Of a stretch of DNA of 64,000 bases, positions 1 through 64,000 are shown in pieces. The stretch is taken from positions 1-64,000 of the forward strand of contig MWBZ01000002.1 in the NCBI GenBank assembly GCA_002069765.1, written 5' to 3'. Origin of the DNA: a bacterium ADurb.Bin243 (GTDB lineage Bacteria; Muiribacteriota; UBA9980). The notes under the pieces are model-generated. The model was not told the origin of the DNA and ran no database searches. It saw only the letters and a program-made list of their open reading frames with translations. The first letter of the stretch is position 1. Each line of letters opens with the position of its first letter. A program made the translations under genes and the position numbers.

Positions 1-6
1 GCAGGC

Positions 7-1476
7 ATGAGCGTTCTTTTCGCTGCAGCCGTTTTCGTAAATATTTTATATTATATGGCGGCCGGCAAAGCTGCCGCGCCTTCGCAAACCGGAACGCCGG
101 CTTCGCAGGGCGCCGCAAAAGACGTTTACGCCATTATCGGCGGCCTGATAGAGGCGGCAAAATACGATTCGGCGCTCGACGCGCTGAGGTCGCTCAAAAC
201 CGGCGGAGTGTACGATCATGTCCAAAACGGGTTTATAGAGCTCATATATTCTAAAAAAGTCAGAGGCTTGATTAATAAAGGCGCTTTTGAAGATTCGCTG
301 AGCGTTATAGCCGCGTGGCAGTCTGAAAATTCGTCTTCTACCATGGCCTGCATTTTAAAAGGCCAGATCGAACTTAAAAATTTTAACCGCGCGGCCGAAG
401 CGAAAGCCGCGTTTTCAATAGCGGCGACGCTCGAAAGCGATTGCCCCGAAGCTGCTATGGGGCTCGGCGATTGTTTTTATTACGAGGGCGATTTTACCTC
501 AGCTCTGGCTAATTATAACAAAGCCCTGGATTATTGCGTTAAAGCCCCCGAATCAAAATATTACGCGTACTTCGGCATCGCCAACTCCAGGGCGGCGCTC
601 GGAGAATACGCCGCCGCCGTAGAGTCTTACAACCGATGCCTCGAATTGAACCCTTCGCATTATATAACTTATATAGGGCTTTCAAAAGCCTTCCGCTCAA
701 TGAAAAAGTATGACGAAGCCATCGCGGCGGCCGAAAAAGCCCTTGAATTCGATCCGCAGCTCGCCAGGGCTAATTTCGAATGCGCCGAAGCACTTAAAGA
801 CGCGGGCAGAAGCCTCGAAGCGCTTAAATACTATAAAACTTCCCTGAATTTAGAGCCGGAAAATCTGAACTGCCGGATTTCGTATATCAATCTTCTCTTC
901 GGCATGCAGATATACCAGGGCCTCGACGAAATCATTAAAACAGCCATAAAATCGGCGCAGCCTCAGCAGGCTAAAGGGCTTTACGAAAAGCTGGGAATGG
1001 TGGAGTATAATCTCGGCTATTCAGATAACGCGAAGAATACATTCGAGAAGATGATCTCGCTTTACGGCGATTCCGACGCCGCGCATTATTATCTGGGACT
1101 TATTTATGAAGAACGCGAAGAATTCGACCGGGCCATAGAAAGTTATCAGAAGGCCGTCAGCGTCAATAATAAGCACCTGCCTTCGTATATGAACCTTTCC
1201 AATATTTACCTGAACGTCAAAAAAAATTACGCCCAGCTCGACGTTATAGTGGAGCTGGGGATAACCTCCTGCGGCAACGATCCGGGGCTTCTTTATAACA
1301 AGGCCCTCGGCAAATATTTCGACAGAAAGCCGGCCGAGGCGCTTTTACTTCTGCGCGCCGTCATAAATTCCGGCGACGCATTCATGTCTTCAATGGCCCG
1401 CAAGCTCGATAGCGACATCCGCCAGAAACTCGCGCCGCCTTCGTCAAAAAAAGAGCCTGCCGCGCCAGCTAAATAG
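7..1476 (+). CDS. TPR-repeat protein, membrane-anchored; 5' end possibly outside the window
   Basis: A 489-residue reading frame rich in tetratricopeptide repeats from about residue 105 to 440, recognisable by paired helices with the usual small/aromatic spacing (for example AEALKDAGRSLEALKYYKTS and LGLIYEEREEFDRAIESYQK). The first 20 residues form one hydrophobic segment, so a membrane anchor or uncleaved signal is likely. The frame is open to the left edge of the window, so ATG at 7 may be internal and the true start may lie upstream. The C-terminal tail is Lys/Pro/Ala rich. It converges on the methyltransferase gene with 24 bases between them. TPR proteins are protein-protein scaffolds; nothing here indicates the partner. 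Confidence 0.8.
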   Translation: MSVLFAAAVFVNILYYMAAGKAAAPSQTGTPASQGAAKDVYAIIGGLIEAAKYDSALDALRSLKTGGVYDHVQNGFIELIYSKKVRGLINKGAFEDSLSVIAAWQSENSSSTMACILKGQIELKNFNRAAEAKAAFSIAATLESDCPEAAMGLGDCFYYEGDFTSALANYNKALDYCVKAPESKYYAYFGIANSRAALGEYAAAVESYNRCLELNPSHYITYIGLSKAFRSMKKYDEAIAAAEKALEFDPQLARANFECAEALKDAGRSLEALKYYKTSLNLEPENLNCRISYINLLFGMQIYQGLDEIIKTAIKSAQPQQAKGLYEKLGMVEYNLGYSDNAKNTFEKMISLYGDSDAAHYYLGLIYEEREEFDRAIESYQKAVSVNNKHLPSYMNLSNIYLNVKKNYAQLDVIVELGITSCGNDPGLLYNKALGKYFDRKPAEALLLLRAVINSGDAFMSSMARKLDSDIRQKLAPPSSKKEPAAPAK

Positions 1477-1500
1477 GCGCAGGCGGCCTTGCCCCTGCTT

Positions 1501-2286
1501 TTATTTAATATAGTCTTTTTCGCCGACCATCGGCACGAACATTACGTACGTTATGAAATCGCGTATAAATTTTTTGCCGTCGCGCTTGACCAGGACGAGC
1601 TGTTGAGTAGCTCCGGCTTCTCCTACCGGAATTATCATACGGCCGCCGTCGGGCGCGAGCTGGCTTAAAAGCGCTTCGGGAATTTCTTCGGGGGCGCAGG
1701 TCACTATTATCCTGTCGAACGGGGCTTTTTCCGGCCAGCCCTTATATCCGTCGCCTATTTTCACGAAAACATTTTTATATCCGAGCTCTTCGAGAAGCTT
1801 TTGCGCGCGTTTGCCGAGCGTTTCGACGATTTCTACCGTATATACTTCCGAGGCTATTTCCGCGAGGATGGCGGCCTGATAGCCTGAACCGGTGCCGATT
1901 TCGAGGACCTTGAGCCGTTTCGCCGCCGCGGCGGGCCCGCTTTTGAGCCCGGTTTCGCCGCTGATAGACGAGCTTATAATAAGATCGGTCATCAGAGCGA
2001 CTATATAAGGTTGTGAAATAGTCTGACCTTCGCCGATCGGAAGCGGTCTGTCGCCGTAACTGAGCGGTTTCATTATTTCCGGCACGAACCTGTGGCGCTC
2101 TACCCGGAGCATGGCGTCGAGCACCCGCGCGCTGGTTATTCCGCGCCCTTTTATCTGGGTTTCCACCATTTCCTGCCTTAGAGCCTGATACGATTTTGAA
2201 AGATGCATAATATCCTCCCCAAGCGTAATCACGGCAAAAACGATCGATAATAAAAATAGCATCAGCGCCGTTTTTTTCTTGCTCAT
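1501..2286 (-). CDS. pcm: Protein-L-isoaspartate O-methyltransferase, signal-anchored
   Basis: The product (261 aa) matches the SAM-dependent methyltransferase family that repairs isoaspartyl residues. Seen: the family block GEGQTISQPYIVALMTD, the SAM-binding motif VLEIGTGSGYQAA, and the conserved GDGYKGWPEKAPFDRIIVT region. Unusually, the first 23 residues (after MSKKK) are strongly hydrophobic, which suggests export or anchoring instead of the usual cytosolic location. A short Ala/Gly-rich insert separates the ISQP block from the SAM motif. The start is supported by GAGG seven bases upstream of ATG. The gene stands alone, convergent with the TPR gene. Family assignment is firm; periplasmic location is inferred from the leader. 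Confidence 0.93.
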   Translation of the reverse strand: MSKKKTALMLFLLSIVFAVITLGEDIMHLSKSYQALRQEMVETQIKGRGITSARVLDAMLRVERHRFVPEIMKPLSYGDRPLPIGEGQTISQPYIVALMTDLIISSSISGETGLKSGPAAAAKRLKVLEIGTGSGYQAAILAEIASEVYTVEIVETLGKRAQKLLEELGYKNVFVKIGDGYKGWPEKAPFDRIIVTCAPEEIPEALLSQLAPDGGRMIIPVGEAGATQQLVLVKRDGKKFIRDFITYVMFVPMVGEKDYIK

Positions 2287-2412
2287 ATGCCGACCTCGCT
2301 TTTTTGCCTCGCCCGCGGTTCTTATATTACCTGTAATTATATTTTAACAAAGAAAAGGATAAAAATCAAATTTCAAAAATTTTTGCAGGCAGGCAGAAAA
2401 AATAAGTAAAAG

Positions 2413-2441
2413 TTGATAATAAAGTTAAAATATGATAGAAT
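2413..2441 (+). promoter_or_regulatory. Sigma-70-type promoter for the 2471 gene
   Basis: TTGATA at 2413-2418, a 17-base spacer, then TAGAAT at 2436-2441. It decides the start of the next gene: the upstream in-frame ATG at 2432 lies inside the promoter, so translation must begin at 2471. Confidence 0.6.
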
Positions 2442-2470
2442 GTAAAAAAAATTCAGTAAAGGGGATAAAA

Positions 2471-3544
2471 ATGCAAAAACCTAAACTATTAAGCGTTTTA
2501 ACGATTTTATTTTACCTGTTGGCGGCCTTTAATTTATCGGGCGCGCACGCGGCGCCGGATTCGTTCAAACTCTGCCCTGCTAATTCCGAAGCGCTTATGT
2601 ACTTCGATATAAAAACTTTCAGGGCTTTTGCTGAAAAAAATAATATCGCTTCTCAGTTTAAAGACCAGATAGAAAAAATAAAAAATCTCGCTTCCATAGA
2701 TATTTTAAAGGACATTAATTCTTTTACGGCGGTTTTAACGAATATCGCCAATTATAAAGCGGGCAAAAATCCCGAAGGCGCTTTTATATTCGAGGGTTAT
2801 TTTAAAATATCCGAAATAGAAAGCAAAATGACGGCCGGCGGCCTTAAATCCGAAACGCTTGAAAATATAAAAATGTTCAAGCTCGACGAAGACGTTTATC
2901 TGGCGATGCCTTCGGAAAAATTTCTGGTTTACGGAAATTTGTCCGAAATAAAATCCATAAACTCTCTGATTGCGGCTAAAGAAAAAAATAACGTGGAAAA
3001 CGACGAGTTTTTTAAAAGAGAAATAAACGCGGCCGAAGTAAACGGCAAAAACTTCGCGCTTACGGTTAAACTGCCCGCCGCTTTATCGGATCTCGCCACT
3101 TCAATAGCTAAAATAAATAAGGAACAGGCCGTTTTTTCAGGGCTCGAAGGCTTCGTGGCGGCCGCTTCCGGTTCGGACCTGCTTTTTAAGTATATATATA
3201 AAACCAAAGATGACGCGGCCAGGGGCGCCGTAAGCGCAAAAGAATTCATGGACAACGGGTTCAAACAGATTTCATATAACGCTAAAAGAATGACCGAGGG
3301 CGTTATAGATAAAGCTAAAGTCGCGTCCGAGCGTTTCAATTTTATAAAAAGCGGCCTGGTGCTGATGCTGAAACTTCAGCAAACCATGAAAATCGAGCAG
3401 AAAGAAAAAAGCGTGTTCATCTCTTTCGAACTTGCGAAGGCTGAAAAAGAAACGGGAGATTTTGTTAATTCCATTTTCGAGGCTTTTATAGCCACTCTCG
3501 TAAAAAGCGACGCTAAAACGCCCGCGCCGGTTACCGGTAACTAA
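2471..3544 (+). CDS. Exported protein of unknown function (DUF3352-like)
   Basis: A 357-residue protein with a clear Sec signal peptide (MQKPK, hydrophobic core, cleavage probably after AHA near residue 27). The mature part has the opening CPANSEALMYFDI and mixed alpha/beta sequence resembling exported proteins that carry DUF3352-like domains, but the match is by eye and weak. ATG 2471 was chosen because AAAGGGG lies just upstream and the promoter lies over the earlier ATG. It is transcribed alone, with a hairpin at 3601-3633 downstream. Function is not known. Confidence 0.75.
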   Translation: MQKPKLLSVLTILFYLLAAFNLSGAHAAPDSFKLCPANSEALMYFDIKTFRAFAEKNNIASQFKDQIEKIKNLASIDILKDINSFTAVLTNIANYKAGKNPEGAFIFEGYFKISEIESKMTAGGLKSETLENIKMFKLDEDVYLAMPSEKFLVYGNLSEIKSINSLIAAKEKNNVENDEFFKREINAAEVNGKNFALTVKLPAALSDLATSIAKINKEQAVFSGLEGFVAAASGSDLLFKYIYKTKDDAARGAVSAKEFMDNGFKQISYNAKRMTEGVIDKAKVASERFNFIKSGLVLMLKLQQTMKIEQKEKSVFISFELAKAEKETGDFVNSIFEAFIATLVKSDAKTPAPVTGN

Positions 3545-3600
3545 GGTTTCGCGAAGAAATAAAAAAATAATAACCCCCGCTGAACGAGGGAAACTATAAT

Positions 3601-3633
3601 ACGCGGTCCGCCTTTAACGAGTGCGGCCCGCGT
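3601..3633 (+). terminator. Candidate terminator hairpin
   Basis: Inverted repeat ACGCGGTCCGC / GCGGCCCGCGT (one mismatch) around an 11-base loop, 57 bases after the stop of the exported protein gene. The following T-run is weak (GTTTATT), so this is only a candidate. Confidence 0.4.
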
Positions 3634-3773
3634 GTTTATTAAGGCCATAAATTTATCTTTTTTTTATTAAATCCGCTATATCTTTTCAAAGTTAATCCGA
3701 TATTTTAGTAAAGTTGAAATACGATTTTCATTACCCTGTATTTTAAATTTATTATATATAATCGGAGGATAAT

Positions 3774-4493
3774 ATGTACCAGAGCTCTAAAACTTATGTT
3801 TTCAGCGTTGCGGCTTTACTGCTTATCGGCGGCGCTTTGATGCTCGCAAGCGTCGGATGCGGCAATTCCTATGGAACGCCTTACGGCTTTTCGAATTTAG
3901 TGCCTAACGACGCTTCGATCGTGGTGAAAATGATAAACACCAGTTCGATCGCCGGCGGCCTTCACAGCCCCAAATCAAACGCTCCCGGCCGCGCGAGCGG
4001 AACCACAATCACCGAAACTACTTCTACGACTAATAATACCACGGCTTCGGGCACTTTGATTAAAATAAGGCCTGACGACGTTTACGTAAGCATTTCCGAT
4101 ATGTCGATCTATTCCACCGACGGCAAGGAATACGTTCTTTTTACCGAGCCAAAGGAAATCAATTTGCTTAATTTAATTAAAGACGGCGAAGTAGTCGCAA
4201 TGGCTTCTGACGTTCCCGTAGGCGCATATAACCGCATGAAATTCAACATCAATTACATGAGGATATTAAACGAAGGCGAAAAGCAAAGAATCGCGCTCGA
4301 TCAGACCGTTTATCTTTCGACGAACGACGCCAATCTCACTCAGTTTTCTCTGGAATCGTCGAACCGCGCGAGCGTAAAATTGAATTTCGATATCAACGAT
4401 AAGGTGTTCAAAGATAGAAACGGCAATTATCAGGTTTTCCCGTCTCTGTTTTTGATATATGAAGGTTCGGAAGCAGTTCAGCGCTATAATTGA
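3774..4493 (+). CDS. Lipoprotein-like exported protein, DUF4382-like
   Basis: A 239-residue protein with an N-terminal hydrophobic segment ending LMLASVGCGN, compatible with lipid attachment at Cys29 although Ser at -3 is unusual for a lipobox. After a Ser/Thr-rich linker of about 40 residues, residues 100-230 look like DUF4382: DDVYVSISDMSIYS, EINLLNLIKDGE, then VPVGAYNRMKFNINYM. Such domains are found in surface lipoproteins of unknown function. GGAGG lies six bases before ATG. It is monocistronic, with a good terminator at 4537-4566. Export is well supported; the domain assignment is tentative. Confidence 0.75.
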   Translation: MYQSSKTYVFSVAALLLIGGALMLASVGCGNSYGTPYGFSNLVPNDASIVVKMINTSSIAGGLHSPKSNAPGRASGTTITETTSTTNNTTASGTLIKIRPDDVYVSISDMSIYSTDGKEYVLFTEPKEINLLNLIKDGEVVAMASDVPVGAYNRMKFNINYMRILNEGEKQRIALDQTVYLSTNDANLTQFSLESSNRASVKLNFDINDKVFKDRNGNYQVFPSLFLIYEGSEAVQRYN

Positions 4494-4536
4494 TGAAGAT
4501 TTAGCAAATAAAAAACTACCGTAATAAAAAATAAAA

Positions 4537-4566
4537 ACGCCCGGCTTTCTTCGCCGGCGTTTTTGT
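4537..4566 (+). terminator. Rho-independent terminator
   Basis: ACGCCCGGC / GCCGGCGT stem (one bulged C) with loop TTTCTTC, preceded by A-tract and followed by TTTTGTTTTT. It closes the lipoprotein gene and isolates the selenoprotein gene downstream. Confidence 0.85.
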
Positions 4567-4623
4567 TTTTAGGGCTGTTTTTCGTTGTAAAACGGCGCGG
4601 CCTGAAAATAACTTCCGTCCGTA

Positions 4624-4652
4624 TTGACAAAACGATTGAAATGTAGTAAAAT
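4624..4652 (+). promoter_or_regulatory. Consensus promoter for the candidate selenoprotein gene
   Basis: TTGACA at 4624-4629, exactly 17 bases, TAAAAT at 4647-4652. Predicted start near 4659, giving a leader of about 85 bases. Confidence 0.8.
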
Positions 4653-4708
4653 GAATATTGTATATTAGAATAATATTTATTACTTAAATATAAAAAACTT
4701 ATATTAAT

Positions 4709-4737
4709 CGGCCGCCGCTATGCGGCCGGAAAGGCGG
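4709..4737 (+). promoter_or_regulatory. Leader hairpins overlapping the ribosome-binding site
   Basis: Two mutually exclusive stems can be drawn. CGGCCGC (4709-4715) pairs with GCGGCCG (4722-4728) and leaves the Shine-Dalgarno free. CCGCC (4712-4716) can instead pair with GGCGG (4733-4737), which is the Shine-Dalgarno itself. This could be a translational switch or chance in a G/C-rich patch; no known riboswitch class is recognised. Confidence 0.35.
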
Positions 4738-4743
4738 TGGAAT

Positions 4744-4905
4744 ATGAACTATAAAGTGCTTCTCGCCATGGCTGCCGGCGGCGCTATCGGCTATCTTATG
4801 AACGTTCTTTCCGTTCAGACCGGAGGCGGCTGAGCCATGACGTGCAATCCTTATATATCGGTCGTTTTCGGCGTTATATTCGGATTGATTATGGCCTTAG
4901 GCTAA
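4744..4905 (+). CDS. Probable selenoprotein, DUF6132 family (in-frame TGA = Sec30)
   Basis: Read with TGA 4831-4833 as selenocysteine this is a 53-residue membrane protein: a first helix (MNYKVLLAMAAGGAIGYLM), a polar loop VQTGGGUAMTCNPYIS, and a second helix (VVFGVIFGLIMALG). It aligns without gaps to the DUF6132 pattern as I remember it, GY-x8-C-x3-TC-x-IT-x2-P-x2-S-x2-YG; the TGA falls exactly on the second conserved Cys (SGTC). The first family Cys is Gln25 here and a new Cys34 gives a U-x3-C pair. A SECIS-like hairpin lies at 4853-4879. GGCGGTGG precedes the ATG. Read conventionally it would be two peptides of 29 and 22 residues, neither making sense alone. No Sec-insertion genes are in the window. 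Function of the family is unknown; the position suggests a redox loop. Confidence 0.75.
4853..4879 (+). promoter_or_regulatory. Candidate bacterial SECIS element
   Basis: Hairpin drawn by eye: five A-U pairs (4853-4857 with 4875-4879), U.U mismatch, C4859-G4873, bulged G4860, then G4861-C4872, U.G, C-G, and G4864-C4869 closing loop UUUU. If the last pair opens, the loop begins with GU, as bacterial SECIS loops require. The apex lies 31 bases after the TGA, inside the 16-37 base range described for bacterial SECIS elements. Confidence 0.6.
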
Positions 4906-4923
4906 GGTCCCGCATAATTTTGA

Positions 4924-4952
4924 TTGACTGGCGCCCTCGCTTGTGTTATAAT
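4924..4952 (+). promoter_or_regulatory. Consensus promoter abutting the ABC exporter start
   Basis: TTGACT 4924-4929, 17-base spacer, TATAAT 4947-4952. Only seven bases separate the -10 box from ATG 4960, so the transcript should start at or next to the start codon (leaderless). Confidence 0.85.
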
Positions 4953-4959
4953 TTCAGCG

Positions 4960-6750
4960 ATGTTTTTAAATAAATTCAAGCCCATACACAGGCATTTAAT
5001 CAATTACCGCAAAGAGATTTTAATAGGCGCCCTTTCGCTTGTCGTAACGGACTGTTTCGGCCTGGCGATACCGTGGATTATAAAAGACGCCATAGACGCG
5101 ATTCCGGCCTATAAAACCGCTGGCGCCGAAAAGACCCTTGCGGTGGTTTTCAATTACTCGCTGCTTATTGTATTTGCGGCCGTGTTTCAGGGAGCTTTCA
5201 GGTATGTCTGGCGCGTGAACCTTTTCGGCGTAGCGCGCAAAATCGAATATCATCTCAGAAACGATTACTTTTCGCATCTTTTAAAACTCGAACCTTCATT
5301 TTATTTTAAAAATCAAACGGGGGACATAATTTCCCGCGGCACGAACGACCTCAACGCCGTTCGCGACCTGGTAGGCCCCGGCGCCCTTATATTTATAGAT
5401 ACCATAACGCTCATATCTATAAGCCTTTCGCTCATGATCTACATCGACTGGAAGCTTACGCTCTATTGCCTGATGCCGATGCCGCTTTTGACTATCGTTA
5501 TTTATTTCGTGGGCGATCTCATAGAGCGCACTTACGAACGCATGCAGCAGAAATTAGCCGAGCTCACCACGCGCGTACAGGAAAACATTACCGGAATCAG
5601 GACCATACAGGCTTTCCGCCAGGAAGAAAACGAGATACGAAGATTTTCGAAAATGGCCAAAGATTACGTGAAATACAACGTGCTCATGGCTAAAGTCAAC
5701 GGAATAGAAGAGCCGATAATATTTTTCATTTCGGGCACTTCCATGAACGTTTTGCTTTATTTCGGCGGCATGGGCGTCATTAATAAAACCAATTCCCTCG
5801 GCGAGCTCGTGGCGCTTTCGGGCTATCTTATGCTTCTCGCATGGCCGCTTTTCGGCCTGGGCTGGCTCGTGAATATTTATAAACGCGGAATCGCTTCCAT
5901 GGGGCGTATAAACGAAATACTCGAAGCGGTCCCCGAAATATCCGACGGCGAAGAAACCGATACTTCTATTCCGCCTCTGCGCGGAGATATAGAGTTTAAA
6001 AACGTGTCTTTCACTTTTCCCGGAAAAAAAGTTCCGGCCTTGAAAAACGTTTCTTTCAAAGTCCCGGCCGGCCGCATCCTGGCTATTACCGGGCCGCTCG
6101 GGTCCGGAAAAAGCACGATATGCAATCTCATTCCGAGATTTCTCGAGGCCGCCGAAGGCGAAGTGCTTATAGACTCGGTAAACGTAAAAAAAATTCCAGT
6201 TTCGCTCCTGCGCCGGTCTATCGGCTATATACGCCAGGAGCCTTTTCTGTTTTCCGACACCATTGCCGAAAACCTCAAATTCGGCGATCCGGCGGCTTCG
6301 CAAGAGCGCATACGCGAATTTTGCTCGATATCCAGGATAGTAGAGGATATCGAAGATTTTTCGGAAAAGTACGAAACACTTCTCGGCGAGCGCGGCATAA
6401 CCGTTTCAGGAGGGCAGAAGCAGAGATTGGCCATTTCGCGGGCTTTATTAAAAAATCCCAATATATTGATCTTCGACGATACGCTTTCGGCCGTGGATAA
6501 CCGCACCGAAGAAGCCATTATCGAAGGCCTGGAGAAATTCATGAAAGATTCCACCGCTATTATAGTTTCGCACAGGATTTCATCGATTATGAACGCGGAC
6601 GAAATAATCGTGGTGGATAACGGCGAGATCGTCGAGCGCGGCACGCACCAGAGCCTTATCGCCGGCGACGGCATTTACGCGAAAACCTACCAGAAGCAGA
6701 AGCTTAAATTCGAGATAGAAAACATGCAGGTGGCCGATGAGTCAGTTTAA
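4960..6750 (+). CDS. ABC exporter subunit, degenerate-site half (BmrC / TM287-like)
   Basis: A 596-residue half-transporter: six transmembrane helices (about 1-310) fused to a nucleotide-binding domain. Walker A GPLGSGKST is at 378-386, the signature VSGGQ at 482, and Walker B ILIFDD ends at Asp507 where the catalytic Glu normally sits. That Asp is the hallmark of the non-catalytic half in heterodimeric exporters such as TM287/288 and BmrCD. The start is ATG 4960, because a longer reading from TTG 4924 would place the start inside the -35 box. It overlaps the next gene by 14 bases, so the two halves are translationally coupled. The substrate (lipid or drug) cannot be read from sequence. Confidence 0.92.
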   Translation: MFLNKFKPIHRHLINYRKEILIGALSLVVTDCFGLAIPWIIKDAIDAIPAYKTAGAEKTLAVVFNYSLLIVFAAVFQGAFRYVWRVNLFGVARKIEYHLRNDYFSHLLKLEPSFYFKNQTGDIISRGTNDLNAVRDLVGPGALIFIDTITLISISLSLMIYIDWKLTLYCLMPMPLLTIVIYFVGDLIERTYERMQQKLAELTTRVQENITGIRTIQAFRQEENEIRRFSKMAKDYVKYNVLMAKVNGIEEPIIFFISGTSMNVLLYFGGMGVINKTNSLGELVALSGYLMLLAWPLFGLGWLVNIYKRGIASMGRINEILEAVPEISDGEETDTSIPPLRGDIEFKNVSFTFPGKKVPALKNVSFKVPAGRILAITGPLGSGKSTICNLIPRFLEAAEGEVLIDSVNVKKIPVSLLRRSIGYIRQEPFLFSDTIAENLKFGDPAASQERIREFCSISRIVEDIEDFSEKYETLLGERGITVSGGQKQRLAISRALLKNPNILIFDDTLSAVDNRTEEAIIEGLEKFMKDSTAIIVSHRISSIMNADEIIVVDNGEIVERGTHQSLIAGDGIYAKTYQKQKLKFEIENMQVADESV

Positions 6751-8524
6751 AGACGAATTAATAACCGGAAAGGCATACGACGCAAAGCTGGTAAGGCGGC
6801 TTTTTTCTTTCGTGAAGCCTTATATGCGCTACATGATGCTGGCCGTGCTTTTCCTTTTTATAGTAACTTTCCTGGACCTGCTTCCGCCTTACATCACCAA
6901 AATAGCCATCGACGATTATATAGCCAAAAACCGCGCCGGAGAAATTTACAAGATAATATTCTTCTATCAGGCGGTCCTTATAACCCATTTTTTATTCCAG
7001 TTCCTGCACACATACACGATCAATCTTATGGCGCAGCACGCCATGTACGATCTTCGCACCGAACTTTTCACTCACATGCAGACGCTTTCCTTTTCTTTTT
7101 ACGATAAAAACCCCGTAGGACGGCTTATAACGCGCGTGGTGGGCGATATAGAAACATTGAACGACCTTCTCAGCGCGGGCTTCGTAACCATAGTCGGCGA
7201 CTTTTTCTCGCTCGGCGGCATCGCGCTGATGCTGTTATTTTTAGATCTTAAACTCGGCCTGATAACGCTTTCGATACTTCCGGTGCTGTGCCTTATCACT
7301 TTAATCTACCGCAGGTATGCCCGCGACGCGTACCGCCAGGCCCGCGTTAATCAGGCGGCGCTCAACGCCTACTTTCAGGAAAACGTCTCCGGGATGAGCG
7401 AAGTGCAGAATTTTACCCGCGAAGAAGCCAATTTTAATAAATTCGATTCCATAAACGCTAAAAACCGCGATACGTTCATAAAATCCATCAAGCAAAACGC
7501 CATGTTTTTCCCTTCTATCGAATTGATCAATGCCATGGCGATCGCCGCGGTAATCTACTTCGGCGGGATGGAAGTCATGAACGGCACCATAGGATTCGGC
7601 GTGCTGGTGGCCTTCACTCAGTATATAAACCGCTTTTTCAAACCCATCCGCGATATCGCTGAAAAATACAATATATTTCAGATGGCCATGGCCTCGTGCG
7701 AAAAGACCTTTTCGCTTCTCGACACTCCGCCGGCCATAGCCAACCCTCCGGCGCCTGTTTGCATAAAGGGATTCCGCGGCGATATAAAATTCGATAACGT
7801 ATATTTCGAATATAATGCTAACGACGAAATACTGCACGGCGTTTCGTTCGAAGTCAAAGCCGGCGAGTCCGTCGCCATAGTCGGAAGGACCGGTTCCGGC
7901 AAAACCACCATTATAAATCTTCTGGCGCGCTTTTACGACATAAAATCCGGCTCGATAACGGTTGACGGCGTGGATATAAAGACGATCGATCTCGGGTCGC
8001 TTCGTTCGCACATAGCCATCATGCAGCAGGACGTTTTTCTTTTTTCGGCCAGCGTGGATAAGAATATCCGGATGAACAACCCCGAGCTCACATACGAGCA
8101 GGTCAGGGCGGCCGCGCGCTACGTGAACGCCGAAAAATTCATCGAAAAGCTTCCGCAGAAATACAACCAGCCGGTCGGCGAACGCGGCGTGACGCTTTCG
8201 GTAGGCCAGCGCCAGCTGCTGGCACTGGCAAGGGCCATAGCGTTCAATCCGGGCATAATAATTATGGACGAGGCCACTTCGTCGGTGGACACCGAAACGG
8301 AATTTTTAATACGCGACGCCATGAAAAAAGTGCTCAAGGGGCGCACCTCCATAATTATTGCCCACAGGCTTTCCACCATTAAAAACGTAGACAGGATAAT
8401 AGTTCTGGATAAAGGCCGCGTTAAAGAAACGGGCAGCCATGAAGAGCTTTTGAAGATGCGCGGGATGTATTACAAGCTTTACGAGCTGCAGTACCGCGAA
8501 CAGGAAGAAAACGAAAAGGCCTAG
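6737..8524 (+). CDS. ABC exporter subunit, catalytic-site half (BmrD / TM288-like)
   Basis: The partner half-transporter (595 aa), with the same architecture of six helices then NBD. Walker A GRTGSGKT is at 383-390 and Walker B IIIMDEATSS carries the catalytic Glu512, but the signature is LSVGQ (487), lacking the usual second Ser-Gly. The defects are complementary: the degenerate site would use Walker A/B of the first subunit and the altered signature of this one, leaving one fully competent site. This is exactly the asymmetric arrangement known for heterodimeric exporters. GGTGG lies just before ATG, inside the end of the first gene. A 208-bp repeat follows the stop. Confidence 0.93.
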   Translation: MSQFKDELITGKAYDAKLVRRLFSFVKPYMRYMMLAVLFLFIVTFLDLLPPYITKIAIDDYIAKNRAGEIYKIIFFYQAVLITHFLFQFLHTYTINLMAQHAMYDLRTELFTHMQTLSFSFYDKNPVGRLITRVVGDIETLNDLLSAGFVTIVGDFFSLGGIALMLLFLDLKLGLITLSILPVLCLITLIYRRYARDAYRQARVNQAALNAYFQENVSGMSEVQNFTREEANFNKFDSINAKNRDTFIKSIKQNAMFFPSIELINAMAIAAVIYFGGMEVMNGTIGFGVLVAFTQYINRFFKPIRDIAEKYNIFQMAMASCEKTFSLLDTPPAIANPPAPVCIKGFRGDIKFDNVYFEYNANDEILHGVSFEVKAGESVAIVGRTGSGKTTIINLLARFYDIKSGSITVDGVDIKTIDLGSLRSHIAIMQQDVFLFSASVDKNIRMNNPELTYEQVRAAARYVNAEKFIEKLPQKYNQPVGERGVTLSVGQRQLLALARAIAFNPGIIIMDEATSSVDTETEFLIRDAMKKVLKGRTSIIIAHRLSTIKNVDRIIVLDKGRVKETGSHEELLKMRGMYYKLYELQYREQEENEKA

Positions 8525-8542
8525 TAGTAAAAAAATATTGGC

Positions 8543-8752
8543 TCTTATTCATTTCATGTGGGTAAGTTTATCAGTGAATAGTGTAGAGTGGATAGTGAAT
8601 AGTTAAGGCTGGGGCTCGCCCCGCGAGCTTTATATATAAAATATTAAAAAAAGACTTATCGAAATTTCCAAAAGTCCTTTAGTTCTCAACTTTCCACTTT
8701 GAATTCTTAACTTAAATTAAAATATTTTACCCATACGATATGAAAAAGAACC
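8543..8752 (+). repeat. Dispersed intergenic repeat, copy 1
   Basis: From TCTTATTCATTTCATGTGGG to GATATGAAAAAGAACC, this fills the gap between the convergent ABC and pseudouridine synthase genes. The whole length recurs in reverse orientation at 44985-45192 with about nine-tenths identity. It contains a hairpin GCTCG-CCCCG-CGAGC near 8616-8630 and direct-repeat-like tracts (GTGAATAGTG, GTGGATAGTGAATAG). No reading frame or terminal target duplication was found. Confidence 0.85.
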
Positions 8753-8753
8753 A

Positions 8754-9725
8754 TTATTTTATAGGGTATCGAGGGTCCATAAAATCGGCGGCCGAGCTCA
8801 GCTCGACCGTCTTTTTATTGTACGGATGAGTGAATTTCACATACGAAGAGTGCAGCAGAAACTCCCTGCCGATCGAGGGGCTTTTGCGAGAACCGTAAAG
8901 CGAGTCGCCGCAGAGCGGATGGCCGATATGCGAAAAATGCACTCTTATCTGATGCGTGCGCCCCGTTTCAAGGACGGCCTCTACGAGGCTGATTCCGCGC
9001 CGGGAGTCGGCGCATAATAATTTATAGCGGGTGACGGCGGGCTTTCCCGACGGGGAAACCCTGTATTTATTTGAAACGTGCCTGTCGCGGCCTATCGCTA
9101 AATTGATTTCGCCTTCGCGCTTTTTGAGCAGGCCGTCGATCGCCGCGGTGTATCGGCGTTCTATCCTGTTTTCGAACAGGGCGCGGTCAAGAATGGCGCA
9201 TGTGACGCTGTCTTTGGCGAAGACGATAAGCCCCGAGGTGCCTATGTCGAGGCGGTGAATGGGATATGCCCTGGCGGACCGTTCGGACGAAGCGTGAAAA
9301 TGAGCGTCGAGGGCCGCGCAGAGGTTATCGGCGTCCCCTTCGCGGTCGGGGTGTATTTTAATTCCCGCAGGTTTGTTCAATACGGCTATGAAATCGTCTT
9401 CGTATTCGAAAACGAGCCTGACGCTCCCGTGCGCCTTCGCGCTTTCGGCATCATTATAAATACCGGTATCGCGGCTTTCGAAAAAGCCTGCCAGAGATAT
9501 TTTGGGGGGAAGTGCTGATGCGGCTTCGGCCGGCCTTAAGCCGGACAGCCTTCGCGCTTTTTCGATTATTTTATCGGGCGCGCCGGCGAAAATGCTTTCT
9601 ATGAGTTCTTTAACGCCGCCCGCGAACCGCCCCTGCATCGAGGTTTCTATTACGAGATCGCCGCCTTCGCGTCTGGCGCTTATGCCTGTGTCGTTCGCGG
9701 CGTGGCCGCCGTATATTTTTTTCAT
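8754..9725 (-). CDS. RluA-family pseudouridine synthase
   Basis: A 323-residue protein converting specific uridines in structured RNA to pseudouridine. The catalytic motif HRLDIGTSG is present with Asp160, preceded by the family block VLNKPAGIKIHP and followed by GRTHQIRVHFSHIGHPLCGD. The first 100 residues are not a clear S4 domain and look divergent. Its start overlaps the recN stop (ATGA), so the two genes are coupled. Whether the target is 23S rRNA or tRNA cannot be told. Confidence 0.92.
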   Translation of the reverse strand: MKKIYGGHAANDTGISARREGGDLVIETSMQGRFAGGVKELIESIFAGAPDKIIEKARRLSGLRPAEAASALPPKISLAGFFESRDTGIYNDAESAKAHGSVRLVFEYEDDFIAVLNKPAGIKIHPDREGDADNLCAALDAHFHASSERSARAYPIHRLDIGTSGLIVFAKDSVTCAILDRALFENRIERRYTAAIDGLLKKREGEINLAIGRDRHVSNKYRVSPSGKPAVTRYKLLCADSRRGISLVEAVLETGRTHQIRVHFSHIGHPLCGDSLYGSRKSPSIGREFLLHSSYVKFTHPYNKKTVELSSAADFMDPRYPIK

Positions 9726-11419
9726 CGCTTGTTTTTGCCGATAAGCTCCCGGGCGTGTGAAACGCCTATTTCCGAATCGTTGCCGAGCATTCTCGCGATT
9801 TCGCTTTCGATTTGGTCTTCTGAAAGTTTTTCGAAGCTGATCCGCGTTTTTTCGCCGTTGACGATCTCTTTTTTTACCAGATAATGATGCGCCGCAAAAG
9901 AGGCGATTATGGGAGAGTGGGTGACGCAGATTACCTGCTTGGCGGATGCTATGGAACGGAGTTTTTCGCCGACCGCGTTCAGCGTGAAGCCGCCTATTCC
10001 GGTGTCTATTTCATCGAATATAACGGTCGGAACGCTCGAGTACGCGGATAAAATATTTTTGACCGCGAGCATTATACGCGACATTTCGCCGCCGGAAGCG
10101 ATCCTGGCTATGGGGCCGTAAGGAGTGCCGGGGTTCGTGCGTATATAAAATTCGACGGTTTCAAGGCCGTTCGGACCGGCTTTGGATTCGTCGAAATTTT
10201 CGATTTTATTTATATTCAGCCTGAAACTGGCGTTTTTCATGTCCAGCGTGGCGAGCTCTCCGTTTATGGCCGATTCGATTTTTTCCTTGTTGCGGTTTCT
10301 CGTTTCGGATATGCTTTCGGCGATAGCGAGGTAGCGGCGGTATCTTTCTTCTATCTTCGAGTTGATCGCCGCGTAATTTTCCTCGAAATTTTCGAGCTGG
10401 GCGAGCTTGCTTTTGCAGTCTTCGAGATATTCGTTGATCTCGCTTATAGTGGAGCCGTATTTTCGCTTGAGCTGCGAAATTGTTTGAAGGCGGCTTATTT
10501 TTTCGTTCAGTTCGTCTTCCGAATAATCCAGCCGGTCGGAAAGCCCGGCGACGGCGTCTGAAACGTCGTCCAGAAGATAATATGCGTCGTTGACGGCGGC
10601 CGCAGTCTGCTCGAAAGAATGATCGAATTGAGCTATTTTTGATAGGCAATTGCCCAGGCGGGAATAAGAAGCCGAAAGCGAGGGGATTTCGTCGGTTCCG
10701 TCGAGCAGCGAATGGATTTCATCTTTTATCTGCGCTATTTTTTCGGCGTTTTTCAAAAAATCTACGCGCTCGGCGAGCTCCTCGTCTTCGTTTTCATAAA
10801 GCGCCGCGCTTTGTATTTCGTTTACCTGAAAAGAATAAAGGTCCATCTGCTTTTCCCGTTCGTTTTCGGAGCGCCTGAGCTCTTCGCGCTCGCCGATGAG
10901 CCGCTTTAATTCGCGGCATTCGGCCATGAGAGAAACTTTGGCTTCGGCGAGCTCCGCGCCGCAGTAGCGGTCTGAAAGCTCGAATTGGGCCTTCGGCTCC
11001 AGCAGGAGCAGTTCGTCGTTCTGGCCGGATATTTCGATTACCGCCCTGCCTATTTTATTAAGAAGCGCCGCAGGGGCTTTAACGCCGTTGACGCTGTTTT
11101 TGGTTTTGGAATCGGCGGCGATGGAACGGGTTATTATTATTTCGTCGTCTTCCATTTCCACGGCGCCGTCTTCGAGTATAGGCCCCAGCGTTTCGCGCGC
11201 GGCCGGAGTTAACGCCAGGCAAACGCTTACCTGGGCGCTTTCGTTTTCTTTTTTTAATTTGACGAAGTCGGAATTCATTGCGAAAGCGAAAGCTATGGCC
11301 GAAATTACGAGCGACTTGCCGGCCCCGGTCTCGCCGGTGAAAACGTTGAAGCCGCCGCTCAGATCGAACTCTATGTTATCGGCTAAAGATATGTTTTTAA
11401 TGGAAACTTCGGTAATCAA
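9722..11419 (-). CDS. recN: DNA repair protein RecN
   Basis: An SMC-like ATPase that organises DNA ends in double-strand break repair. The 565-residue length is family-typical. Walker A FTGETGAGKS lies at about 28-37, a long coiled-coil region spans roughly 160-370, and the C-terminal signature IASGGEMSRIMLAVK and Walker B VIFDEIDTGIGG complete the ATPase head. The start codon is TTG at 11419, giving the canonical opening M-ITEVSIKN; AGGA lies rather far (11 bases) upstream. It overlaps the downstream rluA-type gene by four bases. Confidence 0.95.
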   Translation of the reverse strand: MITEVSIKNISLADNIEFDLSGGFNVFTGETGAGKSLVISAIAFAFAMNSDFVKLKKENESAQVSVCLALTPAARETLGPILEDGAVEMEDDEIIITRSIAADSKTKNSVNGVKAPAALLNKIGRAVIEISGQNDELLLLEPKAQFELSDRYCGAELAEAKVSLMAECRELKRLIGEREELRRSENEREKQMDLYSFQVNEIQSAALYENEDEELAERVDFLKNAEKIAQIKDEIHSLLDGTDEIPSLSASYSRLGNCLSKIAQFDHSFEQTAAAVNDAYYLLDDVSDAVAGLSDRLDYSEDELNEKISRLQTISQLKRKYGSTISEINEYLEDCKSKLAQLENFEENYAAINSKIEERYRRYLAIAESISETRNRNKEKIESAINGELATLDMKNASFRLNINKIENFDESKAGPNGLETVEFYIRTNPGTPYGPIARIASGGEMSRIMLAVKNILSAYSSVPTVIFDEIDTGIGGFTLNAVGEKLRSIASAKQVICVTHSPIIASFAAHHYLVKKEIVNGEKTRISFEKLSEDQIESEIARMLGNDSEIGVSHARELIGKNKR

Positions 11420-11482
11420 TTTTTTATCAGTCCTGTTCTGTTTTTATAATTGCTTGCATGGTTAAAACGCCGCCGCCGGCCT

Positions 11483-12652
11483 CTACTGCTGGGCTTTATC
11501 GTTGATGCGGGCGAAGACCGAATAGACGAGGTTGTTGTATAATTCGCGGCCGAGCCTTAGCGTTTCCGGGTCTTTCAGGGCGGCCGACGCCGATTCCAGA
11601 GTGTCCAGCAGAAGATATGCCCCGCGGTAAATTTGCGAAGGATCGAAATTGTGCAGAGACGCCCACCAGTTCTGGCACGAATAAAGGGCTTTGTCCATGA
11701 GCCCGCGGGAGCGCCCGTCGCCGCTGAGTATTACCGCTCTGAGCACGTGGTGGGTTAGCTGCCACTGGTTGTGGTGTATTGGATTGAATTTGCTCTGCCA
11801 GAGAGGATAAGGATCGTCGGAATAAAGGTCCTGCATCGAGGCGCTCCATGTGGAAGGCGGGACGAAGGCTTTTTTCATCGGGAATTTTTCGAATATTTCC
11901 GATATGGTGGCGAGCTTAATATTCGTTCTGGATTTCACCGCGTGCATGAGCGAATGTATGAATTTTTCGTGGTAATATTTATGGTGGTGGCCGAATGTTT
12001 CCGCGTCCATGGCGATTATCGTATAGCCGTCTTTTTCGCCTATTTCGGCGCTCATGGTTTCTTCTATCTTATCTAAGAATTCGCTTCCTTTCCACTGATG
12101 GAAAGATATGTCGTTGGACCATTTATTGCTTCGCAGAAAAACGCCGCAGCCTTCGGCTTCGGGTATGCTGGAATGCGGAATGGCGCTGTCGTAATAAGAG
12201 TACGGAAGGTCGTCGGTTATTATCCAGTCGTACCCTATTTTTTTTACGATTTTAGCTATGCGGGAACTGTAGCACATTTCCGGCGGGAATATTCCGCGCG
12301 GCTTATATTTATCGCCTAAGACCGCCCTGTTTCCGTCGAAATTGATTTTAAGCTGCCTTATGACCTCGCTTTCGGGGATGAGCGGAAATATGGGGTGGTA
12401 CGCCCCGGAATCCACGAATTCGAGGTTGCCCGAATTAAGGCCTGATTTGAGGTTTTCCAGCACGTCGTGGTGCGAGCGCTGAAGAAGTAGTTCGGTCAGC
12501 GAATAATTTATATTTACCGTAAACTTCGGCGATAGCGAACTCGTGAAAAGGTCCGTGAGCGGCCGGTAGCATTCTTCGGTTATTCTGTCTATTACGAAAC
12601 CGAGCTGGGTGGGCGGTTGATACAGGTGAAAAAGAAAGGAAAGATAATACAT
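11483..12652 (-). CDS. Glycoside hydrolase family 57 enzyme (amylase or glucanotransferase type)
   Basis: A 389-residue GH57 catalytic domain acting on alpha-glucans. Seen: the opening HLYQPP motif, GIFPPEM with the likely nucleophile Glu125, and AMDAETFGHHH with the likely acid Asp216. The accessory C-terminal domains of larger GH57 enzymes are absent. I chose ATG 12652 over GTG 12661 because GGAG lies eight bases before the ATG but abuts the GTG. With glgB at the other end of the window it suggests glycogen metabolism, but they are 50 kb apart. The exact reaction cannot be fixed. Confidence 0.85.
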   Translation of the reverse strand: MYYLSFLFHLYQPPTQLGFVIDRITEECYRPLTDLFTSSLSPKFTVNINYSLTELLLQRSHHDVLENLKSGLNSGNLEFVDSGAYHPIFPLIPESEVIRQLKINFDGNRAVLGDKYKPRGIFPPEMCYSSRIAKIVKKIGYDWIITDDLPYSYYDSAIPHSSIPEAEGCGVFLRSNKWSNDISFHQWKGSEFLDKIEETMSAEIGEKDGYTIIAMDAETFGHHHKYYHEKFIHSLMHAVKSRTNIKLATISEIFEKFPMKKAFVPPSTWSASMQDLYSDDPYPLWQSKFNPIHHNQWQLTHHVLRAVILSGDGRSRGLMDKALYSCQNWWASLHNFDPSQIYRGAYLLLDTLESASAALKDPETLRLGRELYNNLVYSVFARINDKAQQ

Positions 12653-12754
12653 AACGTTCACTCCATAATAATTATTGGATAATTAAATTTAACAAAAAAA
12701 GAGCTTAATGTCAATTAAAATCAACCGTTAAATCGAATCGCTTCCGAAACGCGC

Positions 12755-12778
12755 GCCGGCCTTTTGAACGCGGCCGGC
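12755..12778 (-). terminator. Candidate terminator after the HAD gene
   Basis: GCCGGCC / GGCCGGC stem with a ten-base loop, 12-35 bases downstream of the HAD hydrolase stop on the minus strand. The T-run is short, so this may be a pausing or stabilising hairpin. Confidence 0.4.
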
Positions 12779-12789
12779 ATTTAACGGCC

Positions 12790-13530
12790 TTATTCTCCGG
12801 CGTGAATCGCATCGGGGAGCTCGCCGGCGGTTTTTATAATATAATCGGGTTTTATGTGAGCGTAAGCTTCGGGCGCCGGCCGGGATTCGGGATTGATCCA
12901 GGCGGTCTTCATTCCTATTGAATGAGGCCCGAAAATATCGTTTTTAAAAGAATCGCCGACGTAAAGCGAGCGGGCCGGCTCCGCGCCGAGCAGCTCGAGC
13001 ATTCTGTAAAAAACCGAAGAATGGGGTTTTCTGAAACCCCAGTCGGCGGTGAAAAGCGAACGCTTGAAAAATTTAGCCATGCCTATTTCCTCTAAATCGC
13101 CGGCGAAGTACACTCCGGGTATCGTGGTGTTAGAAATCAGCCCCAGCGTGTAATTATGGCTTAGCTTTTCGAGCGCTTCAAGCGAATCCGGGTAAATTAT
13201 GAGGTTTTCTTTTAAAAGCCGGTGTACCAGGCTTATTATCCACAGTGAATAATCTTCGGCGACGCGGAGCCTTTCGAGCCCTTTTCTGACGCACCGGTAT
13301 AAATCGACTTCGCGCAGCGTGCGTTCGCTTTCGATGAAATTCAGGTCGTAATAAGGCGTTATTAGAAATTCTTCTATGTCTTTTTCGCGGAATGAATAAC
13401 CTTTAGAATTTAAAAATCCGGTTATTTTTTCAGTTCTTATGACGCGCATTTTTTCGGCCGGAACCGGGTCGTAATCGAGAAGGGTGCCGCCCATGTCGAA
13501 AATTATGAAGTCTATGTCGTTGTTTTTCAT
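12790..13530 (-). CDS. HAD-superfamily hydrolase
   Basis: A 246-residue haloacid dehalogenase-like phosphatase. Motif I is FDMGGTL, so the nucleophile Asp is present but the second Asp (general acid) of DxDGT is Gly, as in a subset of this superfamily. Motif II (LISNTT), the Lys of motif III (FRKPHSSVF) and motif IV (YVGDSFKNDI) are all recognisable, with a helical cap between motifs I and II. GGGAG lies eight bases before ATG. The substrate is unknown; the neighbouring importer genes are divergently transcribed. Confidence 0.88.
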   Translation of the reverse strand: MKNNDIDFIIFDMGGTLLDYDPVPAEKMRVIRTEKITGFLNSKGYSFREKDIEEFLITPYYDLNFIESERTLREVDLYRCVRKGLERLRVAEDYSLWIISLVHRLLKENLIIYPDSLEALEKLSHNYTLGLISNTTIPGVYFAGDLEEIGMAKFFKRSLFTADWGFRKPHSSVFYRMLELLGAEPARSLYVGDSFKNDIFGPHSIGMKTAWINPESRPAPEAYAHIKPDYIIKTAGELPDAIHAGE

Positions 13531-13660
13531 ATCGTTCTCCCGTCGTCTTGCGACGCGTAAGTTAACCGGCGGATAATATACCGGAGGTTTTTACGTGGAA
13601 ATTATATCAAAATATGATAATAAAAACAAGTTTTATTATATATTTTACGATGTAATTTAG

Positions 13661-13689
13661 TTGACATTAGCCGGGCGCTATGGTAAAAT
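13661..13689 (+). promoter_or_regulatory. Promoter of the Mo/W-type importer operon
   Basis: TTGACA 13661-13666, 17-base spacer, TAAAAT 13684-13689. The leader to ATG 13762 is about 65 bases and contains the perfect 12-base palindrome CGCCTTAAGGCG at 13721-13732, a possible hairpin or operator. Confidence 0.75.
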
Positions 13690-13761
13690 CCTGATATATT
13701 GACGAGCGTATATCATGCCCCGCCTTAAGGCGTTTCACAAGACGATCAAGTTATCTCGATT

Positions 13762-14535
13762 ATGCGATTTAAAAAAATAGCGGTACTGGCCGCGTTTTCA
13801 TTATTTATATTTTATTTCATCCTTCTGGCTTCGCTTTTTACGATAGTCGAACCGGCCAAACTGTCGGCTATTTTAAAGAGCGAAAGGTTTTACTATTCGA
13901 TCAAAATAAGTTTTATTACCGCATTCGTCACTACGGCGCTTTCGGTCGCAATCGCCGTGCCTGCGGCTTACGCGCTTTCGAGGTCCGATTTTCGCTTCAA
14001 GCCGGCCGTCGATCTTTTTCTCGAGCTTCCGCTGATCATATCGCCCATCGCTCTCGGCGCCTTGCTGCTTTTATTTTTTAATACCGGCGCCGGGCTTTTT
14101 ATTCAAAACAATCTTTGCGGTTTCGTCTATGAAATTCCCGGAATAATAATAGCCCAGTTCGTAACCAGCGCCGGCGTGGCCACCAGGCTTATAAAAGCCG
14201 CCATAGACGAAATACCGCCCCGTTACGAATTCGTCGCGCGCACTCTCGGCGCAGGGGAATTCAAGTCATTTTATACCATCACGCTTCCGCTCGCCAAAAA
14301 CAGCATTATAGCCGCCGCCGTCCTTACGTTCGCAAAGTGCGTGGGAGAATTCGGCGCCACGGTGACTCTCGCCGGGGCGATGCCCATGAAAACGGAAACG
14401 CTTCCCATAGCGATTTACCTCAGGCTTTCAAACGCCGATATAGAAGGCGCCGCGGTTTTTATTCTTACCCTGCTGGCGCTAGGATTCACGGTCACCTTGA
14501 TTACGAGAATGTTTTTGAAGGTGCGCCATGGTTAA
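13762..14535 (+). CDS. Molybdate/tungstate-type ABC transporter permease
   Basis: A 257-residue inner-membrane permease of the ModB/WtpB/TupB type, with about five or six helices and the family coupling motif GEFGATVTLAGAMP followed by TETLPIAIYL. It overlaps the ATPase gene by eight bases. No substrate-binding protein (ModA, WtpA or TupA) is adjacent on either side, which is unusual because the three genes normally travel together. A role in oxyanion uptake is inferred from family resemblance; sulfate cannot be excluded. No Shine-Dalgarno is obvious. Confidence 0.85.
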   Translation: MRFKKIAVLAAFSLFIFYFILLASLFTIVEPAKLSAILKSERFYYSIKISFITAFVTTALSVAIAVPAAYALSRSDFRFKPAVDLFLELPLIISPIALGALLLLFFNTGAGLFIQNNLCGFVYEIPGIIIAQFVTSAGVATRLIKAAIDEIPPRYEFVARTLGAGEFKSFYTITLPLAKNSIIAAAVLTFAKCVGEFGATVTLAGAMPMKTETLPIAIYLRLSNADIEGAAVFILTLLALGFTVTLITRMFLKVRHG

Positions 14536-15610
14536 GATCGAAAATCTCTGCCTGGACATGGGCGCTTTCAAGTTAAACGGCGTTAATCTGGAAATCGCCA
14601 GAGGCGCGTGCCACGCTATAGTAGGCCCTACCGGCTCCGGAAAGACCCTTTTGCTCGAAACTATCATCGGCATTCAAAAAATAAAAAGCGGGCGCGTCGT
14701 TATAGGCGGTAAAGACGTAACCGCTCTTTCGCCGTCGCTGAGGAATATTTCATACGTTCCCCAGGACATCTGCCTTTTTCCTCACATGAAGGTTATCGAT
14801 AACATAATGTACGGCGTAAAAGTTAGAAAAATCGATCCGGCTCCCCTCAAGCCTTTCATAGACGAGCTTATAGAATTTTTAAATATTTCGGCCATACTCG
14901 AGCGCTATCCGGCCGGGCTCAGCGGGGGCGAAAAGCAGAGGGCGGCCATAGTAAGGGCTCTGGCGGCGCGCCCCGACCTGATGATACTGGACGAACCGTT
15001 TTCAGCCATAGACAGCGCTTTGCGCGAGGACGCCCGGCGCCTGTTAAAGGAACTCAGCGCGAGCCACGCCATAACTTCGCTCATAGTCACCCACGATATC
15101 GACGAAGCGTATTTTCTCGCCGACGAAATCTCGGTTCTGATATCGGGTTCCATAGTGCAGAGCGGCGAGCGCGACGACATATATAACTATCCTAAAAACC
15201 ACGCGGCCGCGGAATTTCTCGGCGTCAGAAATATTTACGACGCGCTGGTCGTTAAAGTGTTTGAAAAATCCATCGAAGCGGCGTTAGATTCCGGCCGCAG
15301 CATAAATATCACCTGCGGATGCGCCCGGAGCAAATTCGCCGCAGGGCAGAAAATTAAATGCGCGGTGCGTTCCGAAGCCGTTTACATTCTCAAGGAAGGA
15401 ACTGATTTTTTCGATAAAATCAACTGCTTCGACGCCTCGATTCAAAAGATTTATACGCGCGGAAAGATGCACACCGTAATATGCGCGCTGGCCGGCGGCA
15501 TTAAAATCGAAATCGATATCCATGACGCCGCGTTTAACAAATTAAAGCTGGCGCTGGAAAAAAAGATAAAAATAAGCATAAATCCCGATAATATTTTTAT
15601 GGTAAATTGA
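14528..15610 (+). CDS. Molybdate/tungstate-type ABC transporter ATPase
   Basis: A 360-residue ATPase with Walker A GPTGSGKT (about 36-43), signature LSGGEKQR, and Walker B LMILDEPFSAID, followed by the switch His in IVTHDIDEA. The C-terminal 120 residues form the regulatory TOBE-like region typical of ModC/WtpC/CysA-type subunits. It is coupled to the permease by an overlap. The importer would need a binding protein from elsewhere in the genome. Confidence 0.9.
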   Translation: MVKIENLCLDMGAFKLNGVNLEIARGACHAIVGPTGSGKTLLLETIIGIQKIKSGRVVIGGKDVTALSPSLRNISYVPQDICLFPHMKVIDNIMYGVKVRKIDPAPLKPFIDELIEFLNISAILERYPAGLSGGEKQRAAIVRALAARPDLMILDEPFSAIDSALREDARRLLKELSASHAITSLIVTHDIDEAYFLADEISVLISGSIVQSGERDDIYNYPKNHAAAEFLGVRNIYDALVVKVFEKSIEAALDSGRSINITCGCARSKFAAGQKIKCAVRSEAVYILKEGTDFFDKINCFDASIQKIYTRGKMHTVICALAGGIKIEIDIHDAAFNKLKLALEKKIKISINPDNIFMVN

Positions 15611-15647
15611 TTATTATATAAAAGCTGCGGCTATGGAGATGATCTGA

Positions 15648-17324
15648 GTGAATAAATTAAAAGTCATAATTACGGGCGATATGGTAGGGCGTTTCGAGAA
15701 GGAAGTCGAAAAATTCAAACTTGCCGCCAGTTTTAGCCAGACCGACGTTTATTTCCGAAACCTGGATATGCAGTCGAGCATTTCCAAGCATACCCTTCGC
15801 GTCCGCCACCAGACGGCTTCAGGAACGAAAAACGACGAATCGCATAAAATAACTTTTACCTGCCTTTCAGAAAGCAGCGACGAGTGGGCTAAATTTTCGG
15901 AAATTTGCTCGGCCTGCGATGAAAATATCTATAAAATACTTTCCGCCACCGGTTTTAAAAGGCTGGCCACGCTGGCCAAGCATCGCAGGCTCTACGAAGG
16001 CCCTTTCAACATGAGCCGCGACGATATTTTCGGGTTCGGTTCCGTGGTGAAGGCTTATTATAAAAACGACGAAGAAAAAAAACGGATTATGGATTTTATG
16101 CACCGCATAGGCGTTTCAGGTTACGAAACACGCACCAATCTTCAGATGGTGCTTGAAAGCATAAATAATAAAACCGCGGGCAGCAAGGACGAGGGCGTGA
16201 AAACTGTAAAATCGGAAGTTTTCAAGCTTCTTAACTCGGGAAGGCGCATCATTATAGCCGTCGCCGGCGGTTCCGGCTCCGGAAAGACTTTTATAGCCAG
16301 CGAACTGGTTTCGTGGCTTCCGGATGTGACCGTTTTCACTCTGGACGACTACTACAAAGACAGAAGCTGGATATCGGAAAATCTGAATTCCAATTTCGAC
16401 GATCCGGAAGCGATCAACCTGGATCTCGCCCGCGATCATCTTATGCGACTTAAAAACGGCGAAACGGTCATGCGCCCCAGGCGTTCGCTTGAAAAAGGCT
16501 GCGTCGTCGGATATCAGGAAGTCAAGCCGCAAAAGATGATAGTAGTCGAAGGTATATTCGCTTTGCACGAAAAACTCGCCGATCTATTCGACTATTCCGT
16601 CTTTATCGAAGCCAATCTTCATGGCAAGCTCCTGCGCAGGCTTATGCGCGACATCGGAAAAACGGGCCAGGATTTTGAAGGGATATTGCTGCAGTACGTC
16701 AGCACCGTTCAGCCCATGTATGAAAAGCACATCGAAGTCACTAAAAACGCGGCCAATCTGATCATAAACAATGAGTTCGCGCCGTATTGCGAAACCTACG
16801 ATAAAATCAACCGCTTCGAATTCAAAATAAGGTGCCTGTTCGACGTTCCCATAAAAACGTTGAAAGACCACGGCGCTACGCTTATCAGCGAGCAGAGGCA
16901 GGTCGATAAGTATTACGTCGCCCCCGGCCTCAATTTTATGGAAAGCGACGAGCTTTTGAGAATAAGGGAAGAGAACTCGGCGTTGAGCCTTACATATAAA
17001 GGCCCGCGCAAAGGCACTTTTCAGAGGCCGCGCATAGATTTCCCTATCAACATGAAATTCGCCGAAGTTCTTATTTATCTTGGATATTCAAATGTCATAA
17101 CCACCGAAAAGACCCGCTATAAATTTAAAATCGAAAGCGACGCAGAGCTCGACATCGTAATAGACGACGTTAAAAATCTGGGTACGTTTATCGAAGTCAG
17201 GGTCGGATCGCCGGCGGGCGAAAAAAAAGCCGAGCGCTTTTTGAAAAACCTGGGATTAAAGGTCAGGCGCGACCATAATAAAGGGTATTTCGAGGAAATT
17301 CTGAAAAAAGCTTTTGTGATATAG
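15648..17324 (+). CDS. CYTH - uridine kinase-like - CYTH fusion protein
   Basis: A 558-residue three-part protein. Residues 1-165 look like a divergent CYTH (triphosphate tunnel) domain: TDVYFRN, TLRVRHQ, HKITFTC, GFKRLATLAKHRRLYEG. Residues 195-390 are a P-loop kinase with GGSGSGKT at 207-214, FTLDDYYKD and FDDPEAINLDLA, as in uridine kinases and phosphoribulokinases. Residues 395-555 are a second, clearer CYTH domain (VDKYYV, LLRIREE, LSLTYKGP, IDDVKNLGTFIEVRV). Kinase-CYTH fusions are known, for example plant TTM proteins. Flanking CYTH domains on both sides are less familiar. The start is GTG 15648 with GGAG upstream. The substrate is not established. Confidence 0.88.
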   Translation: MNKLKVIITGDMVGRFEKEVEKFKLAASFSQTDVYFRNLDMQSSISKHTLRVRHQTASGTKNDESHKITFTCLSESSDEWAKFSEICSACDENIYKILSATGFKRLATLAKHRRLYEGPFNMSRDDIFGFGSVVKAYYKNDEEKKRIMDFMHRIGVSGYETRTNLQMVLESINNKTAGSKDEGVKTVKSEVFKLLNSGRRIIIAVAGGSGSGKTFIASELVSWLPDVTVFTLDDYYKDRSWISENLNSNFDDPEAINLDLARDHLMRLKNGETVMRPRRSLEKGCVVGYQEVKPQKMIVVEGIFALHEKLADLFDYSVFIEANLHGKLLRRLMRDIGKTGQDFEGILLQYVSTVQPMYEKHIEVTKNAANLIINNEFAPYCETYDKINRFEFKIRCLFDVPIKTLKDHGATLISEQRQVDKYYVAPGLNFMESDELLRIREENSALSLTYKGPRKGTFQRPRIDFPINMKFAEVLIYLGYSNVITTEKTRYKFKIESDAELDIVIDDVKNLGTFIEVRVGSPAGEKKAERFLKNLGLKVRRDHNKGYFEEILKKAFVI

Positions 17325-17342
17325 CGGTTCAGCGGCCCGGGA

Positions 17343-19379
17343 CTATTTCGGGGACGCCGGGCCGGAAGAAGCGGCCGATGCCGGAGAAGGTATGTTTTCT
17401 ATATTGTTTATCGGTTCGGCCGTGAGCGAACCCGCGTTTTGCGAAGTGAGCGTTTTGGCGTCCATCTTTTTAAGCATATTGACGAAAACTTCGGCCAGAT
17501 TAGGGTCGAACTGCCCTCCGGCGCACTTGATGAATTCGGAGTAAACTTTTTCCATGGCCATGGCGTCGCGGTACGGCCTGTTGGAGGTCATTGCGTCGAA
17601 AGCGTCGGCCAGGGCTATTATTCTTGCGGAGAAAGGTATTTTTTCGCCGGCGAGGCCGTCTGGATAACCGCGGCCGTCCCATCTTTCGTGGTGGTTTCTT
17701 ATCCCCGCGCGCACGATGGGGTTCAGCGCCATCGGTTCGACTATGGAATCGCCTATAGACGGATGCAGCTTGATAGTGGCGAACTCTTCGTCGGTGAGCC
17801 TTCCTTTTTTCGTCAATATGGTTTCGGAAATTCCTATTTTGCCTATATCGTGAAGAATGGCGGCCTGCCTTATATTTTCTATTTCTTCGTGAGCCAGGTT
17901 CAGCTCTTTTGAAAGAAGCACGGCGAATTCCGTCACCCGTTCCGAATGGCCCGAAGTGTAAGCGTCTTTAAATTCGAGCGCGTTGGTGGCCACGCGGATC
18001 GTAGAAAGAAACTGGTCTTTCATGCTTTCGTAGAGCTTGGCGTTTTCTATCACCACTGCGGCCTGGGTTGAAAGGGCCGATAATATGCTCAGATCGCTCG
18101 ATACGAAGTTGTTTTGAGAAACGTCTGAAATGACCAGCATCATGCCCGTGACTTTCTGCTTTGTATGGAGCGGCACGCAGATTATTTCCTTGACCCTGAA
18201 TTTTAAATAATTGGTCAGGTCGGCCAGGTCGATATTTTCGTCGATATTGGTTATCAGCATGGCGTTAAGCTCTTTTGAAAGTTTTTCGCATAGCTCGGAA
18301 TCGCTGTCTATTCTGAATTCGTAGGCGCAGCGCATATCGATAGGCCCGTGGCAGGTCTTGATTTCGAACTGCATGGAGTCGGGGTTGAACAGCATAATCA
18401 TGCCGGCTTTTGAAAAAACTATGTGTATGCATGTTTCGAGGACCTGGCGCAGCAGGATATTTACGTCCAGAATGGAGCTCATGACCTTCGAAGCGCTGAA
18501 AAGCATTTCGAGCTCTTCCACTTTTTTTTCGGCCTGCTGGTAGAGCCTCGAATTTTCTATAGTTATGGCGGCCTGATTGGCCAATATGGTAAGCAGGTGA
18601 AGGTCGTCGTCGTTGAATATTTCGTGGTTCTTTTTGTCGTTGATATTTAAAACGCCGATTACCTTGTCGCCGAGCTTGACCGGTACGCAAATGAAAGACT
18701 TGGTTTCGAACTTGGGGTTCGAGCTTTTTTTGAAGCGCGGGTCGTTTTCGATGTCTTTTGATAAATAAGGTTTCCCTTCGTAAGCGACCGTTCCGGCGAT
18801 GCCGCTTCCGACTTTGATCCTGACTTTTTTCATGATTTCGGGCGTAAGGCCGTTGGAAACCCTTATGGTCAGTTCGTTGGTTTCTTCTTCTATGAGCATC
18901 AGCGAGGCATATTTGGCGTCGAGAACGCTGGTGGCGAGGTCTATTATGAGGCGCAGCACTTCGTCGAGACTGAGCCGCGCGCTCATGGCCTTGGATATCT
19001 TGTGGACGGTGTCCATTTCGATTATTTTGCGCTGGTTGATCTTTTGATTGGCTTTGTTTATCCTGTCGATGATATTCGAGATGGATGCGGCTATTTCATA
19101 CATCTCGGAGCTCTTGTCTATGGAATCAAGCTCCAGTTCTTTGTTATCCTGGGTATTGTCGATGACTTTTATAATTTCGTATATGGGGAGGGAAAAGCTT
19201 TTTTTAATTATGCTCGAAACCAGCCCCATAAACATTGCGAATATTATAAGTACGCAGGCGATAAAAGGGACGCTGAAAGGCTTGATTATAACGCTTATGC
19301 CGATAACGAGCAGCAGCGCCACGGCAAACAGGAGACCGATTATGTAAGCCACTTTTATGCCTATTCTGGTTTCTTTCAT
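17343..19379 (-). CDS. Membrane GAF-GAF-HD-GYP protein, probable cyclic di-GMP phosphodiesterase
   Basis: A 678-residue signalling protein: two N-terminal membrane helices (about 8-58), a linker, two GAF domains (about 125-275 and 285-455), and an HD-GYP domain. The HD-GYP motifs are intact: HSERVTEFA, ILHDIGKIGI, HPSIGD, and NHHERWDGRGYPDG with GYP at 571-573. A low-complexity Ala/Ser/Pro tail follows. Family members hydrolyse cyclic di-GMP; the GAF domains presumably sense small ligands. It diverges from the sensor kinase gene at 19543. No GGDEF protein is present in the window. Confidence 0.92.
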   Translation of the reverse strand: MKETRIGIKVAYIIGLLFAVALLLVIGISVIIKPFSVPFIACVLIIFAMFMGLVSSIIKKSFSLPIYEIIKVIDNTQDNKELELDSIDKSSEMYEIAASISNIIDRINKANQKINQRKIIEMDTVHKISKAMSARLSLDEVLRLIIDLATSVLDAKYASLMLIEEETNELTIRVSNGLTPEIMKKVRIKVGSGIAGTVAYEGKPYLSKDIENDPRFKKSSNPKFETKSFICVPVKLGDKVIGVLNINDKKNHEIFNDDDLHLLTILANQAAITIENSRLYQQAEKKVEELEMLFSASKVMSSILDVNILLRQVLETCIHIVFSKAGMIMLFNPDSMQFEIKTCHGPIDMRCAYEFRIDSDSELCEKLSKELNAMLITNIDENIDLADLTNYLKFRVKEIICVPLHTKQKVTGMMLVISDVSQNNFVSSDLSILSALSTQAAVVIENAKLYESMKDQFLSTIRVATNALEFKDAYTSGHSERVTEFAVLLSKELNLAHEEIENIRQAAILHDIGKIGISETILTKKGRLTDEEFATIKLHPSIGDSIVEPMALNPIVRAGIRNHHERWDGRGYPDGLAGEKIPFSARIIALADAFDAMTSNRPYRDAMAMEKVYSEFIKCAGGQFDPNLAEVFVNMLKKMDAKTLTSQNAGSLTAEPINNIENIPSPASAASSGPASPK

Positions 19380-19503
19380 ACAATACCGCCGTTAACTGCT
19401 TGAAGGTGTCGGCGCCGAAGGTTTTTCCGGCATGCCGCGATGCGGAATGAATTATTCCGATAAAGTACATCTCACTATTAATTATAACACAAAGTTTAAA
19501 TGC

Positions 19504-19533
19504 TTGACAAGTAGACGAGATATTGTTTATAAT
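19504..19533 (+). promoter_or_regulatory. Promoter abutting the sensor kinase start
   Basis: TTGACA 19504-19509, 18-base spacer, TATAAT 19528-19533. ATG 19543 begins nine bases after the -10 box, with no Shine-Dalgarno, so a leaderless or nearly leaderless message is expected. Confidence 0.8.
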
Positions 19534-19542
19534 TCATCCGAA

Positions 19543-21123
19543 ATGTACAGCGTTAAGATTTACACCGTCAGAATCATAGGATTGCTAGCTTTATCGGCCT
19601 TTTTAATTTATCTTGGCCTTGTTATCACATTTCAGTACGTAAAAGATACCGCTTCTGAAAACCGAAACGAATCCATTCAATTCATAACTTCTGAAATTCA
19701 CGATCAAATCATCGAGCTCAAGCTTATGAACAATCTTATCAAGCTTCAGCAGTACCTTCAAAACTACGCTCGATCCGGCGAAGTAGAAGTGTATAAGCTG
19801 CACGTTCTCAACAGGAATTTTGAAGTCGTGGCGTCTTCGGACATAAGTTATATCAAAAAGAAGCTGCTGGACGAAAGTTACAGGCAGGTAAAAGACCGCT
19901 CGAGGTCTTACGTTATAAACCAGGTTATCGAAGGCGAAAATATAGTCGAATGCGCCTATCCAATTAAAACGAGCATTTTCACGGATAGCAAGAATTCCCT
20001 TAACGTGCCGGAAGGCGAAGTGCTCGGAATACTTCTTGTGTGGCGCAAACTTTCGCCCATAAACGAAATGATACATTCCAGCTACTCCAGCTGGGCCATT
20101 GTGATCGTCCTTCTGGGCATATTGCTGGTGGTCATTTTAATAGGCGTGTATGTAAATAAATTTTTCACCAACCTGGGTTCCATAGCGGGGACCGCTAAAA
20201 AACTGGCGGCCGGCAATTTAAACGAACGCCTCGATTTCGATAAAAATTCCGAGTTCGGCCTCCTGGCGGATTCTTTCAACCAGATAGCCGACAACCTCGA
20301 AAACCGTATCAAGGAAACGACGATCGTAAATAAAAAACTCGAAGAATCCAATGTCGAAAAAGAGAAACAGGTGAGCATACTTTCGCAGATGGCCGGCGGA
20401 GTCGCGCATGAAATCAGAAATCCGCTCGGAGGAATAAGGGGTTTCGCCGAGCTTCTGAAAAACGAGATCAGCGCCGATGATGAAAAAAAGACGCGCTATA
20501 TAAACTACATACTCGACGAAGTCAAGACCCTCGAGTGCCTGGTTCAGAACGTCCTCGATTTCGCCAGGCCGAAGCCGCCCTGCAAGGGAAAAATATTTTC
20601 TGAAATGTTGATAGAGGCCATGGCGAATATCATTGAAAATAAAATCGACGTTATCGCCAGGAATAATAATAAAAAAATCGAGTTCGGCTATAAGATCAGC
20701 GAAGACGCCTCCGAATTCGAAGCCGATGCCGGCCAGCTGCGGCAGGTCATTTTAAATCTTTCATTGAACGCATGCGAAGCCATGAGCGAAACCGGCGGCC
20801 GTCTCGATATCGACATATCCAGAATAAACGCCGAAGCCCTTAAAAACGAATTCGCCGCCGGCGGCGACAACGCCGGAAAAATTATTAATTCAGGGGCAGC
20901 GGCCGGAGGTTATATAAAAATTTCAGTATCCGACAACGGATGCGGCATCGACAAAAAAATCATGGATAACTTATTCGCGCCTTTTTTTACCACGCGCGCT
21001 TCCGGAACCGGACTGGGGCTTTCAATATGCAAAAAAATAATCGACAATCACGGCGGTTTCATAAAGATTAAAAGCGTTCCGGGCGGCGGAACGACTTTTA
21101 CGGTTTTTATTCCAGGCGCCTGA
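19543..21123 (+). CDS. Membrane sensor histidine kinase
   Basis: A 526-residue kinase: membrane helix near 10-30, extracytoplasmic sensor of about 155 residues, second helix near 185-210, HAMP domain (about 210-262), and a short coiled coil. The HisKA box GGVAHEIRNPLGGIRGFAELL carries His289, and the HATPase has the N-box LNLSLNACEAM, VSDNGCGID and the GTGLGLSICKKI lid. The sequence is NtrB-like in the catalytic part. A longer reading from 19432 is rejected because the promoter lies inside it. No response regulator gene is adjacent, so the partner is encoded elsewhere. Confidence 0.92.
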   Translation: MYSVKIYTVRIIGLLALSAFLIYLGLVITFQYVKDTASENRNESIQFITSEIHDQIIELKLMNNLIKLQQYLQNYARSGEVEVYKLHVLNRNFEVVASSDISYIKKKLLDESYRQVKDRSRSYVINQVIEGENIVECAYPIKTSIFTDSKNSLNVPEGEVLGILLVWRKLSPINEMIHSSYSSWAIVIVLLGILLVVILIGVYVNKFFTNLGSIAGTAKKLAAGNLNERLDFDKNSEFGLLADSFNQIADNLENRIKETTIVNKKLEESNVEKEKQVSILSQMAGGVAHEIRNPLGGIRGFAELLKNEISADDEKKTRYINYILDEVKTLECLVQNVLDFARPKPPCKGKIFSEMLIEAMANIIENKIDVIARNNNKKIEFGYKISEDASEFEADAGQLRQVILNLSLNACEAMSETGGRLDIDISRINAEALKNEFAAGGDNAGKIINSGAAAGGYIKISVSDNGCGIDKKIMDNLFAPFFTTRASGTGLGLSICKKIIDNHGGFIKIKSVPGGGTTFTVFIPGA

Positions 21124-21133
21124 TCCGTCCCGC

Positions 21134-22309
21134 TTATTCGCGCCATGCGTTCAGTATGCGGCCGGGAGAGTTTAAAAACGGCTCTAGTTCTTCATGCAAG
21201 CTTATTTTTTCGATTTTATATAAGCCGGCTTTTTTTACGATCGGCATTTCAATATGGCCGTCCGTCGAAGCTTTTTTATCGTTAGATATAAATTTACGCA
21301 TCCGCCGGAATATGCCCGGCGTATTCAAAAGCTCGTCCAGGGCTGCGTAATGTGAACATCTTCGTATGAAATTAATTAGTTTTGCCGTGATTTTATCGCG
21401 GTCTTCGCAACCGCCGTATTTGTGTTTTGCAAATATAAGCTCTACCGCCATTCCCAGGCCGACCGCCGCGCCGTGAGGTATCGCGCCGCCGGAAACGCTT
21501 TCAAACGCGTGCCCGAAAGTGTGTCCGAAATTCAAAGCCAGCCTCTCATTTTTATCGAACGGGTCTTTTTTTACGATCCGCGTTTTAAATTCCACGCATT
21601 TTTTTATTATGCCGAAAAAAATCGGTGAGTTCGCGGCCTGAACGGCGGCCTCTCTTTTTCCGAAGCCGTTTTGCGCCCGGTATTTTTTTAGCAGGCGCTG
21701 GTTTTCAAAGATTTCATCAAGCATGGTTTTTGAAAACAGTACGCCGTATTTCAGCGCTTCGAAAAGGCCGTTTTCAATCTCTTTTACAGGCAGCGTCCTG
21801 AGAAATTCCGGGCATATAATAATTTCATCGGCCGGATAAAAAGTTCCGGCGCAATTTTTAAACCCGCCGAGGTTGACCGCCGTTTTTCCTCCGACAGCCG
21901 CGTCGATCATAGCAAGAAGCGTGGTCGGAATAAGAATGAGCCTCGCGCCGCGTTTATAAATAGAAGCGCAGAAAGCGCCCAGATCGGTCAGGTTACCGCC
22001 GCCGGCGGCTATTATGGTGTCGTTTCTGCCCAGGCCGAATTCCAGAGCTTCTTTAATTACCGTTTCGACGCAGCCGAAAGATTTGAGCTTTTCGCCGGAG
22101 CCGCGAAGGATTATCGGGCATGGCTGCGGCTCGGCCAGGGCGGTTAGAGCCGGAAGATTTAAAATCGAATACAGTCTGCGTCCTGTGATCAAAACGCTTT
22201 TGGCGCATAGTTCGCCCTGCAGGTGAAGGGCCGCCTGCGAAAAGTCTTTGAATAAAAAAATATTGGATCGCGCCGGACTTAATTTATCCATACTCTTTAA
22301 TTTTAGCAT
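21134..22309 (-). CDS. aroB: 3-dehydroquinate synthase
   Basis: Converts DAHP to 3-dehydroquinate in the shikimate pathway, using NAD and a divalent metal. Seen: the NAD-binding GGGNLTDLGAFCASIYKRG, the block IPTTLLAMIDAAVGGKTAVN, and the metal-binding GHTFGHAFE and PHGAAVGLGM regions. The start is placed at ATG 22309 (MLKLKSMDKL), because AGGAG lies seven bases before it; this gives 391 residues. The upstream extension to 22378 is not supported. It is convergent with the sensor kinase and not clustered with other aro genes. Confidence 0.93.
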   Translation of the reverse strand: MLKLKSMDKLSPARSNIFLFKDFSQAALHLQGELCAKSVLITGRRLYSILNLPALTALAEPQPCPIILRGSGEKLKSFGCVETVIKEALEFGLGRNDTIIAAGGGNLTDLGAFCASIYKRGARLILIPTTLLAMIDAAVGGKTAVNLGGFKNCAGTFYPADEIIICPEFLRTLPVKEIENGLFEALKYGVLFSKTMLDEIFENQRLLKKYRAQNGFGKREAAVQAANSPIFFGIIKKCVEFKTRIVKKDPFDKNERLALNFGHTFGHAFESVSGGAIPHGAAVGLGMAVELIFAKHKYGGCEDRDKITAKLINFIRRCSHYAALDELLNTPGIFRRMRKFISNDKKASTDGHIEMPIVKKAGLYKIEKISLHEELEPFLNSPGRILNAWRE

Positions 22310-22397
22310 AAATTCTCCTGCCGGCGGAAGTTTTTGGCGAAATAAATGCCCTGAAAAAAAGGGATTTAATGACGGCAATTTATTTGACGGGTTATAG

Positions 22398-22426
22398 TTG
22401 ACATTAGATATTTACTATGTTATATT
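22398..22426 (+). promoter_or_regulatory. Promoter of the signalling operon
   Basis: TTGACA 22398-22403, 17-base spacer, TATATT 22421-22426, about 65 bases upstream of GTG 22494. I see no terminator until after 31553, so this may drive all six genes. Confidence 0.8.
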
Positions 22427-22493
22427 AACTAAAGATTAATATGGCATGACCGGAAACTGTATTTAGCGACGGATCTTTCAGGGAGGTTTTTAA

Positions 22494-24296
22494 GTGTTTT
22501 TTAAAAAATTTAATGTCATAAAAGTTGCGGCGGCGCTTTCCGCGGCATTCATTCTTATTCCATGCGGCTTTTCTTCGGCGGAAGAAAAAGTCGTGATAGG
22601 TTCGGAAGAAACCAGGCAGGTCGAAGTTAAAAAAGAATCCGGGGACGTCCGTCCGCCGGAAAATATTCCAGCAACGGTTATCGGCGGCGAAAAAGAGAGC
22701 CCGAAAGAACCGGCGCAGTCCCCTCGGACGCCTGAACCTCCGCCGGAAGAAAATAAAAAACCTCAAGCTCCTTCGGCTTTAACGGCCGCCGCCGCCGGAG
22801 GCAAAATCAAGCTCAACTGGAACGAAGTTTCCGGGGCGCATCATTACAATATCTATCGCGACACGGCCGATAAGATAACCAAAAAAGCTTCAAAATACAA
22901 TACCAATCAGAACGAATTCGAAGACGAGGACGTAAGCGCCGGCGCGACTTATTTTTATTTCGTTACGAGCGCCGTCAAAGGTAAAGACGAAAAAGTCAAA
23001 TATATCGAATCAGACCCGGCCGGGCCTATAAAAATAGAAACCGAAGATAAAACTCCCCCTGAAAAAGTGGAATCCATTAAAATCGAAACCGCCGAAAACG
23101 GAAAGGTGCGGCTAATATGGAAGCGGCCTTCCAGCGCGAACCTCGCGGAGTATATCGTCTTAAGGGGTGAATCCGCCGATCTTACGGCCGCCGGCGTGCC
23201 GGCCCTTTCCGAGATAAAAAAAACGGCATCGGAATTTTTTGAAGAAGACGGGCTCGACAACGAAAAGAGCTATTTTTACGCGCTGGATTGCGTTTCAAAG
23301 AGCGGCGTCAAAAGCGGCCTTACTCCCGCCGTTCATGTCAGGCTCAAAGACACTCTCGCCCCTGACGCGCCGGTCAATATAGCCGCAGCCGCCCATGCGG
23401 GAAAAATCGAGCTCAGCTGGCAGCGTCCTAAAAATAACGATATAGCCTATTATTCGATTTATAAAAGCGAGGGCGGCGAAGGCGGCTTTAAAAAAGTGTC
23501 TTCGCCCTCGCTCATTACGCAGGAGCATTATACCGATAAAGCCGTTAAAGGCGGCCGTGAATATTCCTACCGCATTACCGCGAGCGATAAGAGCGCCAAC
23601 GAGTCTAAAATGAGCGAGCCCGCGGTCAACGTTAAAATGAAAATCCCTTTCAATATAAGCTTCGCCAGGTCCGGCGAAAAATCTTATTACGGTTTTTCGT
23701 ACAACCAGCAGCAGAGTTCGCTTTATTATACCGAGTCGTCCGACGGAAAAACCTGGTCGTGGTGGACGCCGGTTATACAAAATCTTCCGCTGCCGGACGG
23801 ATATTCAGATTCATGCCGTATATCTTTCGCCAGAGACGGCAAAAAAATTATGGCGTTCGTGTATGATATCGAAAAAATGTCTATAGCGCGGGCGGTTTCA
23901 ACCGATGAAGGAAAAAACTGGAAATGGTGGGAAACGTATTCTTCGAGCCTGCCGCTGCCCGACGGTTTCGACGAAAATACTCGAATCAGTTTCAGCGTCA
24001 GGGGCAATCTCGTCTATTGCATATGCTTTAACGCCGAGGCTAAAACGCTTTCCGCCGCCAGCACGTCCGACGGGCAATCGTGGAAATGGTGGAAAAAATA
24101 CGGAGATAACCTCGCGGCCCTGCCTAATTATTCTTCCGGCACCCAGAGCAGCGCTTGTTTTTATAATAACCAGTTCGAGGCGTATTCATATAATCTTGAC
24201 GATAAAACCCTTTATAAAGGCACTCTACCCATGGACAAAGGCGCTTACTCCAGCTGGAACGAGGTTTCGGCTAAATTTCCCGCGCCGCCGCAATGA
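22494..24296 (+). CDS. Exported fibronectin type III protein with WW-rich repeats
   Basis: A 600-residue exported protein. A signal peptide (about 1-28) is followed by a Pro/Glu-rich linker and three FN3 domains starting near residues 92, 188 and 288. The C-terminal part from about 375 has three to four repeats built around GKTWSWWTPVIQNLPLPDG, GKNWKWWETYSSSLPLPDG and GQSWKWWKKYGDNLAALP, spaced about 57 residues, resembling blades of a BNR/sialidase-like propeller. The start is GTG 22494 with GGGAGG upstream. It heads the signalling operon, so it could be an extracellular ligand or binding module; that is a guess from context. Confidence 0.85.
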   Translation: MFFKKFNVIKVAAALSAAFILIPCGFSSAEEKVVIGSEETRQVEVKKESGDVRPPENIPATVIGGEKESPKEPAQSPRTPEPPPEENKKPQAPSALTAAAAGGKIKLNWNEVSGAHHYNIYRDTADKITKKASKYNTNQNEFEDEDVSAGATYFYFVTSAVKGKDEKVKYIESDPAGPIKIETEDKTPPEKVESIKIETAENGKVRLIWKRPSSANLAEYIVLRGESADLTAAGVPALSEIKKTASEFFEEDGLDNEKSYFYALDCVSKSGVKSGLTPAVHVRLKDTLAPDAPVNIAAAAHAGKIELSWQRPKNNDIAYYSIYKSEGGEGGFKKVSSPSLITQEHYTDKAVKGGREYSYRITASDKSANESKMSEPAVNVKMKIPFNISFARSGEKSYYGFSYNQQQSSLYYTESSDGKTWSWWTPVIQNLPLPDGYSDSCRISFARDGKKIMAFVYDIEKMSIARAVSTDEGKNWKWWETYSSSLPLPDGFDENTRISFSVRGNLVYCICFNAEAKTLSAASTSDGQSWKWWKKYGDNLAALPNYSSGTQSSACFYNNQFEAYSYNLDDKTLYKGTLPMDKGAYSSWNEVSAKFPAPPQ

Positions 24297-24337
24297 TTAA
24301 TTTGAGAAATTTATTATAAATATTAGGAGAGGTTTAT

Positions 24338-24898
24338 ATGCTATCGGTTGAACATTTGAAAATCTCGGCTAAAAACGGCGATATCGAATCTATAAGAAAA
24401 AATATGGAACTTATTAAAGATGACGAGAAATTGCTCCACACGCTTTTTAATCTTGCCATAAGGCATTCCAGAGTTGATATAGCTAAATTTCTCATCGACG
24501 GCCAGATCGACATTAACTACCGCGGAAAATACGGCTGGACGGCCCTTATACGCGCTGTCGAGTCTTCGTCTTTCGATATAGTAGAATTGCTCGTGGCAAG
24601 GGGCGCTCTTATCGGCGTGGAAGATAAATACGGCAATACCGCGCTGAACCTGGCTTCGGCGGAAGGGCGCCTCGACGTCGTAAAGCTGCTGGTCAAAAAC
24701 AACGTAAGGATAAATCACGTCAATAAATACGGCTGGACCGCTTTAATGCGCGCAGTCGACAACCGCCGCGCCGACATAGCTAAATATCTTATCGGCTGCG
24801 GCGCCGATGTCAGGATAAAAGACAAGCTGAACCGCACCGCGGCGGATATCGCCAGAAATAAAAGCTATTTCGAACTTATCGGCCTGGTAGAATTTTAA
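24338..24898 (+). CDS. Ankyrin-repeat protein
   Basis: A 186-residue protein made almost wholly of ankyrin repeats, about five, seen in the phrases KYGWTALIRAVESSSFDIVE, KYGNTALNLASAEGRLDVVK and KYGWTALMRAVDNRRADIAK spaced 33 residues apart. There is no signal peptide, so it is cytoplasmic. AGGAGAGG precedes the ATG. It sits 41 bases after the FN3 gene and 44 before the response regulator, so it is probably a protein-binding adaptor in the same operon. Confidence 0.9.
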   Translation: MLSVEHLKISAKNGDIESIRKNMELIKDDEKLLHTLFNLAIRHSRVDIAKFLIDGQIDINYRGKYGWTALIRAVESSSFDIVELLVARGALIGVEDKYGNTALNLASAEGRLDVVKLLVKNNVRINHVNKYGWTALMRAVDNRRADIAKYLIGCGADVRIKDKLNRTAADIARNKSYFELIGLVEF

Positions 24899-24942
24899 AA
24901 AGATTAATTTTCCGCGTTACGCGGTAACAACAGGAGATTATT

Positions 24943-25629
24943 ATGGACAGTCCCGTGCCAAAAATATTAATCGTCGACGACGACGCCGGAGTGCGTATGA
25001 GCCTTACGAGGACGCTCAAAGCCAGGGGATATGAAACCAGCGTTATGGCCAGCGGCGCGGAAGCGCTCGCGTTCATCAAGGAAGAACGCGTCAACCTCGC
25101 GCTGATCGATATCAGGCTTCCCGATATAAGCGGCCTCGAGATACTCAAAGCCCTTCGTAAAATTAATGAAAATAGCGCCGTTATAATGATGACGGCTTAC
25201 GCTTCTCTGGATTCATGCGTGGAAGCTCTTAATGTCGGCGCATACGCGTATATAATAAAACCCATGAATTTGAACCAGGCGCTTATAATAATCGAAAAGG
25301 CTTTTGAAAAACAGCGTCTGTCTTCTGAAAATTCCCGCCTTGTAACCGAATTGAAAAGCGCCAACGAAAAACTCGAAGAACGCGTCGCGGAGCTGCAGAG
25401 CCTTCAGGCGGAAAAATTAAAACTCATAGACGAGCTCCAGAAGGCGCTCACCGAAGTAAAAACGCTCAGCGGAATTTTATCCATATGTTCGGGATGCAAG
25501 AAGATACGCGACGAAAAAGGCAATTGGGTCCAGGTCGAAAGTTATGTTTCCAACCATGTCGATGTTATGTTCAGCCACGGCATGTGCCCCGATTGCGTCG
25601 CCAAATTTTATCCCAAGCAGGTCCGTTAA
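24943..25629 (+). CDS. Response regulator with coiled coil and C-terminal Cys-pair segment
   Basis: A 228-residue protein. A receiver domain (1-120, phosphoacceptor Asp56 in LIDIRLPD, Lys in IIKPMN) is followed by a coiled coil of about 45 residues and a compact C-terminal segment. That segment has two Cys pairs, CSGCKKIRDEKGNW and HGMCPDCVAKFYP, and an invariant-looking SHG. This tail is known at the ends of some bacterial receiver and PAS proteins and probably binds a metal; it is not DNA-binding. GGAG precedes ATG. The two kinases downstream are the obvious candidate partners. Confidence 0.9.
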   Translation: MDSPVPKILIVDDDAGVRMSLTRTLKARGYETSVMASGAEALAFIKEERVNLALIDIRLPDISGLEILKALRKINENSAVIMMTAYASLDSCVEALNVGAYAYIIKPMNLNQALIIIEKAFEKQRLSSENSRLVTELKSANEKLEERVAELQSLQAEKLKLIDELQKALTEVKTLSGILSICSGCKKIRDEKGNWVQVESYVSNHVDVMFSHGMCPDCVAKFYPKQVR

Positions 25630-25657
25630 GAACTACTGGTTCTATAAGGAACATTTT

Positions 25658-26194
25658 ATGCGAACGGTGAATCCAATTATTTTATCGGCTTTATTAATGG
25701 CGGTTTGCGTTAGTTTCTGCCCGGCGCAGACTACCAGCGGCTACCTCGAATCCGACGTGAAAGCCGCTTATATTCTTAATATCATGAAATTCGTGGACTG
25801 GCAGGATGGGAAGCAGACTGGCTGCCCGCTTAAAATAGGCATTGTCGGCTCGGATCAGATAAGCGAGGTCCTTGAAAAACTTAAAAACAATAAAATAGGC
25901 GAACGCACTCTTGCCGTGGAAAAGATCGACGAATCCGCCATCGCGTCCTGCGGCTGCCACCTGCTTTATATTGGGCGATCTGAAAAAGACAGACTGGACG
26001 ATATTTTAAAAAAACTTAAAGGCTCGTCTGTTTTAACGGTGAGCGATATGCCTGATTTTGCCAGAAAAGGCGGCATAGCGGGGTTCGTCATCGAAAACGA
26101 CAGGGTCAAGATCGAAATCAATGTGAACGAGTCTAAAAGGGCCGGCCTTAAGATAGGCGCAAAACTTCTCGAAGTGGCAAGGCTTATTAAATAG
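25658..26194 (+). CDS. YfiR-like periplasmic protein (DUF4154)
   Basis: A 178-residue exported protein: signal peptide ending near FCPAQ, then the family opening ESDVKAAYILNIMKFVDW and the conserved end GGIAGFVIENDRVKIEINVN with GLKIGAKLLEVARL. In Pseudomonas YfiR restrains the CHASE8 domain of the diguanylate cyclase YfiN in the periplasm. Here it directly precedes a CHASE8 hybrid kinase, so the likely target is that kinase. The start is ATG 25658, with AAGGA seven bases upstream; the longer frame from 25544 would overlap the regulator gene. Confidence 0.9.
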   Translation: MRTVNPIILSALLMAVCVSFCPAQTTSGYLESDVKAAYILNIMKFVDWQDGKQTGCPLKIGIVGSDQISEVLEKLKNNKIGERTLAVEKIDESAIASCGCHLLYIGRSEKDRLDDILKKLKGSSVLTVSDMPDFARKGGIAGFVIENDRVKIEINVNESKRAGLKIGAKLLEVARLIK

Positions 26195-26202
26195 AGGTAA
26201 TT

Positions 26203-29200
26203 ATGAAAAACTGGATTGCCAGGCTGCCTATAAAATCAAAATTGATGCTTATCGTCATGCTCACCAATATCGCAGGGCTGCTTCTCGCAGGCGCCATGAT
26301 TTTAGCTTATGACGACCAGCGCGGCAAAAGAGAAATGCTTCAGGACGTTTCGACCATGGCGCTGCTGATTGCCGATAGAAGCACGGCCGCGCTCGCTTTT
26401 GAAGACCGCGGCCTGGCCGGTGAAAACCTTACGGCCCTGCGTATTCAGCCGTTTGTCGTAAGCGCGAGAATTTACGACGAAAAAGGAATGCTTTTTGCGA
26501 GCTATGACGCCGGCGGAGGATTGGCGGGCGCAGTGGGAAGCGCCGTTACCGGCGCCGCTAAAGGCGCCCTGGCCGGTTCCGCGGTCGTAACGCCTTTTAT
26601 AGGCCCCGCCGGACAAAAGCGGTGGCACAGTTTCGAAAAAGATTTTCTCACGCTTGGCGAACCGATAGTTCTTAATTCCAGGCCGATAGGTTCCGTTCAC
26701 ATAAAGGCTAGCCTCGCCGAGCTTCAATTACGCCGCAGCAATACTATGACTTTCATGGCCGGCATAATTCTTTTATCCACTCTGGTGGCGTTTTTCCTTT
26801 CATTATGGCTGCAGAGGATGGTTTCCGGGCCCCTTGCGCACCTTACGAGCACGGCGCAGCATATAGCGCTTGAAAAAGATTATTCTGTGCGCGCCGTTAA
26901 AGCCAGCGACGATGAAACCGGATTGCTGGTGGACGCTTTTAACGAGATGCTGGAAACTATCGAAGGGCAGCACAAAAGCAATGAAACCTACCGCCTCCGC
27001 CAGCAAGAGCTGATAGCCGAGCAGAGCCGGGAAATAACCGAACGCAAGCAGGCCGAAGCCAGGCTGCGCGAGTCCGAAGAAAAGTTCCAGAAGGCATTTA
27101 TGTCAAGCCCCGACGCCATCGCCATCGTATCGCTTTCATCAGGCGCATACGTGGATGTTAACGAAAATTTTTTAAAACTTTCCGGCTTCACGCGCGAAGA
27201 GATTATCGGCAAATCTTCCGAGGAATATACTATCGCCAGAACGCGTGAAGAAATAAACCGTTTTAACGGCGGCATTAAAGAGAACGGAAGGATCGCCGAA
27301 TTCGAGACGGAATATCGGTCTAAAACCGGCGAAACCGGCTTCGTCTTACTTTCGGCCGAAACCATAAAGATAGGAAACGAGCCGTGCCTTTTAAAGCAAT
27401 ATAAAGACATAACGGCATGGAAAAAAGCGCAAAAGTCTCTTAAGGCAAGCGAAGACAGATATCGTGAGATATTCGAAAAAGTGAGCGCGGGAATATTTCA
27501 AACATCTAAAGAGGGGCGTATCCTGATAGCGAATCCAGCTCTGGCAAAGATTCTCGGGTATGATTCGCCGGAGGAGCTTATAGGCTCTGTGGGAAATATA
27601 GCGGCCGGCGTATATTTAAATTCCGAGAAAAGAACTGAAATTTTAAGCATAATTTCGCTGCAGGGATATATAACCAACTACGAAACCAGCGTTTTAAAGA
27701 AAAATAAAGAAATCATTAGCGTTTCGATTAATAAGCACGTCGTTAAAGACGATTCAGGCGAGATCCTTTATTACGAAGGGACAATGGAAGACATCACCAT
27801 GAAAAAGCGTTTCGCCGATCTTAAGTCGGCCATGAACGTCGCCCAGCTTGGCTATTGGGAATACGATGTCGCCAGGGACGTTTTCGTTATTAACGACGAA
27901 TATTTTTCGATTTTCCGCACTACGGCCGAAAAAATGGGCGGCTACGAACAGACGCTTGCGGACTTTTTAAAATCGTTCTTCGTTCCGGAAGAGTATCATG
28001 AAGTAAAAACGTTGATCGTCAGGGCGATCGAAACCGAAGATCCGCATTACAGCGAGCAGGGCGAGCAGCAGATAACGTACTTCGATAACGGGGAAACCGG
28101 TTATATCCATTATCAAATATTCATAGCCAAGGACGCGGACGGCAGGACCGTTAAGATATATTGCGCGGTGCAGGACATCACTAAAACCAAAAAGCAGATC
28201 GCCGAGCTCGAAGCGGCCTGCGAGACCGCCGAAAAAGCCACGCGCTCCAAAAGCGAATTTCTGGCCAAGATGAGCCATGAAATCCGCACTCCGCTGGGGG
28301 CGGTCATCGGGCTGAACAATCTTCTCGATAAGACGGTTCTGGATAAAAAACAAAAAGATTACGTCACCAAGATTAAAAACTCGGCGGGTTATCTGCTGCA
28401 GGTAATAAACGATATACTCGATTTCACGAAGATCGAGTCCGGAAAAATGGAGCTTGAAAATATAGAATTTTCTCTCGATAACATTCTTGAAGATATAGGC
28501 GATTTCGCGAGCATTAAGTCGATGGAAAAAAATATAGAGATCATTATCGATAAAGATCCCGACATTCCGCCTGCGCTCGCGGGCGATCCGCTCCGGCTGA
28601 AACAGATATTGCTCAATCTGATGAATAACGCCATTAAATTTACGGAAAAAGGCACGATCGTTTTGAAAGTGAAGTCTTACAGCGCCGCCGCCGGAAAGGT
28701 CGAACTCGATTTCAGCGTTTCCGACACGGGCATCGGCATGACGGAATTTCAGCTGGAAAATCTTTTTCAGGCTTATTCCCAGGCTGATTCCGCCACCACG
28801 CGCAAGTATGGCGGCACCGGCCTTGGGCTTAACATCTGTTATAAATTCGTCAATATGATGGGCGGGCGTTTGAGCGCCAGCAGCGAATTTGGAAAGGGCA
28901 GCGCATTTTATTTCACTCTTCCCTTCGAGGTCTTAGAGCCGAAAGCATGCCCCGGCGCGCGTAAAATCCCGGACGTAATAAAAAATATGCGCATACTTGT
29001 CGCCGACGACAGCGAACTATTCAGAAAAGTCGTCGAAAAATACGTAAGCCGCCTCGGGCTGAGCTGTCATCAGGCCGGATCCGGAATCGATGCGGTCGAA
29101 GCCCTGAAGGAAAAGCCGTTCGACGTTTTATTCATCGACTGCAATATGCCTGAAATGAACGGGTTCGAAACGATAAGAAAAATTCAGAGCGACGAGCGTA

Positions 29201-30435
29201 TCGCCAAAAAACCGAAAATTGTCTTCGTTACAACGCTTTCCAACGATACGGTCCTTAAAGAAATGGAGACGACGGGAATAAAAAATATATTATTCAAGCC
29301 GCTTAACGAATCTATAATTTACAATACCATCGTAAACCTTTTCAGCGGAGAGGACCGCGATATGGTTAGAAAAAAACTCAGCCAGAGCTTTTATCCTCAA
29401 AACTTCGACAAAATCAGAGGCGCGAAAATACTCGTGGCCGAAGACAACGAGATCAACCAGCAGATAATACTCGAAATACTCGAACACCAGGGGTTCGAAG
29501 TCATTATCGCTTCTAACGGAAAAAAGTGCGTTGAGGCGTATCAAAAAGAAAAAGATATCGATCTGATATTGATGGACGTTCAAATGCCTGAAATGGACGG
29601 GATCGAAGCCACTCAATTCATACGCGAACGGCTCGGCGACGAAAAAATAAAAATAATCGCCCTGACGGCCGACGTTATCAACGAAACACGCGAGCGGATA
29701 AAAAACTCGGGCATGAACGATTTTATTTCCAAGCCTATAGACGAATCAGAATTGTTCCGCGCCATGGTACGATGGATTGACGCCGAAGCCATAAAAAAGC
29801 CTCTCGCCGGGCTGCCTGAAACGAAACAGGATTTTTCCGGCGAAGCCTCTCGTCCGGCGCATTCCGATACGCCCGAAATATCTTATAGCGAAGGAATAAG
29901 ACGCGTGAAGGGAAACGAAAAGCTTTACCGCGATCTTGTGAAAAAGTTTATTGACGCCAATGCCGAACTGACCGCCGAACTTAAAAAAAATATTAATAAA
30001 AATGAATATACAGCCATGGCCGGGCGTGCGCATAATTTCAAGGGCGTCGCGGCCAACCTGGGCCTTAAAAAAATAGCGGTTCTGGCCGCCGAACTGCAGG
30101 CCGCCGCCGAGCAGAAGAGTCCGGGCGCGTCGGGGCTCGTTGAGCGGCTCGAAAATGAACTGGCCGCGGCTTTTACGGAATTAAAAAATTATCTTGGCGT
30201 TGACGCCGCCGCAGAAAAGGAAATGGACGAATTAGAATTTTTGAACGAGCTTTCTCATATGCTCGATACGGACGAAATGCGCGGGCGCGATTATTTCGCC
30301 GACGGAAGGGAAAAGTTCTGCGCGGGCCGGATGGATGAATACAACGCTCTTGCGGCCGCGATGGACATTTATGATTTTGAAACCGCAAAGAAAGAATTGA
30401 ATATTTTAATCGAACGCAAAACAAAGGAGCGTTAA
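26203..30435 (+). CDS. CHASE8 hybrid histidine kinase with PAS, two REC and HPt domains
   Basis: A 1410-residue phosphorelay protein. In order: membrane helix (about 14-34), CHASE8-like periplasmic domain, second helix (about 184-203), HAMP, three PAS-type domains (about 290-660), HisKA with His692 (KMSHEIRTP), and HATPase (GIGMTEFQ, GGTGLGLNI). Then come REC1 with Asp979, REC2 with Asp1125, and an HPt domain with His1277 (AHNFKGVAANLG). All phosphotransfer residues are intact. The periplasmic part contains a Gly/Ala-rich insert (about 105-130). It follows the yfiR gene by eight bases and overlaps the next gene by one base. Output presumably passes through HPt to a separate receiver. Confidence 0.93.
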   Translation: MKNWIARLPIKSKLMLIVMLTNIAGLLLAGAMILAYDDQRGKREMLQDVSTMALLIADRSTAALAFEDRGLAGENLTALRIQPFVVSARIYDEKGMLFASYDAGGGLAGAVGSAVTGAAKGALAGSAVVTPFIGPAGQKRWHSFEKDFLTLGEPIVLNSRPIGSVHIKASLAELQLRRSNTMTFMAGIILLSTLVAFFLSLWLQRMVSGPLAHLTSTAQHIALEKDYSVRAVKASDDETGLLVDAFNEMLETIEGQHKSNETYRLRQQELIAEQSREITERKQAEARLRESEEKFQKAFMSSPDAIAIVSLSSGAYVDVNENFLKLSGFTREEIIGKSSEEYTIARTREEINRFNGGIKENGRIAEFETEYRSKTGETGFVLLSAETIKIGNEPCLLKQYKDITAWKKAQKSLKASEDRYREIFEKVSAGIFQTSKEGRILIANPALAKILGYDSPEELIGSVGNIAAGVYLNSEKRTEILSIISLQGYITNYETSVLKKNKEIISVSINKHVVKDDSGEILYYEGTMEDITMKKRFADLKSAMNVAQLGYWEYDVARDVFVINDEYFSIFRTTAEKMGGYEQTLADFLKSFFVPEEYHEVKTLIVRAIETEDPHYSEQGEQQITYFDNGETGYIHYQIFIAKDADGRTVKIYCAVQDITKTKKQIAELEAACETAEKATRSKSEFLAKMSHEIRTPLGAVIGLNNLLDKTVLDKKQKDYVTKIKNSAGYLLQVINDILDFTKIESGKMELENIEFSLDNILEDIGDFASIKSMEKNIEIIIDKDPDIPPALAGDPLRLKQILLNLMNNAIKFTEKGTIVLKVKSYSAAAGKVELDFSVSDTGIGMTEFQLENLFQAYSQADSATTRKYGGTGLGLNICYKFVNMMGGRLSASSEFGKGSAFYFTLPFEVLEPKACPGARKIPDVIKNMRILVADDSELFRKVVEKYVSRLGLSCHQAGSGIDAVEALKEKPFDVLFIDCNMPEMNGFETIRKIQSDERIAKKPKIVFVTTLSNDTVLKEMETTGIKNILFKPLNESIIYNTIVNLFSGEDRDMVRKKLSQSFYPQNFDKIRGAKILVAEDNEINQQIILEILEHQGFEVIIASNGKKCVEAYQKEKDIDLILMDVQMPEMDGIEATQFIRERLGDEKIKIIALTADVINETRERIKNSGMNDFISKPIDESELFRAMVRWIDAEAIKKPLAGLPETKQDFSGEASRPAHSDTPEISYSEGIRRVKGNEKLYRDLVKKFIDANAELTAELKKNINKNEYTAMAGRAHNFKGVAANLGLKKIAVLAAELQAAAEQKSPGASGLVERLENELAAAFTELKNYLGVDAAAEKEMDELEFLNELSHMLDTDEMRGRDYFADGREKFCAGRMDEYNALAAAMDIYDFETAKKELNILIERKTKER

Positions 30436-31553
30436 TGGCCGGGGACAATGAAAAAATAGGAAACATACTTGTTTTAGACGACGAAAAAATGAACGTTGAT
30501 ATCGTTAAAAATTCGCTGAATGTAAATTACAATGTTTATTACGCATTGAAGCACGGCGACGCGTTCAATATTTTAAAACGGATTAAAATCGATTTGCTGC
30601 TTCTCGACGTAATGATGCCGGAAATGGACGGTTTCGAATTTTGCCGTATTATTAAAGCCGATGAATCCCTTAAAAACATACCGGTTATATTTATTACAGG
30701 AAAAAACGACACCGAATCGGTGGTAAAAGGTTTCGAGGAAGGCGCCGTAGACTATTTAACCAAGCCCGTCGAGGTCAAAGAACTCGAAGTTAGAGTTAAA
30801 ACGCAGATGGAGCTTCTAAAGACCAAACGCCAGCTCGAAGGCACTAATAGAGAGCTGATAAAACTCAACGCCACCAAAGACAGGCTTTTTTCGATAATAG
30901 GCCACGACCTTCGCGGCCCGGTGGGCGGCATAGACTCGCTTCTTCAATTTCTTCTGGACACTGACGATATGGGGCTCGAGGAGACGCGCGTTTATATAAA
31001 GCAGATTAAATCCTACGCTTCTTTCGCTACGGGCCTGCTCGAAAATCTTTTGAACTGGGCCATCACACAGGAAAAGCAAAGCGCTTTGCGCTGCGAGAAA
31101 TTTAATTTGAACGATATAATAACTCAATGCCAGCAGGTTTTAAGCATGGCCGCGGACTTGAAAAATATAACCGTCAAAAATGCGGTAGATAAGGACATAA
31201 CGGTTGAAGCCGATAAGAACATGATAATGACGGTGATAAGAAATTTATTGTCTAACGGCATAAAATTCACCCGCCCGCAGGGCGAAGTCGTTATAGAGGC
31301 CGCCCCCGGCGAAGGCGTTTTAACCGTCAAAGTGTCGGATAACGGCGTTGGTATCGAGACGGAAAATCTAGATAAAATATTCAATACTGCCAAAGAAAAT
31401 TCCACCGCCGGAACCGCCGGCGAGCAGGGAACCGGCCTGGGCCTGTTTTTGTGCAGGGAGCTTATAGAAAAACACAAAGGCAGAATACTGGTTGAAAGCG
31501 AACCGGGCAAGGGCAGCAGATTTATTTTCACGATTCCGCAGGCAAATACTTAA
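30435..31553 (+). CDS. Receiver-histidine kinase hybrid (REC-HisKA-HATPase)
   Basis: A 372-residue soluble protein with a receiver first (Asp58 in LLLDVMMPEMDG, Lys110 in LTKPVE), a coiled-coil linker, then HisKA with His157 (IIGHDLRGPVGG) and a HATPase ending in GTGLGLFLCRELIEKH. There is no membrane segment, so the kinase is probably driven by phosphorylation of its own receiver, for instance from the upstream HPt domain. Start and stop overlap (TAATG) with the preceding gene, and GGAG is well placed. It is the last gene of the operon. Confidence 0.93.
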   Translation: MAGDNEKIGNILVLDDEKMNVDIVKNSLNVNYNVYYALKHGDAFNILKRIKIDLLLLDVMMPEMDGFEFCRIIKADESLKNIPVIFITGKNDTESVVKGFEEGAVDYLTKPVEVKELEVRVKTQMELLKTKRQLEGTNRELIKLNATKDRLFSIIGHDLRGPVGGIDSLLQFLLDTDDMGLEETRVYIKQIKSYASFATGLLENLLNWAITQEKQSALRCEKFNLNDIITQCQQVLSMAADLKNITVKNAVDKDITVEADKNMIMTVIRNLLSNGIKFTRPQGEVVIEAAPGEGVLTVKVSDNGVGIETENLDKIFNTAKENSTAGTAGEQGTGLGLFLCRELIEKHKGRILVESEPGKGSRFIFTIPQANT

Positions 31554-31569
31554 TTAAAATTATTTTTTA

Positions 31570-31598
31570 TTGACAAACGCCTGAAAAACAGTTATAAT
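31570..31598 (+). promoter_or_regulatory. tRNA promoter, perfect consensus
   Basis: TTGACA 31570-31575, 17-base spacer, TATAAT 31593-31598, placing initiation a few bases before the tRNA at 31611. Confidence 0.9.
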
Positions 31599-31610
31599 AG
31601 GCAGATAAAT

Positions 31611-31684
31611 GCCCCTATAGCTCAGTTGGATAGAGCAGCGGTTTCCTAAACCGTGTGCCGGTGGTTCAAGTCCGCCTAGGGGCG
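31611..31684 (+). tRNA. tRNA-Arg (anticodon CCU)
   Basis: A full cloverleaf folds by hand: acceptor GCCCCTA/TAGGGGC, D arm GCTC/GAGC, anticodon stem GCGGT/ACCGT with loop TTCCTAA, and T arm GGTGG-TTCAAGT-CCGCC. The anticodon CCT reads AGG codons. No CCA is encoded. It has its own promoter and an 18-bp terminator. Confidence 0.95.
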
Positions 31685-31685
31685 T

Positions 31686-31730
31686 ATACGAAGAAACCCT
31701 CGCTAGTGCGAGGGTTTCTTCGTATTTGGA
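31686..31730 (+). terminator. Terminator of the tRNA gene
   Basis: A perfect 18-bp inverted repeat (31686-31703 with 31708-31725) around loop TAGT, starting two bases after the tRNA. The T-run beyond it is short (TTTGG), so the long stem must do most of the work. Confidence 0.75.
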
Positions 31731-31834
31731 GTCGCCTCGTTTTTACGAGTTGGCACCAAAATTTTATAAACGGACCGAACGGTAGCTTTCGGCGCCGATG
31801 ATACTACAAAATAAATTCAGTATTCACAAGAAAA

Positions 31835-31854
31835 TTCGCAAACCGACTTGCGAA
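31835..31854 (-). terminator. Terminator of the surface-protein operon
   Basis: On the minus strand TTCGCAA-GTCGGT-TTGCGAA followed by TTTTCTT, downstream of the stop at 31938. Confidence 0.75.
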
Positions 31855-31862
31855 AACCCTTG

Positions 31863-31919
31863 TCATGAAACACTTTTTTGAGCCGTGTGCCGGCGGTTCA
31901 AGTCTACCTCTTTTCATGA
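31863..31919 (+). pseudogene. tRNA-like remnant (3' half of a tRNA-Arg relative)
   Basis: 31883-31909 matches the 3' half of the tRNA-Arg gene (31651-31677) at 24 of 27 positions, covering the end of the anticodon stem, variable loop and T arm. An 8-bp stem TCATGAAA (31863-31870) / TTTCATGA (31912-31919) encloses it like an acceptor stem, but there is no D arm or anticodon loop. A decayed or rearranged tRNA copy is likeliest; an integration scar is possible. Confidence 0.55.
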
Positions 31920-31937
31920 TAAAGAACCGCTAAGAAC

Positions 31938-34900
31938 TTATCTTTTTGCGATGCGATTCATGAGTATATCATCGCTTGTTACCTCGCCTGCACGGTAAAA
32001 AAAACCTGCCGCATAAAGCGTTCCATCGCTGGCGACGGCAAGCGTGTAAATACCGCCGCCGCCCATGCCGGCCCCGACTTTCGCCCATGTATTCGTGGCA
32101 AGATCGCACTGGGCGATACGGCTCACGGAGCTGACGCCGCCAATGCTTGAAAAAGAGCCGCCGGCGTATAATATATTGTTTGCGTTGTCGAAGACCAGCG
32201 CTTTTACTTCGTCGTTGACTCCGTTGATCGAAGACCAGCTATTTCCATGCCATTTATTGATATATCCGCCGCCGCCGCTGTAAAGAAGCCCGCCGAAATA
32301 TACCGCGCCTCCCGAGTCGATAGCTATGGACTTCACGTCCTTGCTTTCGATGCCGGTTCCAATCGCTTCCCAGGTCTGGCTTCCTATGTTCCATCTGGCC
32401 GCATTGCGCGAAATTATTGTTGAACCGGAGTTATAACATTCCGTAAACTCGCCTCCGACATAAATTACGTTATTGGTCTGGTCGTATGTCATCGCAAAAA
32501 CCCCGCCGTTGGTGCCGCCGCCAACCGGCTTCCATCCGTTGACTGAGTCATACTGCCAGATGTGCTTGGAATCCTGTTTGGAGTCTCCGCCCGCGTAAAG
32601 CGTTCCGCCGGGAGTTATGAGAAGGCTCCGAACAGTGTTGTCCGGCTTGCCGACATCTCCGACCGCCGACCAGGTCGAGGTGGCGACGTCCCACTTGGCC
32701 AGCCATTGCGCCGGTTTGCCTCCGGCCTGTGAAAAATCGCCTCCGGCATATAAAACATTGTTTATGTTGTCGTAGGCCAGTGCGCTGACGTTACCGCCGG
32801 TAAGGCCGTTTGCTCCTGAATCCAAAAGCGGCGCCCAGCTCGTTCCGTTCCATTTCGCGACATGGTTCGCGTCTGCGCCGCCGGCGGTCACAAACTGGCC
32901 GCCCGCATATAAGGTCCCGTCGGTTGCTACGACGATCGAGTTGGGCTCGGTGTTCATTCCGCTGCCAAGCGCGCTCCATTGGATGAAAACACCTTTTAGG
33001 CTGGATGCAGGCGCCGTAACATGGCCTCCGGTGACGCTGACAATATTGTTGGCGTCGGCGTGTGCCTTCCACGCCCAGTCTGATTCACGCCTGTCGAGCA
33101 CATGAACCGAAACGTCGACATTCATATCGATCGTAACGCCGGTGGCATTCTGAGCAAAATCGTTTATATTAGTTCCGAGTGTAATAACGGCCCCTGACTT
33201 AACGGTTGAAACTGTGACGATGTTTTGCGCGTTCGCGACGTTCGCGAGCACTTTCGCTCCGCTTCCGGTGAAATAGACTTTAATGGTGCAATCGGTGCCG
33301 ATAGCGATATTCCCACCGCCGAATTTAGAGACCGTCACGACCTCGCCGTCCTGGTTCGAGGGTGCCGACACGTTTCCCGTAGCATTTTTATAAGCGTATT
33401 TTACGATGCTCGCCGAAGTGTATTGCGCCACGGGAAGGTTATTGCCCGAAGCCGAAAAAACTTTAGATGCGTCGGTCGCTCCCAGCTCATGCCAGTTTGT
33501 TCCGCCGTTGGCCGTTGCGAGAACCTTCATGCTCGCCTGGCTGAGATTGCCGGCCGATTTTAATCTGAGGTTCGCCGCGTCCTGATATTCGAGGTTGAGC
33601 AGCGCCAGGTCTCCCGCCGCTTGATCGGCTCCGTCGGGCGCCGCCGGGACTATTCCGTCGAACGATACGGCGGAAATATTTCCTGTGGCTTCGTCCAGAA
33701 CGGCATATCCGACGAATTTTCCCGCGAAGTCCGCCGGCGCCCATACATAGTCGGCGCCAGCCATGGTTTTTGTAAACGAGTAAGACGCGCCGGCAGCTGC
33801 GAAATTTTGGGCAGCCGGAGTTTTAGCCTTTGAGGTCGTATTCGTCGAATCGAAGATTCCGTCGTTGTCCGTGAATACGATGAGCGTTCCGCTTCCGGTT
33901 CCGATTGCCTTATCCGCGTCCATTTTGAGGATTCCGCCGTTATTGTTCAGGCCGGCGAAATCTAAATTTGAAGGCGCCGAGGGCCGCGTGGTCGAGTAGT
34001 TGATGATGACCTCGGCACCCGCCAGGCTTATGTTCCCGTTGGAGTCTTTCTTGGCGGCGGCGACGCTGACGTCGCTGCCCGCGCCTATGGCCCTTGAATC
34101 AACGTTGAAGTTGAGTTTGCCGCCCGAAGCCGCGACGATGTCGCCGGAATAGGTTACGTTCGCGGTATTGCCGCCGAAAATCGGCGTCACGCCGTTGGCG
34201 GAGCTGGAAGCTTCCGCCAGTATAGTGTTGGCCTTTACGACCTTCAAAATTACGCTTTCGTTGGCGGATAATGAAAGTCCGGGTCTTAGCGTGACCCCTT
34301 TATCGCCGCCGTCTATGTTCGCGATGCCCGCCGGAGCGTAAGCGCCGCCGTCGGCCGCGTTTACGAGCGCCGCCGCGGTGTTGTTGGCCATGTCCGGGCC
34401 GGCGGAGACTTTTACTGGCGTGCAGATTGCGTAGTAATAATCGTCCGAAGTATCGTCAGCAGTGTTGTTGGTGTTTTTCAGATAAAAGCTGAAGTAATCG
34501 GCCGCCGTCCAGGAAGCCTTATCCGATGAAGGTATCGGAATTGAAGTGCGGTTTCCGGACGCGACGTCGCCGAGCTGATATCCTCCGCCGACGGGCGTTC
34601 CGTTCGAAGCGGTGGTTCCGACATACAGATATAACTTGAAATCCGCCGAGTTTCCATAATTGGGCTTGCCGTGGACGATCTTCGCGGAAAGCGCGTCGAG
34701 CGACCACGAATGATCGGAACTCGAAGAATTGCTCAGCGGGAGAGAGTTATAACGGCCGAGGCCGCGCAGTCTGTTCGTGTAATTTTTATCGCGCACCACT
34801 ATGTACGGCGATGTGTCGGCGCCGCCCCCGTAAGAAGGCGCATTCGCCTTCGGCGCACCGAGTTCAGGCGCGCCCGGGAATTCGAGCGGGATGTCGGCTC

Positions 34901-37088
34901 CGGTTCCGGTTTTCCAGGTGACGCCGGCTGTCGGACCCGTCGCGTCGATTGAATATTCCATCGATGTCGTGACGTTTTTGAGGCACATTTTGTTTTCGCC
35001 CTGCATTTTATCTATAGTCACTTTTGTAAGATCGGCTTGCGGCAGAGGGGGAACGGCAATGGTGAAATCGGCCGGCTCCGAAACCGGCGAATCGAACATG
35101 CCGGACTTGTATGCGACCGCCTTCACGGAGAACTTGCCGAATTTGTTTATCATGAGCGGCGAAGCGTATTTAGCGGATAATTTTGAAGGCGCGGTTCCGT
35201 CTAGCGTATAATATATTTCAGCGTCAGATGTGGCGCATGTTATCGTTACCTGCGTCTGGCTGAAGAAAAAACCGCCGTTCGGCGATATGGCGGGAGCGGA
35301 AACCGTTTCGGTCGGCACTACGTAAGCCGCGGCGATAACGGCCGAATCGCCCATCTCGTCTTTTACCGCGACGGCTTTTATATCGAGCGGCCTTGTTATC
35401 TGAAGCGGCGACGAATAAAGCGTTCCGTTCGCGGCTGACGGCGTCGTTCCGTCTAGCGTGTAGTAAATTCTGGCGCCTTCGGTGGAGGTAGTAATAGTGA
35501 CTTCAAGCGTCGTTTCATAGGTTCCTCCGGCGAAAGAGAAAGCTGGTTCGGCTACTGGAAATCGTATCGGATAACGCGCTTCGCTGATTTCAGAATCGGC
35601 CATGCCGTCTTTTACCGCAAACGCTTTGATTGTAGTGGTTTTTGAGACGGTAACTGGGTTTTCGTATTTCAGGCCCGCTTTTGTGGGAACTCCGCCGTCG
35701 ACGGTATAATAAATCGTAGCGCCTGGCGTCGCGCAAATCAATTCAACTTCCTGCGTTGAGGTATATACGGAGCTGCCTACCGGTTTGAATACGGGCGGGG
35801 AAACGGGGAAAACTATAACATATTTAACTTCGGCGGCCAATGAGTCTTTCATGCCTGCTTTTATCGCGATCGCTTTTATAGTGACGCTTTTCGCGATTTC
35901 AACCGGCCCGCTATATTTAATGCTGTTTTTCGATGGAACGGTTTCGTCGATGGTGTAATAAATCGTTGCGCCGGGCGTCGCGCAGCTGATTTCGATTTCA
36001 CGGGTCGAATTATATGCCGCGGCGGCCGGCTTGAACTCCGGCGCGGAAACTTGCGGCAGTTCAGGAATTGTTATCGTGTATTCCGCTGTAGCGACCTGCG
36101 AATCCCTCATTCCTTCTTTTACCGCGATCGCTTTAATCGTAACGCTAGACGAAACTTCTATCGTGCCGCTGTATAGTATTCCGCTTACAACTGACGGAGC
36201 GGAGCCGTTCAGCGTATAATAAATCGACGCGCCTTCGGTTATAGACGTCAAAGTCACGCTCTGAGTCGCTTTATATTCGCCGCCGTTAACACTGAAAATG
36301 GGCATGGTGGCCGTGTTCACATTCGTGTATGTTTCGCTTGCGGCGTCTGAATCGAGCATGTCGCTTTTAACCGCTACAGCAGTCACCGTTAGAGTTGTGC
36401 TGATTGAAAATGGGTTACTATAGCGTATTCCGAGCGAAGAGGGCTTTGTACCGTCCAGAGTGTAATAAATATACGCGCCAGGAGTATCGGTGCTCATTTT
36501 TACAATTATCTCGTTTTCGAACGTGCAGCCGGCGGGGGTCAAGACCGGTTTCGAAACTTTTGCCAGCGGAAGGTCGAACGAGTATGACGCCGAAACGACT
36601 TCCGAATCAAGCATTTTAGCTTTCGACGCAACCGCTTTCAACACGCACGATTTAATCAAATTAAACGGGCCGCTATAGACCGAACCGTTGCTTACCGAAG
36701 GAAGCGTGCCGTCCAGCGTATAAATGATCGCCGCGCCGGCGGTCGCCGAACTCAAAGAAACGCTTTGCGTAGTATCATAGGCGCCCGATGCGAGAGAAAT
36801 TAAGGGTTTTTGAACTTTTTCGGCCGCCGCTTCGATAGTATATACCGCGACTGCCATATCGGACGTTTCCATGCCGTCTTTATACGCTATGGCAAGGGCC
36901 TTTAACGATGAGGACACGCCGAACGGGCGTTCATAGACAGTACCGTTCGTTTCGGACGGTTTCGTTCCATCGAGAGTATATTTAATTATATCCCCGGGCG
37001 TGGCCGAGCTCAAGGATACGCTCTGCGTGGCGTAATAAGTGCTTCCCAGGGGATTAAAAACCGGCGCGGAAACCTTCGGGCGTGCCAT
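31938..37088 (-). CDS. Giant surface protein, chitobiase-type repeats plus seven-bladed propeller (3' part of a split gene)
   Basis: A 1716-residue product with eight repeats of about 80 residues (1 to about 660), each with the chitobiase/hexosaminidase C-terminal motif such as IYYTLDGTKPS. A middle region of Ig-like strands (about 670-1290) follows, then a C-terminal region with seven blade-like repeats around LYAGGDFSQAGG and W-x-x-IG/VG. It has no signal peptide and opens mid-repeat (MARPKVSAPVFNP). The upstream ORF ends in the same frame at a TAA only three codons before this ATG and in the middle of an identical repeat, so the two were one 2200-residue lipoprotein gene. No Shine-Dalgarno precedes this ATG. 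Adhesion or sugar binding is inferred only from the repeat type. Confidence 0.85.
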   Translation of the reverse strand: MARPKVSAPVFNPLGSTYYATQSVSLSSATPGDIIKYTLDGTKPSETNGTVYERPFGVSSSLKALAIAYKDGMETSDMAVAVYTIEAAAEKVQKPLISLASGAYDTTQSVSLSSATAGAAIIYTLDGTLPSVSNGSVYSGPFNLIKSCVLKAVASKAKMLDSEVVSASYSFDLPLAKVSKPVLTPAGCTFENEIIVKMSTDTPGAYIYYTLDGTKPSSLGIRYSNPFSISTTLTVTAVAVKSDMLDSDAASETYTNVNTATMPIFSVNGGEYKATQSVTLTSITEGASIYYTLNGSAPSVVSGILYSGTIEVSSSVTIKAIAVKEGMRDSQVATAEYTITIPELPQVSAPEFKPAAAAYNSTREIEISCATPGATIYYTIDETVPSKNSIKYSGPVEIAKSVTIKAIAIKAGMKDSLAAEVKYVIVFPVSPPVFKPVGSSVYTSTQEVELICATPGATIYYTVDGGVPTKAGLKYENPVTVSKTTTIKAFAVKDGMADSEISEARYPIRFPVAEPAFSFAGGTYETTLEVTITTSTEGARIYYTLDGTTPSAANGTLYSSPLQITRPLDIKAVAVKDEMGDSAVIAAAYVVPTETVSAPAISPNGGFFFSQTQVTITCATSDAEIYYTLDGTAPSKLSAKYASPLMINKFGKFSVKAVAYKSGMFDSPVSEPADFTIAVPPLPQADLTKVTIDKMQGENKMCLKNVTTSMEYSIDATGPTAGVTWKTGTGADIPLEFPGAPELGAPKANAPSYGGGADTSPYIVVRDKNYTNRLRGLGRYNSLPLSNSSSSDHSWSLDALSAKIVHGKPNYGNSADFKLYLYVGTTASNGTPVGGGYQLGDVASGNRTSIPIPSSDKASWTAADYFSFYLKNTNNTADDTSDDYYYAICTPVKVSAGPDMANNTAAALVNAADGGAYAPAGIANIDGGDKGVTLRPGLSLSANESVILKVVKANTILAEASSSANGVTPIFGGNTANVTYSGDIVAASGGKLNFNVDSRAIGAGSDVSVAAAKKDSNGNISLAGAEVIINYSTTRPSAPSNLDFAGLNNNGGILKMDADKAIGTGSGTLIVFTDNDGIFDSTNTTSKAKTPAAQNFAAAGASYSFTKTMAGADYVWAPADFAGKFVGYAVLDEATGNISAVSFDGIVPAAPDGADQAAGDLALLNLEYQDAANLRLKSAGNLSQASMKVLATANGGTNWHELGATDASKVFSASGNNLPVAQYTSASIVKYAYKNATGNVSAPSNQDGEVVTVSKFGGGNIAIGTDCTIKVYFTGSGAKVLANVANAQNIVTVSTVKSGAVITLGTNINDFAQNATGVTIDMNVDVSVHVLDRRESDWAWKAHADANNIVSVTGGHVTAPASSLKGVFIQWSALGSGMNTEPNSIVVATDGTLYAGGQFVTAGGADANHVAKWNGTSWAPLLDSGANGLTGGNVSALAYDNINNVLYAGGDFSQAGGKPAQWLAKWDVATSTWSAVGDVGKPDNTVRSLLITPGGTLYAGGDSKQDSKHIWQYDSVNGWKPVGGGTNGGVFAMTYDQTNNVIYVGGEFTECYNSGSTIISRNAARWNIGSQTWEAIGTGIESKDVKSIAIDSGGAVYFGGLLYSGGGGYINKWHGNSWSSINGVNDEVKALVFDNANNILYAGGSFSSIGGVSSVSRIAQCDLATNTWAKVGAGMGGGGIYTLAVASDGTLYAAGFFYRAGEVTSDDILMNRIAKR

Positions 37089-37097
37089 ATCTATGTT

Positions 37098-38588
37098 TTA
37101 CGCCGCCGAACTCACGCCCGAAAAGGCTTTGCCGATTATCGAGACGGCCTTTAACAAGGCGGTTTTGGCTATGATTATGGGCGAAGTATAAACGGTTCCG
37201 TTATCAGCCGAAGGGAGGCTTCCGTCTAACGTATATTTCATAATTGCGTTTTCAGAAGCCGTTTTCAGCGTCACGCTTATCGTCGAATCGTAATTGCCGC
37301 CGGGGATCGATATTTCAGGCGCCATAACGGCTGTGTTTTTATCTATTATCGACGCGCTGCCGTCCGTCGTACTGGCATGGTTCGCGCCTTTATTGCCGTA
37401 TTTATCGTAAACTTCCTCGATAATAAAACTCACTCTGTCCGTGTCGGTTTCATTAACCGTCAGAGCCGCCCTGAACGAAAGTTCATTCACGGCCGTTACG
37501 GCCGCCGTGCGTCCCAGAATTCTAACGAGCGGCAGACTGATTAAAGGTTCGCTCGCGCGAAGTTCGACGAAAACGGATTCGCCGGCTTTAACGGCCGATG
37601 GCGATATGGAGGCGAATTCAATGGCCGGAGGCGTCGTGTCGATCGGTTCGTCTATCGTGTTCTGTATTACTCCCCTGACCGCGTTATTGCTCGAGCGCGC
37701 GTCGATTACCGTTTCTGAAAGTTGAACGCTGCGGGGCAGGTTTGACTCGTTAAATACTCTTATTACGTCGTTATTTTCAGAATTCAGCACGGCGACATAT
37801 GATCCGAGGATGGTTGATGCGTCGGGACTGTTGCCCAGCGCCTGATTCAGCTCATTTTTTACATCGGCGCTAATTGCGGGCGAAGCCAGTATTGTCGTTA
37901 CCGTCTGGACCGCCTTCGAAAATTCATCGACGATCGACCGGCCGCCGACATTGTTTTCTATTATCGTATCGAAGCGCGTCGCCTCGTTTGTTTTGATTTC
38001 CCTGATTATGTTTTCAGCCGTCTCTTCGTCTCCGGAAATAGTTATTATGGGCATATCCGGATTGACGTTTTTTGCGATAGCCAGAAGCGAGCGCGCCGTC
38101 GATTTCGGATCGACCGTCATGCCTCTGACCGTGATGCGCCTGACCGCGCTGGGAACTTCTTTATATGCGGGAACGCGACCCGGGGTAGCTAAAAGTAAAT
38201 TCTTGCCGTTTTCCTTTTCTTTTATAATAATAAGCGGCGACACTCGCGAGGAAGATATCGGGATTATCATGCTGAACATATTGCCGTTGAGCGTTACCGG
38301 TGCAAGCTCACGCGTTTGGGTCGGATCGTCCCGGTCGACCACTATAATTATATAACGACTGCTGAATTCGGTTGCGCCGGCTGCTCGAGAAGGAGCGAAA
38401 GCTACGCCGCCGCCTTTCGTCATATCCGGCAGAGGGCCTTCTATCAAGAGATCTTTATCGGTCCGGGGCGCGGCGGCAGGGTTAAGTTCATTGCTTGGGC
38501 TGTTTTCATCGCAATCGCAACCGGCAAAAATAAAACACGCCAGCACAAAAAATAACGTTAGAATTCGAGCAGGGTTTTTCACGGCCAA
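37098..38588 (-). CDS. Surface lipoprotein, 5' part of the split chitobiase-repeat gene
   Basis: A 496-residue product with a lipoprotein signal (lipobox FAGC, Cys24) and an acidic stretch. A middle domain (about 50-310) is of unknown type, and an Ig-like domain opens TPPAIEFASISPSAVKAGES. From about residue 415 comes the first chitobiase-type repeat, ending GKAFSGVSSAA at TAA 37100-37098. Other repeats end A-Y-T/S-I/F at this point, so the TAA stands where Tyr is expected. Translation continuing in frame gives NIDMARPKVSAPVF, matching the inter-repeat linkers of the downstream ORF. It is probably a recent nonsense mutation, a sequencing error, or regulated readthrough. Confidence 0.85.
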   Translation of the reverse strand: MAVKNPARILTLFFVLACFIFAGCDCDENSPSNELNPAAAPRTDKDLLIEGPLPDMTKGGGVAFAPSRAAGATEFSSRYIIIVVDRDDPTQTRELAPVTLNGNMFSMIIPISSSRVSPLIIIKEKENGKNLLLATPGRVPAYKEVPSAVRRITVRGMTVDPKSTARSLLAIAKNVNPDMPIITISGDEETAENIIREIKTNEATRFDTIIENNVGGRSIVDEFSKAVQTVTTILASPAISADVKNELNQALGNSPDASTILGSYVAVLNSENNDVIRVFNESNLPRSVQLSETVIDARSSNNAVRGVIQNTIDEPIDTTPPAIEFASISPSAVKAGESVFVELRASEPLISLPLVRILGRTAAVTAVNELSFRAALTVNETDTDRVSFIIEEVYDKYGNKGANHASTTDGSASIIDKNTAVMAPEISIPGGNYDSTISVTLKTASENAIMKYTLDGSLPSADNGTVYTSPIIIAKTALLKAVSIIGKAFSGVSSAA

Positions 38589-38759
38589 CCTCCCATAAAA
38601 ATCATATCAAAACTGTAAAAGAAAATAGTCTTTTTTAGAATAAACCCTTTTTTACCGGAAGTACACGAGTCTATTCCAGAAAAAAATCGCGTTAAAAGTT
38701 AGAGTTTAATTTAAACGTATTTTTCTCCTTTATCGGCCTATGGCCGAATGAAATGCGCC

Positions 38760-39107
38760 TCAGGCGGAGGCGTTACCGTCTTCGTCGCGGTGCGCTATAA
38801 CGAGAATTTTGTGGTAACCGTGGTCTTCGAAGAAAAATACGTTGTCGACGTCCCAGCCTTCAGCGAAAAGCTTGTTTAAATGTATTGACGGCGATATATA
38901 AGCGCGCTTGACCTCCCATTTGTTTTTAAATTGTATCACTTTTTCATGTTCTTTTCTTTCGTTTTGAAAACGCAGGATTTCTTCGTCCTCGTCGGTTATG
39001 GGCACTGGATTGCCAAGGACCGCGTTATGATAGCCGTGGGTCCCGGGCTTGACGATAGGGTATTTCATAAATTCGCAAAGATTGAATTCGAAAGATTTTT
39101 TTATCAT
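38760..39107 (-). CDS. Small protein of unknown function
   Basis: A 115-residue soluble protein with many charged residues, no signal peptide and no membrane segment. It is not recognised. GGGAGAG lies about nine bases before ATG 39107, which supports translation. It sits between two minus-strand surface-protein genes, with 51 bases to the upstream gene, so cotranscription is likely. The C-terminal part (NVFFFEDHGYHKILVIAHRD) reads like the beta-strand end of a small alpha/beta fold. Confidence 0.65.
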   Translation of the reverse strand: MIKKSFEFNLCEFMKYPIVKPGTHGYHNAVLGNPVPITDEDEEILRFQNERKEHEKVIQFKNKWEVKRAYISPSIHLNKLFAEGWDVDNVFFFEDHGYHKILVIAHRDEDGNASA

Positions 39108-39158
39108 AAAACCGACTCTCCCTTATTCCAATATTTTAGAGCGTTTTTGCCGCGCGGC

Positions 39159-41246
39159 TTACCTTGTTTCCGGATAAGCGTTGAAATCGGCGATATATTT
39201 CCACCAGTTGTTTTGCTTTCCGTCGGCGTTGACGCCTTCGGCGTGAGGAATTCTCTTTAGCCACCATTTGTGATGCTCGCGCATGTCGCCGCCGCCCCAG
39301 TCGTCGCATGTGACTATCCTGCCGGCGCCCGTGAGGTTGGGCCAGTTAAACCAGTCGTCGCATGTGCTGAAAACGGGACGGCTGTTGCCCCAGTCGTAGT
39401 CGCGCAGGCTGTTGGGCGCCCAGTGGCAGCTGCCGGCAGAGGCCCGGCCTGGATCGTAACGGTCGTAATTCGTGAATTTCTGCCAGTTGTTGAGCTTTTC
39501 CCACGGTTGAGGCGGTCCCGCCTGGGCCCTGCCGTAGACTCTGTCCATTATCGACTCGGCCCTGTGGCAGTAGTTTTCAAGCATTTCTCCGATTCCGCGG
39601 CCGTAGTTGAACCACATTATAACGAAATTTTTTCCAGGTTCCTCGATAGTTATGGGCGGCGAGTTGCACCAGTAAGCGGTCGGCCCGGCCATCTGCGACT
39701 CGTAAGCGCCGAACCAGTGTGCGCCGAATAAAATAACTTCGTCGATTTCACCAGATTTTATGCGCCAGGCGATGTTGAAATCTTTTATGACGGCGGCGTA
39801 GTCCAGCGCCGAAGGCTCGTGCCATGGCGCCTGCCCGCGAAGGCATGCCATGAAAGTTTCATCCGTATATCGGAATCCGTCTTTTTTTACGGGATATTCG
39901 TCTATGTCCAGCCATTCTACTATCCGGTATTTGGCGTTGCGGTTGCTGCAATTTTTAAGGTCGTTAATATATTGCTCCGCCATCGGCCGCGGATCGTTCC
40001 GGCCTTCGCAGAGCGTATGAAGCCTTGCTCCGCCCTCCGATTCGACGATAGGGTCGTAATTTATCACAAGGACCTTGAAAATTTTAGGATTTGCGGGCGG
40101 CGGCGTGTCGTCGAAAGTGACCGAAGTTAAATCGGTGCTGGCGGTGACGCGGTTGCCGGCCAGCCCCGCGGTGTCGGCATAATCGATCGTGAACAGGACC
40201 CTTCCGCGCGCATCTCCGGGCGCCATGACGTAAGAAGCCCGGTATTCGTTGCAGCCTGCGGCGGCTGGCTCTACACTGCGGCCGGCTATGGTTACGGCCG
40301 GCATTGCATTGAGCGTTTTAGTCGATGCGAATTTTAAAGTCACCGTGTCGCCGGTTACGGCCCTGTCGCTAGCCGTGTTCGAAGACGAGACCGAAACGTA
40401 TTTCATCGCGGGGCGGCTTGTGTCGAAAGTCACCGCGGTTGCGTCTGTCGTGCTTATTACATCGGCCCCGCGGTTTCCGGCGAGGTCGTAAAATTCGATT
40501 GAAAAACCTGCGTTTCCGGCCCTGATATCGTTAAAGTCAAGTATGCATTCGGCGAAATAATTAACGCTTCCGGCCGTGTAGGGTATAACGAAATTGCCGG
40601 CGAGCGCAAAACCGTGATTAGGGCGCAGAGGTTCGCTCGAAACGTAGGACAGGGTGAGCACGTCGCCGGCGATGGCCGCGGACGGATCGATGTTGCTCGA
40701 TGCTAGCGATACATAAGTGAGCGCGGGCGGCGTCTTATCGAACTTTACCGGCGCGCCCGAGGTTATGTCTGAACGGGTGCAGTCCTGGCCCGTTGAGTTT
40801 TTATAGATAATCGAAAAAGGTATTACTCCTTCGGCGTCGGTGGAATCCATTATTTTTGAGGCGGTGTAGGCGTTCGTGCCGCTCGAGCTGACGGGCGAAG
40901 GTTTTCCGGCTATCGTGACCGACGGCGCCCCGGTTAGAGGGCCGACGGCTTTAAATGAGACGCTTACCAGGCTCCCCGGCATGGCGTAAGAATGGTTTAT
41001 GGCGTTGTTAGAGACTATCGAGATGCCGGTTAATGTGATGTCTTTTAATACGGATACCGCGGAGGCGCAGGTGGTAGAATTAACAGGGTTTCTTGCGCCG
41101 CCGGATTCGTCGAGGTAAGCGATTTCGAAATTCTGCGTTCCGGTCTTTGAATTCATCGGCTGATAAAGCGTCTGAGAATAAGAAAGACCGGAAAAAATAA
41201 AAATAAAAATAAAAATGAAAGCGGCGCCGAAAAAATTTTTAATCAT
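39159..41246 (-). CDS. Exported Ig-like protein with uncharacterised W/C-rich C-terminal domain
   Basis: A 695-residue secreted protein. A signal peptide (1-25) is followed by three Ig-like domains of about 100 residues (each opening like SIVSNNAINHSYAMPGSLVS or VSLASSNIDPSAAIAGD) to about residue 390. A distinct C-terminal domain (390-695) follows. It has conserved-looking phrases: VLVINYDPIVES, SGEIDEVILFGAHWFGAYES, WCNSPP, VIMWFNYGRGIGEMLENYCHR, and several CDDW motifs. I recall similar sequences in exported proteins of other bacteria, without an assigned function. GGAG lies six bases before ATG. The Ig domains resemble the one in the 38588 lipoprotein, so both may serve the cell surface. 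Confidence 0.8.
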   Translation of the reverse strand: MIKNFFGAAFIFIFIFIFSGLSYSQTLYQPMNSKTGTQNFEIAYLDESGGARNPVNSTTCASAVSVLKDITLTGISIVSNNAINHSYAMPGSLVSVSFKAVGPLTGAPSVTIAGKPSPVSSSGTNAYTASKIMDSTDAEGVIPFSIIYKNSTGQDCTRSDITSGAPVKFDKTPPALTYVSLASSNIDPSAAIAGDVLTLSYVSSEPLRPNHGFALAGNFVIPYTAGSVNYFAECILDFNDIRAGNAGFSIEFYDLAGNRGADVISTTDATAVTFDTSRPAMKYVSVSSSNTASDRAVTGDTVTLKFASTKTLNAMPAVTIAGRSVEPAAAGCNEYRASYVMAPGDARGRVLFTIDYADTAGLAGNRVTASTDLTSVTFDDTPPPANPKIFKVLVINYDPIVESEGGARLHTLCEGRNDPRPMAEQYINDLKNCSNRNAKYRIVEWLDIDEYPVKKDGFRYTDETFMACLRGQAPWHEPSALDYAAVIKDFNIAWRIKSGEIDEVILFGAHWFGAYESQMAGPTAYWCNSPPITIEEPGKNFVIMWFNYGRGIGEMLENYCHRAESIMDRVYGRAQAGPPQPWEKLNNWQKFTNYDRYDPGRASAGSCHWAPNSLRDYDWGNSRPVFSTCDDWFNWPNLTGAGRIVTCDDWGGGDMREHHKWWLKRIPHAEGVNADGKQNNWWKYIADFNAYPETR

Positions 41247-41289
41247 GCCATTCTCCGTAACGGCGTGTTTCCTGGTTATCGCAATCCCG

Positions 41290-42624
41290 TCAAATTAATT
41301 TATACCTGAATCCGGTGGAATCGGTAATCCAGCCTTCATCGTGAGACGGCGGTTGGCGTTTTTCGCCGGCACGGCCGTTCTTCGGGGATGCCTGGCGGCG
41401 CGATGTTTCGCCTGCCGGGCCTTTTGAAGGGCGCGTGGTTCTTGCGGCGGTTTTATTGCGGTCGGTTTCGGCGTGTTTTGCTTCCGTTTTAGCCGGTTTC
41501 TGGCCGAGACCGGGAATATCCATGCGTTGTATATTGAACCCGCCGTTTTTTTCGATACGCTTGAGGTCGTATAATTCTTTGCCGACTACGAAAGTGAAGG
41601 AAGTTCCGAGTTTTCCGGCCCTGCCCGTTCTTCCGATGCGGTGCGTGTAATCTTCGTCGTCTCTTGGCAGGTCGTAATTAATAACGGTGTCTATATCGCT
41701 TATGTCTATGCCGCGTCCGGCGACGTCTGTCGCGACAAGTATTTTAACCGAGCCGTCACGGAAAGAATTCATGACCATTTCGCGTCTGCACTGCTCATGG
41801 CCGCCATGGATGCCCCTGGCGCGGTAGCCGGCTCCGCTCAATCTGCTCACCACACGATCTACCATCGATTTGGTATTTACGAAAATAAGAGCGGCCTTTA
41901 TATCGCGCTGGTCTATAATGCGGGTGAGAGCGTCGAATTTTTGCGTTTCGGGCAGCTCGCAATAAAATTGATCTATCTTCGGCACTTCGTTTTTATGGTC
42001 GGTGGTGTCGATGTGGACCGGGTTTTTCAGGTGCTTTTTCATGAGCCGCATTATATCGGGGCTCATGGTAGCTGAAAACATGGCGGTCTGGCGGGTTTGA
42101 GGAACATAGCTCAGGATGTCTTCCACGTCGTCGCGGAAACCCATATTGAGCATTTCGTCGGCTTCGTCGAGCACGACGAAATTGACTTCGTCGAGCCGGA
42201 TCGTTCCGCGCCACATATGGTCTATAAGCCGTCCCGGCGTTCCGACGACTATCTGAGGGTGCTGCGTAAGCGCGCGGAGCTGGAGGCTTATATCCTGCCC
42301 GCCGTAAGCGGTTACGATTGTGAGGCCGTCATAATACTTAAAAAGCCTGCGGAATTCTTCCGTCACCTGTATGGCCAGCTCGCGCGTGGGGCATACCACG
42401 AGGGTTTGAAGCCCGCGGCGGGCGTCGATGCGCTCGATTGCGGGTATTGCGAATGCGGCCGTTTTTCCGCTTCCGGTACGCGCCTGGGCTATGATATCGC
42501 GGCCTTCGATCAGAACAGGTATGGCGGCGGCCTGTATCGGCGTGGCGTCGGAAAATCCCATTTCGGCCACTGCTTTTTTCATGTGTTGCGACAGGTTGAG
42601 TTCTTCGAATTTAGTCTTTTGCAT
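41290..42624 (-). CDS. DEAD-box ATP-dependent RNA helicase
   Basis: A 444-residue helicase with all core motifs: Q motif region (FSDATPIQAAAIPVL), motif I ARTGSGKTAA, motif Ib TPGRL, motif II VLDEADEML, motif III SAT, and HRIGRTGR motif VI. The C-terminal 75 residues are basic and low complexity, as in CshA/RhlE-type enzymes that help ribosome assembly and mRNA decay. I chose ATG 42624 because AAGG is eight bases upstream; GTG 42633 would overlap that site. Confidence 0.93.
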   Translation of the reverse strand: MQKTKFEELNLSQHMKKAVAEMGFSDATPIQAAAIPVLIEGRDIIAQARTGSGKTAAFAIPAIERIDARRGLQTLVVCPTRELAIQVTEEFRRLFKYYDGLTIVTAYGGQDISLQLRALTQHPQIVVGTPGRLIDHMWRGTIRLDEVNFVVLDEADEMLNMGFRDDVEDILSYVPQTRQTAMFSATMSPDIMRLMKKHLKNPVHIDTTDHKNEVPKIDQFYCELPETQKFDALTRIIDQRDIKAALIFVNTKSMVDRVVSRLSGAGYRARGIHGGHEQCRREMVMNSFRDGSVKILVATDVAGRGIDISDIDTVINYDLPRDDEDYTHRIGRTGRAGKLGTSFTFVVGKELYDLKRIEKNGGFNIQRMDIPGLGQKPAKTEAKHAETDRNKTAARTTRPSKGPAGETSRRQASPKNGRAGEKRQPPSHDEGWITDSTGFRYKLI

Positions 42625-42986
42625 AATTTTCACCTTACATATAAATAATCAAAAAATTATCGGAAATAAAAAATAATTTGAGAAAAATTACTTTTAGATT
42701 TTAATAACTTTAAAAAAACACAGGCGATTTAACGCACGATAATTTAATGTCAAAATACCATATTTTATGGATAATGTCAACTGTTAAGGCGTTAAATGCA
42801 AAAATAAAGTCTCAAGCGATGGACGCGGCGGCGCGCAAAAAACAAAACCGCATAATTTTATTTGAATTATTTACCCGATTCTGTTATAATGAAAATTCAA
42901 AAAGCTATGATTTTTGCCGGCCAAATATAAGCATGTGTGAATATTCATCAGCGTGGGCATTATAAAGAAACGGAAAGGGAAAATTT
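42625..42986. other. Intergenic region between divergent helicase and gmd genes
   Basis: An AT-rich 362-base gap. It holds the gmd promoter (42862-42890) and, presumably, the helicase promoter on the other strand, which I could not pinpoint. A 72-codon frame at 42747-42965 crosses the gmd promoter, lacks a ribosome-binding site and is not believed. Confidence 0.6.
42862..42890 (+). promoter_or_regulatory. Promoter of the gmd-fcl operon
   Basis: TTGAAT 42862-42867, 17-base spacer, TATAAT 42885-42890. The leader is about 90 bases. Confidence 0.75.
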
Positions 42987-44947
<1,961 letters not shown>

Positions 44948-44984
44948 AATTTCGAATATGAACTTTTTTAAGGCGGATAAAGAA

Positions 44985-45192
44985 GGTTCTTTTTCATATC
45001 GTAATGGGTAAAATATTTAAATTAAGTTGAGAGTTCAGAGTGGAGAGTTGAGAACTAAAGGACTTTTGGAAATTTCGATAAGGCGTTTTAATATTTTATA
45101 TATAAAGCTCGCAGGGCGAGCCCCAGCCTAAACTATTCACTATCCACTCTACACTGTTCACTAATAAACTTACCCACATGAAATGAATAAGA
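44985..45192 (-). repeat. Dispersed intergenic repeat, copy 2
   Basis: The reverse complement of copy 1 at 8543-8752 over its full length, with about fifteen differences. The GCTCG/CGAGC hairpin stem is kept while its loop differs (CAGGG here). It separates fcl from the HEAT gene, ending 31 bases before ATG 45224, so the HEAT gene's promoter is probably within or next to it. Confidence 0.85.
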
Positions 45193-45223
45193 TCCATAAA
45201 GAATAATACCCCGGGAGGAAACG

Positions 45224-47401
45224 ATGAGCTTTAAAATGGGATCGGGCGCGGCTTCGCAGCAGATGATGGAAGAGATAGCCGAGGCGTACAGCCTCGAGTT
45301 TCCCGATAATCTGTATAGACTGATCGCTTATTTTTCCGACGAGAACTGGCTGATGCGTAAAATCGCATGCGAATATTGCGCCCGCCTGGGCGAAGGGATA
45401 CATTCTTATCTTTTCGAGTCGCTTTGCGAGCCTGATGCCTGCGAAGACAGAATATACTGGGGCGTTAAAACGTTCACGCGCTTTATAGATACTCCCCACG
45501 CGGCGGCCGCATCGCAGTACATAACCAAACTTCTGGCGCATATAGCGAAAAATTATCAAAATAGCGATTACAATAAGCTGGCGAACATCATAAAAGCCTG
45601 CGGCCTTATGAAAGACAGAGAATCGGCGCCGGAGCTTATAGAGCTTCTCGGCCACGGCAACTGGATAATCCGTAAAGAAGCCGCCGGCGCACTTATGCAG
45701 ATAGGGCGTCCGGCCGCTCCGCTTTTAAAAGAGGCTTTTTCTTCGGGGAATAAAGATATCCGCTACTGGACGGTAAAGCTGCTCGGCCAGATGCTCGGCG
45801 GCGAGGCCGTCGATTCCTTTAAAAAACTTTTGAAGTCCGAAAAGAAAGATTTGCGTTATTATGCGCTGACAGCGCTCGGAGAAAACGAAGGAAGCGAAAT
45901 AATAGAGCAGGTCGTCTCCTGCCTCGGCGACGATTCGTGGCTCGTAAGGGCCCAGGCGGCCGAAATCCTCGAAAAAAAAGGCAAGCAGTCGATCGCCGCT
46001 TTGAAAAAAGCTTTTTCCACGAGTTCGAATTCCGACGTAAAATACTGGGCTATAAAGGTTCTGACAAAGCTTCTCAAAGACGACGCCTCCGGCTACCTCG
46101 AAGAGTCTCTGGCCACCGACGATTCGGAACTTAAATACTGCGTCATCGAAGCGTTTTCAAATATGAAATTCAACAAAGCGGCTCCTCTGCTGTTAAGGCT
46201 TCTCGACGATCCCGCATGGCTGGTCAGAAAGCACGTGGCTTCGGTGCTTTTAAAATTCGGCTCCCAGGCCTCGTCTTATCTGCTTAAAACTCTCGAAAAC
46301 GAAGATAATGAAAATATCCGCTACTGGGCGGTTCAAATAATATCACGCGGCGAGGGGAATAATTTTAATCAACTTCTGAAGATGCTCAAAGAGCCGGGCC
46401 GGCCGGAAAGGGTATTTATAATACAGGCCCTGCGCGAGTCCAGGAACGATCAGGCGCTTCCCGCCCTGCTCGAGCTTTTGACCGACCCGCAGTGGACCAT
46501 CCGCCGCGAGGCGGCTTACGCGGTGGCCGAGTACGGCCCCGAAAAAGCCATAGACTGCATTATTTCGGGTGCGCGCCTCGATAACGCCGATTTTAAATTC
46601 TGGGCGCAAAAAATACTGAATTCGTTCGATAAAAAGGCCATGGAAATCATAGCGGCCCGCGTTAAAAACGCTGAAAATCAGGGTGAAACCGATGAACTAA
46701 AGAAACTTTACCCGCTTTTCGAGCTGATTAACTCCGCAGGATGCGTAGACATTATAGTTTCCACGCTCAAAGGAAAGAAAACAGCCGCCAAGGAACTGCT
46801 CTGCGAAAGTCTTAAAAACATAAAAAATGAACATTTCGTTCAGAACCTTTTGAAAGTTTTCGATACTGAAGACGCCGGCGTATGCTTTTTTATCGCGCGC
46901 ATACTTAAAAATATTTCCAAAAGTTTATACCACATGCTATATAGCGCCCTGGACGACAAAAAAGCCGAAAAGCGCGTCTGGATATGTAAAATATTTTCTG
47001 AAATAAAGGATAGCTCTTTCATCGCGCCGCTTATGGTTCTGCTTTCCGACGGGGACAAAAACGTCCGTTACGAAGCCACCCGCGCTCTTGCGCGCTTCGA
47101 GTCCAGGGAAGTATTCGAAAAACTCATCAAACGCTTCATCGACGAAGACGAAGAAGGTCGTATATGCATTATCGAGAATATAAAAACCCTGGTGGACGAA
47201 AAAATGATTCATTCCCTTATAGACGCGCTGGAAGATTCGTCCGACACTGACGCGTACTGGATATCCAAGCTTCTCGTAGAATCCGCCGCCGGAAGGCTGG
47301 AGATGCTGGAAAAACTGCACGACGACTCCGGCGAGAAGTCGGCCGCGCGCTACTGGCTGAAAAAGGTCATCGATCATATTAAAGGCGTCAGCTACCTTTA
47401 A
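45224..47401 (+). CDS. HEAT-repeat protein
   Basis: A 725-residue protein built of about twenty HEAT-like repeats of roughly 30-32 residues, seen in recurrent W-x-x-R/K-x-x-A and R/K-Y-W-A/T-V/I-K phrases (DNENIRYWAVQIISRGEG, DPQWTIRREAAYAVAEYGPE). There is no signal peptide or membrane helix. Such alpha-solenoids act as binding scaffolds; no catalytic domain is fused. GGGAGG precedes ATG. It stands alone between the repeat element and the YD-repeat gene, so its partner cannot be inferred. Confidence 0.88.
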   Translation: MSFKMGSGAASQQMMEEIAEAYSLEFPDNLYRLIAYFSDENWLMRKIACEYCARLGEGIHSYLFESLCEPDACEDRIYWGVKTFTRFIDTPHAAAASQYITKLLAHIAKNYQNSDYNKLANIIKACGLMKDRESAPELIELLGHGNWIIRKEAAGALMQIGRPAAPLLKEAFSSGNKDIRYWTVKLLGQMLGGEAVDSFKKLLKSEKKDLRYYALTALGENEGSEIIEQVVSCLGDDSWLVRAQAAEILEKKGKQSIAALKKAFSTSSNSDVKYWAIKVLTKLLKDDASGYLEESLATDDSELKYCVIEAFSNMKFNKAAPLLLRLLDDPAWLVRKHVASVLLKFGSQASSYLLKTLENEDNENIRYWAVQIISRGEGNNFNQLLKMLKEPGRPERVFIIQALRESRNDQALPALLELLTDPQWTIRREAAYAVAEYGPEKAIDCIISGARLDNADFKFWAQKILNSFDKKAMEIIAARVKNAENQGETDELKKLYPLFELINSAGCVDIIVSTLKGKKTAAKELLCESLKNIKNEHFVQNLLKVFDTEDAGVCFFIARILKNISKSLYHMLYSALDDKKAEKRVWICKIFSEIKDSSFIAPLMVLLSDGDKNVRYEATRALARFESREVFEKLIKRFIDEDEEGRICIIENIKTLVDEKMIHSLIDALEDSSDTDAYWISKLLVESAAGRLEMLEKLHDDSGEKSAARYWLKKVIDHIKGVSYL

Positions 47402-47492
47402 TGCGGCAATTTAAAAACGCATATTTTTGTACAATCAAATTGGCGGCATTTTTATTGAAACGCTCTGCCAATAATAAAACGGAGGAAAAATA

Positions 47493-48374
47493 ATGACAAT
47501 CGACGCATGGGAATTAAAATCGGGATTTTTTAAAGAAAAAATCAAATCATCCAGGCTGAAAGCTTTTCAACTTATCGAAAGCGAAACCGGCGAATTCGCT
47601 AAAGACGGAGTCAAGGTTTACAGCTGCGAGTACGACCAGGCCGGCAATATGGTGCGCGAGGCCGAATACGGCCCCGACGGCGAACTCGACTGGATATGCT
47701 CTTATTCTTACGATTCGGCGGGACGTCTCGTCGAAGAAGTTATCTACACCGACGGCAACGTAGTCGAAGGAAAAACCGTTCATACCTACGGCGCCGATTC
47801 GCGGCTTGCCGAAGTGGCCGAATTCGGGGAAGATAACGAAGTGGAATTTAAAACATTATATACCTACGATGCTTCGACGCTCGTCGAAGAGACGCGCGCC
47901 GATGAATCGGGCCAGAAATCAGGCTGCTGCAAACACAAGTATGACGGCAGCGGCAACCGCGTAGAAACGATCGAATACGACGCGGACGAAAACCCCGTTA
48001 CGAAAGTGGCTTATAAATACAACGGCGACAACTGCCTGATAGAAGAAACTATATATGCCTGCGAAGACTCTGAATGCGAACTCGATTCTTCTATCATATA
48101 CGTTTACGACGATCAGAAACGCCTTATAGAAAGGCAGATCAGAAACGAAGAAATGGTCTTCGACAAAGTGGATTATAAATACGACTCTAAAAACAATATA
48201 GTCGAAGAAAATTTCTTCGAACGCGACGATATAGAAGACGAAGGTTATTCCACCCGCGTTGTTTATGAATACGACGATCAGGACAACATCATAAAGGAAA
48301 CCGAATATGAAGTCAAAGACGGCAGCCTGAAGCCGATGGTTTATTCGAAGCACGTTTACGAATATCATTCGTAA
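47493..48374 (+). CDS. Small YD/RHS-type repeat protein
   Basis: A 293-residue acidic protein of about twelve repeats of 20-25 residues with the RHS-like pattern Y-x-Y-D-x-x-G/N-x-x-V/I-E-E (SYDSAGRLVEEVIY, KYDSKNNIVEENFFE, EYDDQDNIIKETEYE). There is no signal peptide, no RHS core cleavage motif and no C-terminal toxin, so it is not a classical polymorphic toxin. GGAGG precedes ATG. A strong bidirectional terminator follows, isolating it from ftsH. Confidence 0.8.
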   Translation: MTIDAWELKSGFFKEKIKSSRLKAFQLIESETGEFAKDGVKVYSCEYDQAGNMVREAEYGPDGELDWICSYSYDSAGRLVEEVIYTDGNVVEGKTVHTYGADSRLAEVAEFGEDNEVEFKTLYTYDASTLVEETRADESGQKSGCCKHKYDGSGNRVETIEYDADENPVTKVAYKYNGDNCLIEETIYACEDSECELDSSIIYVYDDQKRLIERQIRNEEMVFDKVDYKYDSKNNIVEENFFERDDIEDEGYSTRVVYEYDDQDNIIKETEYEVKDGSLKPMVYSKHVYEYHS

Positions 48375-48421
48375 GATAGAAAAAATCAATATATAGCCGT
48401 TTCTTGTGCGAAACCGGCAAT

Positions 48422-48457
48422 AAAAAACGAGACGCCTTAAAAAGCGCCTCGTTTTTT
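48422..48457. terminator. Bidirectional terminator
   Basis: AAAAAACGAG-A-CGC / GCG-C-CTCGTTTTTT stem with loop CTTAAAAA; T-runs on both strands serve the convergent YD-repeat and ftsH genes. Confidence 0.9.
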
Positions 48458-48505
48458 GTTATGCGCTCGCGTCGAGCGTTTTATTTTATTTAATGCGGAT
48501 AGATT

Positions 48506-50338
48506 TTAAGCGGTCAGAGGGGCGTCGGAGCCCGTGCCGGAATCGCCTTCGGCGACGCCGAGTATTTCTTTTATCTGTTTTGCGTCGATAGTTTCGATTT
48601 CGAGGAGCTTTTTAGCGAGGTTATGCAGGCCGTCGATATTATCTTCTATTATTTTACGGGCCTTTCTATAGCATTCGTTCACTATTTTAGAAACTTCCTC
48701 GTCGATGAGTTTGGCGGTGTCTTCGGAGTAATCTTTTACTTTAGTTATTTCGCGGCCGAGGAAAACGTGTTCTTTGCGCCTGCCGAAAGTTATCGGGCCG
48801 AGCTTATCGCTCATGCCCCATGCACATACCATATTATGCGCGATATTGGTGGCCACCTGCATGTCGTGCGAGGCTCCGGTATAGATTTGATTGAATACCA
48901 CTTCTTCAGCTACGCGCCCGCCCATAAGCTTTGTGATCTGATTGATGAAATGAGTTCTGCTGTAATGGTAACGGTCGCGCTCCGGCAGGCTGTGGGTGAG
49001 GCCAAGCGCCCGGCCGCGGGGGATGATGGTGACTTTATGCACCGGATCGGTTTCCGGCGTTTTTACGATGACGAGAGTGTGTCCCGCTTCGTGATAGGCC
49101 GTTATGCGTTTTTCGTCGTCGGACATGACGCGCGATTTTCTTTCGCTGCCCATAAGTATTTTATCTTTGGCGAGCTCGAAATCGTTCATTTCTACGAGCG
49201 TTTTATTCTGCTTGGCGGCTATGAGCGCGGCTTCGTTTACTATGTTTGCGAGATCGGCACCGGCGAGGCCCGGCGTGCCGCGCGCGAGATTTTCTACGTT
49301 AAGGTTGACTTCTATCTGCGGCAGTTTTTTTATGTGTACGTTCAGGATTTCTACGCGCCCTTTAAGGTCGGGGTAATCTACGGTCACTTCGCGGTCGAAG
49401 CGGCCGGGGCGAAGCAGGGCGGGATCCAGAACGTCGGGTCGGTTCGTGGCCGCGACAAGTATTATGCCTTCGTTGGTTTCGAAGCCGTCCATTTCTACGA
49501 GAAGCTGGTTGAGCGTCTGCTCGCGCTCGTCGTGGCCTCCGCCGAGCCCGGTTCCGCGCTGGCGGCCGACGGCGTCTATTTCGTCTATGAAGATTATGCA
49601 GGGCGCGTTCTTTTTGCCCTGGTAAAAAAGGTCTCTGACGCGAGACGCGCCCACTCCGACGAACATTTCAACAAAATCCGAACCGGATATGTTAAAAAAC
49701 GGGACCCCGGCTTCGCCGGCTACGGCGCGGGCGAGAAGGGTTTTGCCGGTGCCTGGGGGGCCGACGAGTAAAACGCCCTTGGGGATTCGCCCGCCCAGCC
49801 TCTGGAATTTAGGCGGATTTTTAAGGAATTCGACTATGTCCGTGAGCTCTTCTTTTGCTTCGTCGCAGCCGGCCACGTCTTTGAAGGTTTCGCGCAGCCT
49901 GTTTTCTGAAAGCGGCTTGGTTTTCATTTTGCCGAATGACATGGCGCGCGAGCCGTTGCCGTTGGTTTTCTGGAGGATGTAAATCCAGAAACCTATGAAA
50001 ATGATTATAGGCAGCCAGTTTAACAGGATTTCAAGATACCATGGAAGGCTGGTAGGCGGGTTTACGTTGATGGTGACCTTCGCCTTTCTTAAAAGCGCCA
50101 GCAGCTCTTTGTCTTCGGCCGGTATGAAAGCGCTGAACTGCGAATCGTCTTTTAGCTTTCCGTTGACCTGCTTATCGAGAAGCAGCACTTCCTTGACGTT
50201 TTCAGATTCTATGAGGTCCAGCAGCTTCGAGTAGCTGTATTCCTTGATCTGGTTCGGCTTTACGAGCCTTCCGAAAGCCGTAAAAAGTATGAGTAAAATC
50301 AATATATAGAACGTGAGGTTCTTAAAAACTCTATTCAC
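48506..50338 (-). CDS. ftsH: ATP-dependent zinc metalloprotease FtsH
   Basis: Membrane-bound AAA+ protease (610 aa) that degrades unfolded and regulatory membrane proteins. Two membrane helices (about 7-27 and 103-125) flank a periplasmic loop. The AAA module has [26 protein letters not shown] and the second region of homology ([19 protein letters not shown]). The protease has zinc motif HEAGH and the later Asp-containing helix ([11 protein letters not shown]). The cytosolic C-terminus is short. It has its own promoter at 50409-50437. Confidence 0.97.
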
Positions 50339-50408
50339 CGTTTCCTCCTGGTTATTTATGAAAAGAAAATATCGGCGATTAAAAAGATGACCTTTTTAAA
50401 GCAATAAC

Positions 50409-50437
50409 ATTATACATTATCAAGGTTTAAAAATCAA
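50409..50437 (-). promoter_or_regulatory. Promoter of ftsH
   Basis: On the minus strand TTGATT (50437-50432), 17-base spacer, TATAAT (50414-50409). It is divergent from the promoter at 50477. Confidence 0.75.
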
Positions 50438-50476
50438 CTAAATTTTTATTATTTATTTATTATTTAAGCCTGACTA

Positions 50477-50505
50477 TTGACTTTTAGGGGCTTAAATGAT
50501 AAAAT
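50477..50505 (+). promoter_or_regulatory. Promoter of the folC operon
   Basis: TTGACT 50477-50482, 17-base spacer, TAAAAT 50500-50505. ATG 50519 lies only 13 bases after the -10 box, with no Shine-Dalgarno, so the leader is about 5-7 bases at most. Confidence 0.8.
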
Positions 50506-50518
50506 CATCCGATGAAAT

Positions 50519-51871
50519 ATGAAAAACGCAAGCATTTATTTTTTAAAACGCCTTTTTAATAATATCTTTTATGCCGTGGCCGCGGCCTTTTTATTTTTTT
50601 ACCCATGCCACGCCGCGCATGCGCAGAACGCCGCGTCCGCCGATGAAACCGGCGAAGTCCTTAACGAAACGGGCCAGCTTAACGACTCTTCCCGCAAAAT
50701 CGCAGAGCTTTCCTATAAAATAGCCAGGCCGTCAAAGATCAGAAAGCTTACCATAAACCCGCCGGCCGGAATAGAAACCCAGAAGCGCGCCAAAAAAATC
50801 GAAATACTCACTTCGGAATTCGAAACCGAAGAAGACACCTACTGGCTTTCCAGCGGAACCTTTACGCTCAGCGAGACCGCCGAAAATATCGTTTGCGAAT
50901 TCGAACCGGTCGAAGCTCAATATATCAAAATACGAATATTGCAGTGCTACGGGCCTGAAATTTATCCAAACATAGGGCGCGTAAATATCGGCCTTAATAC
51001 GTTCAAATTGATCGGAACCGCCGTAGATATCGATGACGGAGCGCCGGTTTCGAGCGCCGAGGTTTATATAAACGGCGAAAAAATGGCCGAAACTAATAAA
51101 AACGGCGATTTCATAATCGAAGAATGCCAGTATGCGACGCTTGAAATTAATCTCAAAGCTAACGGCTATCACGACATAAAAGAGAGCGCCCCCGTTTTTT
51201 CAGGCAAAAAGATTTCCATGGCTTTCAAAATGAAGCGCCATTCTTATACGGTTTACGGCCGCGCGGTGGATTCGCTCACTTCCAGGCCGATCGCTTTAGC
51301 GAGCATAGCCATAATTCCGGCCGGCAATGCCGCGGCGGCCCGCAATCTTATTACCGACGAGTTCGGTTATTACTATGTAAAAGACATTCAGAGCGGAACT
51401 TATGAAGTAAAAGCCTCGGCGGAGGATTATTCAGACCTTGTCAGGCCGGTGCAGATCGATTCCTCTAAAAGCTATGTGATCAACTTTATTATGAAGTCTA
51501 AAATAGACCTTGGCCCTCTTATAGTTACGGGTATTTTCCCCTCTTCCGGCGAAGCGTTTACCGACGAGGTGTCCGTGGTTTTCAATAAAAGCGTCCATAA
51601 AAATTCTCTTAAGCACGATAACTTTCTGGTTTCATTAAATTATTCAGGCGAAACTTCAGAAGTTGAAGGCTCTTCTTTTGATATAACGGAAATCAAGTAC
51701 AGTCCGTCCGACGATTCCGGAAAAACCGTTCTTCTTAAAATTGCTTCCGAAGAAAAGTTTTCCGTTATGCCGGCTTTAGATATCAGCGTATCAGGCGTCG
51801 CCGACATTTACGGCGTCAGGATCTCCGAAAGCGGCGTAGTGGTTTCAAACCGTAAAGGAGGCAGCCATTAA
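50519..51871 (+). CDS. Exported protein with carboxypeptidase-regulatory-like domains
   Basis: A 450-residue secreted protein. A signal peptide (about 1-35, ending HAAHAQ) is followed by a discoidin-like beta region (about 60-155, containing AQYIKIRILQCYG). Two carboxypeptidase-D regulatory-like domains follow (FKLIGTAVDIDDGAPVSSAEV at about 160 and TVYGRAVDSLTSRPIALASI at about 243), and then a C-terminal Ig-like domain (TGIFPSSGEAFTDEVSVVFN). It carries a perfect Shine-Dalgarno (AAAGGAGG) for folC in its last codons and overlaps folC by five bases. The function is structural or adhesive by analogy only. Confidence 0.82.
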   Translation: MKNASIYFLKRLFNNIFYAVAAAFLFFYPCHAAHAQNAASADETGEVLNETGQLNDSSRKIAELSYKIARPSKIRKLTINPPAGIETQKRAKKIEILTSEFETEEDTYWLSSGTFTLSETAENIVCEFEPVEAQYIKIRILQCYGPEIYPNIGRVNIGLNTFKLIGTAVDIDDGAPVSSAEVYINGEKMAETNKNGDFIIEECQYATLEINLKANGYHDIKESAPVFSGKKISMAFKMKRHSYTVYGRAVDSLTSRPIALASIAIIPAGNAAAARNLITDEFGYYYVKDIQSGTYEVKASAEDYSDLVRPVQIDSSKSYVINFIMKSKIDLGPLIVTGIFPSSGEAFTDEVSVVFNKSVHKNSLKHDNFLVSLNYSGETSEVEGSSFDITEIKYSPSDDSGKTVLLKIASEEKFSVMPALDISVSGVADIYGVRISESGVVVSNRKGGSH

Positions 51872-53192
51872 GTACCGTCAGTCGCTAGACTATCTCAACG
51901 ATGTCATTTCCAGGGGAGAAAAAACCGATTTAGACAATATAAAAAAAGCTCTCGGCGCCCTTGGCGATATCCATTCACGCCTTCGCGTCGTGCATATAAC
52001 CGGCACCAACGGAAAAGGTTCCACCGCGGCGTTCGTGTCTTCAATGCTTGCTGAAATGGGCCATAAAACAGGCCTTTTTACGTCTCCGCATCTGAGCGAC
52101 GTTCGGGAGCGCATAAAAATAAACGGCAAAAATATATCCAGGGCCGAGTTTTGCTCATTGCTAAACGAGGCGAGGGCGGCTTATGAATCTTTCGGCGCGC
52201 AGCCTTCCTTTTTTGAATTAATGCTCGTAATCGCCGTGCTGCATTTTTATAAAGAAAAGTGCGATTTCGTTATAGCCGAAGTCGGGATCGGAGGCCGCCT
52301 GGATTCCACCAATGTTTTAAACGGCAGCGTGTGCTCCATAACCGGAATAGACTACGACCACATCGAATATCTCGGCGGAACGCTCCGCCAGATCGCCAGT
52401 GAAAAAGCCGCCATAGTGAAACCAGGATCTATTTTGACCGTTAACGTCGATGACGACGAACTTTTTGGATTCATCAAACAGCAGGCGGAGTCCAGAAACG
52501 CCGCCGCGGTGGTCAGAGTGAGCGAAGCCGTTCGAGGCAGGGTTATTTCAGCGGGAGTTTCGGGGACCGATTTTATTATCGATTCCGGCCTTTTCAAAGG
52601 CGTGCCGTTTCATATTCCTCTGATCGGCGATTATCAGTTTCAAAATGCGAGATGCGCTCTGGCTATTATAGAGGCCCTTATAGCGCAGGGCCATATCGCG
52701 GCCGATTCAAACGGCGCGGCGCGCGGATTGAAAAAAACTTTCTGGCCGGGCCGGTTCGAAATTATACACAATTCAGGCCTTACGGTCGTGCTGGACGGCG
52801 CTCACAACGTAAACGGCATGCAGGGCCTGGCGCGCAACCTTAAATTTATTTTTGCGGGGAAAAAAATCCGCGCCATCATAAGCATATTATCCAGCAAGCA
52901 GTACGATGAAATGCTCAAAACCATATCCTGCGTTTGCTCGGAACTTATTATCGTAGGAATCAACAATATCAAGAAAAACGTCGAAGTCGGCTCGCTGATC
53001 GAGCACGCAAAAAAATACCACGGCGACGTAAAATACTTCGGCGAATTTAAATCCGCTATCGATTACGTGCGCGGGTCGTTTCACGAAACCGACGTTTGCT
53101 GCGTGACCGGCTCGCTTTATCTTGTAGGAGAAGCGCGCTCTCAGCTCTCGCCGGCCGCTAGCGAAGAAAAATCCATGCGCGCCTCCGGCTAA
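51867..53192 (+). CDS. folC: Folylpolyglutamate/dihydrofolate synthase, ATT start
   Basis: Adds glutamate to folates (and often to dihydropteroate). From ATT the protein has 441 residues, the usual FolC length. The opening is KYRQSLDYLNDVISRG, the normal FolC N-terminus, then the P-loop HITGTNGKGSTAAFV, GLFTSPHLSDVRERI and EVGIGGRLDSTN. ATT at 51867 is chosen because AAAGGAGG lies five bases before it, no ATG, GTG or TTG occurs between the upstream stop (51837) and the P-loop, and the first GTG (51990) would delete the N-terminal helix next to the P-loop. Start and preceding stop overlap as ATTAA. Confidence 0.92.
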   Translation: MKYRQSLDYLNDVISRGEKTDLDNIKKALGALGDIHSRLRVVHITGTNGKGSTAAFVSSMLAEMGHKTGLFTSPHLSDVRERIKINGKNISRAEFCSLLNEARAAYESFGAQPSFFELMLVIAVLHFYKEKCDFVIAEVGIGGRLDSTNVLNGSVCSITGIDYDHIEYLGGTLRQIASEKAAIVKPGSILTVNVDDDELFGFIKQQAESRNAAAVVRVSEAVRGRVISAGVSGTDFIIDSGLFKGVPFHIPLIGDYQFQNARCALAIIEALIAQGHIAADSNGAARGLKKTFWPGRFEIIHNSGLTVVLDGAHNVNGMQGLARNLKFIFAGKKIRAIISILSSKQYDEMLKTISCVCSELIIVGINNIKKNVEVGSLIEHAKKYHGDVKYFGEFKSAIDYVRGSFHETDVCCVTGSLYLVGEARSQLSPAASEEKSMRASG

Positions 53193-53225
53193 ACTGTTAT
53201 CGCTTTAGTTTCAAAATGCCAATTA

Positions 53226-54554
53226 ATGCATAGAAAGTCCGGTTTATTTTTTATGAATCCTGTATTGAAACCTAAAATTTTTAACGACGAAAGCGTTTTA
53301 GAAGCGTCCGGTTCCAGGCCGGCGGAAAAAAAAGACGAAGTAAGGGCCGCCATGCTTCGCGCCGAAAAAATGTCGAAGGCCGCCAGGATAATCGCCATGA
53401 CGGCGCTGTGCCTGCTTTTGATAAAAGACGCCCCGGCTTTTCCTTTTGCGGCGCGCCTGAGCGCCGTGAGCGATTTATGGACGGCCGCGGCCCTTATTCG
53501 CGATATCATTTATTACGTTTTCGGCGTATTGTTTTCTAATAAATTATATTACTTTTCTCTCCTGGCCGCATTATGGTTTGTGGCGGACCGCCCGTCGCTT
53601 TTCCTGCCTCTTTTCGCTGAAAGCTTTTCGGCGGCCTATAAAAAAGGTCTCAGGTATATGCAGAAAGAAAAATACGAGCTCGCCATAGAAAAATTCAATA
53701 AAGCCCTCAATAATTTTATCTCGCCTTCCGAACAGATCAAAATCAGGACCGCCCTCAGCGAATGTTATTATACCATGTCGCTTTACGACGAGTGCATAAA
53801 AAACAGCCTGGAAATTTTGGATCTGGACGGCGCGAACCCGGCGGCGCAAAGCTATATCGGAAGGTCTTTTCTTGAAAAAAAAGACCGCAGCGATCTGGCC
53901 GTCAAATATTATATTTACCTTTTCAATAGCGGGTTTTACGATAAGAGGCTCATGCAGTTGCTTTCGGCTCATTTTCTCGACAACAACGATATGAGCGAAA
54001 CCGCGGTGGAGGTCTATAAAAAAATTTACGAGTCTTCGGTCGAAAATTATGCCGTGCGCGAAATGGTTTACAAATCATGCGTCATAGTGAACGATCGTTC
54101 GGCTTATGCCCTCAAGCTATACGAAGACATCGCTTCAGACGAGCCGTCGCGCCGCGATGTAAAATTCGCCCTGACGGAAGCTTATTACGAATCAAAAAAT
54201 TTCAAAAAAACGGCTGAAACCATTCAAAACCTTTTCGCCCAGGGTGAAATAAGCCTGAAGCTTCTGGAGCGCTTTACCGAAGCCATGGAAAAACTCGGGC
54301 GCCGCGACGCGCTCGCGGAAGAATTTAAAGCCCTTATAGAAAAGCATCCCGACAATATTATTCTCAGGGATTATTACAATTCGATGAAATCATTATTCAT
54401 AGCTGGCCGGCTGGTGCAGGGCGAATCCTCGGCATCCGCCGGCGCGGGCCGTCCTGCGGCGCGCAAAATCAATATCTGCGCTAATTGCGCGCACATGAAT
54501 CCGGCCGGGATCTCGCACTGCGAAAAATGCCGTTCCGCGCTGCAGGCCATTTAA
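53226..54554 (+). CDS. Membrane TPR protein with C-terminal zinc ribbon
   Basis: A 442-residue protein. An N-terminal cytoplasmic stretch of about 55 residues is followed by two hydrophobic segments (about 56-80 and 95-130). TPR-like repeats run from 135 to 390 (KGLRYMQKEKYELAIEKFNK is the clearest), and the tail ends in a zinc ribbon with Cys pairs CANC and CEKC. The start is uncertain: ATG 53226 or ATG 53253, neither with a good Shine-Dalgarno. It lies in the folC operon, 33 bases downstream. No function is assigned. Confidence 0.8.
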   Translation: MHRKSGLFFMNPVLKPKIFNDESVLEASGSRPAEKKDEVRAAMLRAEKMSKAARIIAMTALCLLLIKDAPAFPFAARLSAVSDLWTAAALIRDIIYYVFGVLFSNKLYYFSLLAALWFVADRPSLFLPLFAESFSAAYKKGLRYMQKEKYELAIEKFNKALNNFISPSEQIKIRTALSECYYTMSLYDECIKNSLEILDLDGANPAAQSYIGRSFLEKKDRSDLAVKYYIYLFNSGFYDKRLMQLLSAHFLDNNDMSETAVEVYKKIYESSVENYAVREMVYKSCVIVNDRSAYALKLYEDIASDEPSRRDVKFALTEAYYESKNFKKTAETIQNLFAQGEISLKLLERFTEAMEKLGRRDALAEEFKALIEKHPDNIILRDYYNSMKSLFIAGRLVQGESSASAGAGRPAARKINICANCAHMNPAGISHCEKCRSALQAI

Positions 54555-54580
54555 AAAATTACGATACGGTTAAAAATTTT

Positions 54581-55315
54581 ATGAGCAAGAAATACTATCC
54601 GGTTAATATAGACGTTTCCGGCAAACGATGCCTGGTGGTCGGCGGCGGGCCCATAGGAGAGCGCAAGGCGCTGTCGCTTTTAAGCTGCGGCGCGCGCGTG
54701 ACGGTGGTTTCTAAAACGCTCACGCCGGCGCTCGAAAGCCTTGCGCGGGAGGGCCGTATCGAAGCGCTGAGAAGGCCTTTTGACCACGGCGACGTAGAAG
54801 GCGCCTTTCTTGTTTTTTGCGCCACCAACGATTGCGCGCTCAACCGCAGCGTTTTTGAACTGGCCGATAAAAAATCGCTTCTGGTCAATGTCGTTGACGA
54901 GCCCGTCCTGTGCAACTTCATAGTGCCGGCGGTCGTACGCAAAGGGCCTTTACTGGCAAGCGTTTCCACTTCGGCGGCGGCTCCGGCGATGGCTAAAAAA
55001 CTTAAACGCGTCCTCGAACTGGCTTTCGAGGACGGATATGCTCCGCTTCTCGAATTCCTGTCTGAAAAAAGAAAGCAAATAAAAGCTTCGGTGGAAGATA
55101 TCGCCGCAAGAAAAAAAATATTCGACGCCCTCATAGGTTCGGAACTGTCGGATTTATTTTTGAAATTCAATGCCGCGGATATTTCCTCCGCAGATTTTGA
55201 TTTCGATGAATATAAAAAAAACAATCCCGGCGTAATTGAAAAAGCCGAAAAGATATTTGAAGAAGTATTTTCACGGACGGCGGAAACTGCCCGCGGCGCG
55301 GCCGATATAAAATAA
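54581..55315 (+). CDS. Precorrin-2 dehydrogenase / siroheme synthase N-terminal type
   Basis: Oxidises precorrin-2 to sirohydrochlorin with NAD, and may insert iron, for siroheme or heme d1-like cofactors. It has 244 residues: NAD motif VVGGGPIGERKALSLL, then FCATNDCALN (the usual second Asp kept), VNVVDEPVLCNFIVPAVV and SVSTSAAAPAMAKKLK. It corresponds to the CysG B-domain or Met8p; the methyltransferase half is absent. ATG 54581 gives the normal N-terminus. No other tetrapyrrole gene is in the window. Confidence 0.9.
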   Translation: MSKKYYPVNIDVSGKRCLVVGGGPIGERKALSLLSCGARVTVVSKTLTPALESLAREGRIEALRRPFDHGDVEGAFLVFCATNDCALNRSVFELADKKSLLVNVVDEPVLCNFIVPAVVRKGPLLASVSTSAAAPAMAKKLKRVLELAFEDGYAPLLEFLSEKRKQIKASVEDIAARKKIFDALIGSELSDLFLKFNAADISSADFDFDEYKKNNPGVIEKAEKIFEEVFSRTAETARGAADIK

Positions 55316-55331
55316 GACTGGAGAGGTTGTT

Positions 55332-56567
55332 ATGAATAATTTTAAAACGGGTAAAAAATTGCGATTGTATAGCTTATCGTTTTTTTTGCTGATGCTCCTT
55401 ATGCCCGCGGTTTCGCTTTTAACCGGCTGCGGCGGCGCCGGAGAAGAATCCGACAACCCCGACGATATGATAACTATCGAAGGAAGCATTGCTCAGTCAG
55501 TTGCGCCGGTTTTTTCGCCCGCGGGGCCGGCTTACACTCTGAACCGCTCTATCGCGGTCGAAGGCGATATGGTTTTTCTTTTCCTCAACGGAGCCAGCGT
55601 CACCTCCACGCAGATAAAGGGCGGAAAATATAAATTTTTCGGCGGTTATAAAGGCCGCAAGTTAAGCCTTAAATTCGGCCTGACTAAAAACGAGGTTTAT
55701 GTCGGCGTCGTGGACGGCTCGGCCACGGGCACTATCACGCTTCCTGCATTTAACGAGTATCACGTCATAGCGAAGAAGGTAATCGAAGTCCAGGCGGCCG
55801 AGGGCCGCACTTCGCCCGATAATTTTCTGGTTTCCAACGGCCGTCTGGACCTTTCCGCCACGGTCGCTATTCTCAAGGACGTTTTGAGCCCGAAATATCT
55901 TGCCGAGCCGGATATCTACGGCAATTCCGTTTCGGATCTGCTCGCGAAAGTAAATAACGGAAATATAGACGTCAGCTCGGCTTTTTCATATAAAAAGTTG
56001 AGCGTATTCCCGGAGCCTCAGAAGTCCATGGTTATTTCGCCGGCCGGATATTCGCTCGGCGTACGCGAACAGGGGCAGTTTACGGTCAGCATGTCCGGTT
56101 TCTCCAACAAAAGCGTGGTTTATAAAGTAAACGATATGATCGGAGGCAGCAGCCTTACGGGCACTATCAACTCTTCCGGCCTTTACACCGCGCCCGGCGT
56201 CATCGATTCTCAAACGGCCGTCACCATAACCGCGCAGTCTGTGGAAGACCCTTCAAAACAAGCCACGGCGCTCGTTTCACTGACTCCTCTTAGCATCGTC
56301 ATAAATTCCGGCAAGCCGTCGATCACTCTTACGAAACTCGATAAAGACTACAACGTGCCTTACGCCGTCAGCGGCCATAACGATAAACGCCTTAGATGGT
56401 ATGTCAACGATATAGAATACGGCAATATCCTTACCGTAGGTTATATTTCCTCCGGCGGCAGGTATTCTCAGCCGTCGAAAATCCCTTCGGTTAAGATCGT
56501 TATTAAAGCTATATCGGTCGCCGACGCTACAAAATCCGCGTCATGCGAGCTTATAATAACCGAATAA
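55332..56567 (+). CDS. Lipoprotein with Ig-like domains
   Basis: A 411-residue lipoprotein with lipobox SLLTGC (Cys34) and an acidic linker. After a domain of unknown type (about 45-215), two Big2-like Ig domains can be seen (FTVSMSGFSNKSVVYKVND-type strand around 250, then about 330-411). GGAGAGG precedes ATG. It is the last gene of the folC operon, 16 bases after the siroheme gene. No substrate or partner is evident. Confidence 0.8.
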   Translation: MNNFKTGKKLRLYSLSFFLLMLLMPAVSLLTGCGGAGEESDNPDDMITIEGSIAQSVAPVFSPAGPAYTLNRSIAVEGDMVFLFLNGASVTSTQIKGGKYKFFGGYKGRKLSLKFGLTKNEVYVGVVDGSATGTITLPAFNEYHVIAKKVIEVQAAEGRTSPDNFLVSNGRLDLSATVAILKDVLSPKYLAEPDIYGNSVSDLLAKVNNGNIDVSSAFSYKKLSVFPEPQKSMVISPAGYSLGVREQGQFTVSMSGFSNKSVVYKVNDMIGGSSLTGTINSSGLYTAPGVIDSQTAVTITAQSVEDPSKQATALVSLTPLSIVINSGKPSITLTKLDKDYNVPYAVSGHNDKRLRWYVNDIEYGNILTVGYISSGGRYSQPSKIPSVKIVIKAISVADATKSASCELIITE

Positions 56568-56613
56568 AATAAAAAATATTTTTTTAAAAAATACTTGACA
56601 AACAAAAAAAACA

Positions 56614-56642
56614 TTGACAATTGATTTAAAGTGTGTTAAAAT
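56614..56642 (+). promoter_or_regulatory. Promoter of rpoZ
   Basis: TTGACA 56614-56619, 17-base spacer, TAAAAT 56637-56642. A second TTGACA at 56595 has no matching -10 box. Confidence 0.85.
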
Positions 56643-56682
56643 CTATTGATATTATCAAATTAGCGTTAGAGGAGAAATATAA

Positions 56683-56997
56683 ATGAACCCAAGGTCTTTT
56701 GATGATCTGTCTAAAATAATACCCAACAAATTTTTGCTAACTATGGTAATAGCCGCCCGCGCCAAGCAGCTCGAAAAGGGCGCCGAAAAAAAAGTTGAAT
56801 GCGCCTACACAAATTCCATAGATATAGCCATAGAAGAACTTTATCATCAAAAATTAGACATTAAAATGATCCTCGACGGTTTCGAAGAAAACCTCAAAAA
56901 AGAAGCGGTCCTTAACTTAGAAATCCAGAGCCGCACTCTCGATAACGCTTTCAACAGCTCCAACCATGGCGGAAACGCCGACCAGGAAGGCGAATAG
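56683..56997 (+). CDS. rpoZ: RNA polymerase omega subunit
   Basis: The 104-residue product matches omega: an N-terminal helix with IIPNKFLLTMVIAARAKQLE, the usual KAxxxELVLxAAxRARQL region, then AIEELYHQKL in place of AxxEIxxGKI. It helps assemble and stabilise the beta' subunit. The C-terminal tail is acidic and polar. RBS GAGGAG is well placed. It is monocistronic here instead of in the common gmk-rpoZ-coaBC cluster. The assignment rests on short motifs. Confidence 0.85.
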   Translation: MNPRSFDDLSKIIPNKFLLTMVIAARAKQLEKGAEKKVECAYTNSIDIAIEELYHQKLDIKMILDGFEENLKKEAVLNLEIQSRTLDNAFNSSNHGGNADQEGE

Positions 56998-57033
56998 TTA
57001 ATAAAACTTAAAGTAAAAAATTAAAATATAATA

Positions 57034-57065
57034 AAAAAACGCCCGTTTAAAAGCGGGCGTTTTTT
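57034..57065. terminator. Bidirectional terminator
   Basis: AAAAAACGCCCG / CGGGCGTTTTTT stem with loop TTTAAAAG, between the convergent rpoZ and cyclase genes. Confidence 0.92.
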
Positions 57066-57101
57066 ATATGCGATTAATTTTAAACCTGCTGCTGCCAGGC
57101 G

Positions 57102-59975
57102 TTACACTTTAATTTTCGGCCCGAATTTTTTCATCTCTTCCATGCCTTTTTCGGTGAGCTCCAAAGGCTCGTAAATGCTTACCGGCTTATTTTTGCCTTT
57201 TACCTTTATCGTGTCGAGGAATTTATATGTGCATAAATCCTTGAGATGGTCGATGCAGAATTCGGTAAATATTATGTGGTTGTTGTAATTTCTGGTAAGC
57301 GCTTCCACGCGGGCTCCCAGGTTGACGTTGTCGCCTATGACGGTATAGTCAAAATGCTTTTTAGAGCCCATATTTCCTACGATCATATCGCCGGTGTTAA
57401 AGCCTATACCGATATCTACCGGCTGTTTTTTTTCGCTGATCCATTTTTTTTGAAGGTCGTGAAGCACGTCCATCATTTCTATACATGTAAAAAGCGCTCT
57501 GGCGCAGTGATCGGTCTGTATTACGCGCGACGGCGCGCCGTAGACCGCCATTATTTCGTCGCCGACGTATTTATCGAGCGTGCCTTTATACTTAAAAATA
57601 ATTTCGGTCATGTAATCGAGGTATTCGTTCAGCATGGCTACTACCTGCTCAGGAGTGTGGTTTTCCGAAAACGTCGTGAAGCTTCTTATATCGGAGAACA
57701 AAACCGTAAGGACCCTCACTTCTCCGCGCAGTTTGAGGTTTTCGGGATCGCTCAATATTTCTTCCATGGCGTTCGGGCTCAGGTAATGTGAAAAAGCTTC
57801 GCGCACGAATTTTTTCTCGCGTTCTTCGTAGAAATAAAAAAACAGGTTTACCGCGAAAAAATTTAAAAGCAATATTGAAACGACAGGCAGCGCGACTATA
57901 TAAACTCCGCTTTTACAGAATATGAAAAATGCGAAGTAAAAATAAGAAGCCGCGGCGGCCAGAGAAGTTAAAAAAGCCTTGCCGGGGTGCAGGAGGTTTA
58001 AGACGCTGAAAGAAAAAAGCGCCACGAAGAATATTATTATCGCGTTATGAAGCCTGTCTGCGTGCCTTATGAATTTATTGTTCATGAACGAATTAAGTAT
58101 ATTTGCGTGCCCGAAGAACATCGGCGTTTCGGCGGAAACCGGCGTGGGCTTGATATCCGACGTGGCGTGCGCGGTGAGGCCTATGATAAGTATTTTGCCT
58201 TTGAGGTTGTCGATGGTGTTTTCTTTGCCCACTATATTTTTTAAAAACGAGTTGAGCTGCAATTTTACCATGTGCAGATCGTTGGTTTTTTCGCGCAGCC
58301 GCTTGAGCTTTTCGAGCGTAAGGTTCGGCCGTGCGAAGCTGTTTACGACGCTTTTTATCATGGCGTCAAGGCCGTCGATTATGTTTGGGAAAAGCGGCTT
58401 TAAAGCTTCTATGGAAGCTTTATCCAGGCCGTTGCGCCTTATCCGGTCATAAGTCCTGAAGAAGTGGACGCATTTTTCGTCGACCGACTCGAAAAGGCTT
58501 TCAGCAAGAAATAAATACACGCGTTTTTCGATCTGCATGAGGTTGAAAAAATGCGTATAGAAGGAAGCGTTTTTAAAACCGCCGGGGGCGCCGTATTTGG
58601 CGGCCCAATTAAAGACGGCGGTTTTGTCTTCGTTGAGCGGTATGGTCAGCTCCGGACCTACTTTAGCCGCATACCCGGGATCGCCGACGGGGACGATAAA
58701 ATTATTTCCGTCGATGCGCGATCTGGAAAAATCGAGTTTCATAATTTTTTCGATGGCTTTTATCGAAAGCTGAGGAATAAACCGGCCGTTCACCTCGAAA
58801 AATAGAGGATATCTTCTGTAAGTGCCGTCGTCGTCGGGATTGTTATTGGCGAAACCGATGAAATTAGTGTTTTTTAGAAGTTTCGTGACCGGAAGTACTG
58901 GAAACGAAGGACGCTGGGCGTTACGGAAAAATTCGGCAACTTTTTCAGGCAGCGCGACGCAGTCGCGGCCGTAAATGAGTTTTATATTTTCGAAATAATC
59001 GAGCCTGGCGGTAATTATATCTTCGATTCCAAGGAAAATATCCTTTTTTATCAAATCGATTTCCGAAGTTACGTTGATTTTTTCAAGTATTTTATTTCTT
59101 ACGATTTTAAAATCCACTTCATTCGAGCCCGCGCTCACGAGAGAATCGATTATCTGATCCGCACAGTACTGAAGATGAAAATTGCGTATATCGAATATTC
59201 TGGCTTTGACATATTTGCTGTCGAGCTTGGTGAGTCCCGCAATCTCTTCGGCGGTAAGCGAAAAATTTTCTATAAGGCGGGAGTATATAAGGAAATCCTT
59301 ATATGTCTCGTCCCTGTTGGCCGCAGGAAGTTTCATGAGGATTTCCGAGAACTTTTCTTTTTGGGCCATTATCTGCGGCAGTATATAAAAGTAATCGTCG
59401 GTAAAATGCATGGCCAGATAAATATCGCGGGATATCTTAAGGCTTTCGGCCAAAAAATCGTCATCGGTTATCGACTGGTCCGCTAAAGGGCGCGGCTCGG
59501 CGAGATACTGCCGGTAGTCGGCGATCAACTTGATTATATTTTCGTCGGATTCCCCGCTGAAAAGCTCGCGCGTTTCGGCGGGCAGGTCTTCGTACCATAG
59601 CTCGAGCTGGTCGTAAAGATGGTACTTTTCGGCTTTAGAGTTACGGGTGAATTTTTCCAGAAACTCGATATCGAAAAGCACCGCCGCCGGCTCGCCCCTT
59701 TTGATGAAACGCAAAAACTCTGCGAAGACCGAACGGTTCCAGGGCCAGCGGCCTATATGGTCGATCGATTCGTCGTCCATGCCTACCAGTATTATATTTT
59801 CATCGATCGGAACGATTTCTTTGGGGCGCGAGCGCATCATAAGATCGTTCATTTCGCGTTCGGCCGAAGTGAAATAACCCGCCGCGTCGAGGAAAACGAC
59901 GGCCGCCGTCATAAAAAAGCATATTAAAAAGGTGGCTATGGATTTTTTTGCCGCTTTACTGAGCATATCTGGCAA
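57102..59975 (-). CDS. CHASE2 adenylate cyclase (class III)
   Basis: A 957-residue membrane cyclase: helix near 15-33, a large CHASE2 periplasmic domain to about residue 655, two or three helices (about 657-725), and a class III cyclase domain. The catalytic metal-binding Asp residues lie in LFSDIRSFTTF and YVGDEIMAVYG, and DYTVIGDNVNLGARVE gives the adenine-specifying Asp. CHASE2 is usually about 300-400 residues; here it holds two helical insertions (about 110-330 and 455-580). It starts three bases after the TPR gene stop, so the pair is coupled; AAGGA lies in the TPR gene's last codons. cAMP production is expected. Confidence 0.92.
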   Translation of the reverse strand: MPDMLSKAAKKSIATFLICFFMTAAVVFLDAAGYFTSAEREMNDLMMRSRPKEIVPIDENIILVGMDDESIDHIGRWPWNRSVFAEFLRFIKRGEPAAVLFDIEFLEKFTRNSKAEKYHLYDQLELWYEDLPAETRELFSGESDENIIKLIADYRQYLAEPRPLADQSITDDDFLAESLKISRDIYLAMHFTDDYFYILPQIMAQKEKFSEILMKLPAANRDETYKDFLIYSRLIENFSLTAEEIAGLTKLDSKYVKARIFDIRNFHLQYCADQIIDSLVSAGSNEVDFKIVRNKILEKINVTSEIDLIKKDIFLGIEDIITARLDYFENIKLIYGRDCVALPEKVAEFFRNAQRPSFPVLPVTKLLKNTNFIGFANNNPDDDGTYRRYPLFFEVNGRFIPQLSIKAIEKIMKLDFSRSRIDGNNFIVPVGDPGYAAKVGPELTIPLNEDKTAVFNWAAKYGAPGGFKNASFYTHFFNLMQIEKRVYLFLAESLFESVDEKCVHFFRTYDRIRRNGLDKASIEALKPLFPNIIDGLDAMIKSVVNSFARPNLTLEKLKRLREKTNDLHMVKLQLNSFLKNIVGKENTIDNLKGKILIIGLTAHATSDIKPTPVSAETPMFFGHANILNSFMNNKFIRHADRLHNAIIIFFVALFSFSVLNLLHPGKAFLTSLAAAASYFYFAFFIFCKSGVYIVALPVVSILLLNFFAVNLFFYFYEEREKKFVREAFSHYLSPNAMEEILSDPENLKLRGEVRVLTVLFSDIRSFTTFSENHTPEQVVAMLNEYLDYMTEIIFKYKGTLDKYVGDEIMAVYGAPSRVIQTDHCARALFTCIEMMDVLHDLQKKWISEKKQPVDIGIGFNTGDMIVGNMGSKKHFDYTVIGDNVNLGARVEALTRNYNNHIIFTEFCIDHLKDLCTYKFLDTIKVKGKNKPVSIYEPLELTEKGMEEMKKFGPKIKV

Positions 59976-59978
59976 TCC

Positions 59979-61421
59979 TTAAAAGCTGTCGAATTTTTTA
60001 ATTCTTATCTGCTGGATATTTTTAATGGCCTCGCGAATTATATCGTCGTCGTCGGAATTTTTTGCGGCGAACGAAAAATCGTATTCGGCGCCCCTTAAAT
60101 TTTTAACGTTAAGCCTCGCGTTAGCGCGTTTCATGTGCACGCTGCAAACGCCGGGGATTATTTTGAGGATCTGGGTATAATATCTTTCCGACTCTTTGTA
60201 GAGCTTCTTTTCATACAGCTCGTCGGCCACTTTTAACAAATTGAGCGCGTCCCAGTATTTATTGTAATGGTTTGTAAGATCGAAGCTGGTTTTAATGGCG
60301 ATATCGATATCGGGATAGGATTCTAACATCAAAGCCCTGTATTCTCCCACCAGTTTATCGTAGGCGTCGGAGCCGGTTTCCAGCTGTATGCGGTTTTCGT
60401 CTTTTTCTATGGCCGACAGATTGAGCAGCGGCGGGCATAATTTAAGTTTTACGGAAAACATTCGCGACGGCGAAGAAGACGACAGCCCGTGTTTTTCTCT
60501 GAACAGCTTGTCGTTATAGTTGTAATCGAGGTCTTTATTTTTAAGCGCGTAAAGGTTGTCTATGGGCTCTTTCAGCGTGGGGGCGTAAATATTGGCCTGG
60601 CGCATAAGCGTAACGCCTCTTTCCAGGAGGTTCGCGCGCACGTAGCAGACGCCCATATTGTTATACGCTTCCGCCAGATTTGATTTTAAGTCTATGGCGC
60701 GCTTGAAATTGATTATGGCGAGTGGCACGTTGTTGCGGTAAAAATAAGCGAGCGCGAGGTTATAATAGCCTTCGGGCTGGAGCGGGTCGGTTTTGACCGC
60801 CTGTGAAAAAAATCTGACCGCGTTTTTCATATCGGATTTGAACAGGCGCTCTATGCCGAGATCCAGCAGCTCGACGTATCCGAGTTTTTCGTCTTTTCCT
60901 TTTCCGGCCGCATCCAGAAGTTTCGAGAGTTCCTCGTCTTCCTGCGACACCGATTTAGCGTTTACGAGGTTTCTGACTTTGTCGCGGTAGACGCTCTGTA
61001 TCTTATAGGTTTTATCGTCCTGGTAATGCGTATAGCGCGGTTCGTAATATTGCTCGTGTTTTTTGAAGCGCGAAAGCACTTCGTCCATATTTGTTTCGAG
61101 CGTGTCGTAATCGAAGCCCTCCCAGTCTGGAGGGGCCGGAGGGTTATTCATTCTCGGGGTTTTGCGCGCGGGCGTTTTTATTTCTTTTAACGATTCGACT
61201 ATTTCCGTTTCGTCGAAAACGTCTTCTTCCTCTTTTATTATAAGCGATCCTGCTTTAGATTCGATTTCGGTTCCCTGCGCCTTTTTAGAGACTTTTTCGG
61301 CCCCCGCGGCCGCGGACGGAGCCATAGGCATTATTAAAAATCCTGCGGCGATTAAAAGCATCGCCATATCGATTTTTTTGATGGACGGCAAAAGAATTGA
61401 AGATAAAGAAAGAATTTTCAT
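59979..61421 (-). CDS. Exported TPR protein, partner of the cyclase
   Basis: A 480-residue protein with a signal sequence or anchor (about 18-40), a charged linker, then TPR repeats (about 195-300, for example LGVCYVRANLLERGVTLMRQ-type helices, and 400-465). No enzymatic domain is seen. It is the first gene of a two-gene operon with the CHASE2 cyclase, whose sensor domain faces the same compartment, so a sensing or scaffolding role is plausible but inferred. Confidence 0.85.
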   Translation of the reverse strand: MKILSLSSILLPSIKKIDMAMLLIAAGFLIMPMAPSAAAGAEKVSKKAQGTEIESKAGSLIIKEEEDVFDETEIVESLKEIKTPARKTPRMNNPPAPPDWEGFDYDTLETNMDEVLSRFKKHEQYYEPRYTHYQDDKTYKIQSVYRDKVRNLVNAKSVSQEDEELSKLLDAAGKGKDEKLGYVELLDLGIERLFKSDMKNAVRFFSQAVKTDPLQPEGYYNLALAYFYRNNVPLAIINFKRAIDLKSNLAEAYNNMGVCYVRANLLERGVTLMRQANIYAPTLKEPIDNLYALKNKDLDYNYNDKLFREKHGLSSSSPSRMFSVKLKLCPPLLNLSAIEKDENRIQLETGSDAYDKLVGEYRALMLESYPDIDIAIKTSFDLTNHYNKYWDALNLLKVADELYEKKLYKESERYYTQILKIIPGVCSVHMKRANARLNVKNLRGAEYDFSFAAKNSDDDDIIREAIKNIQQIRIKKFDSF

Positions 61422-61456
61422 TTTTTATTCGTGACCTCGCGTTTTTATTTTATCAG

Positions 61457-61482
61457 TGCGCCCGCGCTAAAGCGCGGGCGCA
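61457..61482. terminator. Perfect G/C palindrome after glgB
   Basis: TGCGCCCGCGCT-AA-AGCGCGGGCGCA, a perfect 26-base palindrome between glgB and the TPR gene. It lacks a T-run on either strand, so it may stabilise the glgB message or cause pausing more than classical termination. Confidence 0.45.
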
Positions 61483-61506
61483 TCTGTATATTCGAGCTGA
61501 AAAATT

Positions 61507-63714
61507 TTACTTGCGGCGTTTTAAAATTACCACTCCGAGCGGCGGGATATTTAAGTTCATCGAGTAAGGGCGGCCCTGCCAGGGGTAATTATCGGCCTGG
61601 AATCCGCCGAAGTTGCCTATGTTCGAGCCCCAATATTCCGCGGAATCCGAATTGAGCAGTTCATCGTAATGCCCTGCGGCAGGGACTCCGACGCGATAGT
61701 TCATATACACCATTGGCGTGAAGTTGAATACGAATATGAGCGAATCGTCAGGGTTTTTAGCTTTTCTCATAAAGCTTATCACTGAGCGGTCCGAGTCGGA
61801 AAAATCGATCCATTCGAAGCCTGCGTCTGAAAAATCCAGTTCATGGAAGGCTTTTTCCGTTTTATAAAGGTAATTCAAATCTGCCATATAGCGGCTGTAT
61901 TTGTAATGCGACTCGTAGTTGAGCAGATGCCAGTCTATGCTGCTGTTGAAGTTCCATTCGTTCCATTGGCCGAGCTCGCCGCCCATGAACAGGAGCTTTT
62001 TGCCGGGCATGGCGTACATATATCCCATTAATAGCCTGAGGTTGGCGAATTTCTGCCATACGTCGCCGGGCATTTTGTCAAGAAGGGATTTTTTGCCGTG
62101 CACAACTTCGTCGTGAGATAAAACAAGGACGAAATTTTCGTGGAAAGCGTAAATCAGCGGGAACGTGAGCGTGTTGTGATGGTATCGCCTGTAAATGGGG
62201 TCTTTTTCAAAATATTTGAGCGTATCGTTCATCCAGCCCATATTCCATTTCATGCCGAAGCCGAGGCCGCCTACGTAAGTCGGCCTTGAAACAGCCGGCC
62301 ACGCGGTGGATTCTTCCGCTATGGTAACGGCGCCGGGGAAGTACTGATAAACTATCGTGTTTAAATATTTCAAAAACTCTATAGCTTCGAGATTTTCGCG
62401 TCCGCCGTACTGGTTGGGGACCCATTCGCCAGCTTTGCGGGAATAATCGAGATAAAGCATGGACGCTACCGCGTCGACGCGCAGTCCGTCTATATGGTAC
62501 TTATCGAACCAGAAAACCGCGTTCGAGATCAGGAAATTTTTTACTTCGTTTCTGCCGTAGTTGAAGATTAGAGTGGACCAGTCCATGTGTTCGCCTTTTT
62601 TAGGATCTTCGTGTTCATAAAGGCAGGTGCCGTCGAAACGCATAAAGCCGTGCCAGTCTTTCGGGAAATGTGCCGGCACCCAGTCGACTATTACGCCTAT
62701 GCCGTTCTGATGGAGATAATCTACGAAATACATGAAGTCGTTGGGGCTGCCGTAACGGCTGGTGGGCGCGAAATAACCGGTGACCTGATAGCCCCAGGAA
62801 CCGTCGAACGGATGTTCGGCCACTGGAAGCAGCTCTATATGGGTATAATTCATTTTTTTAACGTAATCGGTAAGCCGGGCGGCCAGTTCGCGGTAAGTAA
62901 GAAAGCGGTTGTTGTCTTCCGGAACGCGCATCCAGGAGCCCAGATGCACTTCGTAAACCGACATGGGCGCTTCCGCGAGGTTGCCTTTTTTGCGGTTTTC
63001 TATCCATTCGGAGTCGTTCCATTCGTACTTGTTATAATCGTAAACTATCGATGATGTTTTGGGGCGGACTTCGGAGGCGAATGCGTATGGATCGGCTTTT
63101 TCAATCAGGTTTCCCTGCTTGGACTTGATTTCGAATTTATAGCTGCTTCCCATAGGAAGGCCGGGGACGAATATTTCCCATACGCCTATGCCCTGGCGGA
63201 CGCGCATTACATGACGCCTGCCGTCCCACATATTGAAATCGCCTATTACGCTGACGCGTTTGGCGTTTGGGGCCCATACGGCAAAACAAATGCCGCCGAT
63301 TCCTTCGACTTCGTGATAATGCGCCCCGAGTTTATCGTAGATACGGTGATGATTGCCTTCTTTGAAAAGGTGAAGGTCGTAATCGGTTAAAATGGGCGGA
63401 AAAGAATAGGAATCATAAAAAGTGGTCGAGTTGCCGTCGTAAAAATTTTTTTCGATGTTGTACTTAAAAATGTCGGCCCTTTTAATAATTACTTCAAAAA
63501 AACCGCGATCGTCCACTTTATTCATTTGGTAGCGGTTTTTAGGTTTGGCGACTTCGAAAACGATCGCTTCGCGAGCGTCCGGCAAAAAAGCTCTTACGCA
63601 GACATTTTTTGCGCCGTCGATTTCGATTTCGTGCATTCCGAGAAGCTGAAAAGGGTCAAAATGATCGGTATTTACAATACGGTCGATATCGTATTGCGTG
63701 CAGGTTTTGGGCAT
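61507..63714 (-). CDS. glgB: 1,4-alpha-glucan branching enzyme
   Basis: Introduces alpha-1,6 branches into glycogen. At 735 residues it has the full family length: N-terminal N1 and CBM48 domains (1-230; [22 protein letters not shown]), then a GH13 barrel. The barrel has the nucleophile Asp in [12 protein letters not shown] (about 413), the acid Glu in TIAEESTAW (about 466), and [12 protein letters not shown]. The C-terminal beta domain ends [23 protein letters not shown] precedes ATG. No glgA or glgC is adjacent, but the GH57 gene suggests further glucan metabolism. Confidence 0.96.
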
Positions 63715-63889
63715 TGGTTCACCTCATATTATGTAATTTAAAGTTTTTTAGATAACATTATTAAGTCAAAAATATATCACATTTATTGTAAATTTACAAT
63801 ATTTTTTTGTATGGGTATTTAATTTATATTTTACATTCCTTTACTTAAAAAATAAAACGCAAAAATATATAAATAGTTTTTGTTTTTGC

Positions 63890-63918
63890 TTGACAAAGCT
63901 TACTAATTTTTGTAAAAT
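63890..63918 (+). promoter_or_regulatory. Promoter of the gene at the right edge
   Basis: TTGACA 63890-63895, 17-base spacer, TAAAAT 63913-63918, in a very AT-rich 270-base gap after glgB in which nothing else was seen. Confidence 0.8.
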
Positions 63919-63983
63919 TATTTTAATCAAAAAGAAAAAGCCAGTAGTGGAAAATTAAAAATTTTGAAAGGTAGGGAGTATTA

Positions 63984-64000
63984 ATGGCAAAAAGGGGTAT
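63984..64000 (+). CDS. Start of a gene cut by the window edge
   Basis: ATG 63984 (opening MAKRG) with GGTAGGGAG upstream and a strong promoter at 63890. Only five codons are visible, so the product cannot be named. Confidence 0.5.

Follow-up and report, generated by a model that had tools for sequence, protein, structure and literature searches.

An in-frame TGA codon in a small gene of Candidatus Wallbacteria is almost certainly read as selenocysteine (Sec), and the gene is very probably a genuine selenoprotein gene in which Sec is inserted by SelB with the help of a hairpin. The gene lies in a 64,000-nucleotide stretch of DNA (the window) from the bacterium ADurb.Bin243, and its product aligns with the Cys-containing proteins of the uncharacterised family DUF6132 (PF19628). 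It represents a new selenoprotein family in a class that annotation misses twice, 53-residue membrane hairpins being too short and, in addition, interrupted by a stop codon, and it documents the use of Sec in an uncultivated lineage. Throughout, G000 denotes the window genome, and G001, G002 and G003 denote the remaining three sequenced species of the genus.

Gene and predicted protein

The frame consists of 54 codons, and its sole in-frame TGA is codon 30 (Table 1). The translation reads MNYKVLLAMAAGGAIGYLMNVLSVQTGGG-U-AMTCNPYISVVFGVIFGLIMALG*, a product of 53 residues. A preliminary description of this DNA had joined two short frames across one TGA into a 53-residue protein, and the presence of the same TGA in three further genomes of the genus bears this out. 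The AlphaFold2 model (pLDDT 75, pTM 0.49) placed residues 3-25 and 36-52 in two hydrophobic helices, joined by a loop that carries Sec30. We infer from this model that the two helices cross the membrane and that the loop holds Sec30 and Cys34, between which a selenenylsulfide could form. A Foldseek search against the PDB returned only matches with E above 5, which is uninformative for a two-helix query.

Table 1. Positions of the features at the selenoprotein locus (window coordinates) and of the SelD genes of the genus
Feature	Position	Strand	Basis or remark
DUF4382 putative lipoprotein gene, upstream neighbour	3774..4493	+	Pfam; neighbourhood comparison
Terminator-like hairpin after the DUF4382 gene	4541..4557	+	Sits between the DUF4382 and selenoprotein genes
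Sigma-70-type promoter TTGACA-17-TAAAAT	4624..4652	+	Consensus scan, 11/12 positions
Shine-Dalgarno-like AGGCGGTGG upstream of the ATG	4732..4740	+	Read from the sequence
Predicted 53-aa selenoprotein gene	4744..4905	+	Translation; same-TGA orthologs in four genomes; AlphaFold2 secondary structure
TGA codon assigned to Sec30	4831..4833	+	Invariant in 4/4 genus genomes; Cys in 7/7 phylum homologs and the Riemerella homolog
Predicted SECIS hairpin in the coding sequence, UGA at its base	4831..4899	+	RNAalifold; recoding test; pair counts
Cys34 TGC codon, candidate resolving thiol (U-x3-C)	4843..4845	+	Invariant in the four Sec forms (alignments)
SelD	G000:C39:14104-15030 (L049); G003:C100:8811-9737 (L048)		Downstream of a NifS-like cysteine desulfurase gene, same orientation

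Relation to the Cys proteins of DUF6132

The TGA column was occupied by Cys in all seven homologs from two other families of the phylum, and also in a Riemerella (Bacteroidota) protein annotated as DUF6132. When a profile of the Sec forms alone was aligned by hhalign with a profile of the Cys forms alone, the match was strong (probability 97%, E 8.7e-11), and the TGA residue fell on the second Cys of the family. The Cys forms carry a C-x4-C pair, with Ala or Ser at position +4 from the second Cys. This motif is absent from the Sec forms, which have Gln and then Sec: the first family Cys is Gln25 (U-5), and the partner thiol is located at U+4 as Cys34. The exchange at these two positions was complete, with four of four Sec forms set against eight of eight Cys forms. 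Both kinds of protein share the two-helix layout, a similar length, a G-x3-G in helix 1 and, after the aligned Cys or Sec, the pattern xxT..P..S...G. The relocated partner Cys suggests that the gain of Sec accompanied a rebuilt redox centre, and the presence of Sec at the motif position speaks strongly for chemical activity of this residue in DUF6132.

These alignments confirm, through homologs with Cys at position 30, the earlier claim that the TGA sits on a conserved family Cys; the replacement of the first Cys by Gln and the U-x3-C pair formed by Cys34, also proposed at that time, proved invariant among the Sec forms of all four species. The assignment to DUF6132 itself held only in part. 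Homology is supported by the profile match, whereas the Sec forms scored 14 bits (E 0.039) against PF19628, below the curated gathering cut-off of 23.2 bits, and a PF19628 search of the genome at E 0.001 gave no match. With E up to 1, ten of the 11 alignment members matched PF19628, the best at 5.8e-7. Since the Sec forms alone fall under the cut-off, the protein is best described as a distant Sec-bearing relative and not as a formal member of the family.

Possible role of the selenoprotein

In the mechanism we propose, SelB would bring Sec-tRNA to the UGA under the direction of the hairpin downstream of it, and the product would be a two-helix membrane protein whose short interhelical loop holds Sec30. 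Sec30 and Cys34 may act as a redox pair (a selenenylsulfide) at the membrane surface, which would take part in thiol or sulfane-sulfur exchange and be reduced by thioredoxin. The Cys relatives that are encoded beside thioredoxin would do likewise with their C-x4-C pair.

The genomic context of the Cys forms favours such a thioredoxin-driven thiol or sulfane-sulfur role, as a YgaP-like membrane gene was found directly upstream of the Cys form in all six genomes of family f5 of the phylum, and thioredoxin directly downstream in five of the six. An operon of this kind makes the chemical activity of the motif residue testable. Another family of the phylum has a YgaP-like membrane gene, a DUF6132 gene of the Cys type and thioredoxin compactly clustered in five genomes (loci L050-L054). 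Thioredoxin and YgaP-like genes also exist in Wallbacteria, away from the selenoprotein gene. Since the partner genes are not adjacent there, and the Riemerella gene has a metal-domain neighbour, the argument for a redox role draws solely on context in relatives, and we would give a thiol or chalcogen redox role, rather than metal binding, roughly even chances.

It is also possible, although we consider it rather unlikely, that the protein is a real selenoprotein whose Sec30 and Cys34 serve as ligands for soft metals (copper, mercury, silver), as in small mercury-transport proteins. Metal ligands would suit the following observations: in Riemerella, the DUF6132 gene comes immediately after a gene for a heavy-metal-associated domain, near a TonB receptor; the selenoprotein catalogue includes MerT and metal ATPases in Sec form (PMC13188914); and the DUF4382 neighbour of the selenoprotein gene has a weak MbnP match (E 9e-4, under the cut-off). 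In the six genomes of the phylum described above, however, the Cys forms adjoin the YgaP-like gene and, in five, thioredoxin, and no metal genes were seen adjacent to them.

Conservation on both sides of the TGA codon

The TGA was kept at the identical codon in all four species of the genus, with no indel, frameshift or further stop. The orthologs in the three other genomes were found by search with E values of 7e-26, 4e-21 and 3e-19 and shared 91, 77 and 70% protein identity with the window protein, and identity among the four Sec orthologs ranged from 68 to 91%. Nonsynonymous change was restrained in both halves of the gene, and the pN of 0.06-0.15 downstream of the TGA indicates protein-level selection on the second half. 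Per site, synonymous differences amounted to 0.45-0.78 before the TGA versus 0.06-0.55 after it; the pre-TGA range spans the values of the neighbouring DUF4382 gene (0.65-0.68 in three species pairs). The six species pairs are not independent of one another; in three of them the drop after the TGA reached significance (Fisher p 0.001-0.012). Lowered synonymous change at this place is as expected for an overlapping RNA element. The preliminary description was thus right that both halves are maintained: the downstream half is not decaying, and close relatives have TGA and no other sense codon at this position. The TGA/TGC exchange that it had proposed to look for was observed as TGA versus Cys between families of the phylum, but not inside the genus.

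The same comparison bears on whether the TGA is a true stop, in which case the locus would encode a 29-residue peptide, and the rest would be a second small ORF starting from the ATG two codons past the TGA, or a remnant. TGA does serve as an ordinary stop in 7 of the 38 long ORFs of the window, and three species have an ATG after the TGA. The downstream frame, however, stays open and conserved across the four species, and its match to the Cys homologs runs through the TGA; a true stop appears highly improbable. Re-initiation at this ATG was rejected, as G003 has ATA in place of the sole nearby ATG.

The hairpin following the TGA codon

The RNAalifold consensus of the four sequences has the UGA within the basal helix and, 30 nt past it, a 6-nt apical loop at about 4864-4869. 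The minimum free energy (MFE) of the hairpin was -14.0 to -20.1 kcal/mol for 60 nt in the four species, and dinucleotide shuffles gave z values of only -1.0 to -1.9. Against synonymous recoding that preserves the protein, the hairpin was more stable in each species (p = 0.039, 0.018, 0.005 and 0.049 singly; joint 0.007), while the control region of 75 nt ahead of the TGA was without signal (joint p 0.95). Pair counts showed that 94.8% of the cells in the hairpin were paired; no pair had a double-sided change among the four sequences, which are too conserved for covariation.

The bSECIS model asks for a spacing of 16-37 nt and an MFE of at most -7.5 kcal/mol (PMC13188914), and the 30 nt to the consensus loop as well as all four MFEs lie within these limits. 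The model also asks for a G in the first two loop positions; in the consensus register the 6-nt loop opens with G in three of the four species and with A in G001. A hairpin 31 bases downstream, with a loop starting with GU, had been described earlier; the hairpin stands, with its loop at 30 nt, but the loop-G rule fails in G001. Rfam gave no convincing match at the site.

Selenocysteine machinery

SelA, SelB and tRNA-Sec (anticodon TCA; UCA in the RNA) were each found in all four genomes of the genus. SelD was found in G000 and G003, both times with a TGA in the motif CAG-U-ASKLGPGD (the classical G-U-x-x-K site), and none was found in the fragmented and incomplete assemblies of G001 and G002. 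A Sec-bearing SelD serves as an internal positive control for Sec decoding in the genus. The four components for which a search had been recommended are all present in the window genome.

Some bacteria reassign TGA, and reading of the codon as another amino acid (Trp, Gly or a near-cognate) without selenium would also yield a full-length product, but this is extremely improbable, given that TGA terminates other genes of the window, that Cys occupies the TGA column in homologs, and that the genome has the full Sec machinery with SelD itself Sec-bearing.

A bolder view of the selenoprotein, which we hold to be speculative and unlikely, is that its two-helix subunits, in which the partner thiol has moved (U-x3-C in place of C-x4-C), form a Sec-dependent chalcogen or electron conduit in the membrane, linking cytoplasmic thioredoxin with the cell surface and carrying sulfane sulfur, selenium or electrons, and that this protein and SelD are among the chief reasons for the persistence of the Sec machinery in Wallbacteria. 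The latter part derives from the finding that neither Fdh-alpha (TIGR01591) nor Sec HesB-like proteins (TIGR01911) had a match in the four Wallbacteria genomes.

Comparison with known selenoproteins

DUF6132/PF19628 is missing from the 119 prokaryotic selenoprotein families or subfamilies given in a 2026 review (PMC13188914). No NCBIfam model (June 2026) matched the protein even at E 10. The literature search for DUF6132 found no work, its single text match being plant nucleotide-sugar transporters (EamA/DUF6), an apparent text artefact. Judged against the catalogue, NCBIfam and the literature, the family is new among selenoproteins, and its mode of working is like that of many known ones; the statement in the preliminary description that no Sec form of the family had been published agrees with these searches. 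Like the small selenoproteins in the review (KCU-star/DUF466 and the CC/Se motif family; PMC13188914), the protein is predicted from an in-frame UGA annotated as a stop, but those are other families. It resembles the Sec-containing MerT (PF02411) and YeeE/YedE (PF04143) in being a membrane selenoprotein (PMC13188914) and is set apart from them by Pfam family.

We also scanned 84,980 genomes with the TGA-motif pattern G-x-U-x-[I/M]-T-x-x-P-Y, which other TGA variants may escape, and obtained matches in three Wallbacteria genomes and one Telluribacter. The Telluribacter match was dismissed as chance, its frame being full of stops. The viral contigs scanned contained no relative.

Transcription and neighbouring elements

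The promoter scan found a mean of 1.2 sites in shuffles of the region, and the promoter at 4624-4652 probably belongs to the selenoprotein gene itself. Its 11/12 match, together with the terminator-like hairpin after the DUF4382 gene, suggests that the selenoprotein gene is its own transcription unit in the window genome. The DUF4382 gene is located directly upstream of the selenoprotein gene in G000, G002 and G003, and the DUF4382 loci are window 3774-4493, L057 7460-8176 and L059 9482-10192. The gap in G003 is about 13 bases, and the two genes are probably co-transcribed there. The orthologs have purine-rich stretches at the Shine-Dalgarno position.

A GC-rich inverted repeat, GGCCGC-cgctat-GCGGCC, was observed at 4710-4727 of the window, in the 5' leader just ahead of the ribosome site. 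A similar, non-identical repeat was present in G001, and none was present in G002 or G003; the repeat may possibly be a leader control element, or due to chance. A promoter-like element, TTGACT-17-TATAAT with a TG extension, was observed at 4924-4952 of the window; it begins 19 bases past the stop codon of the selenoprotein gene and stands ahead of an ABC transporter pair.
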